36,912 bases of DNA from Acidobacteriota bacterium (lineage in GTDB: Bacteria > Acidobacteriota > Terriglobia > UBA7540): the NCBI GenBank assembly GCA_004298155.1, contig SCRD01000014.1, forward strand, positions 1 to 36,912, given 5' to 3'. This document shows, one piece after another, positions 1 through 36,912 of this stretch (its first letter is position 1; every line of letters begins with the position of its first letter). A program made the position numbers and the translations under genes. The notes below the pieces were generated by a model. It worked only from the letters and a program-made list of their open reading frames with translations, had not been told where the DNA came from and made no database searches.

Positions 1-2
1 AA

Positions 3-629
3 TCCTACACCATCGGCGACACCATCGTTTTAAGCCGCGGCCTGATCGACGTGCTGCCGGACGAAGCCAGCCTGGCCATGGTGCTGGCGCACGAACTGGC
101 CCATATCAAGCTGGGTGATACCGTTGACACCAAGTACGCCTTTTACGACCGTATGATGATCAGCGATGAACAGCTCCTTAATATGTTCGACTTCGCCCAC
201 AGGGCCCAGTCCGAGGAAGCCGCCGACGGGGAAGCAGTCAAACTGCTTCAAAACTCTCCCTATAAAGACAAGCTGGGTAAAGCAGGATTATTCCTGAAAG
301 CCCTGGATGAAATCGCCCCGGTAACTCCCAGCCTGTTCGGCGCACACCTGGGTTCCCGCCTGATTGATAAGCACCAGCAACTGAGGATGGCTCAACTGCT
401 GCAGGGCGCCCCGGCGCTCGATCCTAAATCGATTGACCAGATCGCCGCGCTGCCGCTCGGCGCGCGCGTCAGGGTGGACGCCTGGGACGACAGCATCCGC
501 ATGATGAAATCCAAGCCGGTCAACCTGGTCTCTGCCAAAGACAAGATGCCCTTCGAGGTGACGCCGCTGATCCCCTACCTCACCCGGTATAACGACAAGC
601 CCGAGCAGGAGCAACAGGCGCAGCGGTAG
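3..629 (+). CDS. M48-family zinc metallopeptidase, C-terminal part (5' end outside window)
   Basis: The frame is open from the first bases of the window to a TAG at 627-629, so the N-terminus is missing; a GTG at 51 is internal, because the residues before it (TIGDTIVLSRGLIDVLPDE) are typical of the segment just ahead of the M48 active site. The zinc-binding HELAH lies at about 90-104, and SEEAADGEAVKLL further on supplies the EExxD-type third ligand. M48 enzymes cleave proteins or peptides at the membrane or in the periplasm. Where this one acts cannot be told without its N-terminus. The tail is rich in Gln/Glu and looks disordered. It converges on the next gene across a GC-rich hairpin. The family assignment is good; the substrate is unknown. 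Confidence 0.85.
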   Translation, partial: SYTIGDTIVLSRGLIDVLPDEASLAMVLAHELAHIKLGDTVDTKYAFYDRMMISDEQLLNMFDFAHRAQSEEAADGEAVKLLQNSPYKDKLGKAGLFLKALDEIAPVTPSLFGAHLGSRLIDKHQQLRMAQLLQGAPALDPKSIDQIAALPLGARVRVDAWDDSIRMMKSKPVNLVSAKDKMPFEVTPLIPYLTRYNDKPEQEQQAQR

Positions 630-669
630 TTTCTACCGGCCCTGCTCGATCGTGGGAACGCGCTCCAAC

Positions 670-696
670 GCCGGCGGTTGCTAACCAGCCGCCGGC
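670..696. terminator. GC-rich hairpin between convergent genes
   Basis: GCCGGCGG (670-677) pairs with CCGCCGGC (689-696) around an 11-base loop. The hairpin sits 41 bp past the peptidase stop and about 60 bp from the stop of the opposing membrane-protein gene, where a bidirectional terminator would be expected. There is no clear T-tract on either side, so intrinsic termination is only likely. Confidence 0.45.
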
Positions 697-754
697 TGCT
701 CCACAAGACCAGAAACCTTCCGTGACCTTTCTGAACACTCTGCACTCGAAATTT

Positions 755-2497
755 CTACCTGCTCGGCGGGCCGAATTGCTTTTGTGCGCTAGGCACATCG
801 CCTGCTTCCTCAGGGTAGGGCTCCAATTTCGGCGGATGGCTGTCGGCATCCACCAGCCACACGTTGCGCCCTTTGAAATAATTAATAAGTTCCTGGTTCT
901 TCGCCGGGCCCATATCATGCGCCCAGATAACTTTTGCTGAGTCCAGGTCAGCACGATTGTAAACCCAGTCGTCAAACCCATAATCGCTCTCTGGGTTGTG
1001 GTGGACAATAGCGAGCTGGGCGCCAGCGTATCCCTTGAGTTTGTGAAGAACATCCGCCCGATTGTCATTTGAGGCCGTCAGGTAACACCAGTCAGGTATT
1101 CTGTTGTCCGCCCAGGCAGGTGCGGCCACTCGGAGAACCAGCAGCAGGATGCAGATGGAAGGAATGGCTCTGGCGATGAACAGGCCGGAGGACTTCCCGC
1201 GCCATTCGAATGATTGGACCCGGCGAATGGCAATCAGTACCAGGGCAAGAAGGGCGCATGTGGCTGGCGACGTGTAATGAGGCATGTACCAGATTGGAAG
1301 CAGGTTCGCAAGGATGACCGCCGCGGAAACTGCCGCCAGGAGCCGTGTGTTTGCACTCAATTTCCTCCAGGAAAATCCAACCGGGAGAATTCCTGCTGCA
1401 AATAAAAGTGGAAAAATGAAGACGGCCCCGAAATAAAAACTTCCCATGATGCCAAGCCTTGTCAGCGTCACCGCAACCAGGCCTGCAAACGTTTGTGTCG
1501 GCTGGTAAAATCCGTCCAGAATCTCCAGATAGACACGCCGGATGTGGGGATAGTTGTAGGCAGGAAAGGGCTTGAGCGGTTGCCAGGGGAAAATGGGTAT
1601 CGGATTGTAGGTATGCTCGAAGATAACGTAGGGGGTCTTGAAAGGGCTGCCCGTAGTGCGCCGGAAATAATAGCCCATGCCAACCAATGTGAGGGCCAGC
1701 ACTGCCACCAGTGGGACCATAGCGCCCTTCAGAGCACGGCCCAGTTCAGGCGGCTTCAGTTTCCACAGCCAGACCAGCAACGCCACGGCGACCGGAATGC
1801 AGAAAAACAGGCCTTCAAAGGGACGGCTGGTGGCCAAAATGGCAAAACCGGCGCCCATCAGCAAAGCGTTCCGTACACGATGCCCCCGCTTCAGGCGCGG
1901 CAACGCCCCCAAAACCAACGCTCCGCCAAACGCCGTCACAGCTCCGCCCCAGTAACTGTTGGCCCAGTAGTTGAATGTTCCAAAGCGAATCAGGGCCAGG
2001 AAGCCGCCCAGCAGCGCCCAGCGCTCGCCCACCCAGGCCTGCAACATCCAGGTGATGGCTGCGCACATCAGGCCGATGCTCAACCAGACGCCCCAGAACG
2101 GATGTCCCATCAAAGCCTGACCCAAAGCCATGAACATTCCCTGCGCCGGCCAGTACTTGGACGTATAAGTCGGATGCCAGAGGATGGCGGAGTTTTCGAA
2201 ATGCATCCACATGGGGCTGGTGGGATTAGTAAGCCGTCCGTGGGCAAAGGTGTCCGATAGCAGCAGGTAGCCAAACTCATCGCTGACACCCGGCACAGGA
2301 ACCGGAAGGATGGGAAGCAGCGCCGCCCGCAACGACATTGATGAGAGCCCAACGGTAATGATCGAAAGACCGCGCTGCCGCGCCAGATTGCCGAAGGTCC
2401 GCTCCAAGGCTGCAAACCAGCGAGAGCCAAGGCTTGGAACCGTAAACGCTATTGCCAGCGCAACAACAACCAGCCCGGCTTCAATTGCAAGAAACAT
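755..2497 (-). CDS. polytopic membrane protein, GT-C-like glycosyltransferase ('gene B')
   Basis: This 580-residue protein has about ten hydrophobic segments. A loop after the second of them carries an acidic pair (SDEFGYLLLSDTF, about residue 72) followed by Trp/His-rich sequence. This layout is that of GT-C enzymes such as GT39/ArnT, which move sugars from polyprenyl-phosphate donors on the outer face of the inner membrane. A soluble tail of about 90 residues follows the last membrane segment. The ATG at 2497 has an AGGAG 6-7 bases upstream. It is the only complete copy of this gene here: pieces of relatives lie at 5285-5330, 11080-11169 and 12361-12445. Enzymatic activity is inferred from architecture; acceptor and donor are unknown. 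Confidence 0.7.
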   Translation of the reverse strand: MFLAIEAGLVVVALAIAFTVPSLGSRWFAALERTFGNLARQRGLSIITVGLSSMSLRAALLPILPVPVPGVSDEFGYLLLSDTFAHGRLTNPTSPMWMHFENSAILWHPTYTSKYWPAQGMFMALGQALMGHPFWGVWLSIGLMCAAITWMLQAWVGERWALLGGFLALIRFGTFNYWANSYWGGAVTAFGGALVLGALPRLKRGHRVRNALLMGAGFAILATSRPFEGLFFCIPVAVALLVWLWKLKPPELGRALKGAMVPLVAVLALTLVGMGYYFRRTTGSPFKTPYVIFEHTYNPIPIFPWQPLKPFPAYNYPHIRRVYLEILDGFYQPTQTFAGLVAVTLTRLGIMGSFYFGAVFIFPLLFAAGILPVGFSWRKLSANTRLLAAVSAAVILANLLPIWYMPHYTSPATCALLALVLIAIRRVQSFEWRGKSSGLFIARAIPSICILLLVLRVAAPAWADNRIPDWCYLTASNDNRADVLHKLKGYAGAQLAIVHHNPESDYGFDDWVYNRADLDSAKVIWAHDMGPAKNQELINYFKGRNVWLVDADSHPPKLEPYPEEAGDVPSAQKQFGPPSR

Positions 2498-2860
2498 CCA
2501 TAGCTCCTGTCATCTGGAGTATCCAGCCGTCTAATCCGTCGAGTTAAAGATTGCCGTCACTCTCCGGGACCATTTTACGGATGTCCTCCGTGGCGATTGC
2601 TGCGCTCGGATTCGTCAAATGATTATAAAGGACGTTCATCTCGTCACGGCAAGCAACTTTCCAGCCGTGCCTGGCAACAAGCATCGCAGCCAGCGGAGCG
2701 CCAGACGGCATCCTGCATGAGCCGATATGATATTTCTGCAGAAGAAATAACGTCTCATTTTGGGGGCAATAAATGTGGGCAGAGCCAGACAGAACGCCTC
2801 CCGGCTTATAGACGTCCGGCCTGCCGATCCGGAGAAAATATTGCTCACCCGATTGGCACA
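2455..2860. repeat. left copy of a diverged direct repeat flanking the plus-strand cassette
   Basis: This stretch aligns with 5285-5693 at a constant offset of 2833 bp and no indel between about 2477 and 2826. The start of gene B (2497 against 5330) and the stop of gene A (2544 against 5377) coincide exactly. Identity is roughly three quarters by eye. The repeat covers the last ~100 codons of gene A, the 46-bp A-B spacer and the first ~15 codons of gene B. Confidence 0.8.
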
Positions 2861-2861
2861 A
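2544..2861 (-). pseudogene. C-terminal remnant of a gene A paralogue
   Basis: About 100 codons open to a TAA stop match the C-terminus of the intact gene at 5377-6990. Shared pieces include YxPGGVL, KYHIxSCxMPSxAPL, MLxAxxGWKVAxRD and TNPxAxIxTEDIR, all in the same order and spacing. Everything encoding the membrane part is absent. Upstream of about 2880 the similarity fades into the leader of the plus-strand cassette. Substitutions are conservative and the frame is uninterrupted, which suggests the copy diverged as a working gene before it was truncated. I see no ribosome-binding site for the fragment, so it is probably not expressed alone. Confidence 0.8.
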
Positions 2862-2896
2862 CTGCCTGCAAAGACATCATATTGAGGCCCACGGCG

Positions 2897-2925
2897 TTCC
2901 TGGCCTGCACGCCGCATGCTATACT
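2897..2925 (+). promoter_or_regulatory. possible promoter of the GT2/flippase cassette
   Basis: An extended -10 (TGC-TATACT, hexamer 2920-2925) lies 17 bp after a weak -35 (TTCCTG, 2897-2902). It would start transcription near 2932, about 100 bases before the GT2 start codon. It rests on sequence match alone. Confidence 0.35.
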
Positions 2926-3030
2926 ACTCCGCCGTGAGGCCTTCCGGCCCTGCGGGTGCGCCGGTCACGATGTTCTGGCACACCTTTTTTCACAGCGTGG
3001 CCCACCCGAAAGCGGGCTTTGGTATACAGG

Positions 3031-4179
3031 ATGGATGTGGAACTCAGCATCATCATGCCCTGCCTGAATGAGGCCCAGACCCTCGCAAGCTGCATCCGCA
3101 AAGCCCAGGATTATCTCCAGCGCTCCGGCGTGAGTGGCGAGATCGTGGTTGGCGACAACGGTTCAACCGACGGCTCCCAGGAAATTGCAAGGAACCTTGG
3201 GGCGCGCGTAGTTGACATTCCCGTCCGCGGTTACGGCGCGGCCCTTTGCGGGGCCGCCATTGCCGCGCGCGGACGCTACTGCATCATGGGCGATTCCGAT
3301 GACAGCTACGACTTTGGAAACCTCGACGGCTTTGTCGAAAAGCTCCGCGAAGGCAGCGATCTTGTAATGGGCAACCGCTTCAGAGGCGGCATCAAGAAGG
3401 GGGCCATGCCGTGGAAGCACCGTTACATTGGCACGCCCATCCTTTCAGCCATCGGAAGAAATTTTTTCCACTCGAATGTAGGAGATTTCAACTGCGGCCT
3501 GCGGGGGTTCTCAAAGGACGCCTTCCGCCGCATGGACCTGAGGACGACGGGGATGGAATTTGCCAGCGAGATGGTGGTGAAAGCCAGCCTGCTGCGCATG
3601 AAGATCAACGAAGTGCCCACAATGCTCTCGCCCGACGGGCGCAACCGTCCGCCCCACCTGAGGTCATGGCGCGACGGCTGGCGGCATCTGCGCTTTCTCC
3701 TCATGTACAGCCCGCGCTGGCTCTTCCTCTATCCCGGGGCGTTAATGTTCCTGGTGGGGCTGGCGGTGGCTGTCATCCTGCTTCCGGGACCGATTGTCAT
3801 CAACGGCATCACCTTTGACGTCCACACTCTTCTCTATGCCTTCATTGCCACGCTGCTCGGCTTTCAGTTCGTCGCCTTCGCCGTCTTCACCAAAGTTTTC
3901 GCCATCACTGAGGGACTGCTTCCGCACGACCCCCGCCTCGCCAGCATCTTTCGGTGGGTCACACTGGAAACAGGACTGGTGGTCGGCGGCCTGTTGATCG
4001 CCTTCGGCATCGGCGGCTCCATTTTTGCCGTGTCGCACTGGGCCGGCGAGAGCTTTGGGCCCCTTGACCCCGACCGCATGCTGCGCATTGTCATGCCCGC
4101 GGTCTTCTCCGTTGCCCTCGGCGTCCAGATCGTCTGCAGCAGCTTCTTCCTCAGCATCCTGGGCCTGAGGCGGCACTGA
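3031..4179 (+). CDS. GT2 family glycosyltransferase, dolichol-phosphate-mannose-synthase-like, with membrane tail
   Basis: The protein has 382 residues. The N-terminal half is a GT-A fold: LSIIMPCLNEAQTL at the start, GDNGSTDGS around residue 46, and MGDSDDSYDF as the DxD-type metal/nucleotide-sugar site. The motif DFNCGLRGF follows, as in DPM1/GtrB-like transferases that make polyprenyl-phosphate sugars. From about residue 240 there are four hydrophobic segments, so the enzyme is membrane-anchored with its catalytic domain in the cytoplasm. The ATG at 3031 is chosen because the family motif starts five residues in; a longer in-frame start at 2956 would add a basic, unrelated leader. The flippase-like gene overlaps it by one base. 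A role in charging lipid carriers for the GT-C enzymes nearby is inferred. Confidence 0.85.
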   Translation: MDVELSIIMPCLNEAQTLASCIRKAQDYLQRSGVSGEIVVGDNGSTDGSQEIARNLGARVVDIPVRGYGAALCGAAIAARGRYCIMGDSDDSYDFGNLDGFVEKLREGSDLVMGNRFRGGIKKGAMPWKHRYIGTPILSAIGRNFFHSNVGDFNCGLRGFSKDAFRRMDLRTTGMEFASEMVVKASLLRMKINEVPTMLSPDGRNRPPHLRSWRDGWRHLRFLLMYSPRWLFLYPGALMFLVGLAVAVILLPGPIVINGITFDVHTLLYAFIATLLGFQFVAFAVFTKVFAITEGLLPHDPRLASIFRWVTLETGLVVGGLLIAFGIGGSIFAVSHWAGESFGPLDPDRMLRIVMPAVFSVALGVQIVCSSFFLSILGLRRH

Positions 4180-5168
4180 TGACTCGCCGGCGCTCGTTCC
4201 TGCTGGTGCTTTCCTTCCCCCTCAGCGCGCTCCTGATCGCCATCCTGATCAAGGTCGGCAAGATCGACCTGCATGGCACATTGCAGCAATTGCACGCCGT
4301 CCGCGGTCCCGCATTCGCCACCCTGGTTATATTGACCGGCGTGCACGTGTACCTCTCCAACCTGAAATGGCGGAAAATAGATGCGGCTCTGCGGCGGTCC
4401 TCTGATTCCGCCCTTTCAGGCGCGGCGTCGTTCGCCTTCACAAGCGCAGGTGTTGCATTAGGCCAGGTTTTGCCGGTCCAGGTCAGCATGTCGGCTGCCC
4501 GCACATTTGGAACCTATTTTTACGGAAGTCCGTTGAAGCGCGGAACCGCCGGCACGCTCTTCGAGCAGAGTTTTGATGTATTAATTGTCGCTTTCCTGGC
4601 CGTGGCCTCCGCGGTTACATGGCTTTTCGGGTGCGGAGGCATGATCTGGACAGCCTCCGCAATTGTGATGGGGATTTTCGCCCTTCTGGCGGTGGGCCCG
4701 TCGATTCGAACCATTCGGCGGTTGACCTCATACACTTCAACCAGGAAAGCGCCACAAAATCGCATCCTGAAAAGACTTTCTGATCTCGAGCAGTCGGGAT
4801 TTCTGGATGTTGGATTGGCCCGCCAGTTAATGCTGCTTTCCGCCGCGCGTTATGTCATTCAGGTAATCATGGCAGGCCAGGTGGCCAAAGCAGTGGGCGC
4901 TCACATTCCGCTGTGGCACCTGGCCGCCACGATACCCTTTGTGACCATGGCATACGCACTTTCGATAACTCCGGGCGGCATCGGAGTCAATGAAATCGGG
5001 TACGCGGTTGTGCTGCACCTGTTTGGAACACCAGTTGCCATAGGCGCGCCATGGGCGCTCGAAAACCGGGTCCTGGTTGCCACGTCGTGCTTTGTGGTGG
5101 CCGCATGTGGGCTGGTTTTCTTCTTTATCGGGAAGGTCATTACACAACGCAGGCACGAAGCAATGTAG
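4179..5168 (+). CDS. flippase-like membrane protein (lysylphosphatidylglycerol synthase TM-region family, UPF0104)
   Basis: This protein has 329 residues with about eight hydrophobic segments. The signature SITPGGIGVNEIGY near residue 265 is the conserved 'PGGxGxxE' of the LPG-synthase membrane domain/AglD-like family. Members move lipid-linked substrates across, or act with glycosyltransferases at, the inner membrane. No soluble aminoacyl-transfer domain is present, so it is not an MprF synthase. Its ATG overlaps the stop of the GT2 gene (TGATG, 4177-4181), implying translational coupling. The pair probably works together on a lipid-linked sugar. The substrate is not deducible. Confidence 0.8.
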   Translation: MTRRRSFLLVLSFPLSALLIAILIKVGKIDLHGTLQQLHAVRGPAFATLVILTGVHVYLSNLKWRKIDAALRRSSDSALSGAASFAFTSAGVALGQVLPVQVSMSAARTFGTYFYGSPLKRGTAGTLFEQSFDVLIVAFLAVASAVTWLFGCGGMIWTASAIVMGIFALLAVGPSIRTIRRLTSYTSTRKAPQNRILKRLSDLEQSGFLDVGLARQLMLLSAARYVIQVIMAGQVAKAVGAHIPLWHLAATIPFVTMAYALSITPGGIGVNEIGYAVVLHLFGTPVAIGAPWALENRVLVATSCFVVAACGLVFFFIGKVITQRRHEAM

Positions 5169-5202
5169 GACAATCTGATCCATCAAAGGCTGAAGCGTTT
5201 GT

Positions 5203-5285
5203 TATGTCCGTCAGGAGAGAAATACCGATCTATCGCCCTCTGTGGCCATGCCTTTGTACAACGCCGGGAAATCCATCCGCGCCGC
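5203..5285 (+). pseudogene. fragment of the N-terminus of another GT2 gene
   Basis: The plus strand at about 5242-5285 encodes VAMPLYNAGKSIRAA, which fits the opening beta strand and nucleotide-binding loop of GT2 glycosyltransferases. An ATG at 5204 begins MSVRREIPI in a different frame, so at least one frameshift separates them. The similarity stops where homology to gene B begins on the other strand. This looks like a third gene of the plus-strand cassette, cut off at a recombination join. The piece is short, so the call is tentative. Confidence 0.4.
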
Positions 5286-5330
5286 GCCAGTGCAGAGGAT
5301 GAACAGGCCGGCTTCAATTGCAGGAAACAT
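5285..5330 (-). pseudogene. N-terminal remnant of a gene B paralogue
   Basis: Read on the minus strand from 5330 this gives MFPAIEAGLFIL, against MFLAIEAGLVVV at the start of intact gene B. The 46-bp leader with its ribosome-binding-site region is also matched. After about 15 codons the frame shifts and similarity is lost. It lies directly downstream of intact gene A, in the position gene B holds relative to the gene A remnant at 2544-2861. Confidence 0.7.
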
Positions 5331-5693
5331 CCAAAGCCTCTGTCATCTGGCAGATTCAGCCTTCTACCCAGCCGCGTTAACGATTACCGTCTTTCTTCGG
5401 GGCCGGTGTTCGGATGTCTTCCGTCGAGATTCCTGCGTTCGGGTTCGTCACACGCCCAATGAGGACGCTTATCTGGTCACGATAAGCTACTTTCCAGCCG
5501 GGCATGGCAGCAAGCATCGTAACCAGCGGAGCGTTGGACGGCATCAGGCATGAATCAATATGATATTTCCGCAGCAGAAACATCGTCTCACTCTGCGGGT
5601 AATAAATGTGGAGATAGTCAAGCAGAACGCCGCCCGGCTCATAGATATCCGCCCTGCCGTCGATGAAGACCTTCTGGCCGAGCGTTTCAATCA
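5285..5693. repeat. right copy of the diverged direct repeat
   Basis: This is the partner of 2455-2860 in the same orientation. Here the gene A part (5377 onward) belongs to a complete gene, and the gene B part is only a stub. The two copies enclose about 2.4 kb containing the GT2 and flippase-like genes on the plus strand. Confidence 0.8.
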
Positions 5694-6990
5694 GGTAGCC
5701 TCCCCAGTCGTCAAAGTTGAGCAGGCGCCCATTCACAGGATGTTCGCGAAGGTAGCGGACCGCGCCCGTGGGGTTCCACAATTCCACGCCCGCCTGCAGC
5801 CTGGCCCGTGACGGAAACAGGAATACGATCGCCGCGCAGGCCGCAGCCATCACCGCGGCGTTCAGCGCGTAACGTTCCCTTCCCAGGCCCGCCTTGCCCA
5901 GCCACTCCGCCAGCACCAGGGCGAGAAGCGGAGCAAACACCGGAACGAACATCAGCATGAACCGGGCATGAAGAACAGTTTCAGCAGCGGCGAAAAGCAG
6001 CAGCGCTAATTCCGCAACCTGAAGCTTCCGGCGGGTGATCAACTGCCCCGTCACAAACAGCAGCAAAAGAACAAGAAACCATTGCCCGTAGAAACGGCTG
6101 AAATCCAGCATATGCCATTCCGGAACCACTCGAGGGATCATTGGCATGAAGACGGTCATCTGCAGCGGATAGGCCGCCAGGTGCGTGCCATAGGGAGTAA
6201 TGGTGCAGGCCACCAGGCAAAGCAGGAAGATCATGGCCAGGCGCCTGCGGTCGTTCGGCTTCCAGGCGGTTGACTCCAGGTGTTCAAGCCGAAATTCCCG
6301 CAAGCCGGCCAGCCAATACACGCCGATGGCCACGAAACCCAGCACAAACGTCCCGTGCGTGTTGACCCACACCATGAAGAGGGGAGGGAGGATCCAGAGG
6401 GCCCGCCGATGCCCCTGGCGAAACCTCTCCAGGCTGATCAGCGTCACCACCAGAAATGCGGAGCCCAATAGCTGCGGGCGCATGCTGAATGGCAAAGAAG
6501 CCAGCGGCAGCAGCAGCGCGCAGGCCAGAAAAGCGGCTTTCACGCTTCCGCTTCTCAGCCAGGCGTAGTAATAAAGCAGCAGCAGAATTCCGCCCGATAA
6601 GGCAGCCAGCAGAACCATGAGGGCGTGCATCCTTCCCAACCCCCAGACAACCGCGATGAGGACTTCCCCCAGCCACTGGTCAGCAATCCATGGATTGCCA
6701 TAGGCCGTGAACGAATAGAAATCCTGCGTCGGCCAGGCGTGGTTCGCTAAGATCCACTTGCCCGCCGCCAGGTGCCACCACATGTCGCCTTCAAAGCAGT
6801 AAGCGGAATAGACATGCTGGTGCAACGAGGCATTCATCAGGTTCCAATACCGGTCCAGGCAAGCACCGGCCACCAGCAAAATGCCCAGCAAAACAGGAAA
6901 AGAAAATATTCTGCGAGCAAGCGTGGAAGCCAATGGCTGCCGGATTGTTTCAGTGGAATTCGCGGTCTGCATGGTCTGCGATCGCGGCAT
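5377..6990 (-). CDS. polytopic membrane protein of GT-C-like architecture ('gene A')
   Basis: The protein has 537 residues with about ten hydrophobic segments. An early loop has GDMWWHLAAGKWIL then PTQDFYSFTAYGNPW and ADQWLGE, an acidic/Trp-rich pattern I recognise from uncharacterised GT-C-like proteins of glycan clusters. A soluble tail of about 110 residues includes FIDGRADIYEPGGVLLDYLH and KYHIDSCLMPS. An alternative ATG lies at 6972; neither start has a clear ribosome-binding site. The tail is duplicated as the remnant at 2544-2861. It probably transfers or helps transfer sugars on the periplasmic side; that is inference. Confidence 0.65.
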   Translation of the reverse strand: MPRSQTMQTANSTETIRQPLASTLARRIFSFPVLLGILLVAGACLDRYWNLMNASLHQHVYSAYCFEGDMWWHLAAGKWILANHAWPTQDFYSFTAYGNPWIADQWLGEVLIAVVWGLGRMHALMVLLAALSGGILLLLYYYAWLRSGSVKAAFLACALLLPLASLPFSMRPQLLGSAFLVVTLISLERFRQGHRRALWILPPLFMVWVNTHGTFVLGFVAIGVYWLAGLREFRLEHLESTAWKPNDRRRLAMIFLLCLVACTITPYGTHLAAYPLQMTVFMPMIPRVVPEWHMLDFSRFYGQWFLVLLLLFVTGQLITRRKLQVAELALLLFAAAETVLHARFMLMFVPVFAPLLALVLAEWLGKAGLGRERYALNAAVMAAACAAIVFLFPSRARLQAGVELWNPTGAVRYLREHPVNGRLLNFDDWGGYLIETLGQKVFIDGRADIYEPGGVLLDYLHIYYPQSETMFLLRKYHIDSCLMPSNAPLVTMLAAMPGWKVAYRDQISVLIGRVTNPNAGISTEDIRTPAPKKDGNR

Positions 6991-7016
6991 TCAGGAAAGG
7001 AGACAATGCCCTTCTA

Positions 7017-7036
7017 ATTATATAACGGCCGTTATA
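7017..7036 (-). promoter_or_regulatory. perfect palindrome overlapping a TATAAT box upstream of gene A
   Basis: TATAACGGCCGTTATA (7021-7036) is a perfect 16-bp palindrome. On the minus strand a consensus -10, TATAAT, occupies 7017-7022 and overlaps its edge. No good -35 is visible at the proper distance. The layout suits a repressor or activator site controlling gene A, whose start codon is at 6990. Confidence 0.4.
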
Positions 7037-7072
7037 CCGGGCGATAGCCGCCGCACCCCGAAAGGTCCCAAT

Positions 7073-9184
7073 CTATTGCCCATCATGGCCCGTTGAGACA
7101 GGGGAAACAGACGTGTGTTCCTCGGATGCCCTGCGGTTTGCACTGCGGCTACGAAACAACCATAACCCGTACACCATGAGCGTGACCAACGCGATGATGC
7201 CCGATGGAAGCAAAAGGGCATTGTGATAGACCAGCCGGACGTGGCGCGTGCCCGGCGGGACCTCGACCCGAACCAACCCGTCTGCTGAATTGCCCACGGG
7301 ACTGCAGCTCTCCCCCAAACAAGTTTCAAGCCCGTGGTTGGCGACAAAGGCAAAAACCAATTCCCGGCCCGGCCATTGGCTCAGGTCCACGTCAATGGAG
7401 TTGACGTGCTCAACCCAGTGGATGCCCGCAGCCGCCCCGGCATCCGCGCTCGCATCACCCCAACGCACGCGAGGCAAAGCGGACGGGTCTTTCCATAATG
7501 TCCAGCCCTGCTTTACTGCTTGCACCTGGTACCCTGTGCCTTCAAGTTCTTTGGAAATATCGGACCGGCCAGGATCCACCAGAACATACCTGACACTCCA
7601 CAATTTCAGGTGGCTCAGCAACGATGGGTCCACCGTCCCCATATAATTGCCGCCATAAATCTCCCATTCCGTCAAAGACCTCCCGACAAGCAGCGTTGCA
7701 TTCAGGCGCGGTACTAACGGCTCGTAGCCAAGCAGATTGTCAAGCCCCCATATTTCAGCGTAGTCGCGTTCCACAAACTCTTTGGAGACAGTACGCACCG
7801 AGCCCTGGCTGATGACGAGATACCGCCCATCCTTCAGAACTTCCTGCCATGGCGACTTCAAAGGCACTTGGTATTTCCGCACGCGCCAGGCGTGGCCAGG
7901 CAGTAAGCAGAAAACCACAATCCAATTGACCAGAAAAACGGCAACGGCAATCCTCTGCCATCGCCTGCTGAAGAGCGTCAGCACTAGTGCTGCAACAAGG
8001 CATTGGAAAAAACCGGCGAAGTAAATCAGTTTGAACGGCCAGCGGAACCGGTTCAGGACCGGCAAGTGGTAAATCAACGGGCCGATTGCATTCCAGCACC
8101 AGAGCAATGCGATCACAAAGCAAACGCCACACGCAAAGAGCCACGGCCTGCTACCGGGCCGTTTCTTCCATAACATCCCGGCACCCAGCGGCAGGAGCGC
8201 CGGAAGGTAACCGATGTAGGAAACGTACGGAATCGAGCGGGCGATCACGATATGCTTCGGCAGCTCAACTTTCATAAACACAAACAATTGTCCGAAAAGC
8301 CAGAAAATCGGACTGAGGCTGAGCACGGAAAATTCTGCGTACGACAAGTGCGTTGAACGGGTATATGATCTTCCGGCTTCCATCCACACCGGTAGCAGAA
8401 AGGGCAGTCCCAGCAGGGCCGTGGGCACGTCCAACAAAAGGTAACCCAGGCCGCGAGCCTTCCAGCCTTGCCGCCGGATCGCCAGCGCGTGTCCCAAAGC
8501 AAACAGATGTTCGAAGATCATTGCCAGAACGAAGAACTGCGATTGCCCGCCGAATAGCAACGCCAGGCGAAACAACATCAGCCAGCCCGCGCGTGCAGCG
8601 GACGGCTTTTCGATATAGCGTAGTGATGCCCACAACATCCACGGGAACCACGCGCAGAGCATCAGGGCAATCGGCCACATCCGCCCCGCCCAAACGAAAA
8701 ACCCCGTGAACGCGCTAAGTGCACCAAATGCCGCCGCCATGTCTGCTGCCCCCATATATCGCAACAAAACATACCCTCCGGCCACTGCAATCAGCGCGTG
8801 CATAAAAGCCATCACATCAAGCATGGCAAACGGATGCCCCCAGATCGACTCGCTCAAAAACATGGCAAGATACTGAGGAACATAAAAGACCCCTGTTTGC
8901 CCCACCGCCATATGCGGCACGCCCGCATATATGTGGAAGTCGTAGAGCGGCAGCTTGCAGGCCAGAAGGCTGCGCCAATTGTGAACGTAGTAGGGCAGGA
9001 AAGCCTCCAAACCATCATCCTGTAGAAAGTAGAAAGGCGACCGCAGCTCGAGCGCCAAAAAAAGGAAGGATGCCACCGCCAACACCGCCAACAGGACACG
9101 GCTGGATAAGGCATGGGCCCCGGAGGTCCTGCGGTGCTGCATGTTCGGAGATTCTTTCGGAAGAGGATGGCTAAGGCTGTTCAT
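7073..9184 (-). CDS. large polytopic membrane protein, YfhO-like/GT-C superfamily
   Basis: About 703 residues from the ATG at 9184. Ten or more hydrophobic segments fill the first ~480 residues, with the loop YFLQDDGLEAFLPYYVHN near the start resembling the acidic first loop of YfhO and other GT-C proteins. A soluble region of about 170 residues follows, then one more membrane segment (LLLPSGIIALVTLMVYGLWLF) and a short Ser/Arg-rich tail. YfhO-type proteins take part in glycosylating envelope polymers; the substrate here is unknown. Start choice: the frame runs open up to 9265, but that leader looks uncoded. The ATG at 9184 overlaps the stop of a short upstream reading frame; another ATG is at 9142. 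Confidence 0.65.
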   Translation of the reverse strand: MNSLSHPLPKESPNMQHRRTSGAHALSSRVLLAVLAVASFLFLALELRSPFYFLQDDGLEAFLPYYVHNWRSLLACKLPLYDFHIYAGVPHMAVGQTGVFYVPQYLAMFLSESIWGHPFAMLDVMAFMHALIAVAGGYVLLRYMGAADMAAAFGALSAFTGFFVWAGRMWPIALMLCAWFPWMLWASLRYIEKPSAARAGWLMLFRLALLFGGQSQFFVLAMIFEHLFALGHALAIRRQGWKARGLGYLLLDVPTALLGLPFLLPVWMEAGRSYTRSTHLSYAEFSVLSLSPIFWLFGQLFVFMKVELPKHIVIARSIPYVSYIGYLPALLPLGAGMLWKKRPGSRPWLFACGVCFVIALLWCWNAIGPLIYHLPVLNRFRWPFKLIYFAGFFQCLVAALVLTLFSRRWQRIAVAVFLVNWIVVFCLLPGHAWRVRKYQVPLKSPWQEVLKDGRYLVISQGSVRTVSKEFVERDYAEIWGLDNLLGYEPLVPRLNATLLVGRSLTEWEIYGGNYMGTVDPSLLSHLKLWSVRYVLVDPGRSDISKELEGTGYQVQAVKQGWTLWKDPSALPRVRWGDASADAGAAAGIHWVEHVNSIDVDLSQWPGRELVFAFVANHGLETCLGESCSPVGNSADGLVRVEVPPGTRHVRLVYHNALLLPSGIIALVTLMVYGLWLFRSRSANRRASEEHTSVSPVSTGHDGQ

Positions 9185-9329
9185 CGGGTGAAACGGGGTC
9201 CCCTGTCGCTGGCATGGGCCGCCAGTGCGATAGCCGAATGTCCCACACTTTCCTACCCATGTCAATCAACTGCGGGAGCCGCTGGTTGTCATCGATCACG
9301 ATGATCGGGTGAGCGTTCCCGCCGCACAT
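9171..9329 (-). CDS. short reading frame, 52 residues, possible decayed-gene tail
   Basis: From ATG 9329 to TAG 9171 the frame encodes a protein-like sequence (HPIIVIDDNQRLPQL, then GRKVWDIRL). A second frame just upstream (about 9330-9410) gives LPGEGLVIPRAFPTV, which also looks protein-like and could join it by one frameshift. The stop overlaps the ATG of the YfhO-like gene at 9184 by 14 bases. I do not recognise a family. It could be a small coupled protein or the 3' end of a broken gene. Confidence 0.25.
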   Translation of the reverse strand: MCGGNAHPIIVIDDNQRLPQLIDMGRKVWDIRLSHWRPMPATGDPVSPDEQP

Positions 9330-9417
9330 ACAGGACCCTTTACAGTGGGAAACGCGCGGGGGATCACAAGCCCTTCGCCGGGCAAGGCGGTCACAACACC
9401 GTTAACCACCAGTCGCT

Positions 9418-10965
9418 CTACTTCTTTATAACTGTGTAAACGCCCGTATAATAGCCCCCGCCAAATTGATTGCCGATTTGCTTTACGAGACGCGCATGGG
9501 CCTGGACAAACGCCCACACTTTTTTGTCTGGATAAGGGCCCCTTGCAAGGACATAATCAGCGCCCGCCATATAGAGCATTTCATCCCTGGGCCTGTCCAG
9601 ATTAAAGTGCGGCATAAATTCGCGCAATGACAAGCCTTCCCGTTCACGCAGGACAAAATAGGGATCAGGGATGATGGAAATCAGGACAGTAGAACCTTTT
9701 GGCACTGCGTCGCTCACTTGCCGGCCCCAGGCGAGGTAATCCGTATCCTGCGGATATAGCACGTTCGACTCGTAGTCAATTGACCTGGTCTTGACCAGAC
9801 TGTATTGCGCCATCCAGAGCGCAAGAAACACAGCCGCCCATCCGGCAAGTTTCCTGAAGGCCCGGTCATCCCACCACGAGCAGCCTTGCGCTGTGAGCGT
9901 TGCAAGCTGCACCAGCCCGATCATCGTCAGCGGGGCGATGTAGAGCGGGTACCAAATCTCGCCGCCCCAGAGCATGACGGCAAACATCGCAAGCTGGACA
10001 AGAAGCAGCAAACGCGTGAATTTGCTCCGTCGCGCGAAGAGAATTAATCCAATCAAACCGCCAACCCAGGCAACAAGGACAAGCACGCACTTTCCGCCAT
10101 ACTGTTCCATATCCATTAACAGGAAAGAAACCAGATGGTCCAGGGCCAGCGGGTGCCTGCCTGATTTTCCGGAAATCTGGGCGCTGAACTGGAGGATGAA
10201 CTCCCGCCAGTGCAAACCAACGTAGCAAGCTCCCGGAACAAGGGACACCGCCATCCCGCACAAAACGGGCAGCAACAGTGTCCTGCGTTTGTTTGGCACA
10301 GCCAAGGCAAGCCCAACCAGAAAGACAGCGGAAACTCCTGTACTCACATGCAACATCAGAACTGCCAGCCCAAAAACCAGGCCGGCAAGGAAAAGCCTTA
10401 TCGGCATTTTGCACGTTTCGGAGTCAAGAAAAGGGGCTGCAAGCCAAAAGGAAAGCAAAAGAAGGGCCAGCTCCAGCATGTCAGCTCTGGCCACTAATGC
10501 CCCGCGAAGAAAGACGGTATCAAGAGCGAGCAATGACACGGGCAGCAATGAAGTCCAGCGGCCCAGGCCAGCCCGGCGGGCAACTCCATAAGTCAGGAAA
10601 AGCACGGCGACCGCTGCTGTGAGGGATCCCAACCTCGCCTGGACAATGCCTATCCCGCAAAGGGAGAAAACCACCCACGAATAAATGACATAACCCAGTG
10701 GCACAAGGAAGCTGTGATGCACAGCGCCAGGGAAAAAGCTGTCAAGCAGAGTGAATCCAAAAACTCCGTGATAAATCCGGTTGATTGCCGGATTGGTGTA
10801 AAACGGCTCATCCGGCCAGATGGGCGGGTATTTCAGCAGCAGGGCCTTCGCGTACCAGCCAAAAACGCCGAGTGACGCGATCAGCGTAACAACGGCCCCG
10901 CACTTTCCCAGTAGATTGAGGAAGGGTGAACGGTCGCACGCGCCTGATGTCACAGGAACTCTCAA
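9418..10965 (-). CDS. GT39/ArnT-like membrane glycosyltransferase
   Basis: This 515-residue protein has about eleven hydrophobic segments. The first periplasmic loop carries WPDEPFYTNPAINRIYHG, with the Asp-Glu pair expected for the catalytic acidic site of GT39/GT83 enzymes. The motif VARADMLELALLLLSFW later on is the family's RxDxL-like region. Such enzymes transfer mannose, aminoarabinose or similar sugars from polyprenyl carriers in the periplasm. The start is taken as TTG 10965 with no evident ribosome-binding site; GTG 10953 is an alternative. The acceptor is unknown. Confidence 0.7.
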   Translation of the reverse strand: MRVPVTSGACDRSPFLNLLGKCGAVVTLIASLGVFGWYAKALLLKYPPIWPDEPFYTNPAINRIYHGVFGFTLLDSFFPGAVHHSFLVPLGYVIYSWVVFSLCGIGIVQARLGSLTAAVAVLFLTYGVARRAGLGRWTSLLPVSLLALDTVFLRGALVARADMLELALLLLSFWLAAPFLDSETCKMPIRLFLAGLVFGLAVLMLHVSTGVSAVFLVGLALAVPNKRRTLLLPVLCGMAVSLVPGACYVGLHWREFILQFSAQISGKSGRHPLALDHLVSFLLMDMEQYGGKCVLVLVAWVGGLIGLILFARRSKFTRLLLLVQLAMFAVMLWGGEIWYPLYIAPLTMIGLVQLATLTAQGCSWWDDRAFRKLAGWAAVFLALWMAQYSLVKTRSIDYESNVLYPQDTDYLAWGRQVSDAVPKGSTVLISIIPDPYFVLREREGLSLREFMPHFNLDRPRDEMLYMAGADYVLARGPYPDKKVWAFVQAHARLVKQIGNQFGGGYYTGVYTVIKK

Positions 10966-11079
10966 AAATAATGGCCAATGAATTTAGCACGGATATGAAA
11001 CAGCAGCAATCCGCCCCACATTATCCTTCGAGGCGGTCTGGCGAATCCCCGGCAGAAAAACCAGCCCGTTCAGCAGAAG

Positions 11080-11169
11080 CCGGATGGCAAACGCCGCTTG
11101 CCGTGAATCGTCCGGTCGAGCGCAAGAACAGCCAGTCCGGCTTCGATTTTAAGAAAGATTCGCGCACAG
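11080..11169 (-). pseudogene. second N-terminal remnant of a gene B paralogue
   Basis: From 11169 the minus strand reads (I)FLKIEAGLAVLALD before running into a TGA after 30 codons, against MFLAIEAGLVVVALA at the start of intact gene B. At the DNA level about three quarters of the first 58 bases match. The start codon has become ATC. It begins 6 bp past the stop of the methyltransferase gene and lacks the spacer and ribosome-binding site shared by the other two copies. Confidence 0.65.
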
Positions 11170-11174
11170 TGCCG

Positions 11175-12008
11175 TCAGGAATGCCGCCGGTCGCCTGGCC
11201 ATGACACCTCAGCAGGCCTACTCTCGAGCGATTGGACCGCGTCTGGACCGCAAACCGACGGCCCGTGGCCGGCAACAGGTTGCTTCCCGGATAGCATGAC
11301 GATGGAAGTTCCCCAGGGCAAACGGACGAACTTCATCAAGAACGCTTCGGTCCGCAGCATCCAGGTAAACAAGCTGTTCAGCAGGGGCGGCAGCATCACG
11401 TGCGAAGCCTTGGGTGACATTGCGTCCCTGGGGAATAGACCACGGAAGAGCCGGTACAGCAGGATGGGGAAAAACACAAAGAAAACTGCATAGCTCCGAA
11501 AAGCAACGTCATACCCCGTCCGGTTGAGCTTCATGTGCAACTCGGATGCTACATACCGTCTGCGATGCATCAGGGCCTCATCATGCTCGCTCCACAGGAA
11601 CCGGTACGCGGGGACGGTGAGCAGGAGCAATCCTCCCGGGCGCAGGACGCGGTTGAATTCTTCAAGGGCGCGCACATCGTCATCCAGGTGTTCCAACACA
11701 TCGAAAGCTGTGAGCAAGTCCACGGAACCGTCAGCCAGCGGCAGGAAATGTCCGTCAACGCAGCCTACAGCCAGGCCACGGGAGGCGGCGATGGACAAAG
11801 CAGTCAATGAACGGTCAAGCCCCGCCACGCAGTCGGCATACAGGGCCAGTATCGCCATGTTGCGGCCTGTCCCACAGCCAACGTCAACCGCGACACGCTT
11901 TCGGGATGCAAACCGGGACAAAATGCCGTCGATGATCGTGCGGCGGCCCACAAACCACCAATAGGTATCTTCCAGTCCGTGTTCGGCTTCTGTGAGGGAG
12001 CCCTTCAT
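11175..12008 (-). CDS. class I SAM-dependent methyltransferase
   Basis: The ATG at 12008 gives 277 residues. Motif I is VAVDVGCGTGRNMAIL around residue 40, followed by AGLDRS (acidic end of strand 2), FLPLADGSVDLLTAFDVLEH and RPGGLLLLTVPAY, a complete Methyltransf_11-type core. The opening EDTYWWFVGRR is common in methyltransferases of polysaccharide clusters. A hydrophobic stretch near residue 185 (YAVFFVFFPILLYRLF) suggests membrane association, so a lipid-linked sugar or polyprenyl substrate is plausible. A GGACGG precedes the start by about 9 bases. Gene B fragments lie on both sides of it. Confidence 0.8.
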   Translation of the reverse strand: MKGSLTEAEHGLEDTYWWFVGRRTIIDGILSRFASRKRVAVDVGCGTGRNMAILALYADCVAGLDRSLTALSIAASRGLAVGCVDGHFLPLADGSVDLLTAFDVLEHLDDDVRALEEFNRVLRPGGLLLLTVPAYRFLWSEHDEALMHRRRYVASELHMKLNRTGYDVAFRSYAVFFVFFPILLYRLFRGLFPRDAMSPKASHVMLPPLLNSLFTWMLRTEAFLMKFVRLPWGTSIVMLSGKQPVAGHGPSVCGPDAVQSLESRPAEVSWPGDRRHS

Positions 12009-12768
12009 CGTATCAAACCGTCCGCGTCCCACCTTGGAACGCCTGCGTGGCCGTTTGTGATTCCTCTGAACCTGTTAGGTTCGTCATCCATATTGGTGTT
12101 GTTATACACCAGCAATAACCACCAAGTAAAATACGCCCTACAGCGTGCCACGCGCGTCCCCACAAGCTCAATAGACCTGAAGTTCTAGACCGGAGGTCCG
12201 GCGTCCTCAATATCTGTTGGCCAGTCAAAAGCTTAGAATCACCGGTAATGGAAGTCCACAGCAAAGTAACAGTATGCCCGGAGCCACTTCATGGTTTATA
12301 TGCCGGATTTTATATAGTGTATCTGGAAGTGGCCTGCTGGCTCCGGAAGTGGGCTGAGAATCTGGCAGAGTTCGAGCTTCGACGAGTCATCATCCGCATC
12401 GGCCAGCCAGACGCGCCGCCATTAAAAATGGTCGATGAGGCATGAAGTTGGCCGCAAAAGAGCGGCTTCCAGAGGCCCGAAAGACGAGACCGGAAAAACC
12501 ACCACTGAACAACCAGACGGAGACGAAGCCGGATGGGCCGGCTGCAGCGGTTCCGGGCAGGCTCGTCAGACAATCCATGTAGCCTCCTGCCACAAGATTG
12601 CCAGCAGGCCGGGGAGCGCGGCAACCTGCTACACTCAGGCGCCTGGTTGTGCGCCTGCGCGGGCCGCCGGGCGCTGCTTCCGCTACGGCTATCATCAGGG
12701 CAGCAAAGGGCCCCCGAGACCAAAGCCGACTTGACCGTCGCAGCGTGGCGGCTGCATAAGGCAACAGC
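12009..12768. other. 760-bp intergenic stretch with only a gene fragment and a small inverted repeat
   Basis: I see no intact gene. It contains the gene B C-terminal fragment at 12361-12445 and an inverted repeat TGGTGT-(6)-ACACCA at 12094-12111 upstream of the methyltransferase. Several long open frames from 12390 to 12821 are Arg/Gly/Ala-rich with no recognisable domain and are probably GC-driven. Confidence 0.5.
12361..12445 (-). pseudogene. C-terminal remnant of a gene B paralogue
   Basis: On the minus strand this gives LIDHF-stop-WRRVWLADADDDSSKLE, against LINYFKGRNVWLVDADSHPPKLE near the end of intact gene B. The in-frame stop shows it is dead. Weaker similarity may run up to about 12490. 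It lies upstream of the methyltransferase gene while an N-terminal piece lies downstream, so the order is permuted relative to a single interrupted gene B. Confidence 0.6.
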
Positions 12769-14988
12769 TTAGAAATGAAATCGATAGCGCATTTCCACAT
12801 AGACCTCGCGCGGGTAGGCATAGTGCGTCCCGCCGAAGGTGTTGCTGTTGTCGAGCTGATAACGATGGTCGCCTATGTTGAGGGCGTGCACGGCCAGCGA
12901 CCAGTCTTCTCCAAACGACTTGCCAAGGGAGAGCCCGATGGTGGTATGCGCCGGCAGGTGCGCGGGGCCATTACCATCCAGGAAACCAGATCCATAGGCT
13001 ATCGCGGTGGTGGCCCAGGCCCGTCCCGGCAGCGTGCCGGTCACTACTGTACTCAGAGTGTTGCGTTGATCGTGATCAAGGAAGAAAAAACCGTCTTGGG
13101 GCGGCTCGAAATTGGTGAGGCCCCCGGTAACGACGCCAAAACCCTGCACAAACTGGTGCGACCAGGCCACGTGAATCCTTGCATGGTGCAGGACCTCGGG
13201 CGACCGCAGCGTGGATTCCCAGCCCTGAATTCGCGCGCCCTGAATGGTGAGCGGCAGGAAGATGTTGGAGCTGCCAATCTCATCGTGGTCAAAAAAGTTG
13301 CGGGCGCGAGTGCGGAAGATGTCGGCGTCAAGCATCCAGTCGCGGAGCGGGATGGTGACTCCGGCCTGGTACTGCTCATCGCGCTCGGCGTGCAGAGGAA
13401 GAAAGGCAACGCCCTGTTCCAGCGCGAACTGTTCGAGCGGCCCGGAAAACGTATCGAGCGGCGGGGGCTGGAGATACCGCCCGTAAAAGCCTCGCAGGAC
13501 CCAGCCAAGCCGAGGCACGCGGATGGCAGCCCCTACGCGCGGATCGATCCCATTTTCCTGGAGCAGCCCGGCATAATGCGTGAGCCGTACGCCTGCGCTG
13601 AGCGACAACCAGGATGTGAGTTGAAACTGGTCCTGGAAGAATGCAGCTTCCATGTTTCCCGAAGGCTTGTAGCGCTGCTGGATGGGCGGCTGCCCGGCTA
13701 CCTCGGCGGAGCTGAGCCCGAAGAAGGTGTCATCACCCTGGTCAAAGCCTTCAAGCCCGAACTGCGCGTTGTGTTTTCCCTTCACAACTCCCAGCGTCGC
13801 CTGGCCGCCCAGGTAGTTCGATCTGCGATTGTTGTCCAGGATAAACGGAATGTCATTGGGACCACTCACAAAATTCGCCCGGTTGAAATGATAAAAAGGA
13901 GAGATGGTCAGCAACATTCCAGGCCCAAAAGTGTGCACCCAGGAGAAGTTGACGAACGCGTCGCGCTCCAGGTCAAGATCACGGATTCCCGCGTTCTGCT
14001 GTTCAGGCGTATTGGGAATCTGGTAATGGTCCCCGCGCGCAGAAGCCACCAGCCGCAACTGGTCCTGAGGCGTGACATTGAAAATCAGGGTTCCGAACCC
14101 TCCCAGGCCGCTGTTCATGTCGTGGATCGCCTGCGGGACGGGAGTCATCAGCCCGAGGTCAGAGCGGTTGCCCGTCAGGCTCCCGAACCAGGCCAGCCGG
14201 TCGGTGTGATTGCCAAAACTGAATTGGTCGTTCGTCTGGTTAAAGCTGCCGTAGCTTGCCACCAGTTCACCTTGGTTGTTGTACTCGAATCCGGTACGCG
14301 GAATCACATTGAATACACCGTAAGTGCGGTCGCCGTATTCAGAGGAGTATCCGCCCGTCTTCATTTCAACGTAGTCAGCGTCTTTCGGGTCGAACTGGGG
14401 ACCTACGTTGCTGGCGATATTCGTGTTGGGAACCGGGACCCCGTCCACCTCCCAGCTCACCTGATGCCCGCCGCGCACATGGAGCTGGTCGTGGACCATA
14501 TAAGCTCCGGGAACATAGTCCGTGATCATCGCCAGGCTGTTGGTGCGGCCTGCTCCCGGCGTCCTGTCAATATGCTCGCGATCAAGTGTGGTCTGCGTGG
14601 ATGCCGCCTGGCTGTTGACGGTTTCGGGCGCTGCAGACACGCTGACGCTCTGCTTTGCCATCGCAATCTCCAGCGCAAAATGGAAAATGGGAGCGGCGCC
14701 CGAACTCACGGTAACGGATTGCTCCGCAGGCTGAAATCCCTGCGCATTCACTGAAAGACTGTATTCACCCGCCGGCACCGCACTGAACTCGAATTCTCCA
14801 TCGGAGTTCGAACGAGCGGTCTGCGACCATGCTGAACCACCAGCCCGGAGCACGACCTCAGCATTTGGAATGGGGCGATGCTGCGGGTCGTGAACGATGC
14901 CGCGCACGTTACCAAAAATAGTTGCATACGCCGGGCCGGCGACAAGACAGGCCAGCGCGGAAAAAACAATGACTCGGATAGCCCGCAT
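12769..14988 (-). CDS. TonB-dependent outer-membrane receptor with N-terminal carboxypeptidase-regulatory-like domain
   Basis: The ATG at 14988 is preceded by GGGAGGAG, an excellent ribosome-binding site. It gives 739 residues with a signal peptide (VIVFSALACLVAGPAYA). Residues ~25-110 are a beta-sandwich of the CarboxypepD_reg-like type (GNVRGIVHDPQHRPIPNAEV; SDGEFEFSAVPAGEYSLSV). The plug domain follows (QLHVRGGHQVSWEVDGVPV), then a beta-barrel ending in YRFHF with the terminal Phe needed for BAM insertion. It should import a scarce ligand using TonB energy. It is shorter than the usual ~1,000-1,200-residue acidobacterial receptors of this class, closer to metal or siderophore receptors. 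The exported Cys-rich protein encoded 99 bp upstream on the same strand hints at a metal. Confidence 0.9.
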   Translation of the reverse strand: MRAIRVIVFSALACLVAGPAYATIFGNVRGIVHDPQHRPIPNAEVVLRAGGSAWSQTARSNSDGEFEFSAVPAGEYSLSVNAQGFQPAEQSVTVSSGAAPIFHFALEIAMAKQSVSVSAAPETVNSQAASTQTTLDREHIDRTPGAGRTNSLAMITDYVPGAYMVHDQLHVRGGHQVSWEVDGVPVPNTNIASNVGPQFDPKDADYVEMKTGGYSSEYGDRTYGVFNVIPRTGFEYNNQGELVASYGSFNQTNDQFSFGNHTDRLAWFGSLTGNRSDLGLMTPVPQAIHDMNSGLGGFGTLIFNVTPQDQLRLVASARGDHYQIPNTPEQQNAGIRDLDLERDAFVNFSWVHTFGPGMLLTISPFYHFNRANFVSGPNDIPFILDNNRRSNYLGGQATLGVVKGKHNAQFGLEGFDQGDDTFFGLSSAEVAGQPPIQQRYKPSGNMEAAFFQDQFQLTSWLSLSAGVRLTHYAGLLQENGIDPRVGAAIRVPRLGWVLRGFYGRYLQPPPLDTFSGPLEQFALEQGVAFLPLHAERDEQYQAGVTIPLRDWMLDADIFRTRARNFFDHDEIGSSNIFLPLTIQGARIQGWESTLRSPEVLHHARIHVAWSHQFVQGFGVVTGGLTNFEPPQDGFFFLDHDQRNTLSTVVTGTLPGRAWATTAIAYGSGFLDGNGPAHLPAHTTIGLSLGKSFGEDWSLAVHALNIGDHRYQLDNSNTFGGTHYAYPREVYVEMRYRFHF

Positions 14989-15087
14989 GAAAACACTCCT
15001 CCCGAAAATAGCTATACGGCCGCCGGCACGGGCTTGCCGTGAGGCAACCGAAGTAAATCCCAGCACTTGAAAAATCAGACTTTGGAG

Positions 15088-15510
15088 TTAGCTGTGGAAA
15101 GGTTTCGGAGGCGGATCCGGAAGGCGGTTGCCAGCAACAGGCCAAAAGATAAAATTGCTGCCGCCAAAGCTGAAGGAAGAAGGAAGTTTAAAGTGGGGCT
15201 TTGCGTGCGGCAGGCTAAAAGACAGGCCGGCGTGTGAGGCCAGAATCAATGCCGTCACCGGCTGCGACAATGAGCAGGAGCAGGCCACTCCCGGCTGGGC
15301 TCGGCTGGAGCCCGAGGTCCCCGTGGATTGAAGTTCCATCCGCATCGGAGCCCCCTTCGCCATCATGGAGCACATCCCGCCATGCATGCAGCAGCCACAC
15401 GTACACGTAGAGTGGCATAAGGCTGCGGTTCCCTTCACCAGAGGTGCCATATCAAAGGAACCCCACAACCCCACCGCTAAGAGCAGCGTCACGATGAAGC
15501 CCTTGATCAC
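15088..15510 (-). CDS. small exported Cys/His/Met-rich protein, possibly metal-binding
   Basis: Taking the GTG at 15510 gives 140 residues that open with an export signal or anchor (IKGFIVTLLLAVGLWGSF). Next is a dense cluster, CHSTCTCGCCMHGGMCSMM (residues 32-50), with six Cys, two His and several Met. Two more Cys follow (ACSCS, 77-79), then a hydrophobic stretch and a proline-rich tail (PDPPPKPFHS). The overall plan recalls DUF2946-like copper-related proteins, but I cannot assign the family. The frame is open to an ATG at 15627, whose extra residues do not look like a signal peptide. An extended -10 (TGG-TATACT, about 15519-15527) would make the GTG nearly leaderless. It is probably co-transcribed with the TonB receptor. 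Metal handling is inferred. Confidence 0.55.
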   Translation of the reverse strand: MIKGFIVTLLLAVGLWGSFDMAPLVKGTAALCHSTCTCGCCMHGGMCSMMAKGAPMRMELQSTGTSGSSRAQPGVACSCSLSQPVTALILASHAGLSFSLPHAKPHFKLPSSFSFGGSNFIFWPVAGNRLPDPPPKPFHS

Positions 15511-15646
15511 GATTGAACCAGTATACCATGCACGAAGAAACGCTCGGGCAGGGGGTTTCTCACCAGAGCCGTGACCCGGAGTCTTCAGGCCATCACACTG
15601 ATGGAAAGTGAAACTGTCGATTCGCACTCCTGGTCAGATTGCGGAC

Positions 15647-18511
15647 TTACTTTTTCGCGGGACCGATGGCCTGTTGAAACGCCGGATCGCTTCTCAAAGC
15701 CGCCCACTCAGGATCAGTAAGGATTGACTCAACGGGGTAGCCGCCAGCGAGGGAGCGCCGGAGATAGTCGAAAGCCTTTGCCTTTTGGCCGGCCAAGTGA
15801 AATACAATTGAGGCGTTGTACATGAGCTGGACATCCTTAGGGGCGAGCGATAAGGCCTGTGCAAGGTCATCCATAGCCTGTTTGATGTTGGAACTTTTCG
15901 CCTCATAGATGGCCACGTCCCCAAGCAACTTGTAAGACCGGGGGTTCACGCGCAGCATTTCACGCGCCAATGCGGATGCTTTTGAATATGCAGAAATGGC
16001 CCTGGCTCTCCCGCCGGGCGACCACCTGTAGGCGTCTGCCAGGTTGCCCCACATTTCCGAGTCATTCGGGTCGAGTTTGACGGCCTCCTCAAAATATCCA
16101 GCCGACTCTTCGAAATGGCCCTTGGAAAACGTTACTGTGCCGATATTCGAATATGCTATCCCACTGGGCCGCAGGGCGATGGATTTCTTGCACATATCCT
16201 CCGCCTCGTCCCATTTTCCAAGGAAGTAGTCCGCCCCGCACAGATTGTAAAACGCCTGATGGTTCCCAGGAGCTAGCTGAGTGACCTTCTTGAACATCTC
16301 CGCGGCCTTCTGCATTTCACCGGTGCGAAGATAGAGGACTCCCAGCCAGTTATATGGAGCCCAGTAATGTGGCCGGACGGCGATAGCCTGCTGGTAAGTA
16401 GCTTCAGCTTCAGTGGTCCTCTTCAGGTTGTACTGGGCATTGGCCAGCCCTTCGTAAGCAAACGCATTGGTCGGTTCAATCTTGATAACTTTATGGAACT
16501 CCTCGGTGGCCTTTGTGTAATAGCCGGTGCCACTTTCCATGATCCCAAGGCAAAGGTGAGTAGCCGGAAGCTCCGAGTTCAGGGTCATCGCATGGCTGCA
16601 GGAATTCTGTGCCTTGTTTACCCAACCCGTGTCCTGAGTCGTGTCGAACTTCCGCCAGTAGGCCTGCCCCAGCGCAGCGTAAGCAAGCGTGTAATTGGAG
16701 TCCACCTTGAGCGCAGACTGGAACGAATCAATGGCATGGTCGATGTTTTCAGTCATTTCATAGTTCTGGAGATAACCAAGTCCCTTGAGATAGTCCTGAA
16801 ACGCACCCGCCATCTGGGTGCCGTGTGATTCAACTTGCTGGCGCTCGGCGGCCCGGACAATCAGCCCAAGCATCCCGGCCGTACCCTCCACCACCTGGTC
16901 TTCGATGCCAAATGGGTCGAAGGCCGAGACGGTCAGCGTATCAGCCCTGATCTGGCGGTCCGACTTCGGATCAACAAGAGCATAAGAGATTCGAAATCGA
17001 TCGCCCGCCCGTTCGAGGCTTCCCGTAAGCACCAGGTTCACTCCAAACACCTTCTGCGCATCCCTGGCTGTCTGGACATTCCGTGCTGACAAATCCTGCA
17101 CGGGAACCACACGAAGCGAACGGCCGGAAGAAATCTGGGTGAGCTTTGCCGCCAGCGTCTCGGCGAGGCCGCGGCTGAAGGCGCTATCACCTGTGTCTCC
17201 GCCAATCACGGAGAAAGGGAAAACGGCCAGTTCTTTCTGTACCGGAAGGCCCCCGATGGCCGATGGCGGGCTTAGGATGTGCCGCCGAATAGCAGGAACC
17301 AGAAAGATGACAAGAAGCGACAGAACGGCCAGGGCGAGTCCTCCGATGAAGACTGCCTTCCCTTTCTGCAGAGGTGGCGCCGCGCTCGCCTCAATTTTCT
17401 TCGAAGCCGATAGAGGAAGCCACAAAGCGCTTTCCTGCGGCCCAAGGCCGGCCATCAGTTCCCTGGCAGACTGATACCGTTTCGCCGGGTCCTTTTCCAT
17501 TGCTTTGACGATGATAGCTTCGAGCTCTTCCGAGACTTGAGGGTTCAGTTCGGACGGACGGCGGGGCAGCCGGGTCAAGATCGCGGAAATCAAGCGGCTT
17601 GTCTGCGGCTCGAGAAATGGCCGCTGGCCCGTCGCCATTTCATACATCAATTCCCCAAGCGCGTAGAGATCAGTGCGTGCATCGACAGGTTCGCCGCTCA
17701 ACTGCTCGGGAGCCATGTAAGGGACAGTTCCCATAACAGCGCCCGCATGGGTCAGCAACAGGCTTTCCTCGGTTTGAGCGTCCGTCTCAGTTTCCCGCAC
17801 CAGTTTTGCAAGTCCAAAATCCAATATCTTGACGCGGCCTTTCGGCGTAACCATAACGTTTGCCGGCTTCAGGTCGCGGTGGACGATATTGTGCTCGTGA
17901 GCTTCATCAAGGGCTTCAGCGATCTGGCGCGAGTTTGCCACAACTTCTTCAATGGCCAGAGGACCACCCTTCAGCTTCTCGGCAAGCGTTTTCCCCTCGA
18001 CCAGCTCCATAGCGATGAAGAGATGCCCCTCATGCTCGCCAATTTCATAAATGGTGCAGATGTTAGGATGGCTAAGAGCAGAAGCAGCCCATGCCTCGCG
18101 CCGGAAGCGCTCTAGTTTTTGTGGGTCTTTCACAAACTCTTCCGGCAGAAACTTCAATGCGGCGTCGCGGCCAAGCTTTGTATCGCGGGCACGATACACG
18201 ACCCCCATGCCGCCGCGGCCAATCTTTGTGATCAGGCTATAGTGTGAGACCGCCGTTCCGATTTTGAGGGCCGCCGTTGACAAGTCTGGCAACAGGCCTT
18301 CCGCCGCGAGTGACCGCGCTGCCACTTCAATTGCAGGCGATTCGATGAAGCTCCCGGCCTGGGCGTCGCTTGCAAGCAGCGATTCCACTTCACGCCGCAG
18401 TGGTTCGTCCCCTAAACAGGCTTTCGCCAGGAAGGCCGCGCGCTCACTGTCATGAAGCTCCAGCGCCGCGTGGTAAAGGTGCTCAATCTCTGCCCACCGT
18501 TCAATCTCCAT
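15647..18511 (-). CDS. membrane-anchored Ser/Thr protein kinase with TolB-like and TPR domains
   Basis: The protein has 954 residues. Residues ~91-350 form a complete Hanks-type kinase: glycine loop GRGGMGVVY at 98-106, Lys120, HRDLKPAN at 211, DFG at 231-233 and APE at 267-269, so it should be active. One membrane segment (about 386-408) puts the rest in the periplasm. Residues ~425-560 resemble the TolB/FlgO-like N-terminal domain (LAVFPFSVIGGDTGDS; VNLVLTGSLERAGDRFRISY). From ~585 to the end run about eight TPR units. Its ATG lies inside the end of the sigma factor gene (11-base overlap), so the two are coupled. The sensory part outside and kinase inside suggest signal transduction to the sigma factor or its targets; the signal is unknown. 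Confidence 0.92.
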   Translation of the reverse strand: MEIERWAEIEHLYHAALELHDSERAAFLAKACLGDEPLRREVESLLASDAQAGSFIESPAIEVAARSLAAEGLLPDLSTAALKIGTAVSHYSLITKIGRGGMGVVYRARDTKLGRDAALKFLPEEFVKDPQKLERFRREAWAASALSHPNICTIYEIGEHEGHLFIAMELVEGKTLAEKLKGGPLAIEEVVANSRQIAEALDEAHEHNIVHRDLKPANVMVTPKGRVKILDFGLAKLVRETETDAQTEESLLLTHAGAVMGTVPYMAPEQLSGEPVDARTDLYALGELMYEMATGQRPFLEPQTSRLISAILTRLPRRPSELNPQVSEELEAIIVKAMEKDPAKRYQSARELMAGLGPQESALWLPLSASKKIEASAAPPLQKGKAVFIGGLALAVLSLLVIFLVPAIRRHILSPPSAIGGLPVQKELAVFPFSVIGGDTGDSAFSRGLAETLAAKLTQISSGRSLRVVPVQDLSARNVQTARDAQKVFGVNLVLTGSLERAGDRFRISYALVDPKSDRQIRADTLTVSAFDPFGIEDQVVEGTAGMLGLIVRAAERQQVESHGTQMAGAFQDYLKGLGYLQNYEMTENIDHAIDSFQSALKVDSNYTLAYAALGQAYWRKFDTTQDTGWVNKAQNSCSHAMTLNSELPATHLCLGIMESGTGYYTKATEEFHKVIKIEPTNAFAYEGLANAQYNLKRTTEAEATYQQAIAVRPHYWAPYNWLGVLYLRTGEMQKAAEMFKKVTQLAPGNHQAFYNLCGADYFLGKWDEAEDMCKKSIALRPSGIAYSNIGTVTFSKGHFEESAGYFEEAVKLDPNDSEMWGNLADAYRWSPGGRARAISAYSKASALAREMLRVNPRSYKLLGDVAIYEAKSSNIKQAMDDLAQALSLAPKDVQLMYNASIVFHLAGQKAKAFDYLRRSLAGGYPVESILTDPEWAALRSDPAFQQAIGPAKK

Positions 18512-19088
18512 TGCCTGGATCCGCGCTCAGTTCCCGGTACAGCCACGCCCTGGCCAGCTTCCAATCTCGCATTACCGTTTCTGGAGATATCTTGAGCGCC
18601 TCAGCAGTTTCCTCCACACTGAGCCCCCCAAAAAAGCGCATTTCAATCACGCTGCCTTTTCTTGGGTCGAGCGCCGACAGCCGGTTAAGTGCCTCATCAA
18701 GCTGCAGAAGGTCCGGATCAGGGGACCAGGCGATTCCGGAAGCTTCTTCAAACTGGACACGGAGGTTTCCGCCGCCGCGTTTCTGGTAGCCTCGTGAACG
18801 CGCGTGGTCAACCAGAATGCGGCGCATTGCCCGGGCGCAAACGGCAAAAAAATGAGCACGGTCCTGCCAATTCACCCGCCGCACGTCAACCAGACGAACA
18901 TAGGCTTCGTTAATCAGGGCAGTGGTTTGCAGCGTATGGTCAGGCCGCTCACGCCCCATATAGCCGCGCGCGATGCGGTGCAGTTCCTGGTAAACGAGCG
19001 GCGCCAGGCGTTCCAAGGCTTCGGCGTCGCCGTCACCCCAGGCCCGGAGCAAGAGCGTCACCTCGTTAGTTGGAGCTTCCTGCTGCAT
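18501..19088 (-). CDS. ECF-family RNA polymerase sigma factor (TIGR02999-like)
   Basis: The ATG at 19088 follows GGAGGGGG, giving 195 residues. Region 2 is APLVYQELHRIARGYMGRER, LQTTALINEAYVRL and AHFFAVCARAMRRILVDHAR, the hallmark of the TIGR02999 group. Region 4 is a helix-turn-helix (GLSVEETAEALKISPETVMR then WKLARAWLYREL). It should direct RNA polymerase to a specific promoter set. No anti-sigma factor is encoded beside it. Instead the kinase start codon lies within its last codons, implying phosphorylation-linked control as seen in this group. Confidence 0.92.
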   Translation of the reverse strand: MQQEAPTNEVTLLLRAWGDGDAEALERLAPLVYQELHRIARGYMGRERPDHTLQTTALINEAYVRLVDVRRVNWQDRAHFFAVCARAMRRILVDHARSRGYQKRGGGNLRVQFEEASGIAWSPDPDLLQLDEALNRLSALDPRKGSVIEMRFFGGLSVEETAEALKISPETVMRDWKLARAWLYRELSADPGNGD

Positions 19089-19333
19089 GGTTTTCCCCCT
19101 CCGCAGAAAGCAATGCCATGTGGCAGAAGGATACCACACCGGCCAGCACCAATCCACCAAAGCGAATGACAGGAATTTTTCTTTCCGGGCGATGACAGTT
19201 TTGATCATCATTTCCCGCATTAATAGTTAGAAGCAATCCAGGTGAAACCGTTGGGGGACACACGGAGGGGCCGGGGAAACCCCAGCCAACTGGGAGCGGA
19301 TTCAAAGTCGTTGCGGGAGGGGGTACAAGCACC

Positions 19334-19783
19334 ATGAATATCCGTAACCGAACGAGTCTGGTTGGGATTTTCCCGGTAATTTCTTCCATCGGCTCTTCCG
19401 GCCGAAGCAGTTTCAGCCTCCGCCTGGCTGAATTTGCCGGGCGCTTTACCCTCCCTTTTGAAGCCGCTTGGGGAGAGATGGTCCTGCCTGAGGGCGAGTA
19501 CGCTCTGCATTACGGGGCAGTCGGTGAAGGAATCCAATGCGTAGAAATTTTCGGCGTGAAGCCGGGCGGTCCCAGAGGCATATATTTCGTCCGTGAGCAG
19601 GGAGTGGCCTCAGTCGTCCAAAACGCTTTTATCTGTACACACAAGCACGGCCGGCACATTATTCGCGCGCTCGAGTTGCCGGTAATCGGCAAGTCCGTTT
19701 CCTTTGTAGGTCCGAATGCCAGCAAACTCATGGATAACCCCAATAGCAGCGCTGACCCTCGGGAGCCCGGCGCACAGCTCTAA
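19334..19783 (+). CDS. hypothetical protein with the 'FTLPFE-WG-LPEGEY' pattern
   Basis: The protein has 149 residues. Around residues 38-60 it reads RFTLPFEAAWGEMVLPEGEY, followed by alternating hydrophobic strands and RHIIRALELPVIGKSVSFVG. I have this pattern in mind from small proteins frequent in Acidobacteria, whose function is unknown. No strong signal peptide is visible, though the first 30 residues are Ser-rich and weakly hydrophobic. The upstream 19316-19333 has GGAGGGGG, 13 or so bases before the ATG, a little far for a ribosome-binding site. It stands alone on the plus strand between two minus-strand operons. Confidence 0.55.
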   Translation: MNIRNRTSLVGIFPVISSIGSSGRSSFSLRLAEFAGRFTLPFEAAWGEMVLPEGEYALHYGAVGEGIQCVEIFGVKPGGPRGIYFVREQGVASVVQNAFICTHKHGRHIIRALELPVIGKSVSFVGPNASKLMDNPNSSADPREPGAQL

Positions 19784-19857
19784 TGCAGGGTTGTCCGTCA
19801 AACGAGATGCCCCCTGTCTGTAGACGGTCCTGTTCAATTACTGACGTGGGGGCAGGT

Positions 19858-19906
19858 GGGGACGAACCAAAGCTACGGTTTCGCCGTAGGACCTCGGTTT
19901 GTCCCC
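19858..19906. other. 49-bp compound stem-loop between convergent genes
   Basis: GGGGAC (19858-19863) pairs with GTCCCC (19901-19906). Inside it AACC pairs with GGTT, and CTACGG (19873-19878) pairs with CCGTAG (19884-19889) around loop TTTCG. It lies 75 bp past the small hypothetical gene and 144 bp from the end of the M56 gene, so it could be a bidirectional terminator or a REP-like element. No T-tract follows. Confidence 0.5.
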
Positions 19907-20049
19907 GCCGTCGGTTACGCTTTCCATCCGCCAGAACCAAAAACCCAACTCACCGAGCGCCGCCTCACATCGGCCTGCCGGATTCAAGCTGTTGAATCCC
20001 AATTTCGCTGCTTGTCCTGTCCACCACGCAAATCCATTTCGGCAGCCGC

Positions 20050-21747
20050 TTACTGGTCAAGCCGAAAAACCACAGTGATGGTAGTCGCAACTTCCACCGG
20101 TTCTCCATTCAAGAGCGTCGGCTGGTACCGCCATTGGCGGACAGCGTCCATGGCAGCATTGATCAGGACAGGGTCTGCACCGTTGTAGGATTCAAGCGAA
20201 AGAATGCGGCCTTCCGTACCGATAACCGCCCGCAGGATAACCGTGCCTTCAGTTCCCCGCTTTTCGGCGCTCTCGGGGTAAGCAGGTCTGACAATATTGA
20301 TCAGCTTCGCTGCCTGGACCAGGCCCCCGACGCGGATACGCCGCGGCGGCTGATGAGGGATGACGGGGACGTCAGCGGGCCGGTGTCCTTGCACGACGAG
20401 TTCCTCCGATACCCATCCCAGATTCAGGGTGAAATTCTGCGTAAGCTCCGAGGAAGGTCCCAGCTCAAATTCTCCGGTCAATGTGCGGGCAAACCCCGGC
20501 TTGGCGAATTCAAGCCGGTAACGGCCTGCTGGAATGGCAGGGAAGCTGAAAGTTCCATCCTCACCGGTGTGCGAAGCAATTCGAATTTGTGCCTTCGAGC
20601 TAATGAGTGTGACCGCCGCGCCCGGAATAACCGCCCCGCTAGGGTCGTGGACGGTTCCCGAGATACTTCCCGTGTCGTTCTTCGCCATCCCTCGGACCGC
20701 TGCCGCCGGTACTAGCAACACCAGCGTAAGGGCCGCAGCGAACAGGGCCCACCTTGCCGCCAGGGGTTTGTGGTTCACCTTCGGATCAAGCAGCGCTTTC
20801 ATACGGACCTCCAATTGAGAAGATTGAGCCATGGCGATACTCGTTGACCAGACCGGGCTGCGGCGCCGCAAACCGCGGCCTAATACCAACAGAAACTCGG
20901 CGTAATCGGCGGCTGGATGGCCGAAACTCAGGACCATGTCATCGCAAGCCCGCTCGCGTTCTTTGCGCATCCGGACAAGCGCAAACCAGATGACTGGATT
21001 AAACCAGAAAATTGCACATGCCATTTGGGCAGGGATCTGTGTCAGATAGTCATGCCGCTGGATGTGGGCCAGCTCATGAGCAAGCACGAACGCAAGCCGC
21101 TCTCGGGCCCATTCGCGGGCATCTTCCGGCAGGAAGATTGCCGGGCGAAAGATTCCCCGTGTGAATGGGATGCCGACTTCCGCACTGGTGCGCAGTTCGA
21201 CAGCATGCGAAATGCGAAGGTGCCGCTGGGCGTTCTCCAGAATTGAAAGCTCCTGGCTGGATTGGAACCGGCGCGAACGCCTCATAAGCCTTCGCACGCG
21301 GATTTCCCCAACCACCATCCTCGCTGTGAAGCACATCACTCCCATCGCCCACAGAAGCAGAGCCCATTCGGGCCATACGGGTCTGGTCGGATGCCGGACG
21401 GCAGGAGAGATTACAAACTGAACATTGGCTGAGTCCGCCTGGGAATCCCCATTGGTTATCGTTCTCCTGCTCGTGGTGGCAAACGGAGATGGCGGGGATA
21501 TTGGGAAATCCCAGGAAGGAAGCGTCAAAGCAAACACAGGCAAAACCAGCGCCGCACTCAACGCGAGAGTCCAGACAAGATGCCGGCTTGCAGCCGAGGA
21601 GCGCCGGAGCGCCAGGGAGAGGGCGGCGGCGATTGAGAGAAAAATTATACCCTTAAGCGTCTCTTCCAGGAGAAATGCCAAGGCGTGCCCTGAAAACCCA
21701 GGGAGATATTGCGTCCCGTTATAGGACGAAAACAGAATGCTGTTCAT
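20050..21747 (-). CDS. BlaR1/MecR1-type M56 membrane metalloprotease fused to regulatory-like and TonB C-terminal domains
   Basis: The protein has 565 residues. Four or so membrane segments surround a zinc-protease domain with HELAHIQRHD (HELAH at 224-228) and ERACDD at 265-270. After another membrane segment near residue 345 comes a carboxypeptidase-regulatory-like beta-sandwich (GSISGTVHDPSGAVIPGAAV, about 360-445). Last is a TonB C-terminal domain (RPAYPESAEKRGTEGTVIL ... AMDAVRQWRYQPTLLNGEPV). BlaR1 proteins sense an outside signal and trigger cleavage of the BlaI repressor. The usual penicillin-binding sensor is absent here and is replaced by the two beta domains, so beta-lactam sensing is unlikely. 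Its ATG overlaps the blaI-like stop (ATGA, 21744-21747). Confidence 0.88.
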   Translation of the reverse strand: MNSILFSSYNGTQYLPGFSGHALAFLLEETLKGIIFLSIAAALSLALRRSSAASRHLVWTLALSAALVLPVFALTLPSWDFPISPPSPFATTSRRTITNGDSQADSANVQFVISPAVRHPTRPVWPEWALLLWAMGVMCFTARMVVGEIRVRRLMRRSRRFQSSQELSILENAQRHLRISHAVELRTSAEVGIPFTRGIFRPAIFLPEDAREWARERLAFVLAHELAHIQRHDYLTQIPAQMACAIFWFNPVIWFALVRMRKERERACDDMVLSFGHPAADYAEFLLVLGRGLRRRSPVWSTSIAMAQSSQLEVRMKALLDPKVNHKPLAARWALFAAALTLVLLVPAAAVRGMAKNDTGSISGTVHDPSGAVIPGAAVTLISSKAQIRIASHTGEDGTFSFPAIPAGRYRLEFAKPGFARTLTGEFELGPSSELTQNFTLNLGWVSEELVVQGHRPADVPVIPHQPPRRIRVGGLVQAAKLINIVRPAYPESAEKRGTEGTVILRAVIGTEGRILSLESYNGADPVLINAAMDAVRQWRYQPTLLNGEPVEVATTITVVFRLDQ

Positions 21748-22136
21748 GACCCACCGCCATTCCTCGCCTGGTCGATCAAATCTGAAATTCGGTCTAATTC
21801 TTCGTCGGATAGACGGGCCGCCGAGGGATCCAGCAGCGCCGCTACGGCCTGGGCGGCGGAGCCTTCGAAAAATGTGTCCACCACATGCCTCAAAGCCCTG
21901 CGTCGCACGCGCCGGCGCGGCGCGGTGGGAAAGTAGACGTAACGCAGGTCCTTTTCCTCGTGCCGGATGTGCCCCTTCTCCTCCAGAATGCGTAAAAGCG
22001 CCCGGACCGCCGAATAGCTGGGAGCGCTAGGAAGCGATTCGCGGATTTCGGCCGCGGACGCCCGCTGGCGCTGATAAAGGATGTCCATGATCTGGCGCTC
22101 GCGGCGGCTGAGTTTGTCATGATCGTGGCGGATCAC
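21744..22136 (-). CDS. BlaI/MecI/CopY-family transcriptional repressor
   Basis: The protein has 130 residues. The N-terminal winged helix reads LSRRERQIMDILYQRQRASA, then SYSAVRALLRILEEKGHIRH and DLRYVYFP, as in BlaI. The C-terminal part is a dimerisation helix region rich in Ala and Arg. GGAG lies 7-8 bases before the ATG at 22136. It is expected to bind the two palindromes just upstream, repress this operon, and be inactivated by the co-encoded M56 protease. Other targets in the genome are likely but not visible here. Confidence 0.93.
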   Translation of the reverse strand: MIRHDHDKLSRRERQIMDILYQRQRASAAEIRESLPSAPSYSAVRALLRILEEKGHIRHEEKDLRYVYFPTAPRRRVRRRALRHVVDTFFEGSAAQAVAALLDPSAARLSDEELDRISDLIDQARNGGGS

Positions 22137-22148
22137 CGGCTCTCCATC

Positions 22149-22202
22149 TGCTAATCTATTAGCAGCATGCTAAGATATTAGCATATCCAGGATGAGGGTC
22201 AA
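22149..22202 (-). promoter_or_regulatory. promoter with double palindromic operator for the blaI-like operon
   Basis: Two related inverted repeats sit 19 bp apart centre to centre: TGCTAATCTATTAGCA (22149-22164) and ATGCTAAGATATTAGCAT (22167-22184). On the minus strand a promoter reads TTGACC (22197-22202), a 16-bp spacer, TAATAT (22175-22180). One palindrome covers the -10 and the other lies just after the expected start of transcription. A dimeric repressor bound there would block RNA polymerase, fitting autoregulation. Confidence 0.75.
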
Positions 22203-22278
22203 GTGCTTTTCATGCGTAGCCGTCGGCGGAATAAGCGCCAGGGCACGATGTGAGAAACCACTTCGAAGACACAGCTTC

Positions 22279-22881
22279 TCAGTGCGTCGTGATGTGAGGA
22301 ACTCTATCTTGCGACGGCGAGTGGACGGGGGATTCAGGGGGTTCTTCAAATATCTCTGCCGTGAACGCCTCGATTCGAGCGCCTTTTTTCCAGGCATCGG
22401 CGGGGAGCCCTGCCTTGAAGCAGGTTTCCTCAAGGAATTGCTCGCGGTTCCAGTTCCAGGTTATCGGGACCTGGGGCAGAAGCAAGCCGCGCCGCCAGCC
22501 ACGGGTGATAATGAGCCCATGCTCGCCGAGTACGATCCTGTCTGGAGCAATATCCTTTGGTGTGGTGAGGACTGAAATTTCCATGTGCAGCAGTGGTGCT
22601 TCGTCGGGCATTACAGGAGGGAATCGGGGGTCGGCAAGCGCCGCGGCCACTGCACATTCCTGGACAGTCGTGTACAGGGGCGCGGAAGTCTGCACATGCC
22701 CTATGCAACCTCGGAGGTCTCCGTGCTTGCGGAGGGTAACAAAAGCTCCGCGTGGTTCCATGAGGGCCGGCGCAGGGTGCGGAAGTTCTTTAAGTTCCGT
22801 TACTCCGCAAACGCCTTCTTCCAGTGCCTGCCGGGCCACCCGGAGCAGAGTCTTCCGGTCCTCTTCAATGAGCGGCGGCAT
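22279..22881 (-). CDS. amrA: AMMECR1-domain protein (AmmeMemoRadiSam system protein A)
   Basis: The protein has 200 residues. The family signature LRGCIGH (about residues 55-61) is followed by AAALADPRFPPVMPDE, MEISVLTTP and HGLIITRGWRRGLLLPQV, all in the usual AMMECR1 order. The biochemical role of the family is unsettled; in many bacteria it neighbours a Memo-like protein and a radical SAM enzyme, neither of which is here. The ATG at 22881 lies inside the end of pgsA (17-base overlap), so translation is probably coupled to it. The last ~25 residues are a variable Pro/His-rich tail. Confidence 0.9.
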   Translation of the reverse strand: MPPLIEEDRKTLLRVARQALEEGVCGVTELKELPHPAPALMEPRGAFVTLRKHGDLRGCIGHVQTSAPLYTTVQECAVAAALADPRFPPVMPDEAPLLHMEISVLTTPKDIAPDRIVLGEHGLIITRGWRRGLLLPQVPITWNWNREQFLEETCFKAGLPADAWKKGARIEAFTAEIFEEPPESPVHSPSQDRVPHITTH

Positions 22882-23479
22882 CTTTCTCGCCCTCTTTGTC
22901 CTTGCCGCCCGGAATCACCACCAGTTGTCCGGGAGTCTGATGTTTCAGCCGGGCTTCCATCTTCCTTCGGAAATCCCAAAAGTATTGCGTGCCGGAAATG
23001 AGTGCAAACACAACGACGGCCCAGAGCAGGAGCATGCCTGTCATCAATGTGGACGGGAACCGGGGTTCGAGCGTAATCACACTGATGGCAGCAACCTGAA
23101 GGACCATTTTCGTTTTGCCCAGCTCGGAAGCCTGGAGCAGAATTCCCTGCACTGAGGCGATGGAACGAAGCCCGGTAACCGCCAGTTCGCGTCCCACGAT
23201 GATGACCACCATCCACGCCGGGACAAGGTGCAGCCAGACCAGCGAAATAAACGCAGACGCCGTCAGCAGCTTGTCGGCAAGCGGATCCAGCAGAATCCCC
23301 AATGCCGTTACCTGCCCTCGCTTCCGTGCCAGGTATCCATCCAGCAGATCGGTTGCCGAAGCCAGCAGGAATACAACCACGGCCCAGATGTCCATGTTGT
23401 TTCCCTTCGTCAGCATCAGCACGACGATGAGGGGAACGAAAAAGATCCTTAGGACCGTTAGTGAAAGAGGCAAGTTCAT
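22865..23479 (-). CDS. pgsA: CDP-diacylglycerol-glycerol-3-phosphate 3-phosphatidyltransferase
   Basis: The protein has 204 residues. The CDP-alcohol phosphotransferase motif DGYLARKRGQ...GILLDPLADK (D-G-x2-A-R-x8-G-x3-D-x3-D) is complete. About five membrane segments surround it, and it starts LPLSLTVLRIFFVPLIVV like other PgsA proteins. It makes phosphatidylglycerol phosphate from CDP-diacylglycerol and glycerol-3-phosphate at the inner membrane. The C-terminal ~30 residues are charged and overlap the amrA start. A near-consensus promoter lies about 100 bp upstream. A cardiolipin or inositol variant of the family is possible but less likely. Confidence 0.9.
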   Translation of the reverse strand: MNLPLSLTVLRIFFVPLIVVLMLTKGNNMDIWAVVVFLLASATDLLDGYLARKRGQVTALGILLDPLADKLLTASAFISLVWLHLVPAWMVVIIVGRELAVTGLRSIASVQGILLQASELGKTKMVLQVAAISVITLEPRFPSTLMTGMLLLWAVVVFALISGTQYFWDFRRKMEARLKHQTPGQLVVIPGGKDKEGEKDAAAH

Positions 23480-23579
23480 ATCAAATTGGAGTTTTCATCC
23501 CCAGCGGAACTTTACGGAAGAAAGGGTCGCTCGCCAGGGTATTCCACGGATTTCAGCAGGGAGCCTGACTGACACCCCC

Positions 23580-23608
23580 ACTATAGCCAAGGCGATGCAG
23601 GGTGTCAA
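23580..23608 (-). promoter_or_regulatory. near-consensus sigma-70 promoter for pgsA-amrA
   Basis: On the minus strand TTGACA (23603-23608), a 17-bp spacer and TATAGT (23580-23585) match the housekeeping consensus at 11 of 12 positions. Arms of an inverted repeat, TGACACCC (23570-23577) and GGGTGTCA (23600-23607), overlap the -35 and the presumed start point, as a regulator's two half-sites might. Confidence 0.7.
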
Positions 23609-24253
23609 CGGAAGTCAATAAACTCGTGAAAAGATTTTTGGTGCTCGATCCTTTCAGATTCATGTTTCCGGATTGAAATTCAAACACTCATTTTTGGGCG
23701 TGACCGCCGTCAAATTCTGTTGCGGGTTGCGCGCCATTCGCACTCCTCATTCGAGGTCGGAGAGGTCCGTTTTTATTTCATGTGGTTCGCGAACGAACGC
23801 ATCCCTCAGTACATCTGCGGAGTGAAGGCCGCGGCGGGAAAAGCCAATCCACCTCTTTACAGAGCGCCATAACGGATCCCCGCTTCCAGGGCCTTTGCCG
23901 ACTCATACGATGGCAAGCAGGCTACGGCTACCCAAAGAGCCTATACCCCTGGAGAATTGATTTGACCGGCAAAAGCAGGGGGTGGCAGGCTACAACTGCA
24001 AAGGACAGCCTTGCCCTCCATTTGTGCAAAACTTCACACCTCTTTCTTGGCCTCGTCAGACCAGAAATCCACCGCATTTATTAAGGTCGTCCTCATTAGC
24101 GGACCCTTAAGCCATTGAAACAAAAGGGTGATATCAAAATCGTTGGAAGAACCGATTTCGGAGCCCAATTTTCGAGAGCTGCTAAATGCGCAGTCAATAA
24201 TATGTTTTCCACAGTTTTTTCCACAGGTTTCGAGGCCGCGAAAATACAGGGGT
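23609..24253. other. non-coding stretch with two DnaA-box-like sites
   Basis: No convincing gene, tRNA or structured RNA was recognised here. A plus-strand frame of 100 codons (23782-24084) has a composition unlike the neighbouring genes and no domain. Near the 3' end of hflX, TTTTCCACA occurs twice, at 24205-24213 and 24217-24225, one base away from the DnaA consensus TTATCCACA. The size of the gap between two housekeeping operons leaves room for an unrecognised RNA. Confidence 0.35.
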
Positions 24254-25555
24254 TTAGCGGTGTGTCATAAAGTCGATGGGCAGGCTGCTTTCGGATTTCA
24301 GCCTGTGCTTCATAGATCGCGCCAGGCGCGCACGAACCCGGACACGGTTGTCTTCATATCGGGTGGAAAGAACGTTCCCAGCCCGGTGCAAGAGAGCTAG
24401 ACGCTGGCCGTCACCGGCGGAAAACTCAAACTCCGTCTCAACAATAGGGTCCTCTTCAAGGGCTGCATCAATAGTATTCTGCAGGGCATCGAGCCCTTCA
24501 CCGGTGTGGGCGGAAACCTCCACCTGCCCGGTACCCTTCGGCAGCCTGGACCGCGCGGCTTTATCAAGCAGGTCAATCTTGTTCCAAACCAGCAGGCGGG
24601 GTGTTTCTGCCAGTCCCATTTTTTCCAGCAAACCCTCCACGGTGGCCTCGTGCTGATGGCGCTGGGAATGAGAAGCGTCCGTCACCTGCAGAATCAGGCT
24701 GGCATCTTCCAGTTCTTCAAGAGTGGCGCGGAAGGCTGCGACGACGTGTGGAGGCAGCTTCCGGATGAATCCCACCGTGTCGGAGAGCAGAACCTGCCTG
24801 CGCGAGGCAAGCTCGATGGCCCGGACCGTCGGATCAAGCGTTGCAAACAGCCGGCTTGAGGTCGAAACCTGCGCACGGGTGAGGGCGTTGAATAAAGTTG
24901 ATTTGCCGGCGTTCGTATAACCCACCAGGGCCACAGTCAGGAACTGCTGGTCGCGGCGATGGGCACGGTGCAGAGAACGCTCGGCGCGCACCTTGGCGAT
25001 TCCGCGGGTCAGCCGCTGAATGCGGGCACGGATTCGGCGCCTGTCAAATTCCAGTTTCTGTTCACCAGGACCTCGGGTACCAATGCCGCCGCCCAACCTT
25101 GACAGGCGCGTGCCATGGCCAGAAAGGCGGGGTAGAAGATAGGTCAGCTGGGCCAGCTCCACCTGCAATTGGCCTTCGCGGCTCCGGGCACGCCGGGCAA
25201 AGATGTCCAGAATTAACTGCGTGCGATCGATCACCTTGGAATGGAGCACCGATTCGAGGTTGCGGAGCTGTGTTGGAGTCAGGTCGTGGTCGAAGAGGAT
25301 GACGTCCGCACGGGCGGTGCGGGCCTCAGCGCCAATCTCATGTGCCTTGCCCCTTCCCACCAGTGTCGCTGCATCGGCTTCCGGCGCCTTCTGAAAGATC
25401 GATCCTACTACCTGGGCGCCGGCGCTTGCAGCCAGTTCGTAGAGCTCTTTGAGGCTCTCTTCCGGGTCATAGTCAGCAACGATTTTCCCTCGCCGCGTCT
25501 GGACCCAGCCTACCAAAAAAGCTTTCTCAGCAGCCTGCCGCTGGCGAATTTCCAA
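24254..25555 (-). CDS. hflX: ribosome-associated GTPase HflX
   Basis: The protein has 433 residues. The N-terminal domain includes LVGRGKAHEI and ILFDHDLTPTQLRNLE, then the glycine-rich linker RLSRLGGGIGTRGPGE. The GTPase domain has G1 GYTNAGKST, G3 DTVGFI and G4 NKID. HflX binds the 50S subunit and splits or rescues stalled ribosomes under stress. The start is taken as TTG 25555, immediately after the hfq stop; a GGGAGGA lies only 3-4 bases before it, slightly short. The order miaA-hfq-hflX supports co-transcription. Confidence 0.95.
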   Translation of the reverse strand: MEIRQRQAAEKAFLVGWVQTRRGKIVADYDPEESLKELYELAASAGAQVVGSIFQKAPEADAATLVGRGKAHEIGAEARTARADVILFDHDLTPTQLRNLESVLHSKVIDRTQLILDIFARRARSREGQLQVELAQLTYLLPRLSGHGTRLSRLGGGIGTRGPGEQKLEFDRRRIRARIQRLTRGIAKVRAERSLHRAHRRDQQFLTVALVGYTNAGKSTLFNALTRAQVSTSSRLFATLDPTVRAIELASRRQVLLSDTVGFIRKLPPHVVAAFRATLEELEDASLILQVTDASHSQRHQHEATVEGLLEKMGLAETPRLLVWNKIDLLDKAARSRLPKGTGQVEVSAHTGEGLDALQNTIDAALEEDPIVETEFEFSAGDGQRLALLHRAGNVLSTRYEDNRVRVRARLARSMKHRLKSESSLPIDFMTHR

Positions 25556-25798
25556 CTATCCTCCCGGGGGCGCCGACGAATTTGCTGTGTTGTTTGTGCG
25601 ATTCAACAACACAGTTGAAATCGCGTGCTTGAAAATTAACTGTTCCGCGCCGTTGCTGTCCAGAATGACGGCAAACTTGTCAAAGCTGCGAATTCTTCCG
25701 GTCAGCTTGACACCGCTCATCAGATAAATCGTGACGAACGATTTTTCTTTACGCAGAGAGTTCAAGAAGCCGTCCTGTATATTCTGTTGTTTTTCCAT
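25556..25798 (-). CDS. hfq: RNA chaperone Hfq
   Basis: The ATG at 25798, with AGGA five bases upstream, gives 80 residues. Sm1 is [20 protein letters not shown]...[13 protein letters not shown] and Sm2 is LIFKHAIST. The proximal-face residues Gln (in QDGFLN) and KHA near the end match the pattern used to bind U-rich sRNA ends; the classical Sm2 YKHA is FKHA here. The C-terminal tail is short and Asn/Ser/Pro-rich. Hfq acts as a hexamer pairing small RNAs with mRNAs. A GTG at 25828 would add ten residues but has a poorer start. Confidence 0.95.
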
Positions 25799-25842
25799 AA
25801 TGGTCCTGTTATCCGCCGGCGCGTTCACACCATAGCTATTCC

Positions 25843-26835
25843 TTATAAGGATACAACCTTCTGTAAGAAGGGGGCCTCATTAAATTTTGAGGCAAACCAG
25901 GCCTTAAGCGCGTCCAGTACCTGCCCCTGGAGCGCAGGATCGTCTCCAAAGCCTGAAAACCAGTTCATTTCAGCTTCCCGCCGGAACCAGGTCATCTGGC
26001 GCTTGGCATAATGCCGGGTAGCGGCCTGGGTATCACGGACAGCTTCATCCTGAGATATTTCTCCGCGTACAGCCGCAGCCGCCTGACGGTAGCCTAAAGA
26101 GCCCAGCCCCTTGATCGCCTCGGCATCGGGCCGCAGCAGCATGCGCCGGACTTCGACTTCAAGGCCTTCTACAAACATCTTCTCTACTCGCCGGTTGATG
26201 CGCGCGTAGAGATCTTCACGGTCCGGATTAAGCCCGATCTTGAAACATTGATAGCCGGCCAGTGGTTCCCGGCCACGCGCCTGCAGCACGGAAAACGCGC
26301 GCCGGGCAACGAGGCAGACTTCCACCGCCCTGATCACCTTTTGCAGATCGCGCGGACCGACGCGGCGGGCTGACACCGGATCAAGCCTCCCAAGCAGGCG
26401 ATGGACAAACTCACGGCCCCGGCGGTCTGCCAGCGCACGCAACCGGGCCCGCAACTTTTCTGATCGCGGAGGCCCCTCAAACAGTCCCATCAGCAGCGCT
26501 CGCAGGTAAAGGCCTGTTCCACCCGCCAGGACAGGCAGGTTTCCCCGCTTTCGAATCCCCTCGATAACTCTCGCGGCTTCCCGGCGGAAATCACCTGCGG
26601 TAAAAGGCTCTGAGGGATCGAGGCAGTCCAGAAGGTGGTGCGGGATTCCCTTGCGCTCACTGAGAGTCAGCTTGCCTGTTCCAACGTCGAAGCCCCTGTA
26701 GAATTGAACTGAATCATAGCTGACCACCTCGCCCCCCAGGCGCGCGGCCAGGAAAACCGCAAGCTCCGACTTGCCGGACGCCGTGGGACCGGCAATGGCG
26801 ATCAGCGGATAATCCCGGACTACCTCATCAACCAT
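25843..26835 (-). CDS. miaA: tRNA dimethylallyltransferase
   Basis: The ATG at 26835 gives 330 residues. It has the P-loop [12 protein letters not shown] near residue 15, then [17 protein letters not shown] (substrate tRNA-binding Asp-Ser), [13 protein letters not shown], and the C-terminal [17 protein letters not shown] and [13 protein letters not shown]. It puts the isopentenyl group on A37 of tRNAs reading UNN codons. The frame extends upstream to 26988, but those residues are unlike the family. A 35-codon frame for a membrane peptide overlaps the start by 16 bases. It leads hfq and hflX, as in many Proteobacteria. Confidence 0.95.
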
Positions 26836-26927
26836 ACTCGATGCAGATAACCGCCAAGAAGGATGCAAAGAATTACGGTAAGCAACAGGAAAGCTCCAAG
26901 CAATTGCAGCCTTGAAGGACGCCCCAT
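26820..26927 (-). CDS. possible 35-residue single-span membrane peptide
   Basis: ATG 26927 to TAG 26820 encodes MGRPSRLQLLGAF then [19 protein letters not shown], a basic head followed by one strongly hydrophobic helix and a short basic tail. This is the usual plan of small inner-membrane proteins. The last 16 bases overlap the miaA start in another frame, so it could couple to miaA. No clear ribosome-binding site precedes the ATG, and I know no family for it. Confidence 0.3.
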   Translation of the reverse strand: MGRPSRLQLLGAFLLLTVILCILLGGYLHRVWLMR

Positions 26928-27049
26928 GACGTAGTGAAAGGACCAACGGGTTCGAATTTATTGGAAAATCAGGGACGTGATGCCGCAAATGAGCTTACGT
27001 CAGCCCCCTGAATTTCCACCATCGATTTTAGCCGAGCGACCCGCGCTGT

Positions 27050-28072
27050 TCAATAGTTGGTGCCCAAATTGTAGAAATAAATGAATTCCAGCACCAGATG
27101 ATTTCCTGTGAATTGCTGAGGCAAAGGCGGAAACGGGTTTGATGCCCGGATGGATGCAAGGGCAGCCTGGTCCAGGGCCTGGGACCCTGAAGACGCCAGA
27201 AGGCGAAGCTGGGGCACGGAACCATCCTTAACAATCTCAAACACAAGAGCCACGCGCCCTTTTTCTCCCAGCCGCGCCGATTCCGGAATTACGGCATACC
27301 AGTTGCGGCGGACGATATACACCACACGCGCCAGGTAGGGTCCAAAGTTTACTCCCCGCGTATCAGAAAGAATAATTGGCCCGGAGGTCGAAAAGTTCGG
27401 CTGGACGTTCTGGAACTGGTCGGTCGAATCGCCCGGGCCGACCGGCCCCGGACTGCCCGGGTTCTGGATGGCGGCTTGCAGCGACTGCTGAATGGCCTGG
27501 CCAGCCGTGTCAGATGGAATCCTGATGCGCGGGGTCCCGTTCGCATCAGACGGCTTTACAGTGCTCAGGTGAAGCTGCGCTTCCTCTGGCAGTTCTTTCC
27601 TGGGAGCCGGGGGGGCTGGCTTGGGTGCCTGGGCCGTCTCCCCGGGAGCAGCCTTCTCGGCTGGGGGTTTGGGTGGGGGCGCCGGCGGCCGGTGGCCCCC
27701 AGCTATTTCCGGCAGGCGCGTGTTACCCCGCATATAAGGCATGTGCAAGCCTTTGTCATCAACCTTTGGCGATTCACCCTGGGCCCTCCGGTTTTTGTCA
27801 GAGAGGGTATTGGTTGGAGGAGGCTTCTTCAGCGAGCGCAGGAGATCCGGAGGGAAATACAACATCGTCTGCTGCTGGTGTCGTTCTTCTTTAGGCTGAA
27901 CCTCGACGGCGGTCACGCCGATCAGTCGGGTGAAAAGTCCCGGCGTGTACATCACGATCAGGCCAAGCGCGATTTGCAGAAAAACTGCAAGCAGGAAATA
28001 GGTCCGGCGGCGCCAGCGGGCGACTTCCGTTTCAAGGTCGACCAGGAGTCGAAACTCGGGCTGCAAACTCAT
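27050..28072 (-). CDS. TonB-family energy transducer
   Basis: The protein has 340 residues. After a charged cytoplasmic head of about 25 residues comes one membrane helix (TYFLLAVFLQIALGLIVMY). A long Pro/Lys-rich linker (about residues 75-165, with PPAPPPKPPAEKAAPGE) crosses the periplasm. The C-terminal domain (residues ~245-340) contains VVYIVRRNWYAVIPESARLG, GRVALVFEIVKDGSV and QALDQAALASIRASNPFPPL, as in TonB. It would pass proton-motive-force energy to outer-membrane receptors. No exbB/exbD lie nearby. It follows the oxidoreductase gene by 45 bp, so it may be at the end of the lipid A operon. A role in the receptor at 12769-14988 is possible but unproven. Confidence 0.85.
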   Translation of the reverse strand: MSLQPEFRLLVDLETEVARWRRRTYFLLAVFLQIALGLIVMYTPGLFTRLIGVTAVEVQPKEERHQQQTMLYFPPDLLRSLKKPPPTNTLSDKNRRAQGESPKVDDKGLHMPYMRGNTRLPEIAGGHRPPAPPPKPPAEKAAPGETAQAPKPAPPAPRKELPEEAQLHLSTVKPSDANGTPRIRIPSDTAGQAIQQSLQAAIQNPGSPGPVGPGDSTDQFQNVQPNFSTSGPIILSDTRGVNFGPYLARVVYIVRRNWYAVIPESARLGEKGRVALVFEIVKDGSVPQLRLLASSGSQALDQAALASIRASNPFPPLPQQFTGNHLVLEFIYFYNLGTNY

Positions 28073-28117
28073 AATTTCAAAATACTCTGCAGGAGTCCGG
28101 AGAACTCAGGGCCGCGC

Positions 28118-29137
28118 CTATAACTCACCGCTGTGGCCTGCCGGCCGTGTCAAGGGGACCATCACGCGGCCCGCATGTTCTTCGATGCAAAACATGACCT
28201 TCTCGGCCAATGCCAATGCTGAACGGCCCTGCCGCCCTCCAACCAGCGGCGGCCGCCTCGTCCGAACGCAGTCGGCAAACGATTCGAGCTCAGCTTCCAG
28301 CGGGTCCGTGTTCCGCACTTCCAGTTTGCGAAACGCTATCTGCGGGTTTTGACCGTCATTCCCCACGCTCAATAGGAGGGCGTCCCGCCGGGAGAAGTCG
28401 ATGGAAACATATTCGTGAGGCTGGAAGTAACGGAATTTTCTGACTTTCTCGGTGCTGACGCGGCTGGCCGTAAAGTTTGCAACTGCACCATTTTCAAACT
28501 CGACACGAGCATTGGCAATATCAACGCGGTCAGTCAGCACGGGCAGGCCGACGGCGCGTACATCGCGCGCCTCCGTGTTTGCGAACCAGAGCACCAGGTC
28601 GAGATCATGGATCATGAGGTCAAACACCACATCCACGTCCAGGCTGCGGGGGCTGAAAACTCCCAACCGATGGATTTCAAAGAAAAGGGGCTGGCGCGTG
28701 ATGGCTTTGGCGGCTACTGCCCCGGGGTTGAAGCGCTCAAGATGGCCTACCTGAAGGATGCGCCCTGTACGATCAGCAATTTCAATCAGTTCATCGGCTT
28801 CTTCTAATGTACGCGTAATTGGTTTTTCAAGCAAAACATCCTTGCCAGCTTCCATCGCCAGGCGCGCCACGACCATATGGTCTGTGGTTGGGATCACTAT
28901 GCTGACGGCCTGCACGGCTTCCAGGGCCTCTTCAAGACTCCTGAACGCCCTGACGCCCAGTTCGGCAGCCACAGCGGCCGCTCGATCCTGGCGCTGATCG
29001 TAGACGCCTGCCAACTCCGCGCCCTGAACGTGTTTGAGGGCGTGTGTATGCCTTTTTCCGTGCTCTCCCACGCCGATAACGGCAATGGGCACTTTCTGCA
29101 GCTCTGAAATAAGCCCCTCGGTCCGCCGCAGAAACAA
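28118..29137 (-). CDS. Gfo/Idh/MocA-family NAD(P)-dependent oxidoreductase in the lipid A operon
   Basis: About 339 residues. It has the Rossmann motif AVIGVGEHGKRHTHAL, then VSIVIPTTDHMVVARLAM, the catalytic Lys in LLEKPITRTLEEADEL, and DLMIHDLDLVLWFA with a conserved acidic/His pair. Such enzymes oxidise or reduce sugar carbons. Its place after lpxI suggests a UDP-sugar substrate; GnnA, the UDP-GlcNAc 3-dehydrogenase that makes 3-amino lipid A precursors, belongs to this family. No GnnB-like aminotransferase is in the window, so that role is only a hypothesis. The start is uncertain: TTG 29137, or GTG 29092 right before the conserved strand. Confidence 0.85.
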   Translation of the reverse strand: MFLRRTEGLISELQKVPIAVIGVGEHGKRHTHALKHVQGAELAGVYDQRQDRAAAVAAELGVRAFRSLEEALEAVQAVSIVIPTTDHMVVARLAMEAGKDVLLEKPITRTLEEADELIEIADRTGRILQVGHLERFNPGAVAAKAITRQPLFFEIHRLGVFSPRSLDVDVVFDLMIHDLDLVLWFANTEARDVRAVGLPVLTDRVDIANARVEFENGAVANFTASRVSTEKVRKFRYFQPHEYVSIDFSRRDALLLSVGNDGQNPQIAFRKLEVRNTDPLEAELESFADCVRTRRPPLVGGRQGRSALALAEKVMFCIEEHAGRVMVPLTRPAGHSGEL

Positions 29138-29161
29138 TCCCGCTCCGCGGCAAAAGGACTG

Positions 29162-30040
29162 TCAGTCCTTCATTCCTATCACGGCAATGCCGGCCTGGTT
29201 TGCTTCCTCGATGAGATTCTCCCGCTCAAACAGCAGCGTCCTGCCCGCATCGACGGCCAGCACCCGCGCGTTCGCACGCCGCATCACGCGGACCGTCCTC
29301 ACGCCCGCCACCGGAACATCGAATCGCATGTCCTGTTGCGGCTTACTGACTTTGACGACCACCAGCGGCTTTCCGTTACTCAACCCGGCCGCGCGTTCGA
29401 TGGCCGCGTCGGTGCCCTCCATCGCCTCAATCGCCACGCAGGCACGGTCCGCCACAACGATCGTCTGCCCGATGTCGAGCCCGGCAATCTTTTTGGCGAT
29501 TTCCCTTCCGTAAGCGATGTCGGCAAGCTCGCTCCCGTCGAGCGCCCGCGTGGTCATCACGCCCTCGTCAGCCAGCAAGGGCTTCAGAAACAGCGTCGAA
29601 TCCACTACTTGAATGCCGCGGGCCTCCAACATGTTGACAAAGGCGCCGATCAGGGCGTCCGTATTCTTGCGCTCCATCCCGTTTAATGTCCGCTCAACCA
29701 CGCCATCGGGCTTGATGGAACTGAAAAGCTGGACGTGTTTCACCTGCCCCGCCAGCACCACCTTGTTGACGCCGCGCTCGGTGAGAAGCTGCAGCAATCG
29801 GGCGACTTCGCCCAGGCTCAGCCATTCAATTTCACGCGCGTTCTTTCCCAGTTCCGGAAAAGCTTCTTCCTTGATGGCCACCACCAGAGGTTCAAACCCC
29901 TGGTCGCGCGCGGCATCGAGCACCAGAAACGGGAAACGTCCGTTGCCCGCAATGATGGCGTAGTGGTCGCTCGCGGCAGGAGTTTCGAATCCAGCCTCGC
30001 CTGTCGATGAAATGCCCGCCTTTGTGGATTCTTCTGTCAC
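29162..30040 (-). CDS. lpxI: UDP-2,3-diacylglucosamine pyrophosphatase LpxI
   Basis: The protein has 292 residues. It has IIAGNGRFPFLVLDAARDQG at the N-terminus, then VNKVVLAGQVKHVQLF, DEGVMTTRALDGSELADI and IGQTIVVADRACVAIEAMEG, the DUF1009/LpxI hallmarks. It cleaves UDP-2,3-diacylglucosamine to lipid X, replacing LpxH. The GTG at 30040 overlaps the lpxA stop (GTGA, 30037-30040). The first ~25 residues are low in conservation. Its position directly after lpxA is common in lpxI-bearing bacteria. Confidence 0.94.
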   Translation of the reverse strand: MTEESTKAGISSTGEAGFETPAASDHYAIIAGNGRFPFLVLDAARDQGFEPLVVAIKEEAFPELGKNAREIEWLSLGEVARLLQLLTERGVNKVVLAGQVKHVQLFSSIKPDGVVERTLNGMERKNTDALIGAFVNMLEARGIQVVDSTLFLKPLLADEGVMTTRALDGSELADIAYGREIAKKIAGLDIGQTIVVADRACVAIEAMEGTDAAIERAAGLSNGKPLVVVKVSKPQQDMRFDVPVAGVRTVRVMRRANARVLAVDAGRTLLFERENLIEEANQAGIAVIGMKD

Positions 30041-30813
30041 TTCACAACGCCGCGTGCCGATGTCTTGACAAAATCAACCAGAGCCCTCACATGCGCAGAT
30101 TTGATTCCGCCGGCTTCAAGCTTTTCGAGGGCCTGAGTCGTATTCAGTTTTGAACGGCAGAGGGTCCGGAAGGCAGCCTGCAATTCGTCGATATCTTCCT
30201 TCGCCAGGCCAGCCCGCTCGAGCCCCAGCCGGTTGGCCCCGTACACGCCCATAGGCCTGTCGGCCGACGTCTTTGAGTAAGGGAGGACGTCCTTGTTCAC
30301 GATGGTATAGCTGCCCAGAAAGCTGTATGCGCCAATCCGGCAGAACTGGTGAATTCCGCAAAACGCTCCGACGATGGCGTGGTCGCCGATCTCGACGTGC
30401 CCAGCCAGCGAAGCCCCATTTGACATAATGATGTGGCTGCCAAGCTGGCAGTCGTGGGCAATGTGGACGTAGGCCATCAGCAGGTTATTGTTTCCGATGC
30501 GCGTGGAGCCGACGTCCGTCGATGTTCCACGGTGGATGGTAACGAATTCCCTGAAAACATTTCCGTCGCCGATTTCAAGGAATGTCCGCTCGCCGCGATA
30601 TTTGAGGTCCTGGGGGTCCTGGCCGATGGAAGCGTACGGAAAAACCTTGTTTCCTTTTCCGAATTTCGCTGGCCCGCTCAGGACCACGTGGGACATGACC
30701 TCGCAGTCTTCGCCGAGCTCCACCTCCTCGCCGATTACCGTGTAAGGGCCCACCGTGACGCTGCATGCCAGCCGGGCCTTGGAATGAATCACCGCTGTCG
30801 GGTGCGCCTTCAT
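30037..30813 (-). CDS. lpxA: acyl-ACP-UDP-N-acetylglucosamine O-acyltransferase LpxA
   Basis: The protein has 258 residues. Hexapeptide repeats form the left-handed beta-helix. His120 in AYVHIAHDCQLG is equivalent to the catalytic His125 of the E. coli enzyme, and GHV (His139) and HQF (His155) correspond to His144 and His160. The 'ruler' position equal to E. coli Gly173 is Ser168, so the accepted hydroxyacyl chain may be shorter than C14. The C-terminal helical domain is present. It starts lipid A synthesis by acylating UDP-GlcNAc or, if the adjacent oxidoreductase is GnnA-like, its 3-amino form. The ATG overlaps the fabZ stop by four bases. Confidence 0.95.
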   Translation of the reverse strand: MKAHPTAVIHSKARLACSVTVGPYTVIGEEVELGEDCEVMSHVVLSGPAKFGKGNKVFPYASIGQDPQDLKYRGERTFLEIGDGNVFREFVTIHRGTSTDVGSTRIGNNNLLMAYVHIAHDCQLGSHIIMSNGASLAGHVEIGDHAIVGAFCGIHQFCRIGAYSFLGSYTIVNKDVLPYSKTSADRPMGVYGANRLGLERAGLAKEDIDELQAAFRTLCRSKLNTTQALEKLEAGGIKSAHVRALVDFVKTSARGVVK

Positions 30814-31295
30814 GACCCAGGCCTCTCCACGATGGCAAACAGGACCACGGCCTCCGCCGCAAGTTTGCCGTCAACCGTGGCGCGCCCCTGCATCTTTCCA
30901 AAATTGTTGCGGCGGTTCAGAAGTTGCATTTCCACAAGCAGCTGGTCACCCGGCAGGACAGGGCGGCGGAATTTGGCGTTCTCGATCCCGCTGAAATAAA
31001 TGAGCTTTTTGTCTTTGTCCGGCAGATCGCGATAAATCAGCACGCCGGCCACCTGCGCCATCGATTCGATGATCAGCACTCCTGGCATCACCGGCGATCC
31101 GGGGAAATGGCCTTGGAAGAACTGCTCGTTGATGGTTACATTCTTCAGCCCGACAATCCGCTTGTCAGGTTCGATCTCTAAAATCTTGTCCACCAGTAAG
31201 AACGGGTACCGGTGCGGGAGAAACTTCATAATTTCCACGGTCCCGTATACCGGTTTCGATTCTTCCTGGGAGCGCTTTCCCGTTTCTGAAGTCAT
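30810..31295 (-). CDS. fabZ: 3-hydroxyacyl-ACP dehydratase FabZ
   Basis: The ATG at 31295 gives 161 residues. The family core is VEIMKFLPHRYPFLLVDKIL, with catalytic His63 in GHFPGSPVMPGVL and Glu77 in LIIESMAQVAG. It dehydrates 3-hydroxyacyl-ACP in fatty acid elongation and competes with LpxA for that substrate, hence the conserved pairing. About 22 residues precede the conserved core, slightly more than in E. coli. An in-frame upstream start at 31361 adds an unrelated leader. It opens an operon of overlapping genes: fabZ, lpxA, lpxI. A near-consensus promoter sits about 110 bp upstream. lpxD, often just before fabZ, is absent. Confidence 0.94.
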   Translation of the reverse strand: MTSETGKRSQEESKPVYGTVEIMKFLPHRYPFLLVDKILEIEPDKRIVGLKNVTINEQFFQGHFPGSPVMPGVLIIESMAQVAGVLIYRDLPDKDKKLIYFSGIENAKFRRPVLPGDQLLVEMQLLNRRNNFGKMQGRATVDGKLAAEAVVLFAIVERPGS

Positions 31296-31405
31296 AGTTG
31301 TGTTGCCCACAATACACCATTCGATGGTTATCCTGATTGGTTCGCGCGCCGCATTCGCCATGGTTCAGAAGCACGCGAGCAGGAGACGGCGAGTGCCGTA
31401 AAAGC

Positions 31406-31434
31406 ATTATAGTCGAAAGGTTAACGCGTTCCAA
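31406..31434 (-). promoter_or_regulatory. sigma-70 promoter for the fabZ-lpxA-lpxI operon
   Basis: On the minus strand TTGGAA (31429-31434), a 17-bp spacer and a perfect TATAAT (31406-31411) form a strong promoter. Transcription would begin near 31399, leaving a leader of about 100 bases before the fabZ ATG at 31295. Confidence 0.65.
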
Positions 31435-31512
31435 GTTTGCGGCCTCGGGGCTGCTGCGCGGCAGACGTGTCAACATAGTGGCTCCGCCCTTCGCCCGAGG
31501 AAGGCGGGGTCT

Positions 31513-31532
31513 GCCAGTTATGCTAAACTGGC
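31513..31532. promoter_or_regulatory. inverted repeat in the folD leader
   Basis: GCCAGTT (31513-31519) and AACTGGC (31526-31532) flank the 6-base ATGCTA, 30 bp before the folD start. It may be an operator or a leader hairpin. A ribosome-binding site, GGGAGG, follows about 31548-31553. I found no match to the folate or ZTP riboswitch cores. Confidence 0.4.
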
Positions 31533-31562
31533 TGGTTAATCCAACCCAGGGAGGCAACCACC

Positions 31563-32501
31563 GTGGCCGCGCGCATTCTCGATGGCAATAAAATCCGTGA
31601 CGAAATCAAGCAGGAACTCGGTGACCAGATCCGCGAGCTGAAGGCCGGCGGCGTTACGCCCGGACTGGCGGCTGTGTTGGTGGGTGAAGACGCAGCCTCT
31701 CAGATTTACGTCCGCAGCAAGGTGAAAACCTGCGAGTCACTGGGGCTCTACAGCGAGAAGATCGAGTGGCCGGCGGACACATCCACCGAACGCCTGCTGA
31801 AGCTTGTCCATGATCTTAACTCCCGCGACGACATCGATGGCATTCTTGTCCAGCTTCCCTTGCCTCCGCAGGTTGACTCCAAACTGGTGCTGGAAGCCAT
31901 CGACCCCGCCAAAGATGTTGACGGCTTCCATCCCGTGAACGTGGGCAATCTCGTGCGGAACCGCCCGGGGCTGGTTCCCTGCACCCCGGCAGGAATCATA
32001 GAAATTCTGCGCCGCAGCGGCATCACCATGAAGGGAGCGCGCGCCGTGGTGATTGGGCGCAGCGACATTGTCGGGAAACCCGTCGCCATGCTGTTGCTGC
32101 ACAACCATGCCACTGTCACCATCTGCCATTCCAGGACACGTGATCTGCCTGCCGTGTCACGCGAGGGTGACATCGTGGTGGCCGCCATGGGCAGGCCCGC
32201 ATTCGTCACGGGCGGCTTCATCAAGCCCGGAGCCGCTGTCATCGATGTCGGCATCAACCGCCTGACAACAGAAGAAGAAATCCGCAGGATCTATCATGAT
32301 CCTGCAGGGCCGCTGGCGAAACTGCGAGAGAAAGGCTCGGTGCTGGTCGGCGACGTTCAGCCGGAAGATGCTCGTGAGAAGGCAGGAGCGTTTACGCCCG
32401 TCCCGGGAGGCGTGGGCCCGCTCACGATCGCCATGCTGATGTCTAACACGGTCAAGGCCGCCAGGCTTCGCCGGGGGATAAGGGCCGCAGCAGGGGCTTA
32501 A
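31563..32501 (+). CDS. folD: bifunctional methylenetetrahydrofolate dehydrogenase/cyclohydrolase FolD
   Basis: The protein has 312 residues from a GTG start with GGGAGG 9 bases upstream. YVRSKVKTCESLG supplies Tyr49 and the catalytic Lys53. DGILVQLPLPPQ and PAKDVDGFHPVNVGNL follow, then the NADP-binding VVIGRSDIVGKPVAMLL and PVPGGVGPLTIAML. It interconverts 5,10-methylene- and 10-formyl-tetrahydrofolate in the cytoplasm. A 20-residue insertion near residue 245 and an Arg/Ala-rich tail make it a little longer than E. coli FolD. It is transcribed away from fabZ and with coaE. Confidence 0.96.
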   Translation: MAARILDGNKIRDEIKQELGDQIRELKAGGVTPGLAAVLVGEDAASQIYVRSKVKTCESLGLYSEKIEWPADTSTERLLKLVHDLNSRDDIDGILVQLPLPPQVDSKLVLEAIDPAKDVDGFHPVNVGNLVRNRPGLVPCTPAGIIEILRRSGITMKGARAVVIGRSDIVGKPVAMLLLHNHATVTICHSRTRDLPAVSREGDIVVAAMGRPAFVTGGFIKPGAAVIDVGINRLTTEEEIRRIYHDPAGPLAKLREKGSVLVGDVQPEDAREKAGAFTPVPGGVGPLTIAMLMSNTVKAARLRRGIRAAAGA

Positions 32502-32567
32502 CGCGCCTGCGGTATGGCTGGCCACACTGTATCATCTGTTTTTTGCGATCGCATCTATTTCAATCCC

Positions 32568-33191
32568 ATGAGCGTTTCTGCGCGTTATTTTGGACTGACA
32601 GGTGGCATCGCGTCCGGCAAATCCACGGTCGCTGCAATGCTGCGTGAACTGGGAGCGTACATTGTCGATGCCGATAAGGTCGGCCACGAGATGCTGCTCT
32701 CCACTTCACCCGCCTTCGCTGAACTCGTGGCCGCGTTCGGGCGCCGGATTCTCGACTCTGCCGGCCGGATTGACCGCAGCAAACTCGGTTCCCTGGTTTT
32801 CGCGGACCCCGCAAAATTGCAGCAGCTCAACCGCATCGTGCATCCTCGCATCATTGAACGCATTGGCCAGATGGCCGCCGAGCATTGCAAACAAAATCCC
32901 AGGGCAGTGGTTGTCGTTGATGCTGCGCTGATTTACGAGACCGGCATACCCGGCCGTTTTGTTAAGACGATGGTGGCCTGGTGCCGGCCTGAGCAGCAGG
33001 TTGAGCGCCTGATCGAAAAAACCGGCCTCAGCCGCGAAGAAGCTGAAAAGCGCATCGCGAGCCAGATGCCCGCGGACGAAAAACGCCGCCGCGCCGATTT
33101 TGTAATCGACTGCTCCGGCAGCCTCGAAGAAACTCGCCGCCAGGTTGAAGCCCTTTATCCCGTGCTGAAACAACTGGCCCTAAGCGAGTGA
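32568..33191 (+). CDS. coaE: dephospho-CoA kinase
   Basis: The ATG at 32568 gives 207 residues. It has the P-loop GLTGGIASGKSTVA at residues 9-22, DADKVGHE, and VDAALIYETGIPGRF, the CoaE pattern, with RIASQMPADEKRRRADFVI near the end as the conserved lid region. It phosphorylates dephospho-CoA in the last step of CoA synthesis. An upstream in-frame start at 32514 would add 18 residues unlike the family. There is no strong ribosome-binding site. It follows folD by 66 bp and is closed by a hairpin terminator. Confidence 0.95.
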   Translation: MSVSARYFGLTGGIASGKSTVAAMLRELGAYIVDADKVGHEMLLSTSPAFAELVAAFGRRILDSAGRIDRSKLGSLVFADPAKLQQLNRIVHPRIIERIGQMAAEHCKQNPRAVVVVDAALIYETGIPGRFVKTMVAWCRPEQQVERLIEKTGLSREEAEKRIASQMPADEKRRRADFVIDCSGSLEETRRQVEALYPVLKQLALSE

Positions 33192-33198
33192 CGCGGCC

Positions 33199-33219
33199 GG
33201 GAGAAGTGCAACTTCTCCC
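33199..33219 (+). terminator. hairpin terminator after coaE
   Basis: GGGAGAAG and CTTCTCCC form a perfect 8-bp stem around loop TGCAA, starting 7 bp past the coaE stop. No T-tract follows, so strength is uncertain. Confidence 0.5.
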
Positions 33220-33344
33220 TCCACGATCCAGGAAGGCAAGGCCAGCTTCCGGCAAGTGGTCAAAAGCACCTGATTTTCTTCTCCAATCGTGATAAAAATA
33301 GCTCGCTCAATTTTTATGACCTGCATCCAAAGGAGCGCCCAGCG

Positions 33345-34181
33345 ATGAAAAAGAGTTCCATGTTTCTTCTTGCTTTATTTGCCACTCTGGCGGTTGCTTT
33401 GCTGGTTGGTTTCCAGGTCCGCACCAGCGGCCAGCAGCACAAGGAGCCTATTGGTTATGAAGACACGCCCATGCTGCCCGGCGGCAAATGGCATGTGCAT
33501 GACGGCCGGCGTCCGCACCCACCCATTGTCACGCCAGGGACCTTCAGCACCCAGCAGACTCCAGGCCAGCCACCCTCCGACGCGATCATTCTTTTTGACG
33601 GCAAGGACCTTTCCAGTTGGCAGTCGGCAAAGGGCGGACCTGCCGAATGGAAAGTCCAGGGCGAATATTTTGAAGTCGCCCCTGGTAAGGGCGATATTGA
33701 AACCAAACAGAAATTCGGTCCCATGCAGCTCCATCTCGAGTGGAGTGAGCCCAATCCTCCGCACGGAGAGAGCCAGGGGCGCGGCAACAGCGGCGTGTTC
33801 CTGCAGGGGCAGTACGAGATCCAGGTGCTCGACAGCTACAACAACATTACTTATGCCGATGGCCAGACCGGCGCGGTTTACGGCCAACACCCGCCGCTCG
33901 CGAATGCCTGCCGGCCGCCCGGAGAATGGCAAACCTACGACATCGCCTTTACCCCTGCCATCTGGGAAGGTGGTGAAGTCCATTTGCCGGCTTACGTCAC
34001 CGTCTTCCAGAACGGCGTGTTGGTGCAGGACCACACGGAAATCTGGGGTTCCACCGGCCATCGCATCTTCCCGCATTACAAGCCCGATGTGGGGAGCACC
34101 GGCCCGCTGGTTCTCCAGGACCATCACAATCCTGTGCGCTACCGCAACATCTGGGTTCGTGAAATCAAGCCGGTACAATAG
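33345..34181 (+). CDS. exported DUF1080-domain protein (3-keto-disaccharide hydrolase-like)
   Basis: The protein has 278 residues. A signal peptide (MFLLALFATLAVALLVGF) is followed by a Pro/His-rich spacer to about residue 80. The domain then begins IILFDGKDLSSWQS and continues through GRGNSGVFLQGQYEIQVLDS to LVLQDHHNPVRYRNIWVREI, the standard DUF1080 sandwich. Members are concanavalin-like folds, some shown to act on 3-keto sugars. It should work in the periplasm. AGGAG precedes the ATG by 8-9 bases. It stands alone on its strand. Substrate unknown. Confidence 0.9.
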   Translation: MKKSSMFLLALFATLAVALLVGFQVRTSGQQHKEPIGYEDTPMLPGGKWHVHDGRRPHPPIVTPGTFSTQQTPGQPPSDAIILFDGKDLSSWQSAKGGPAEWKVQGEYFEVAPGKGDIETKQKFGPMQLHLEWSEPNPPHGESQGRGNSGVFLQGQYEIQVLDSYNNITYADGQTGAVYGQHPPLANACRPPGEWQTYDIAFTPAIWEGGEVHLPAYVTVFQNGVLVQDHTEIWGSTGHRIFPHYKPDVGSTGPLVLQDHHNPVRYRNIWVREIKPVQ

Positions 34182-34465
34182 AAGAAAGCTTCCGGTTTGA
34201 CGGGAGCCTGTCTGCGCGGGCGGCACTGGCCGTGATTGCCGGATCGCGCCCCGGCGCTTGGCCTCCCGCGGGCCCCGCAAACCTCCGTCGCCCTGGCTTC
34301 ACAACAGGCTTGCAGATCAACGCCACAGAACGCTTGTTTTAAGCATTGTCGGCTCGTACCATTGATCCAGAGGGGGATTGCAACCGTACGGGGATTGCGA
34401 AACCTGCCACCCCTGAAGAGGCGGTCTTACAGGCACATCGAGGACCCGACAGAGAGGAGGCCATA

Positions 34466-35428
34466 ATGAAAATCTTTGTAGCTGGTGGAACGGGTGTTCT
34501 GGGGCGTGCAAGTGTGAAGGCGCTGGTAGAAGGCGGGCACCCGGTCCGCTCGACGGCCAGGACTGAAGAGAAGGCCGAACTGGTCCGCAATCTTGGAGCT
34601 GAGCCTGTCCAGGTGGACCTTTACGACCCGAAGGAAGTACGACGAGCCATATCCGGCTCTGAAGCCGTTCTGCGCTTGACGACCAAAATCCCTCCGATCG
34701 CGAAGATGCGCAGCTTCGAGGCCTGGCAGGAAACGAACCTGCTGCGCACCGAAGGCGCACGCATCCTGGTTGATGCAGCCATCGCGGAAGGTGTGCAGGT
34801 CTACGTTCACGAATCAATCACGTTCGTCTATGCCGACGCCGGGACCCAGTGGATCACGGAAGACAGCCCCACCGACCCCGGCGAAAGCGAAATCCTGCGA
34901 TCAGCGCTGGACGGGGAAAAGGAAGCGGCGCGCTTTTCAGAGGCTGGAGGCCGTGGGATCGTCCTCCGCTTCGGCAGCTTTTACGGCGTCGAATCCAATC
35001 AGACGGCTGACATGGTCAGCATGATGAGACGCCGCCTGATGGTCCAGCCAGGCCGTGGCTCCCATTACATCAGTTCCATTTATATTCCGGATGCAGGCAC
35101 GGCTGTCCTGGCCTCTCTCAAAGTGCCCGCTGGGACCTACAACGTGGTGGACGAAAACCCCGTCAGTTTCAAGGATTATCTGCAGACACTCGCCAGCGCC
35201 GTCCACGTACCCAAGCCCTTCCGGTTTCCAGGCGCACTTGGGAAAGTCACTTTCGGGGATGTGTGGAGTTATATCTCACGCTCGCAGAGAGTTTCAAACG
35301 CGCGGTTCAAGAAAGCTTCCGGATGGAAGCCCAGCGTGGCCAGCGTGGCCGAAGGCTGGCCACTGGTAGCCGCCGCTCTCAAACCGGCCACCCGTGCCAG
35401 GGCACAACAGCCAGGTTCTCGCGCTTAG
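34466..35428 (+). CDS. NAD(P)-binding extended-SDR-like protein lacking the catalytic Tyr
   Basis: The ATG at 34466 follows GAGGAGG with ideal spacing, giving 320 residues. It starts MKIFVAGGTGVLGRASV with the GxxGxxG nucleotide motif, then the middle of an epimerase-type Rossmann fold (VQVDLYDPKEVRRAISGSEA) and VLRFGSFYGVESN. Where extended SDRs have YxxxK, this has LDGEK in SALDGEKEAARF, keeping Lys but losing Tyr. It therefore may bind a dinucleotide without classical dehydrogenase or epimerase chemistry. The Arg/Ala-rich tail is disordered. Substrate unknown; the fold is secure. Confidence 0.82.
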   Translation: MKIFVAGGTGVLGRASVKALVEGGHPVRSTARTEEKAELVRNLGAEPVQVDLYDPKEVRRAISGSEAVLRLTTKIPPIAKMRSFEAWQETNLLRTEGARILVDAAIAEGVQVYVHESITFVYADAGTQWITEDSPTDPGESEILRSALDGEKEAARFSEAGGRGIVLRFGSFYGVESNQTADMVSMMRRRLMVQPGRGSHYISSIYIPDAGTAVLASLKVPAGTYNVVDENPVSFKDYLQTLASAVHVPKPFRFPGALGKVTFGDVWSYISRSQRVSNARFKKASGWKPSVASVAEGWPLVAAALKPATRARAQQPGSRA

Positions 35429-35449
35429 CAGATAGCTGAACAAGGCCAG

Positions 35450-35530
35450 GTTGTCATGCTGAGCGAAGCGAAGCATCCCGGTATTGATCTGAAATTAAAT
35501 GCCGCGGTTCTTCGCTACGCTCAGAATCAC
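35450..35530. repeat. dispersed intergenic repeat with inverted halves
   Basis: The half TCATGCTGAGCGAAGCGAAG (35454-35473) and the reverse complement of CTTCGCTACGCTCAG (35509-35523) face each other across about 35 bp. The 'CTGAGCG-AGCGAAG' core is one I recognise from repeats scattered between genes in Acidobacteria and other environmental phyla. It lies between convergent genes and may form a hairpin in RNA. Only one copy is in the window. Confidence 0.55.
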
Positions 35531-35641
35531 AGGCGTAGAACGCTTTTCAGCCATCTGTCGGGGTTTCTGCGAGGGCGGCGTACGCTCTGCCGTTGCGGAG
35601 GTACGGGTGCTTCACTTTTGCTTCAGCGGAGGGCGCTCACT

Positions 35642-36463
35642 TCACTTCAACCCTTCCTGCGCCATTTTGTCTGAAAAGTGCACGTAGGTGAAAACCTCCG
35701 GGATGTGCGAATCATAGAAGCCGTGCTTGTTCCATGTCCAGCCGGGACTCACTTCGAGGCGCTCGCCTTTTTTGTTTACCTGCTGGAAGCGGGAGCAATC
35801 AATGCGCCAAATGTCTCCGTCCCTGGGCGGCAATTGGCGGCCGTCGGCCAGCAGCTTAAGTCCTTTCCACGGAAACGCCAGTTCCACCGTCCAGCCTTTG
35901 TCCACGTCATCGCGCTTGTTCAGCGTGCCGTCCACGTGCACGGCGTGCTTAAGGCCGGGATAATCCCAGTCGAGAAATCCGTAGCGCCAGCCGCGCGGAT
36001 GAATGTGCCCGCCGATGCCATCAATCTCCATGATTTTGTGCCGGGTCGGGTCCCATTCCGGCTTGGCATGGAATTTCCCTCCCGGCTTCAGTTGATCTTT
36101 CCAGATCCAGAAAACCTCGTAGATGGTGTTAAGCGCATTGATCTCAAACTCGTAATAAGCATCCTCGCCGGCGATGAAGACTTCCATATCATTGTCTTCG
36201 TAAATCTTCGAGTCGCGCTCGGTCAGCGTGGCCCAAACGTCCGGCTCTTCGGCGCGGAAGCCGAAATAGAGGTTCTGGTCGTCCCATAAGATCGCCACAC
36301 GCGTGTCAAACCACGCCGGCTTGCCCGTCACAATGTCCACAAAAGCGCTCGAACGCGGCGCCATCGCCCACGAAGGCTCGTCCAGCCTTCCATCCACCGT
36401 GATCGGCCCCGCCGCCCGGTAAGCCGTGTAATGCGCCAGCTTTTCGCCTGATTCACTTTCCAT
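35642..36463 (-). CDS. CBM9-like carbohydrate-binding protein
   Basis: The protein has 273 residues. ITVDGRLDEPSWAMAPRSSA opens the domain and VAILWDDQNLYFGFRAEEPD, DNDMEVFIAG, YYEFEINALNTIYEVFW and WTVELAFPWKGL follow in the CBM9/DUF1083 order. It should bind a sugar or cell-surface glycan. I see no signal peptide or catalytic domain, so it may be cytoplasmic or exported by another route. GGAGGGAG lies 6-7 bases before the ATG at 36463. It is the only gene on the minus strand at this end. Confidence 0.85.
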   Translation of the reverse strand: MESESGEKLAHYTAYRAAGPITVDGRLDEPSWAMAPRSSAFVDIVTGKPAWFDTRVAILWDDQNLYFGFRAEEPDVWATLTERDSKIYEDNDMEVFIAGEDAYYEFEINALNTIYEVFWIWKDQLKPGGKFHAKPEWDPTRHKIMEIDGIGGHIHPRGWRYGFLDWDYPGLKHAVHVDGTLNKRDDVDKGWTVELAFPWKGLKLLADGRQLPPRDGDIWRIDCSRFQQVNKKGERLEVSPGWTWNKHGFYDSHIPEVFTYVHFSDKMAQEGLK

Positions 36464-36856
36464 CGCTGTCTCCCTCCGTTGCCAGATTCAGAATTCGTTC
36501 GCAGGCCCACCCAACGCGTTTTCCGATTTGTGGCAAGGGCGTCCCGCCCGCGCTTCGCCTGTTTAGCCTCGCGGAATGCACCTCTGCCCCGCTTCCCGTT
36601 CCGCATCGCAACCGAAGATTCTATCAGTTCGACGCTTGCTGCCGAAAATATCCATTGCGCCGCCCGCAGGTCGAGCCAACACCTGCAGGTCCAAGCCATG
36701 CCCCGCGGCGCGTCGGCTTGTGAAGCGACACTGACCAGGTCCCAGCAACTTTGCACTGGCCGAATCTTCTTGACTTTTATAGGCTAGCATGGTCGCGATT
36801 ATATACTTGACAAGCCCATCTATCTGTGAGAGACTGAGGGCATGGAGAGTGATGCC
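36464..36856. other. non-coding stretch before the transposase start
   Basis: No intact gene is visible. Opposing frames through it (36328-36756 minus, 36479-36787 plus) are Arg/Ala/Ser-rich and have no domain. Terminal inverted repeats of the putative insertion sequence should lie in the last ~80 bp, but I could not identify them without the other end. Confidence 0.4.
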
Positions 36857-36912
36857 ATGAACTTAGTTGATCTCGCTCAGCATTTCAGTGATGAAGATAA
36901 AGCGCGTGAATT
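36857..36912 (+). mobile_element. start of a probable IS1595-family transposase gene, cut by the window end
   Basis: From ATG 36857 the frame reads MNLVDLAQHFSDEDKARE and runs off the window. This opening resembles the N-termini of IS1595/ISXO2-type transposases ('MNL-DL---F-DE--C---LE'), which continue into a zinc-ribbon. GGAG lies about nine bases upstream; an in-frame ATG at 36842 is an alternative. Only 18 codons are visible, so the call is provisional. Confidence 0.5.

What the first reader, a model, noticed from the sequence alone, without database searches (positions are those of the whole stretch)
2455..5693. Plus-strand GT2/flippase cassette enclosed by two direct copies of one gene junction
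The A-B junction occurs twice, in the same orientation and at a constant 2833-bp offset. The right copy is intact gene A plus a stub of gene B; the left copy is the tail of gene A plus intact gene B. The enclosed 2.4 kb is on the opposite strand. A single crossover between a circular molecule carrying an internal A-B fragment and the chromosome gives exactly this arrangement; so does replacement of the middle of an A-B-A-B tandem. Divergence (about a quarter of bases by eye) argues for an old event or recombination between relatives.
Basis: partly seen in the sequence, partly recalled or inferred. Interest (0 to 1): 0.75.

Follow-up and report, generated by a model that had tools for sequence, protein, structure and literature searches.

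The report
Old gene insertion flanked by junction duplicates
In this acidobacterium a pair of sugar-transfer and membrane genes sits between an intact and a broken copy of the same gene boundary, most likely the scar of an old insertion that spared both neighbouring genes; the scar type is ordinary, but it lies in an unusually restless stretch of the genome.

Summary
On the minus strand: intact A, a 9-codon B stub, the opposite-strand FLP-GT2 pair, an A tail, intact B. The A-B junction is a direct repeat (2471-2826 and 5304-5659) with no detectable homology beyond. The tail is the sister of the intact A beside it, excluding the nearest relative's A. Its differences from A are spread over codon positions, so it looks dead for most of its existence. 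Its silent divergence (0.32-0.39) is below that of neighbouring genes against two congeners (0.68-2.04), so the event follows their split. This favours one insertion that duplicated about 360 bp of target and spared both genes; it speaks against long-lived A-B-A-B copies and an already diverged donor. Two results complicate this. A 78-79% GT2 homologue lies in the same island of another genus, same orientation, beside B, with no A there, so GT2 may be an old resident; only FLP looks alien. And an older 41-bp B stub follows the methyltransferase gene (11119-11159), where congener G001 has methyltransferase-B directly. The island has high turnover. Circle integration, array decay and template switching are not resolved.

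The parts
5377..6990 (-). gene A, intact, 537 aa membrane protein (by sequence look), no Pfam or NCBIfam match
   Evidence: 68-69% homologue in congener G002 beside M730
5304..5330 (-). B stub: first 9 codons of B including the start codon, end of the right repeat copy
   Evidence: 5304-5331 is 26 of 28 identical with 2471-2498; no significant homology beyond
5304..5659 (-). right copy of the A-B junction repeat
5169..5303 (.). 135-bp segment between the FLP stop and the B stub; no convincing homology found
4179..5168 (+). FLP, 329 aa, LPG_synthase_TM / flippase-like, start overlaps the GT2 stop
   Evidence: PF03706 1.6e-18; only in the own genome of 61, weak matches in 4 other genomes of 396
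3031..4179 (+). GT2, 382 aa from the ATG at 3031, polyprenyl-phosphate sugar synthase-like glycosyltransferase
   Evidence: PF00535 4.7e-23; TIGR04182 AglJ 6e-35, below that model's cut-off; homologue 78-79% in G026
2847..3030 (.). segment between the A tail and the GT2 start codon; no homology with the GT2-B spacer of G026
2544..2846 (-). A tail: last about 100 codons of a second A, taken as a pseudogene
   Evidence: sister of A with 99/97 support; codon-position counts and dN/dS
2471..2826 (-). left copy of the A-B junction repeat
755..2497 (-). gene B, intact, 580 aa membrane protein (by sequence look), no Pfam or NCBIfam match
   Evidence: 66% homologue in G001
11119..11159 (-). second, apparently older B-start stub (41 bp, reads IFLKIEAGLAVLA) just after the methyltransferase gene
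   Evidence: 34 of 41 identical with the start of B; in one alignment with the methyltransferase-B junction of G001
7076..9265 (-). M730, upstream of A (called start at 9265 is doubtful); found in G002 and G026, not in G001 and G014
9418..10965 (-). M515; found in the own genome only of 5 searched
11175..12032 (-). MT, methyltransferase, towards the right edge of the island
   Evidence: PF08241; dS 0.77 with G001
3..629 (+). M48 peptidase-like gene (runs off the contig start), left edge of the island
   Evidence: PF01435; beside the island in G001, G002 and G014

Best explanation
The structure is the fossil of one insertion-duplication at the A-B junction. Before it, the strand read M730-A-B-M48. 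A segment now represented by FLP and GT2 entered there together with a copy of the last 100 or so codons of A, the 46-bp spacer and the first 9 codons of B. The simplest way is a single homologous crossover between the chromosomal junction and a circle of about 2.8 kb (the 2833-bp offset would be the circle length) carrying FLP, GT2 and that fragment of about 360 bp. The outcome spares both resident genes: A keeps its whole frame on one side, B keeps its whole frame and about 350 bp of upstream DNA on the other. While the two copies were identical, recombination could remove the segment again; at 75-78% identity it should now be locked in. Shown: the repeat and its ends, tail and A as sister copies, a codon pattern of neutral decay, the age relative to congeners. 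Inferred: the circle, the single crossover, the plain M730-A-B-M48 precursor, the locking-in. The pair probably works as an operon making and moving a polyprenyl-phosphate-linked sugar (inference from the families).
For: Sharp B-side end and constant offset. Tail and A sisters, 99/97, with G002's A outside; tail branch 0.59 against 0.041, though the tail fills only 18% of columns. Differences by codon position 21/29/25 of 101 each. Tail-specific changes 30 against A-specific 13, two-sided P 0.014, 18 unassigned. dN/dS about 0.8, bootstrap 0.40-1.67, against 0.30 for A and G002's A in the same region. dS 0.32-0.39 (bootstrap upper bound 0.52) against 0.69 (M48), 0.77 (MT) and 1.12 (B) for G001 and 0.84-2.04 for the whole genes compared with G002; the M48 fragment of G002 gives 0.68. 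Related topologies at the locus: B stub after MT where G001 has MT-B; 303-bp copy of the M48 3' end beside A in G002; B copies on both sides of the GT2 pair in G026.
Against: GT2 has a 78-79% homologue in the same island, same orientation, next to a B in G026, so GT2 may have been resident before the duplication. No close relative with M730-A-B and no pair was found. No indel interrupts the 282 aligned coding bases of the tail although neutral decay should bring some. The tail-specific changes are not even but heavy in position 2 (7/17/6, P 0.025), which neutrality does not predict. The contrast of all tail-A differences with functional A genes is only P 0.064. The dN/dS interval is wide and includes moderate constraint. 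FLP's relatives in the phylum sample are remote, and no circle or source was found.
Confidence: 0.45

Rival explanations
1. Decay of an array. A-B was tandemly duplicated (A-B-A-B, or B copies on both sides of a resident GT2 operon as in G026), and the middle, from B codon 9 to A codon about 437, was replaced by or reduced around the FLP-GT2 pair.
For: Arrays exist in the family: G018 carries A-B twice on one contig, G026 carries M730-B1-B2-(GT2',GT2 inverted)-B3. A paralogues stand in tandem elsewhere in the own genome. The older B stub after MT suggests that B copies are lost here.
Against: Tail divergence shows no sign of a long functional coexistence. It needs a duplication and then a replacement, or two losses that both stop at the pair. 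The G018 A and B copies are on long branches far from these.
Confidence: 0.33
2. Replication template switching: a fork copying A and the start of B jumped to the FLP-GT2 segment elsewhere, copied it inverted, and returned about 360-390 bp upstream of where it had left. Same product without a circle.
For: Would explain opposite orientation, sharp ends and the target duplication in one step (inference).
Against: Needs a source copy in the same cell; no second FLP and no second copy of either pair edge was found in the own genome. Microhomology at the ends was not examined.
Confidence: 0.14
3. Site-specific integration at the start of B, with the B start acting like an attachment site.
For: Two B stubs, both cut within the first 14 codons of 580. 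The first 9 codons are among the better conserved bins of B in all seven comparisons.
Against: They are the best conserved bin only against G002 (1 of 49); elsewhere ranks are 4 to 16 of 62-64. No recombinase among the two enclosed genes. The repeat runs some 330 bp beyond the B start.
Confidence: 0.04
4. Assembly artefact: reads from two strains chained into a false repeat.
For: The window is a whole 36.9-kb contig of a 29-contig draft.
Against: At 22-25% divergence the copies should not be confused by an assembler (inference), and the tail's codon pattern is unlike that of a strain variant of a live gene.
Confidence: 0.03

Closest known systems
Campbell-type (single-crossover) integration / insertion-duplication, as used in mutagenesis (recalled from general knowledge; PMC5440470 seen in a search listing only)
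   Same: Insert flanked by direct copies of the homologous fragment, one side whole gene plus stub, other side tail plus whole gene
   Different: Natural and old, copies 22-25% apart, fragment spans a gene junction so that both genes stay whole; circle not seen
Deletion-coupled insertions and repeat-bounded indels of Haloquadratum walsbyi (PMC3119063, passages read)
   Same: Unrelated genes at one position of a conserved gene order; indels bounded by direct repeats
   Different: There the repeats are short (usually under 20 bp) and mostly explain deletions; here the larger repeat is about 360 bp, with a 41-bp stub as a second case
Small-scale duplications and gene acquisition in the acidobacterium Solibacter usitatus Ellin6076 (PMC3174227, abstract and section list read)
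   Same: Acidobacterial genome shaped by duplications and acquired genes without conserved order
   Different: That abstract reports genome-wide paralogues, not a dated junction duplication around an insert

Membership tests
Insertion-duplication (single-crossover integration) | Insert bounded by direct copies of one contiguous stretch, complementary truncations | tested here: met
Insertion-duplication (single-crossover integration) | Copies nearly identical at birth | tested here: inconclusive
   dN/dS 0.8 (0.40-1.67) and codon-position counts fit, interval wide
Insertion-duplication (single-crossover integration) | Supporting feature: relative with the uninterrupted A-B junction | tested here: inconclusive
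   Neither congener has it in the loci read: G002 has A without B, G001 B without A. By hit positions in 61 genomes, A then B on one strand occur in G018 (twice), G056 and one contig of G025, all remote
Insertion-duplication (single-crossover integration) | Circular donor carrying the junction fragment | not testable with these tools
   No donor found: FLP no match in 72,556 plasmid records at E 0.01; metagenome scan not available
Transposon or integrase-borne island | Recombinase gene, terminal repeats, or tRNA target | tested here: not met
   Enclosed genes are GT2 and FLP only. None of the 5 inverted repeats of 20 nt or more in 1-9000 bounds the pair; one weak one (20 nt, 80%) has arms at 2866-2885 and 5555-5574, the second inside A. 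No tRNA in the window
Tandem A-B-A-B remnant | Period of functional coexistence of both A copies | tested here: inconclusive
   Codon-position pattern speaks against a long one; a brief one cannot be excluded, dN/dS interval reaches 0.40
GT2 polyprenyl-phosphate sugar synthase | Match to a curated model above its cut-off | tested here: inconclusive
   PF00535 above cut-off (82.4 against 23.3); AglJ model TIGR04182 121 bits against a cut-off of 325
Flippase-like LPG_synthase_TM | Match to a curated model above its cut-off | tested here: met
   PF03706 67.7 against 33.4; TIGR00374 25.1 is below its 43.2

The most novel reading that the evidence does not exclude
The stretch between MT/TBD and M48 is a recombination-driven exchange island in this family: gene blocks of polyprenyl-sugar membrane enzymes come and go as circles that cross over in resident genes, above all at or near the start of B, each passage leaving a datable gene-junction scar (A-B, MT-B, M48) without breaking a resident gene and without any mobile-element enzyme.
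Probability: 0.15. Interest if true: 0.55.

Novelty: new member of a known kind. Interest (0 to 1): 0.33.

Why it matters
If right, it shows how a cell-envelope gene island can change content without transposases: insertion by homology that leaves both neighbours whole, with the scar's neutral decay serving as a clock. The scar type is known in principle; what is useful is a dated natural case with an older second scar in the same island and relatives that show other states of it.

Tried and rejected
Foreign composition: rejected, GC like the flanks. Donor already diverged, or long functional A-B-A-B: disfavoured by the codon-position pattern. Longer hidden homology past the repeat ends: none significant. 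A shared stretch after the two B stubs, expected if the whole M515-M730-A unit had been tandemly amplified: none, 284 of 300 shuffles as good. B start as an attachment site: weak. Pair edges elsewhere in the 61 genomes searched: none apart from B starts and one 36-base match in G045 (E 6.7e-4) that I take as chance. FLP near GT2 homologues: none among all reading frames of the loci then held nor in the 13 wider loci. FLP on plasmids: none. A and B in Pfam, NCBIfam and solved structures: none. Fold of B from its single sequence: mean pLDDT 44.8, unusable, so no fold search. Expected stop codons in the tail: about 1.2 under neutrality (for an assumed 45 changes), none seen, P about 0.31, so the open frame says little. 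Promoter and terminator scans near chance (2 against 1.2, 5 against 3.7); fold of 5165-5380 unremarkable (z 0.42). Literature: in the listings (titles and starts of abstracts; 10 of 49 and 8 of 136 papers were listed, searches found no paper) I saw none on this locus; only PMC3174227 (abstract and section list) and PMC3119063 (passages) were opened.
Full report
What is there. The window is a whole contig (G000:C14) of a 5.2-Mb, 29-contig genome. On the minus strand the island reads TBD, MT, a B-start stub, M515, M730, A, a second B-start stub, then FLP and GT2 on the opposite strand, then an A tail, B, and M48 on the opposite strand. TBD is a 765-aa receptor-like protein named from its look, not from a search.

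The repeat. 2471-2770 and 5304-5603 are 78% identical without gaps at offset 2833. Local alignment gives 357 columns, 2471-2826 with 5304-5659, score 328 against a shuffle maximum of 29 in 50. Identical bases per 30 from 2471 on are 28, 22, 21, 23, 23, 19, 26, 25, 24, 23, 23, 22, then 13 and below; in the four bins before 2471 they are 7-10. The copy thus contains about 280-300 bp of A, a 46-bp spacer (33 of 46 identical) and the first 9 codons of B.

Which copies are related. In the own genome A has four further paralogues in tandem on contig C12, 41-48% identical, and the tail. In a tree of 21 rows the tail is the sister of the intact A with support 99/97; G002's A joins this pair with 100/99, and the C12 paralogues are far away. 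The tail fills only 18% of the columns, so its branch length (0.59 against 0.041 for A) is rough.

Age and mode. Tail and A differ at 21, 29 and 25 of 101 sites in codon positions 1, 2 and 3. For 99 codons dN is 0.27 and dS 0.39; for the 94 most securely aligned codons 0.25 and 0.32, dN/dS bootstrap 0.40-1.67 and dS 0.17-0.52. A of the window against A of G002 gives 31, 22 and 45 differences and dN/dS 0.30 in the same region. Comparing the position patterns gives P 0.064 for all tail-A differences and 0.0013 for the tail-specific ones. With G002 as outgroup 30 changes fall on the tail (7/17/6), 13 on A (4/4/5), and 18 cannot be assigned. The tail-specific ones are heavy in position 2 (P 0.025 for evenness), which neutrality does not predict and which I leave unexplained. 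A neutral tail branch plus a constrained A branch explains the rest without earlier divergence. Neighbouring genes have dS 0.69 (M48), 0.77 (MT) and 1.12 (B) against G001, and 0.84 (M48), 1.43 (MT), 1.26 (A), 1.54 (TBD) and 2.04 (M730) against G002; the M48 fragment of G002 gives 0.68. So the duplication is younger than both splits, if these neighbours descended vertically.

The enclosed genes. GT2 is PF00535, nearest to curated models of polyprenyl- or dolichyl-phosphate sugar synthases but below their cut-offs. FLP is PF03706. GT2 and FLP overlap in TGATGA. FLP was found in 1 of 61 related genomes, its own, and in 5 of 396 of the phylum, the own one and four weak ones (E 1.8e-6 to 7.6e-4, 24-31% identity). 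Nine of 61 genomes, the own included, have a GT2 match at E below 1e-100. The best other one, 78-79%, lies in G026 in the order MT-M730-B1-B2-(GT2', GT2 inverted)-B3, that is in the syntenic island, the same orientation, and divergent from a B, with GT2' in the place of FLP and no A there; G026 has A paralogues on another contig. Its divergence (dN 0.15, dS 1.23) is like that of MT (0.18, 1.40) and TBD (0.15, 1.85) between the same genomes. GT2 may therefore have been at the locus before the duplication. This is the main result against a simple insertion of a two-gene foreign cassette.

A second scar. Window 11119-12021 aligns in one 905-column stretch with G001's MT, MT-B spacer and B start (79%). 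In the window only 41 bp of B follow: 34 of 41 identical with the start of B, with 0 of 300 shuffles as good. G001 has MT-B-M48; no match was found in it for M730, M515 or FLP, its best GT2 match is E 8e-14, and none of its four A matches is the sister of window A. So the 8.6 kb between this stub and B are absent from that place in this congener. Whether the window gained the block or G001 lost it by recombination between B copies is open: G002 and G026 have MT-M730, which favours loss in G001. After the two stubs the sequences are unrelated (284 of 300 shuffles as good), so they are not two copies of one larger unit.

Other states of the island. G002 has TBD-B-M48 on one contig and MT-M730-A on another, where a 303-bp copy of the M48 3' end (93.7% to the full M48 of G002) lies beside A. 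G014 has TBD-B-(2.1 kb)-M48. G018 has A-B twice on one contig. The B tree joins window B with G001's B (100/99) and leaves the three G026 copies unresolved. These are draft genomes, G002 with 3% estimated contamination, so the G002 case needs long reads.

Mechanism. All models must make a target duplication of about 360 bp around an opposite-strand segment and leave both genes whole. One crossover with a circle does it in one step. Template switching does it too but needs a source copy, and no second FLP was found in the genome. Array decay needs a duplication and a replacement, and a short coexistence. I rank them 0.45, 0.14 and 0.33.

Function. A, B, M730 and M515 match no Pfam or NCBIfam model, profiles of A and B match no solved structure, and a single-sequence model of B is unusable. 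That they are membrane glycosyltransferases using polyprenyl-phosphate sugars is a guess from their neighbours.

Verdict. Real, old, and of a known kind; a natural example with a second, older scar in the same island. Interest 0.33.

Noticed in passing
11119-11159 (-): 41-bp remnant of the start of gene B directly after the methyltransferase gene, where congener G001 has an intact B; apparently an older scar of the same sort as the one given.
   Followed up: yes
9235-9265 (-); L070 11234-11264; L038 16726-16756; L077 10086-10116; L072 12689-12720: A shared promoter-like sequence, TTGACA followed by a block close to GGAAAGTGTGGGACATTCG, at M730 (window; overlaps its called start), upstream of MT (G002), B3 (G026) and B (G002), and at an unassigned gene (G001) (window and 25 loci scanned, up to 5 mismatches in 21). 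One further match, 10890 (-), lies inside M515 and lacks TTGACA. None upstream of window B, where the A tail lies.
   Followed up: partly
L038 11622-11924 and L077 8033-8335: In G002 a 303-bp copy of the M48 3' end and downstream spacer (93.7%) lies beside the A-M730-MT block on a second contig: another junction duplication, or a strain mixture.
   Followed up: partly
4177-4182; L070 9981-9986: GT2 keeps the TGATGA stop-start overlap in window and G026, but the next gene differs (FLP in the window, another GT2 in G026): a partner swap at the overlap.
   Followed up: no
G000:C12:27928-34238 (L085): Four A paralogues in tandem elsewhere in the genome; runs of three to five also in G001, G014 and G026.
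   Followed up: partly
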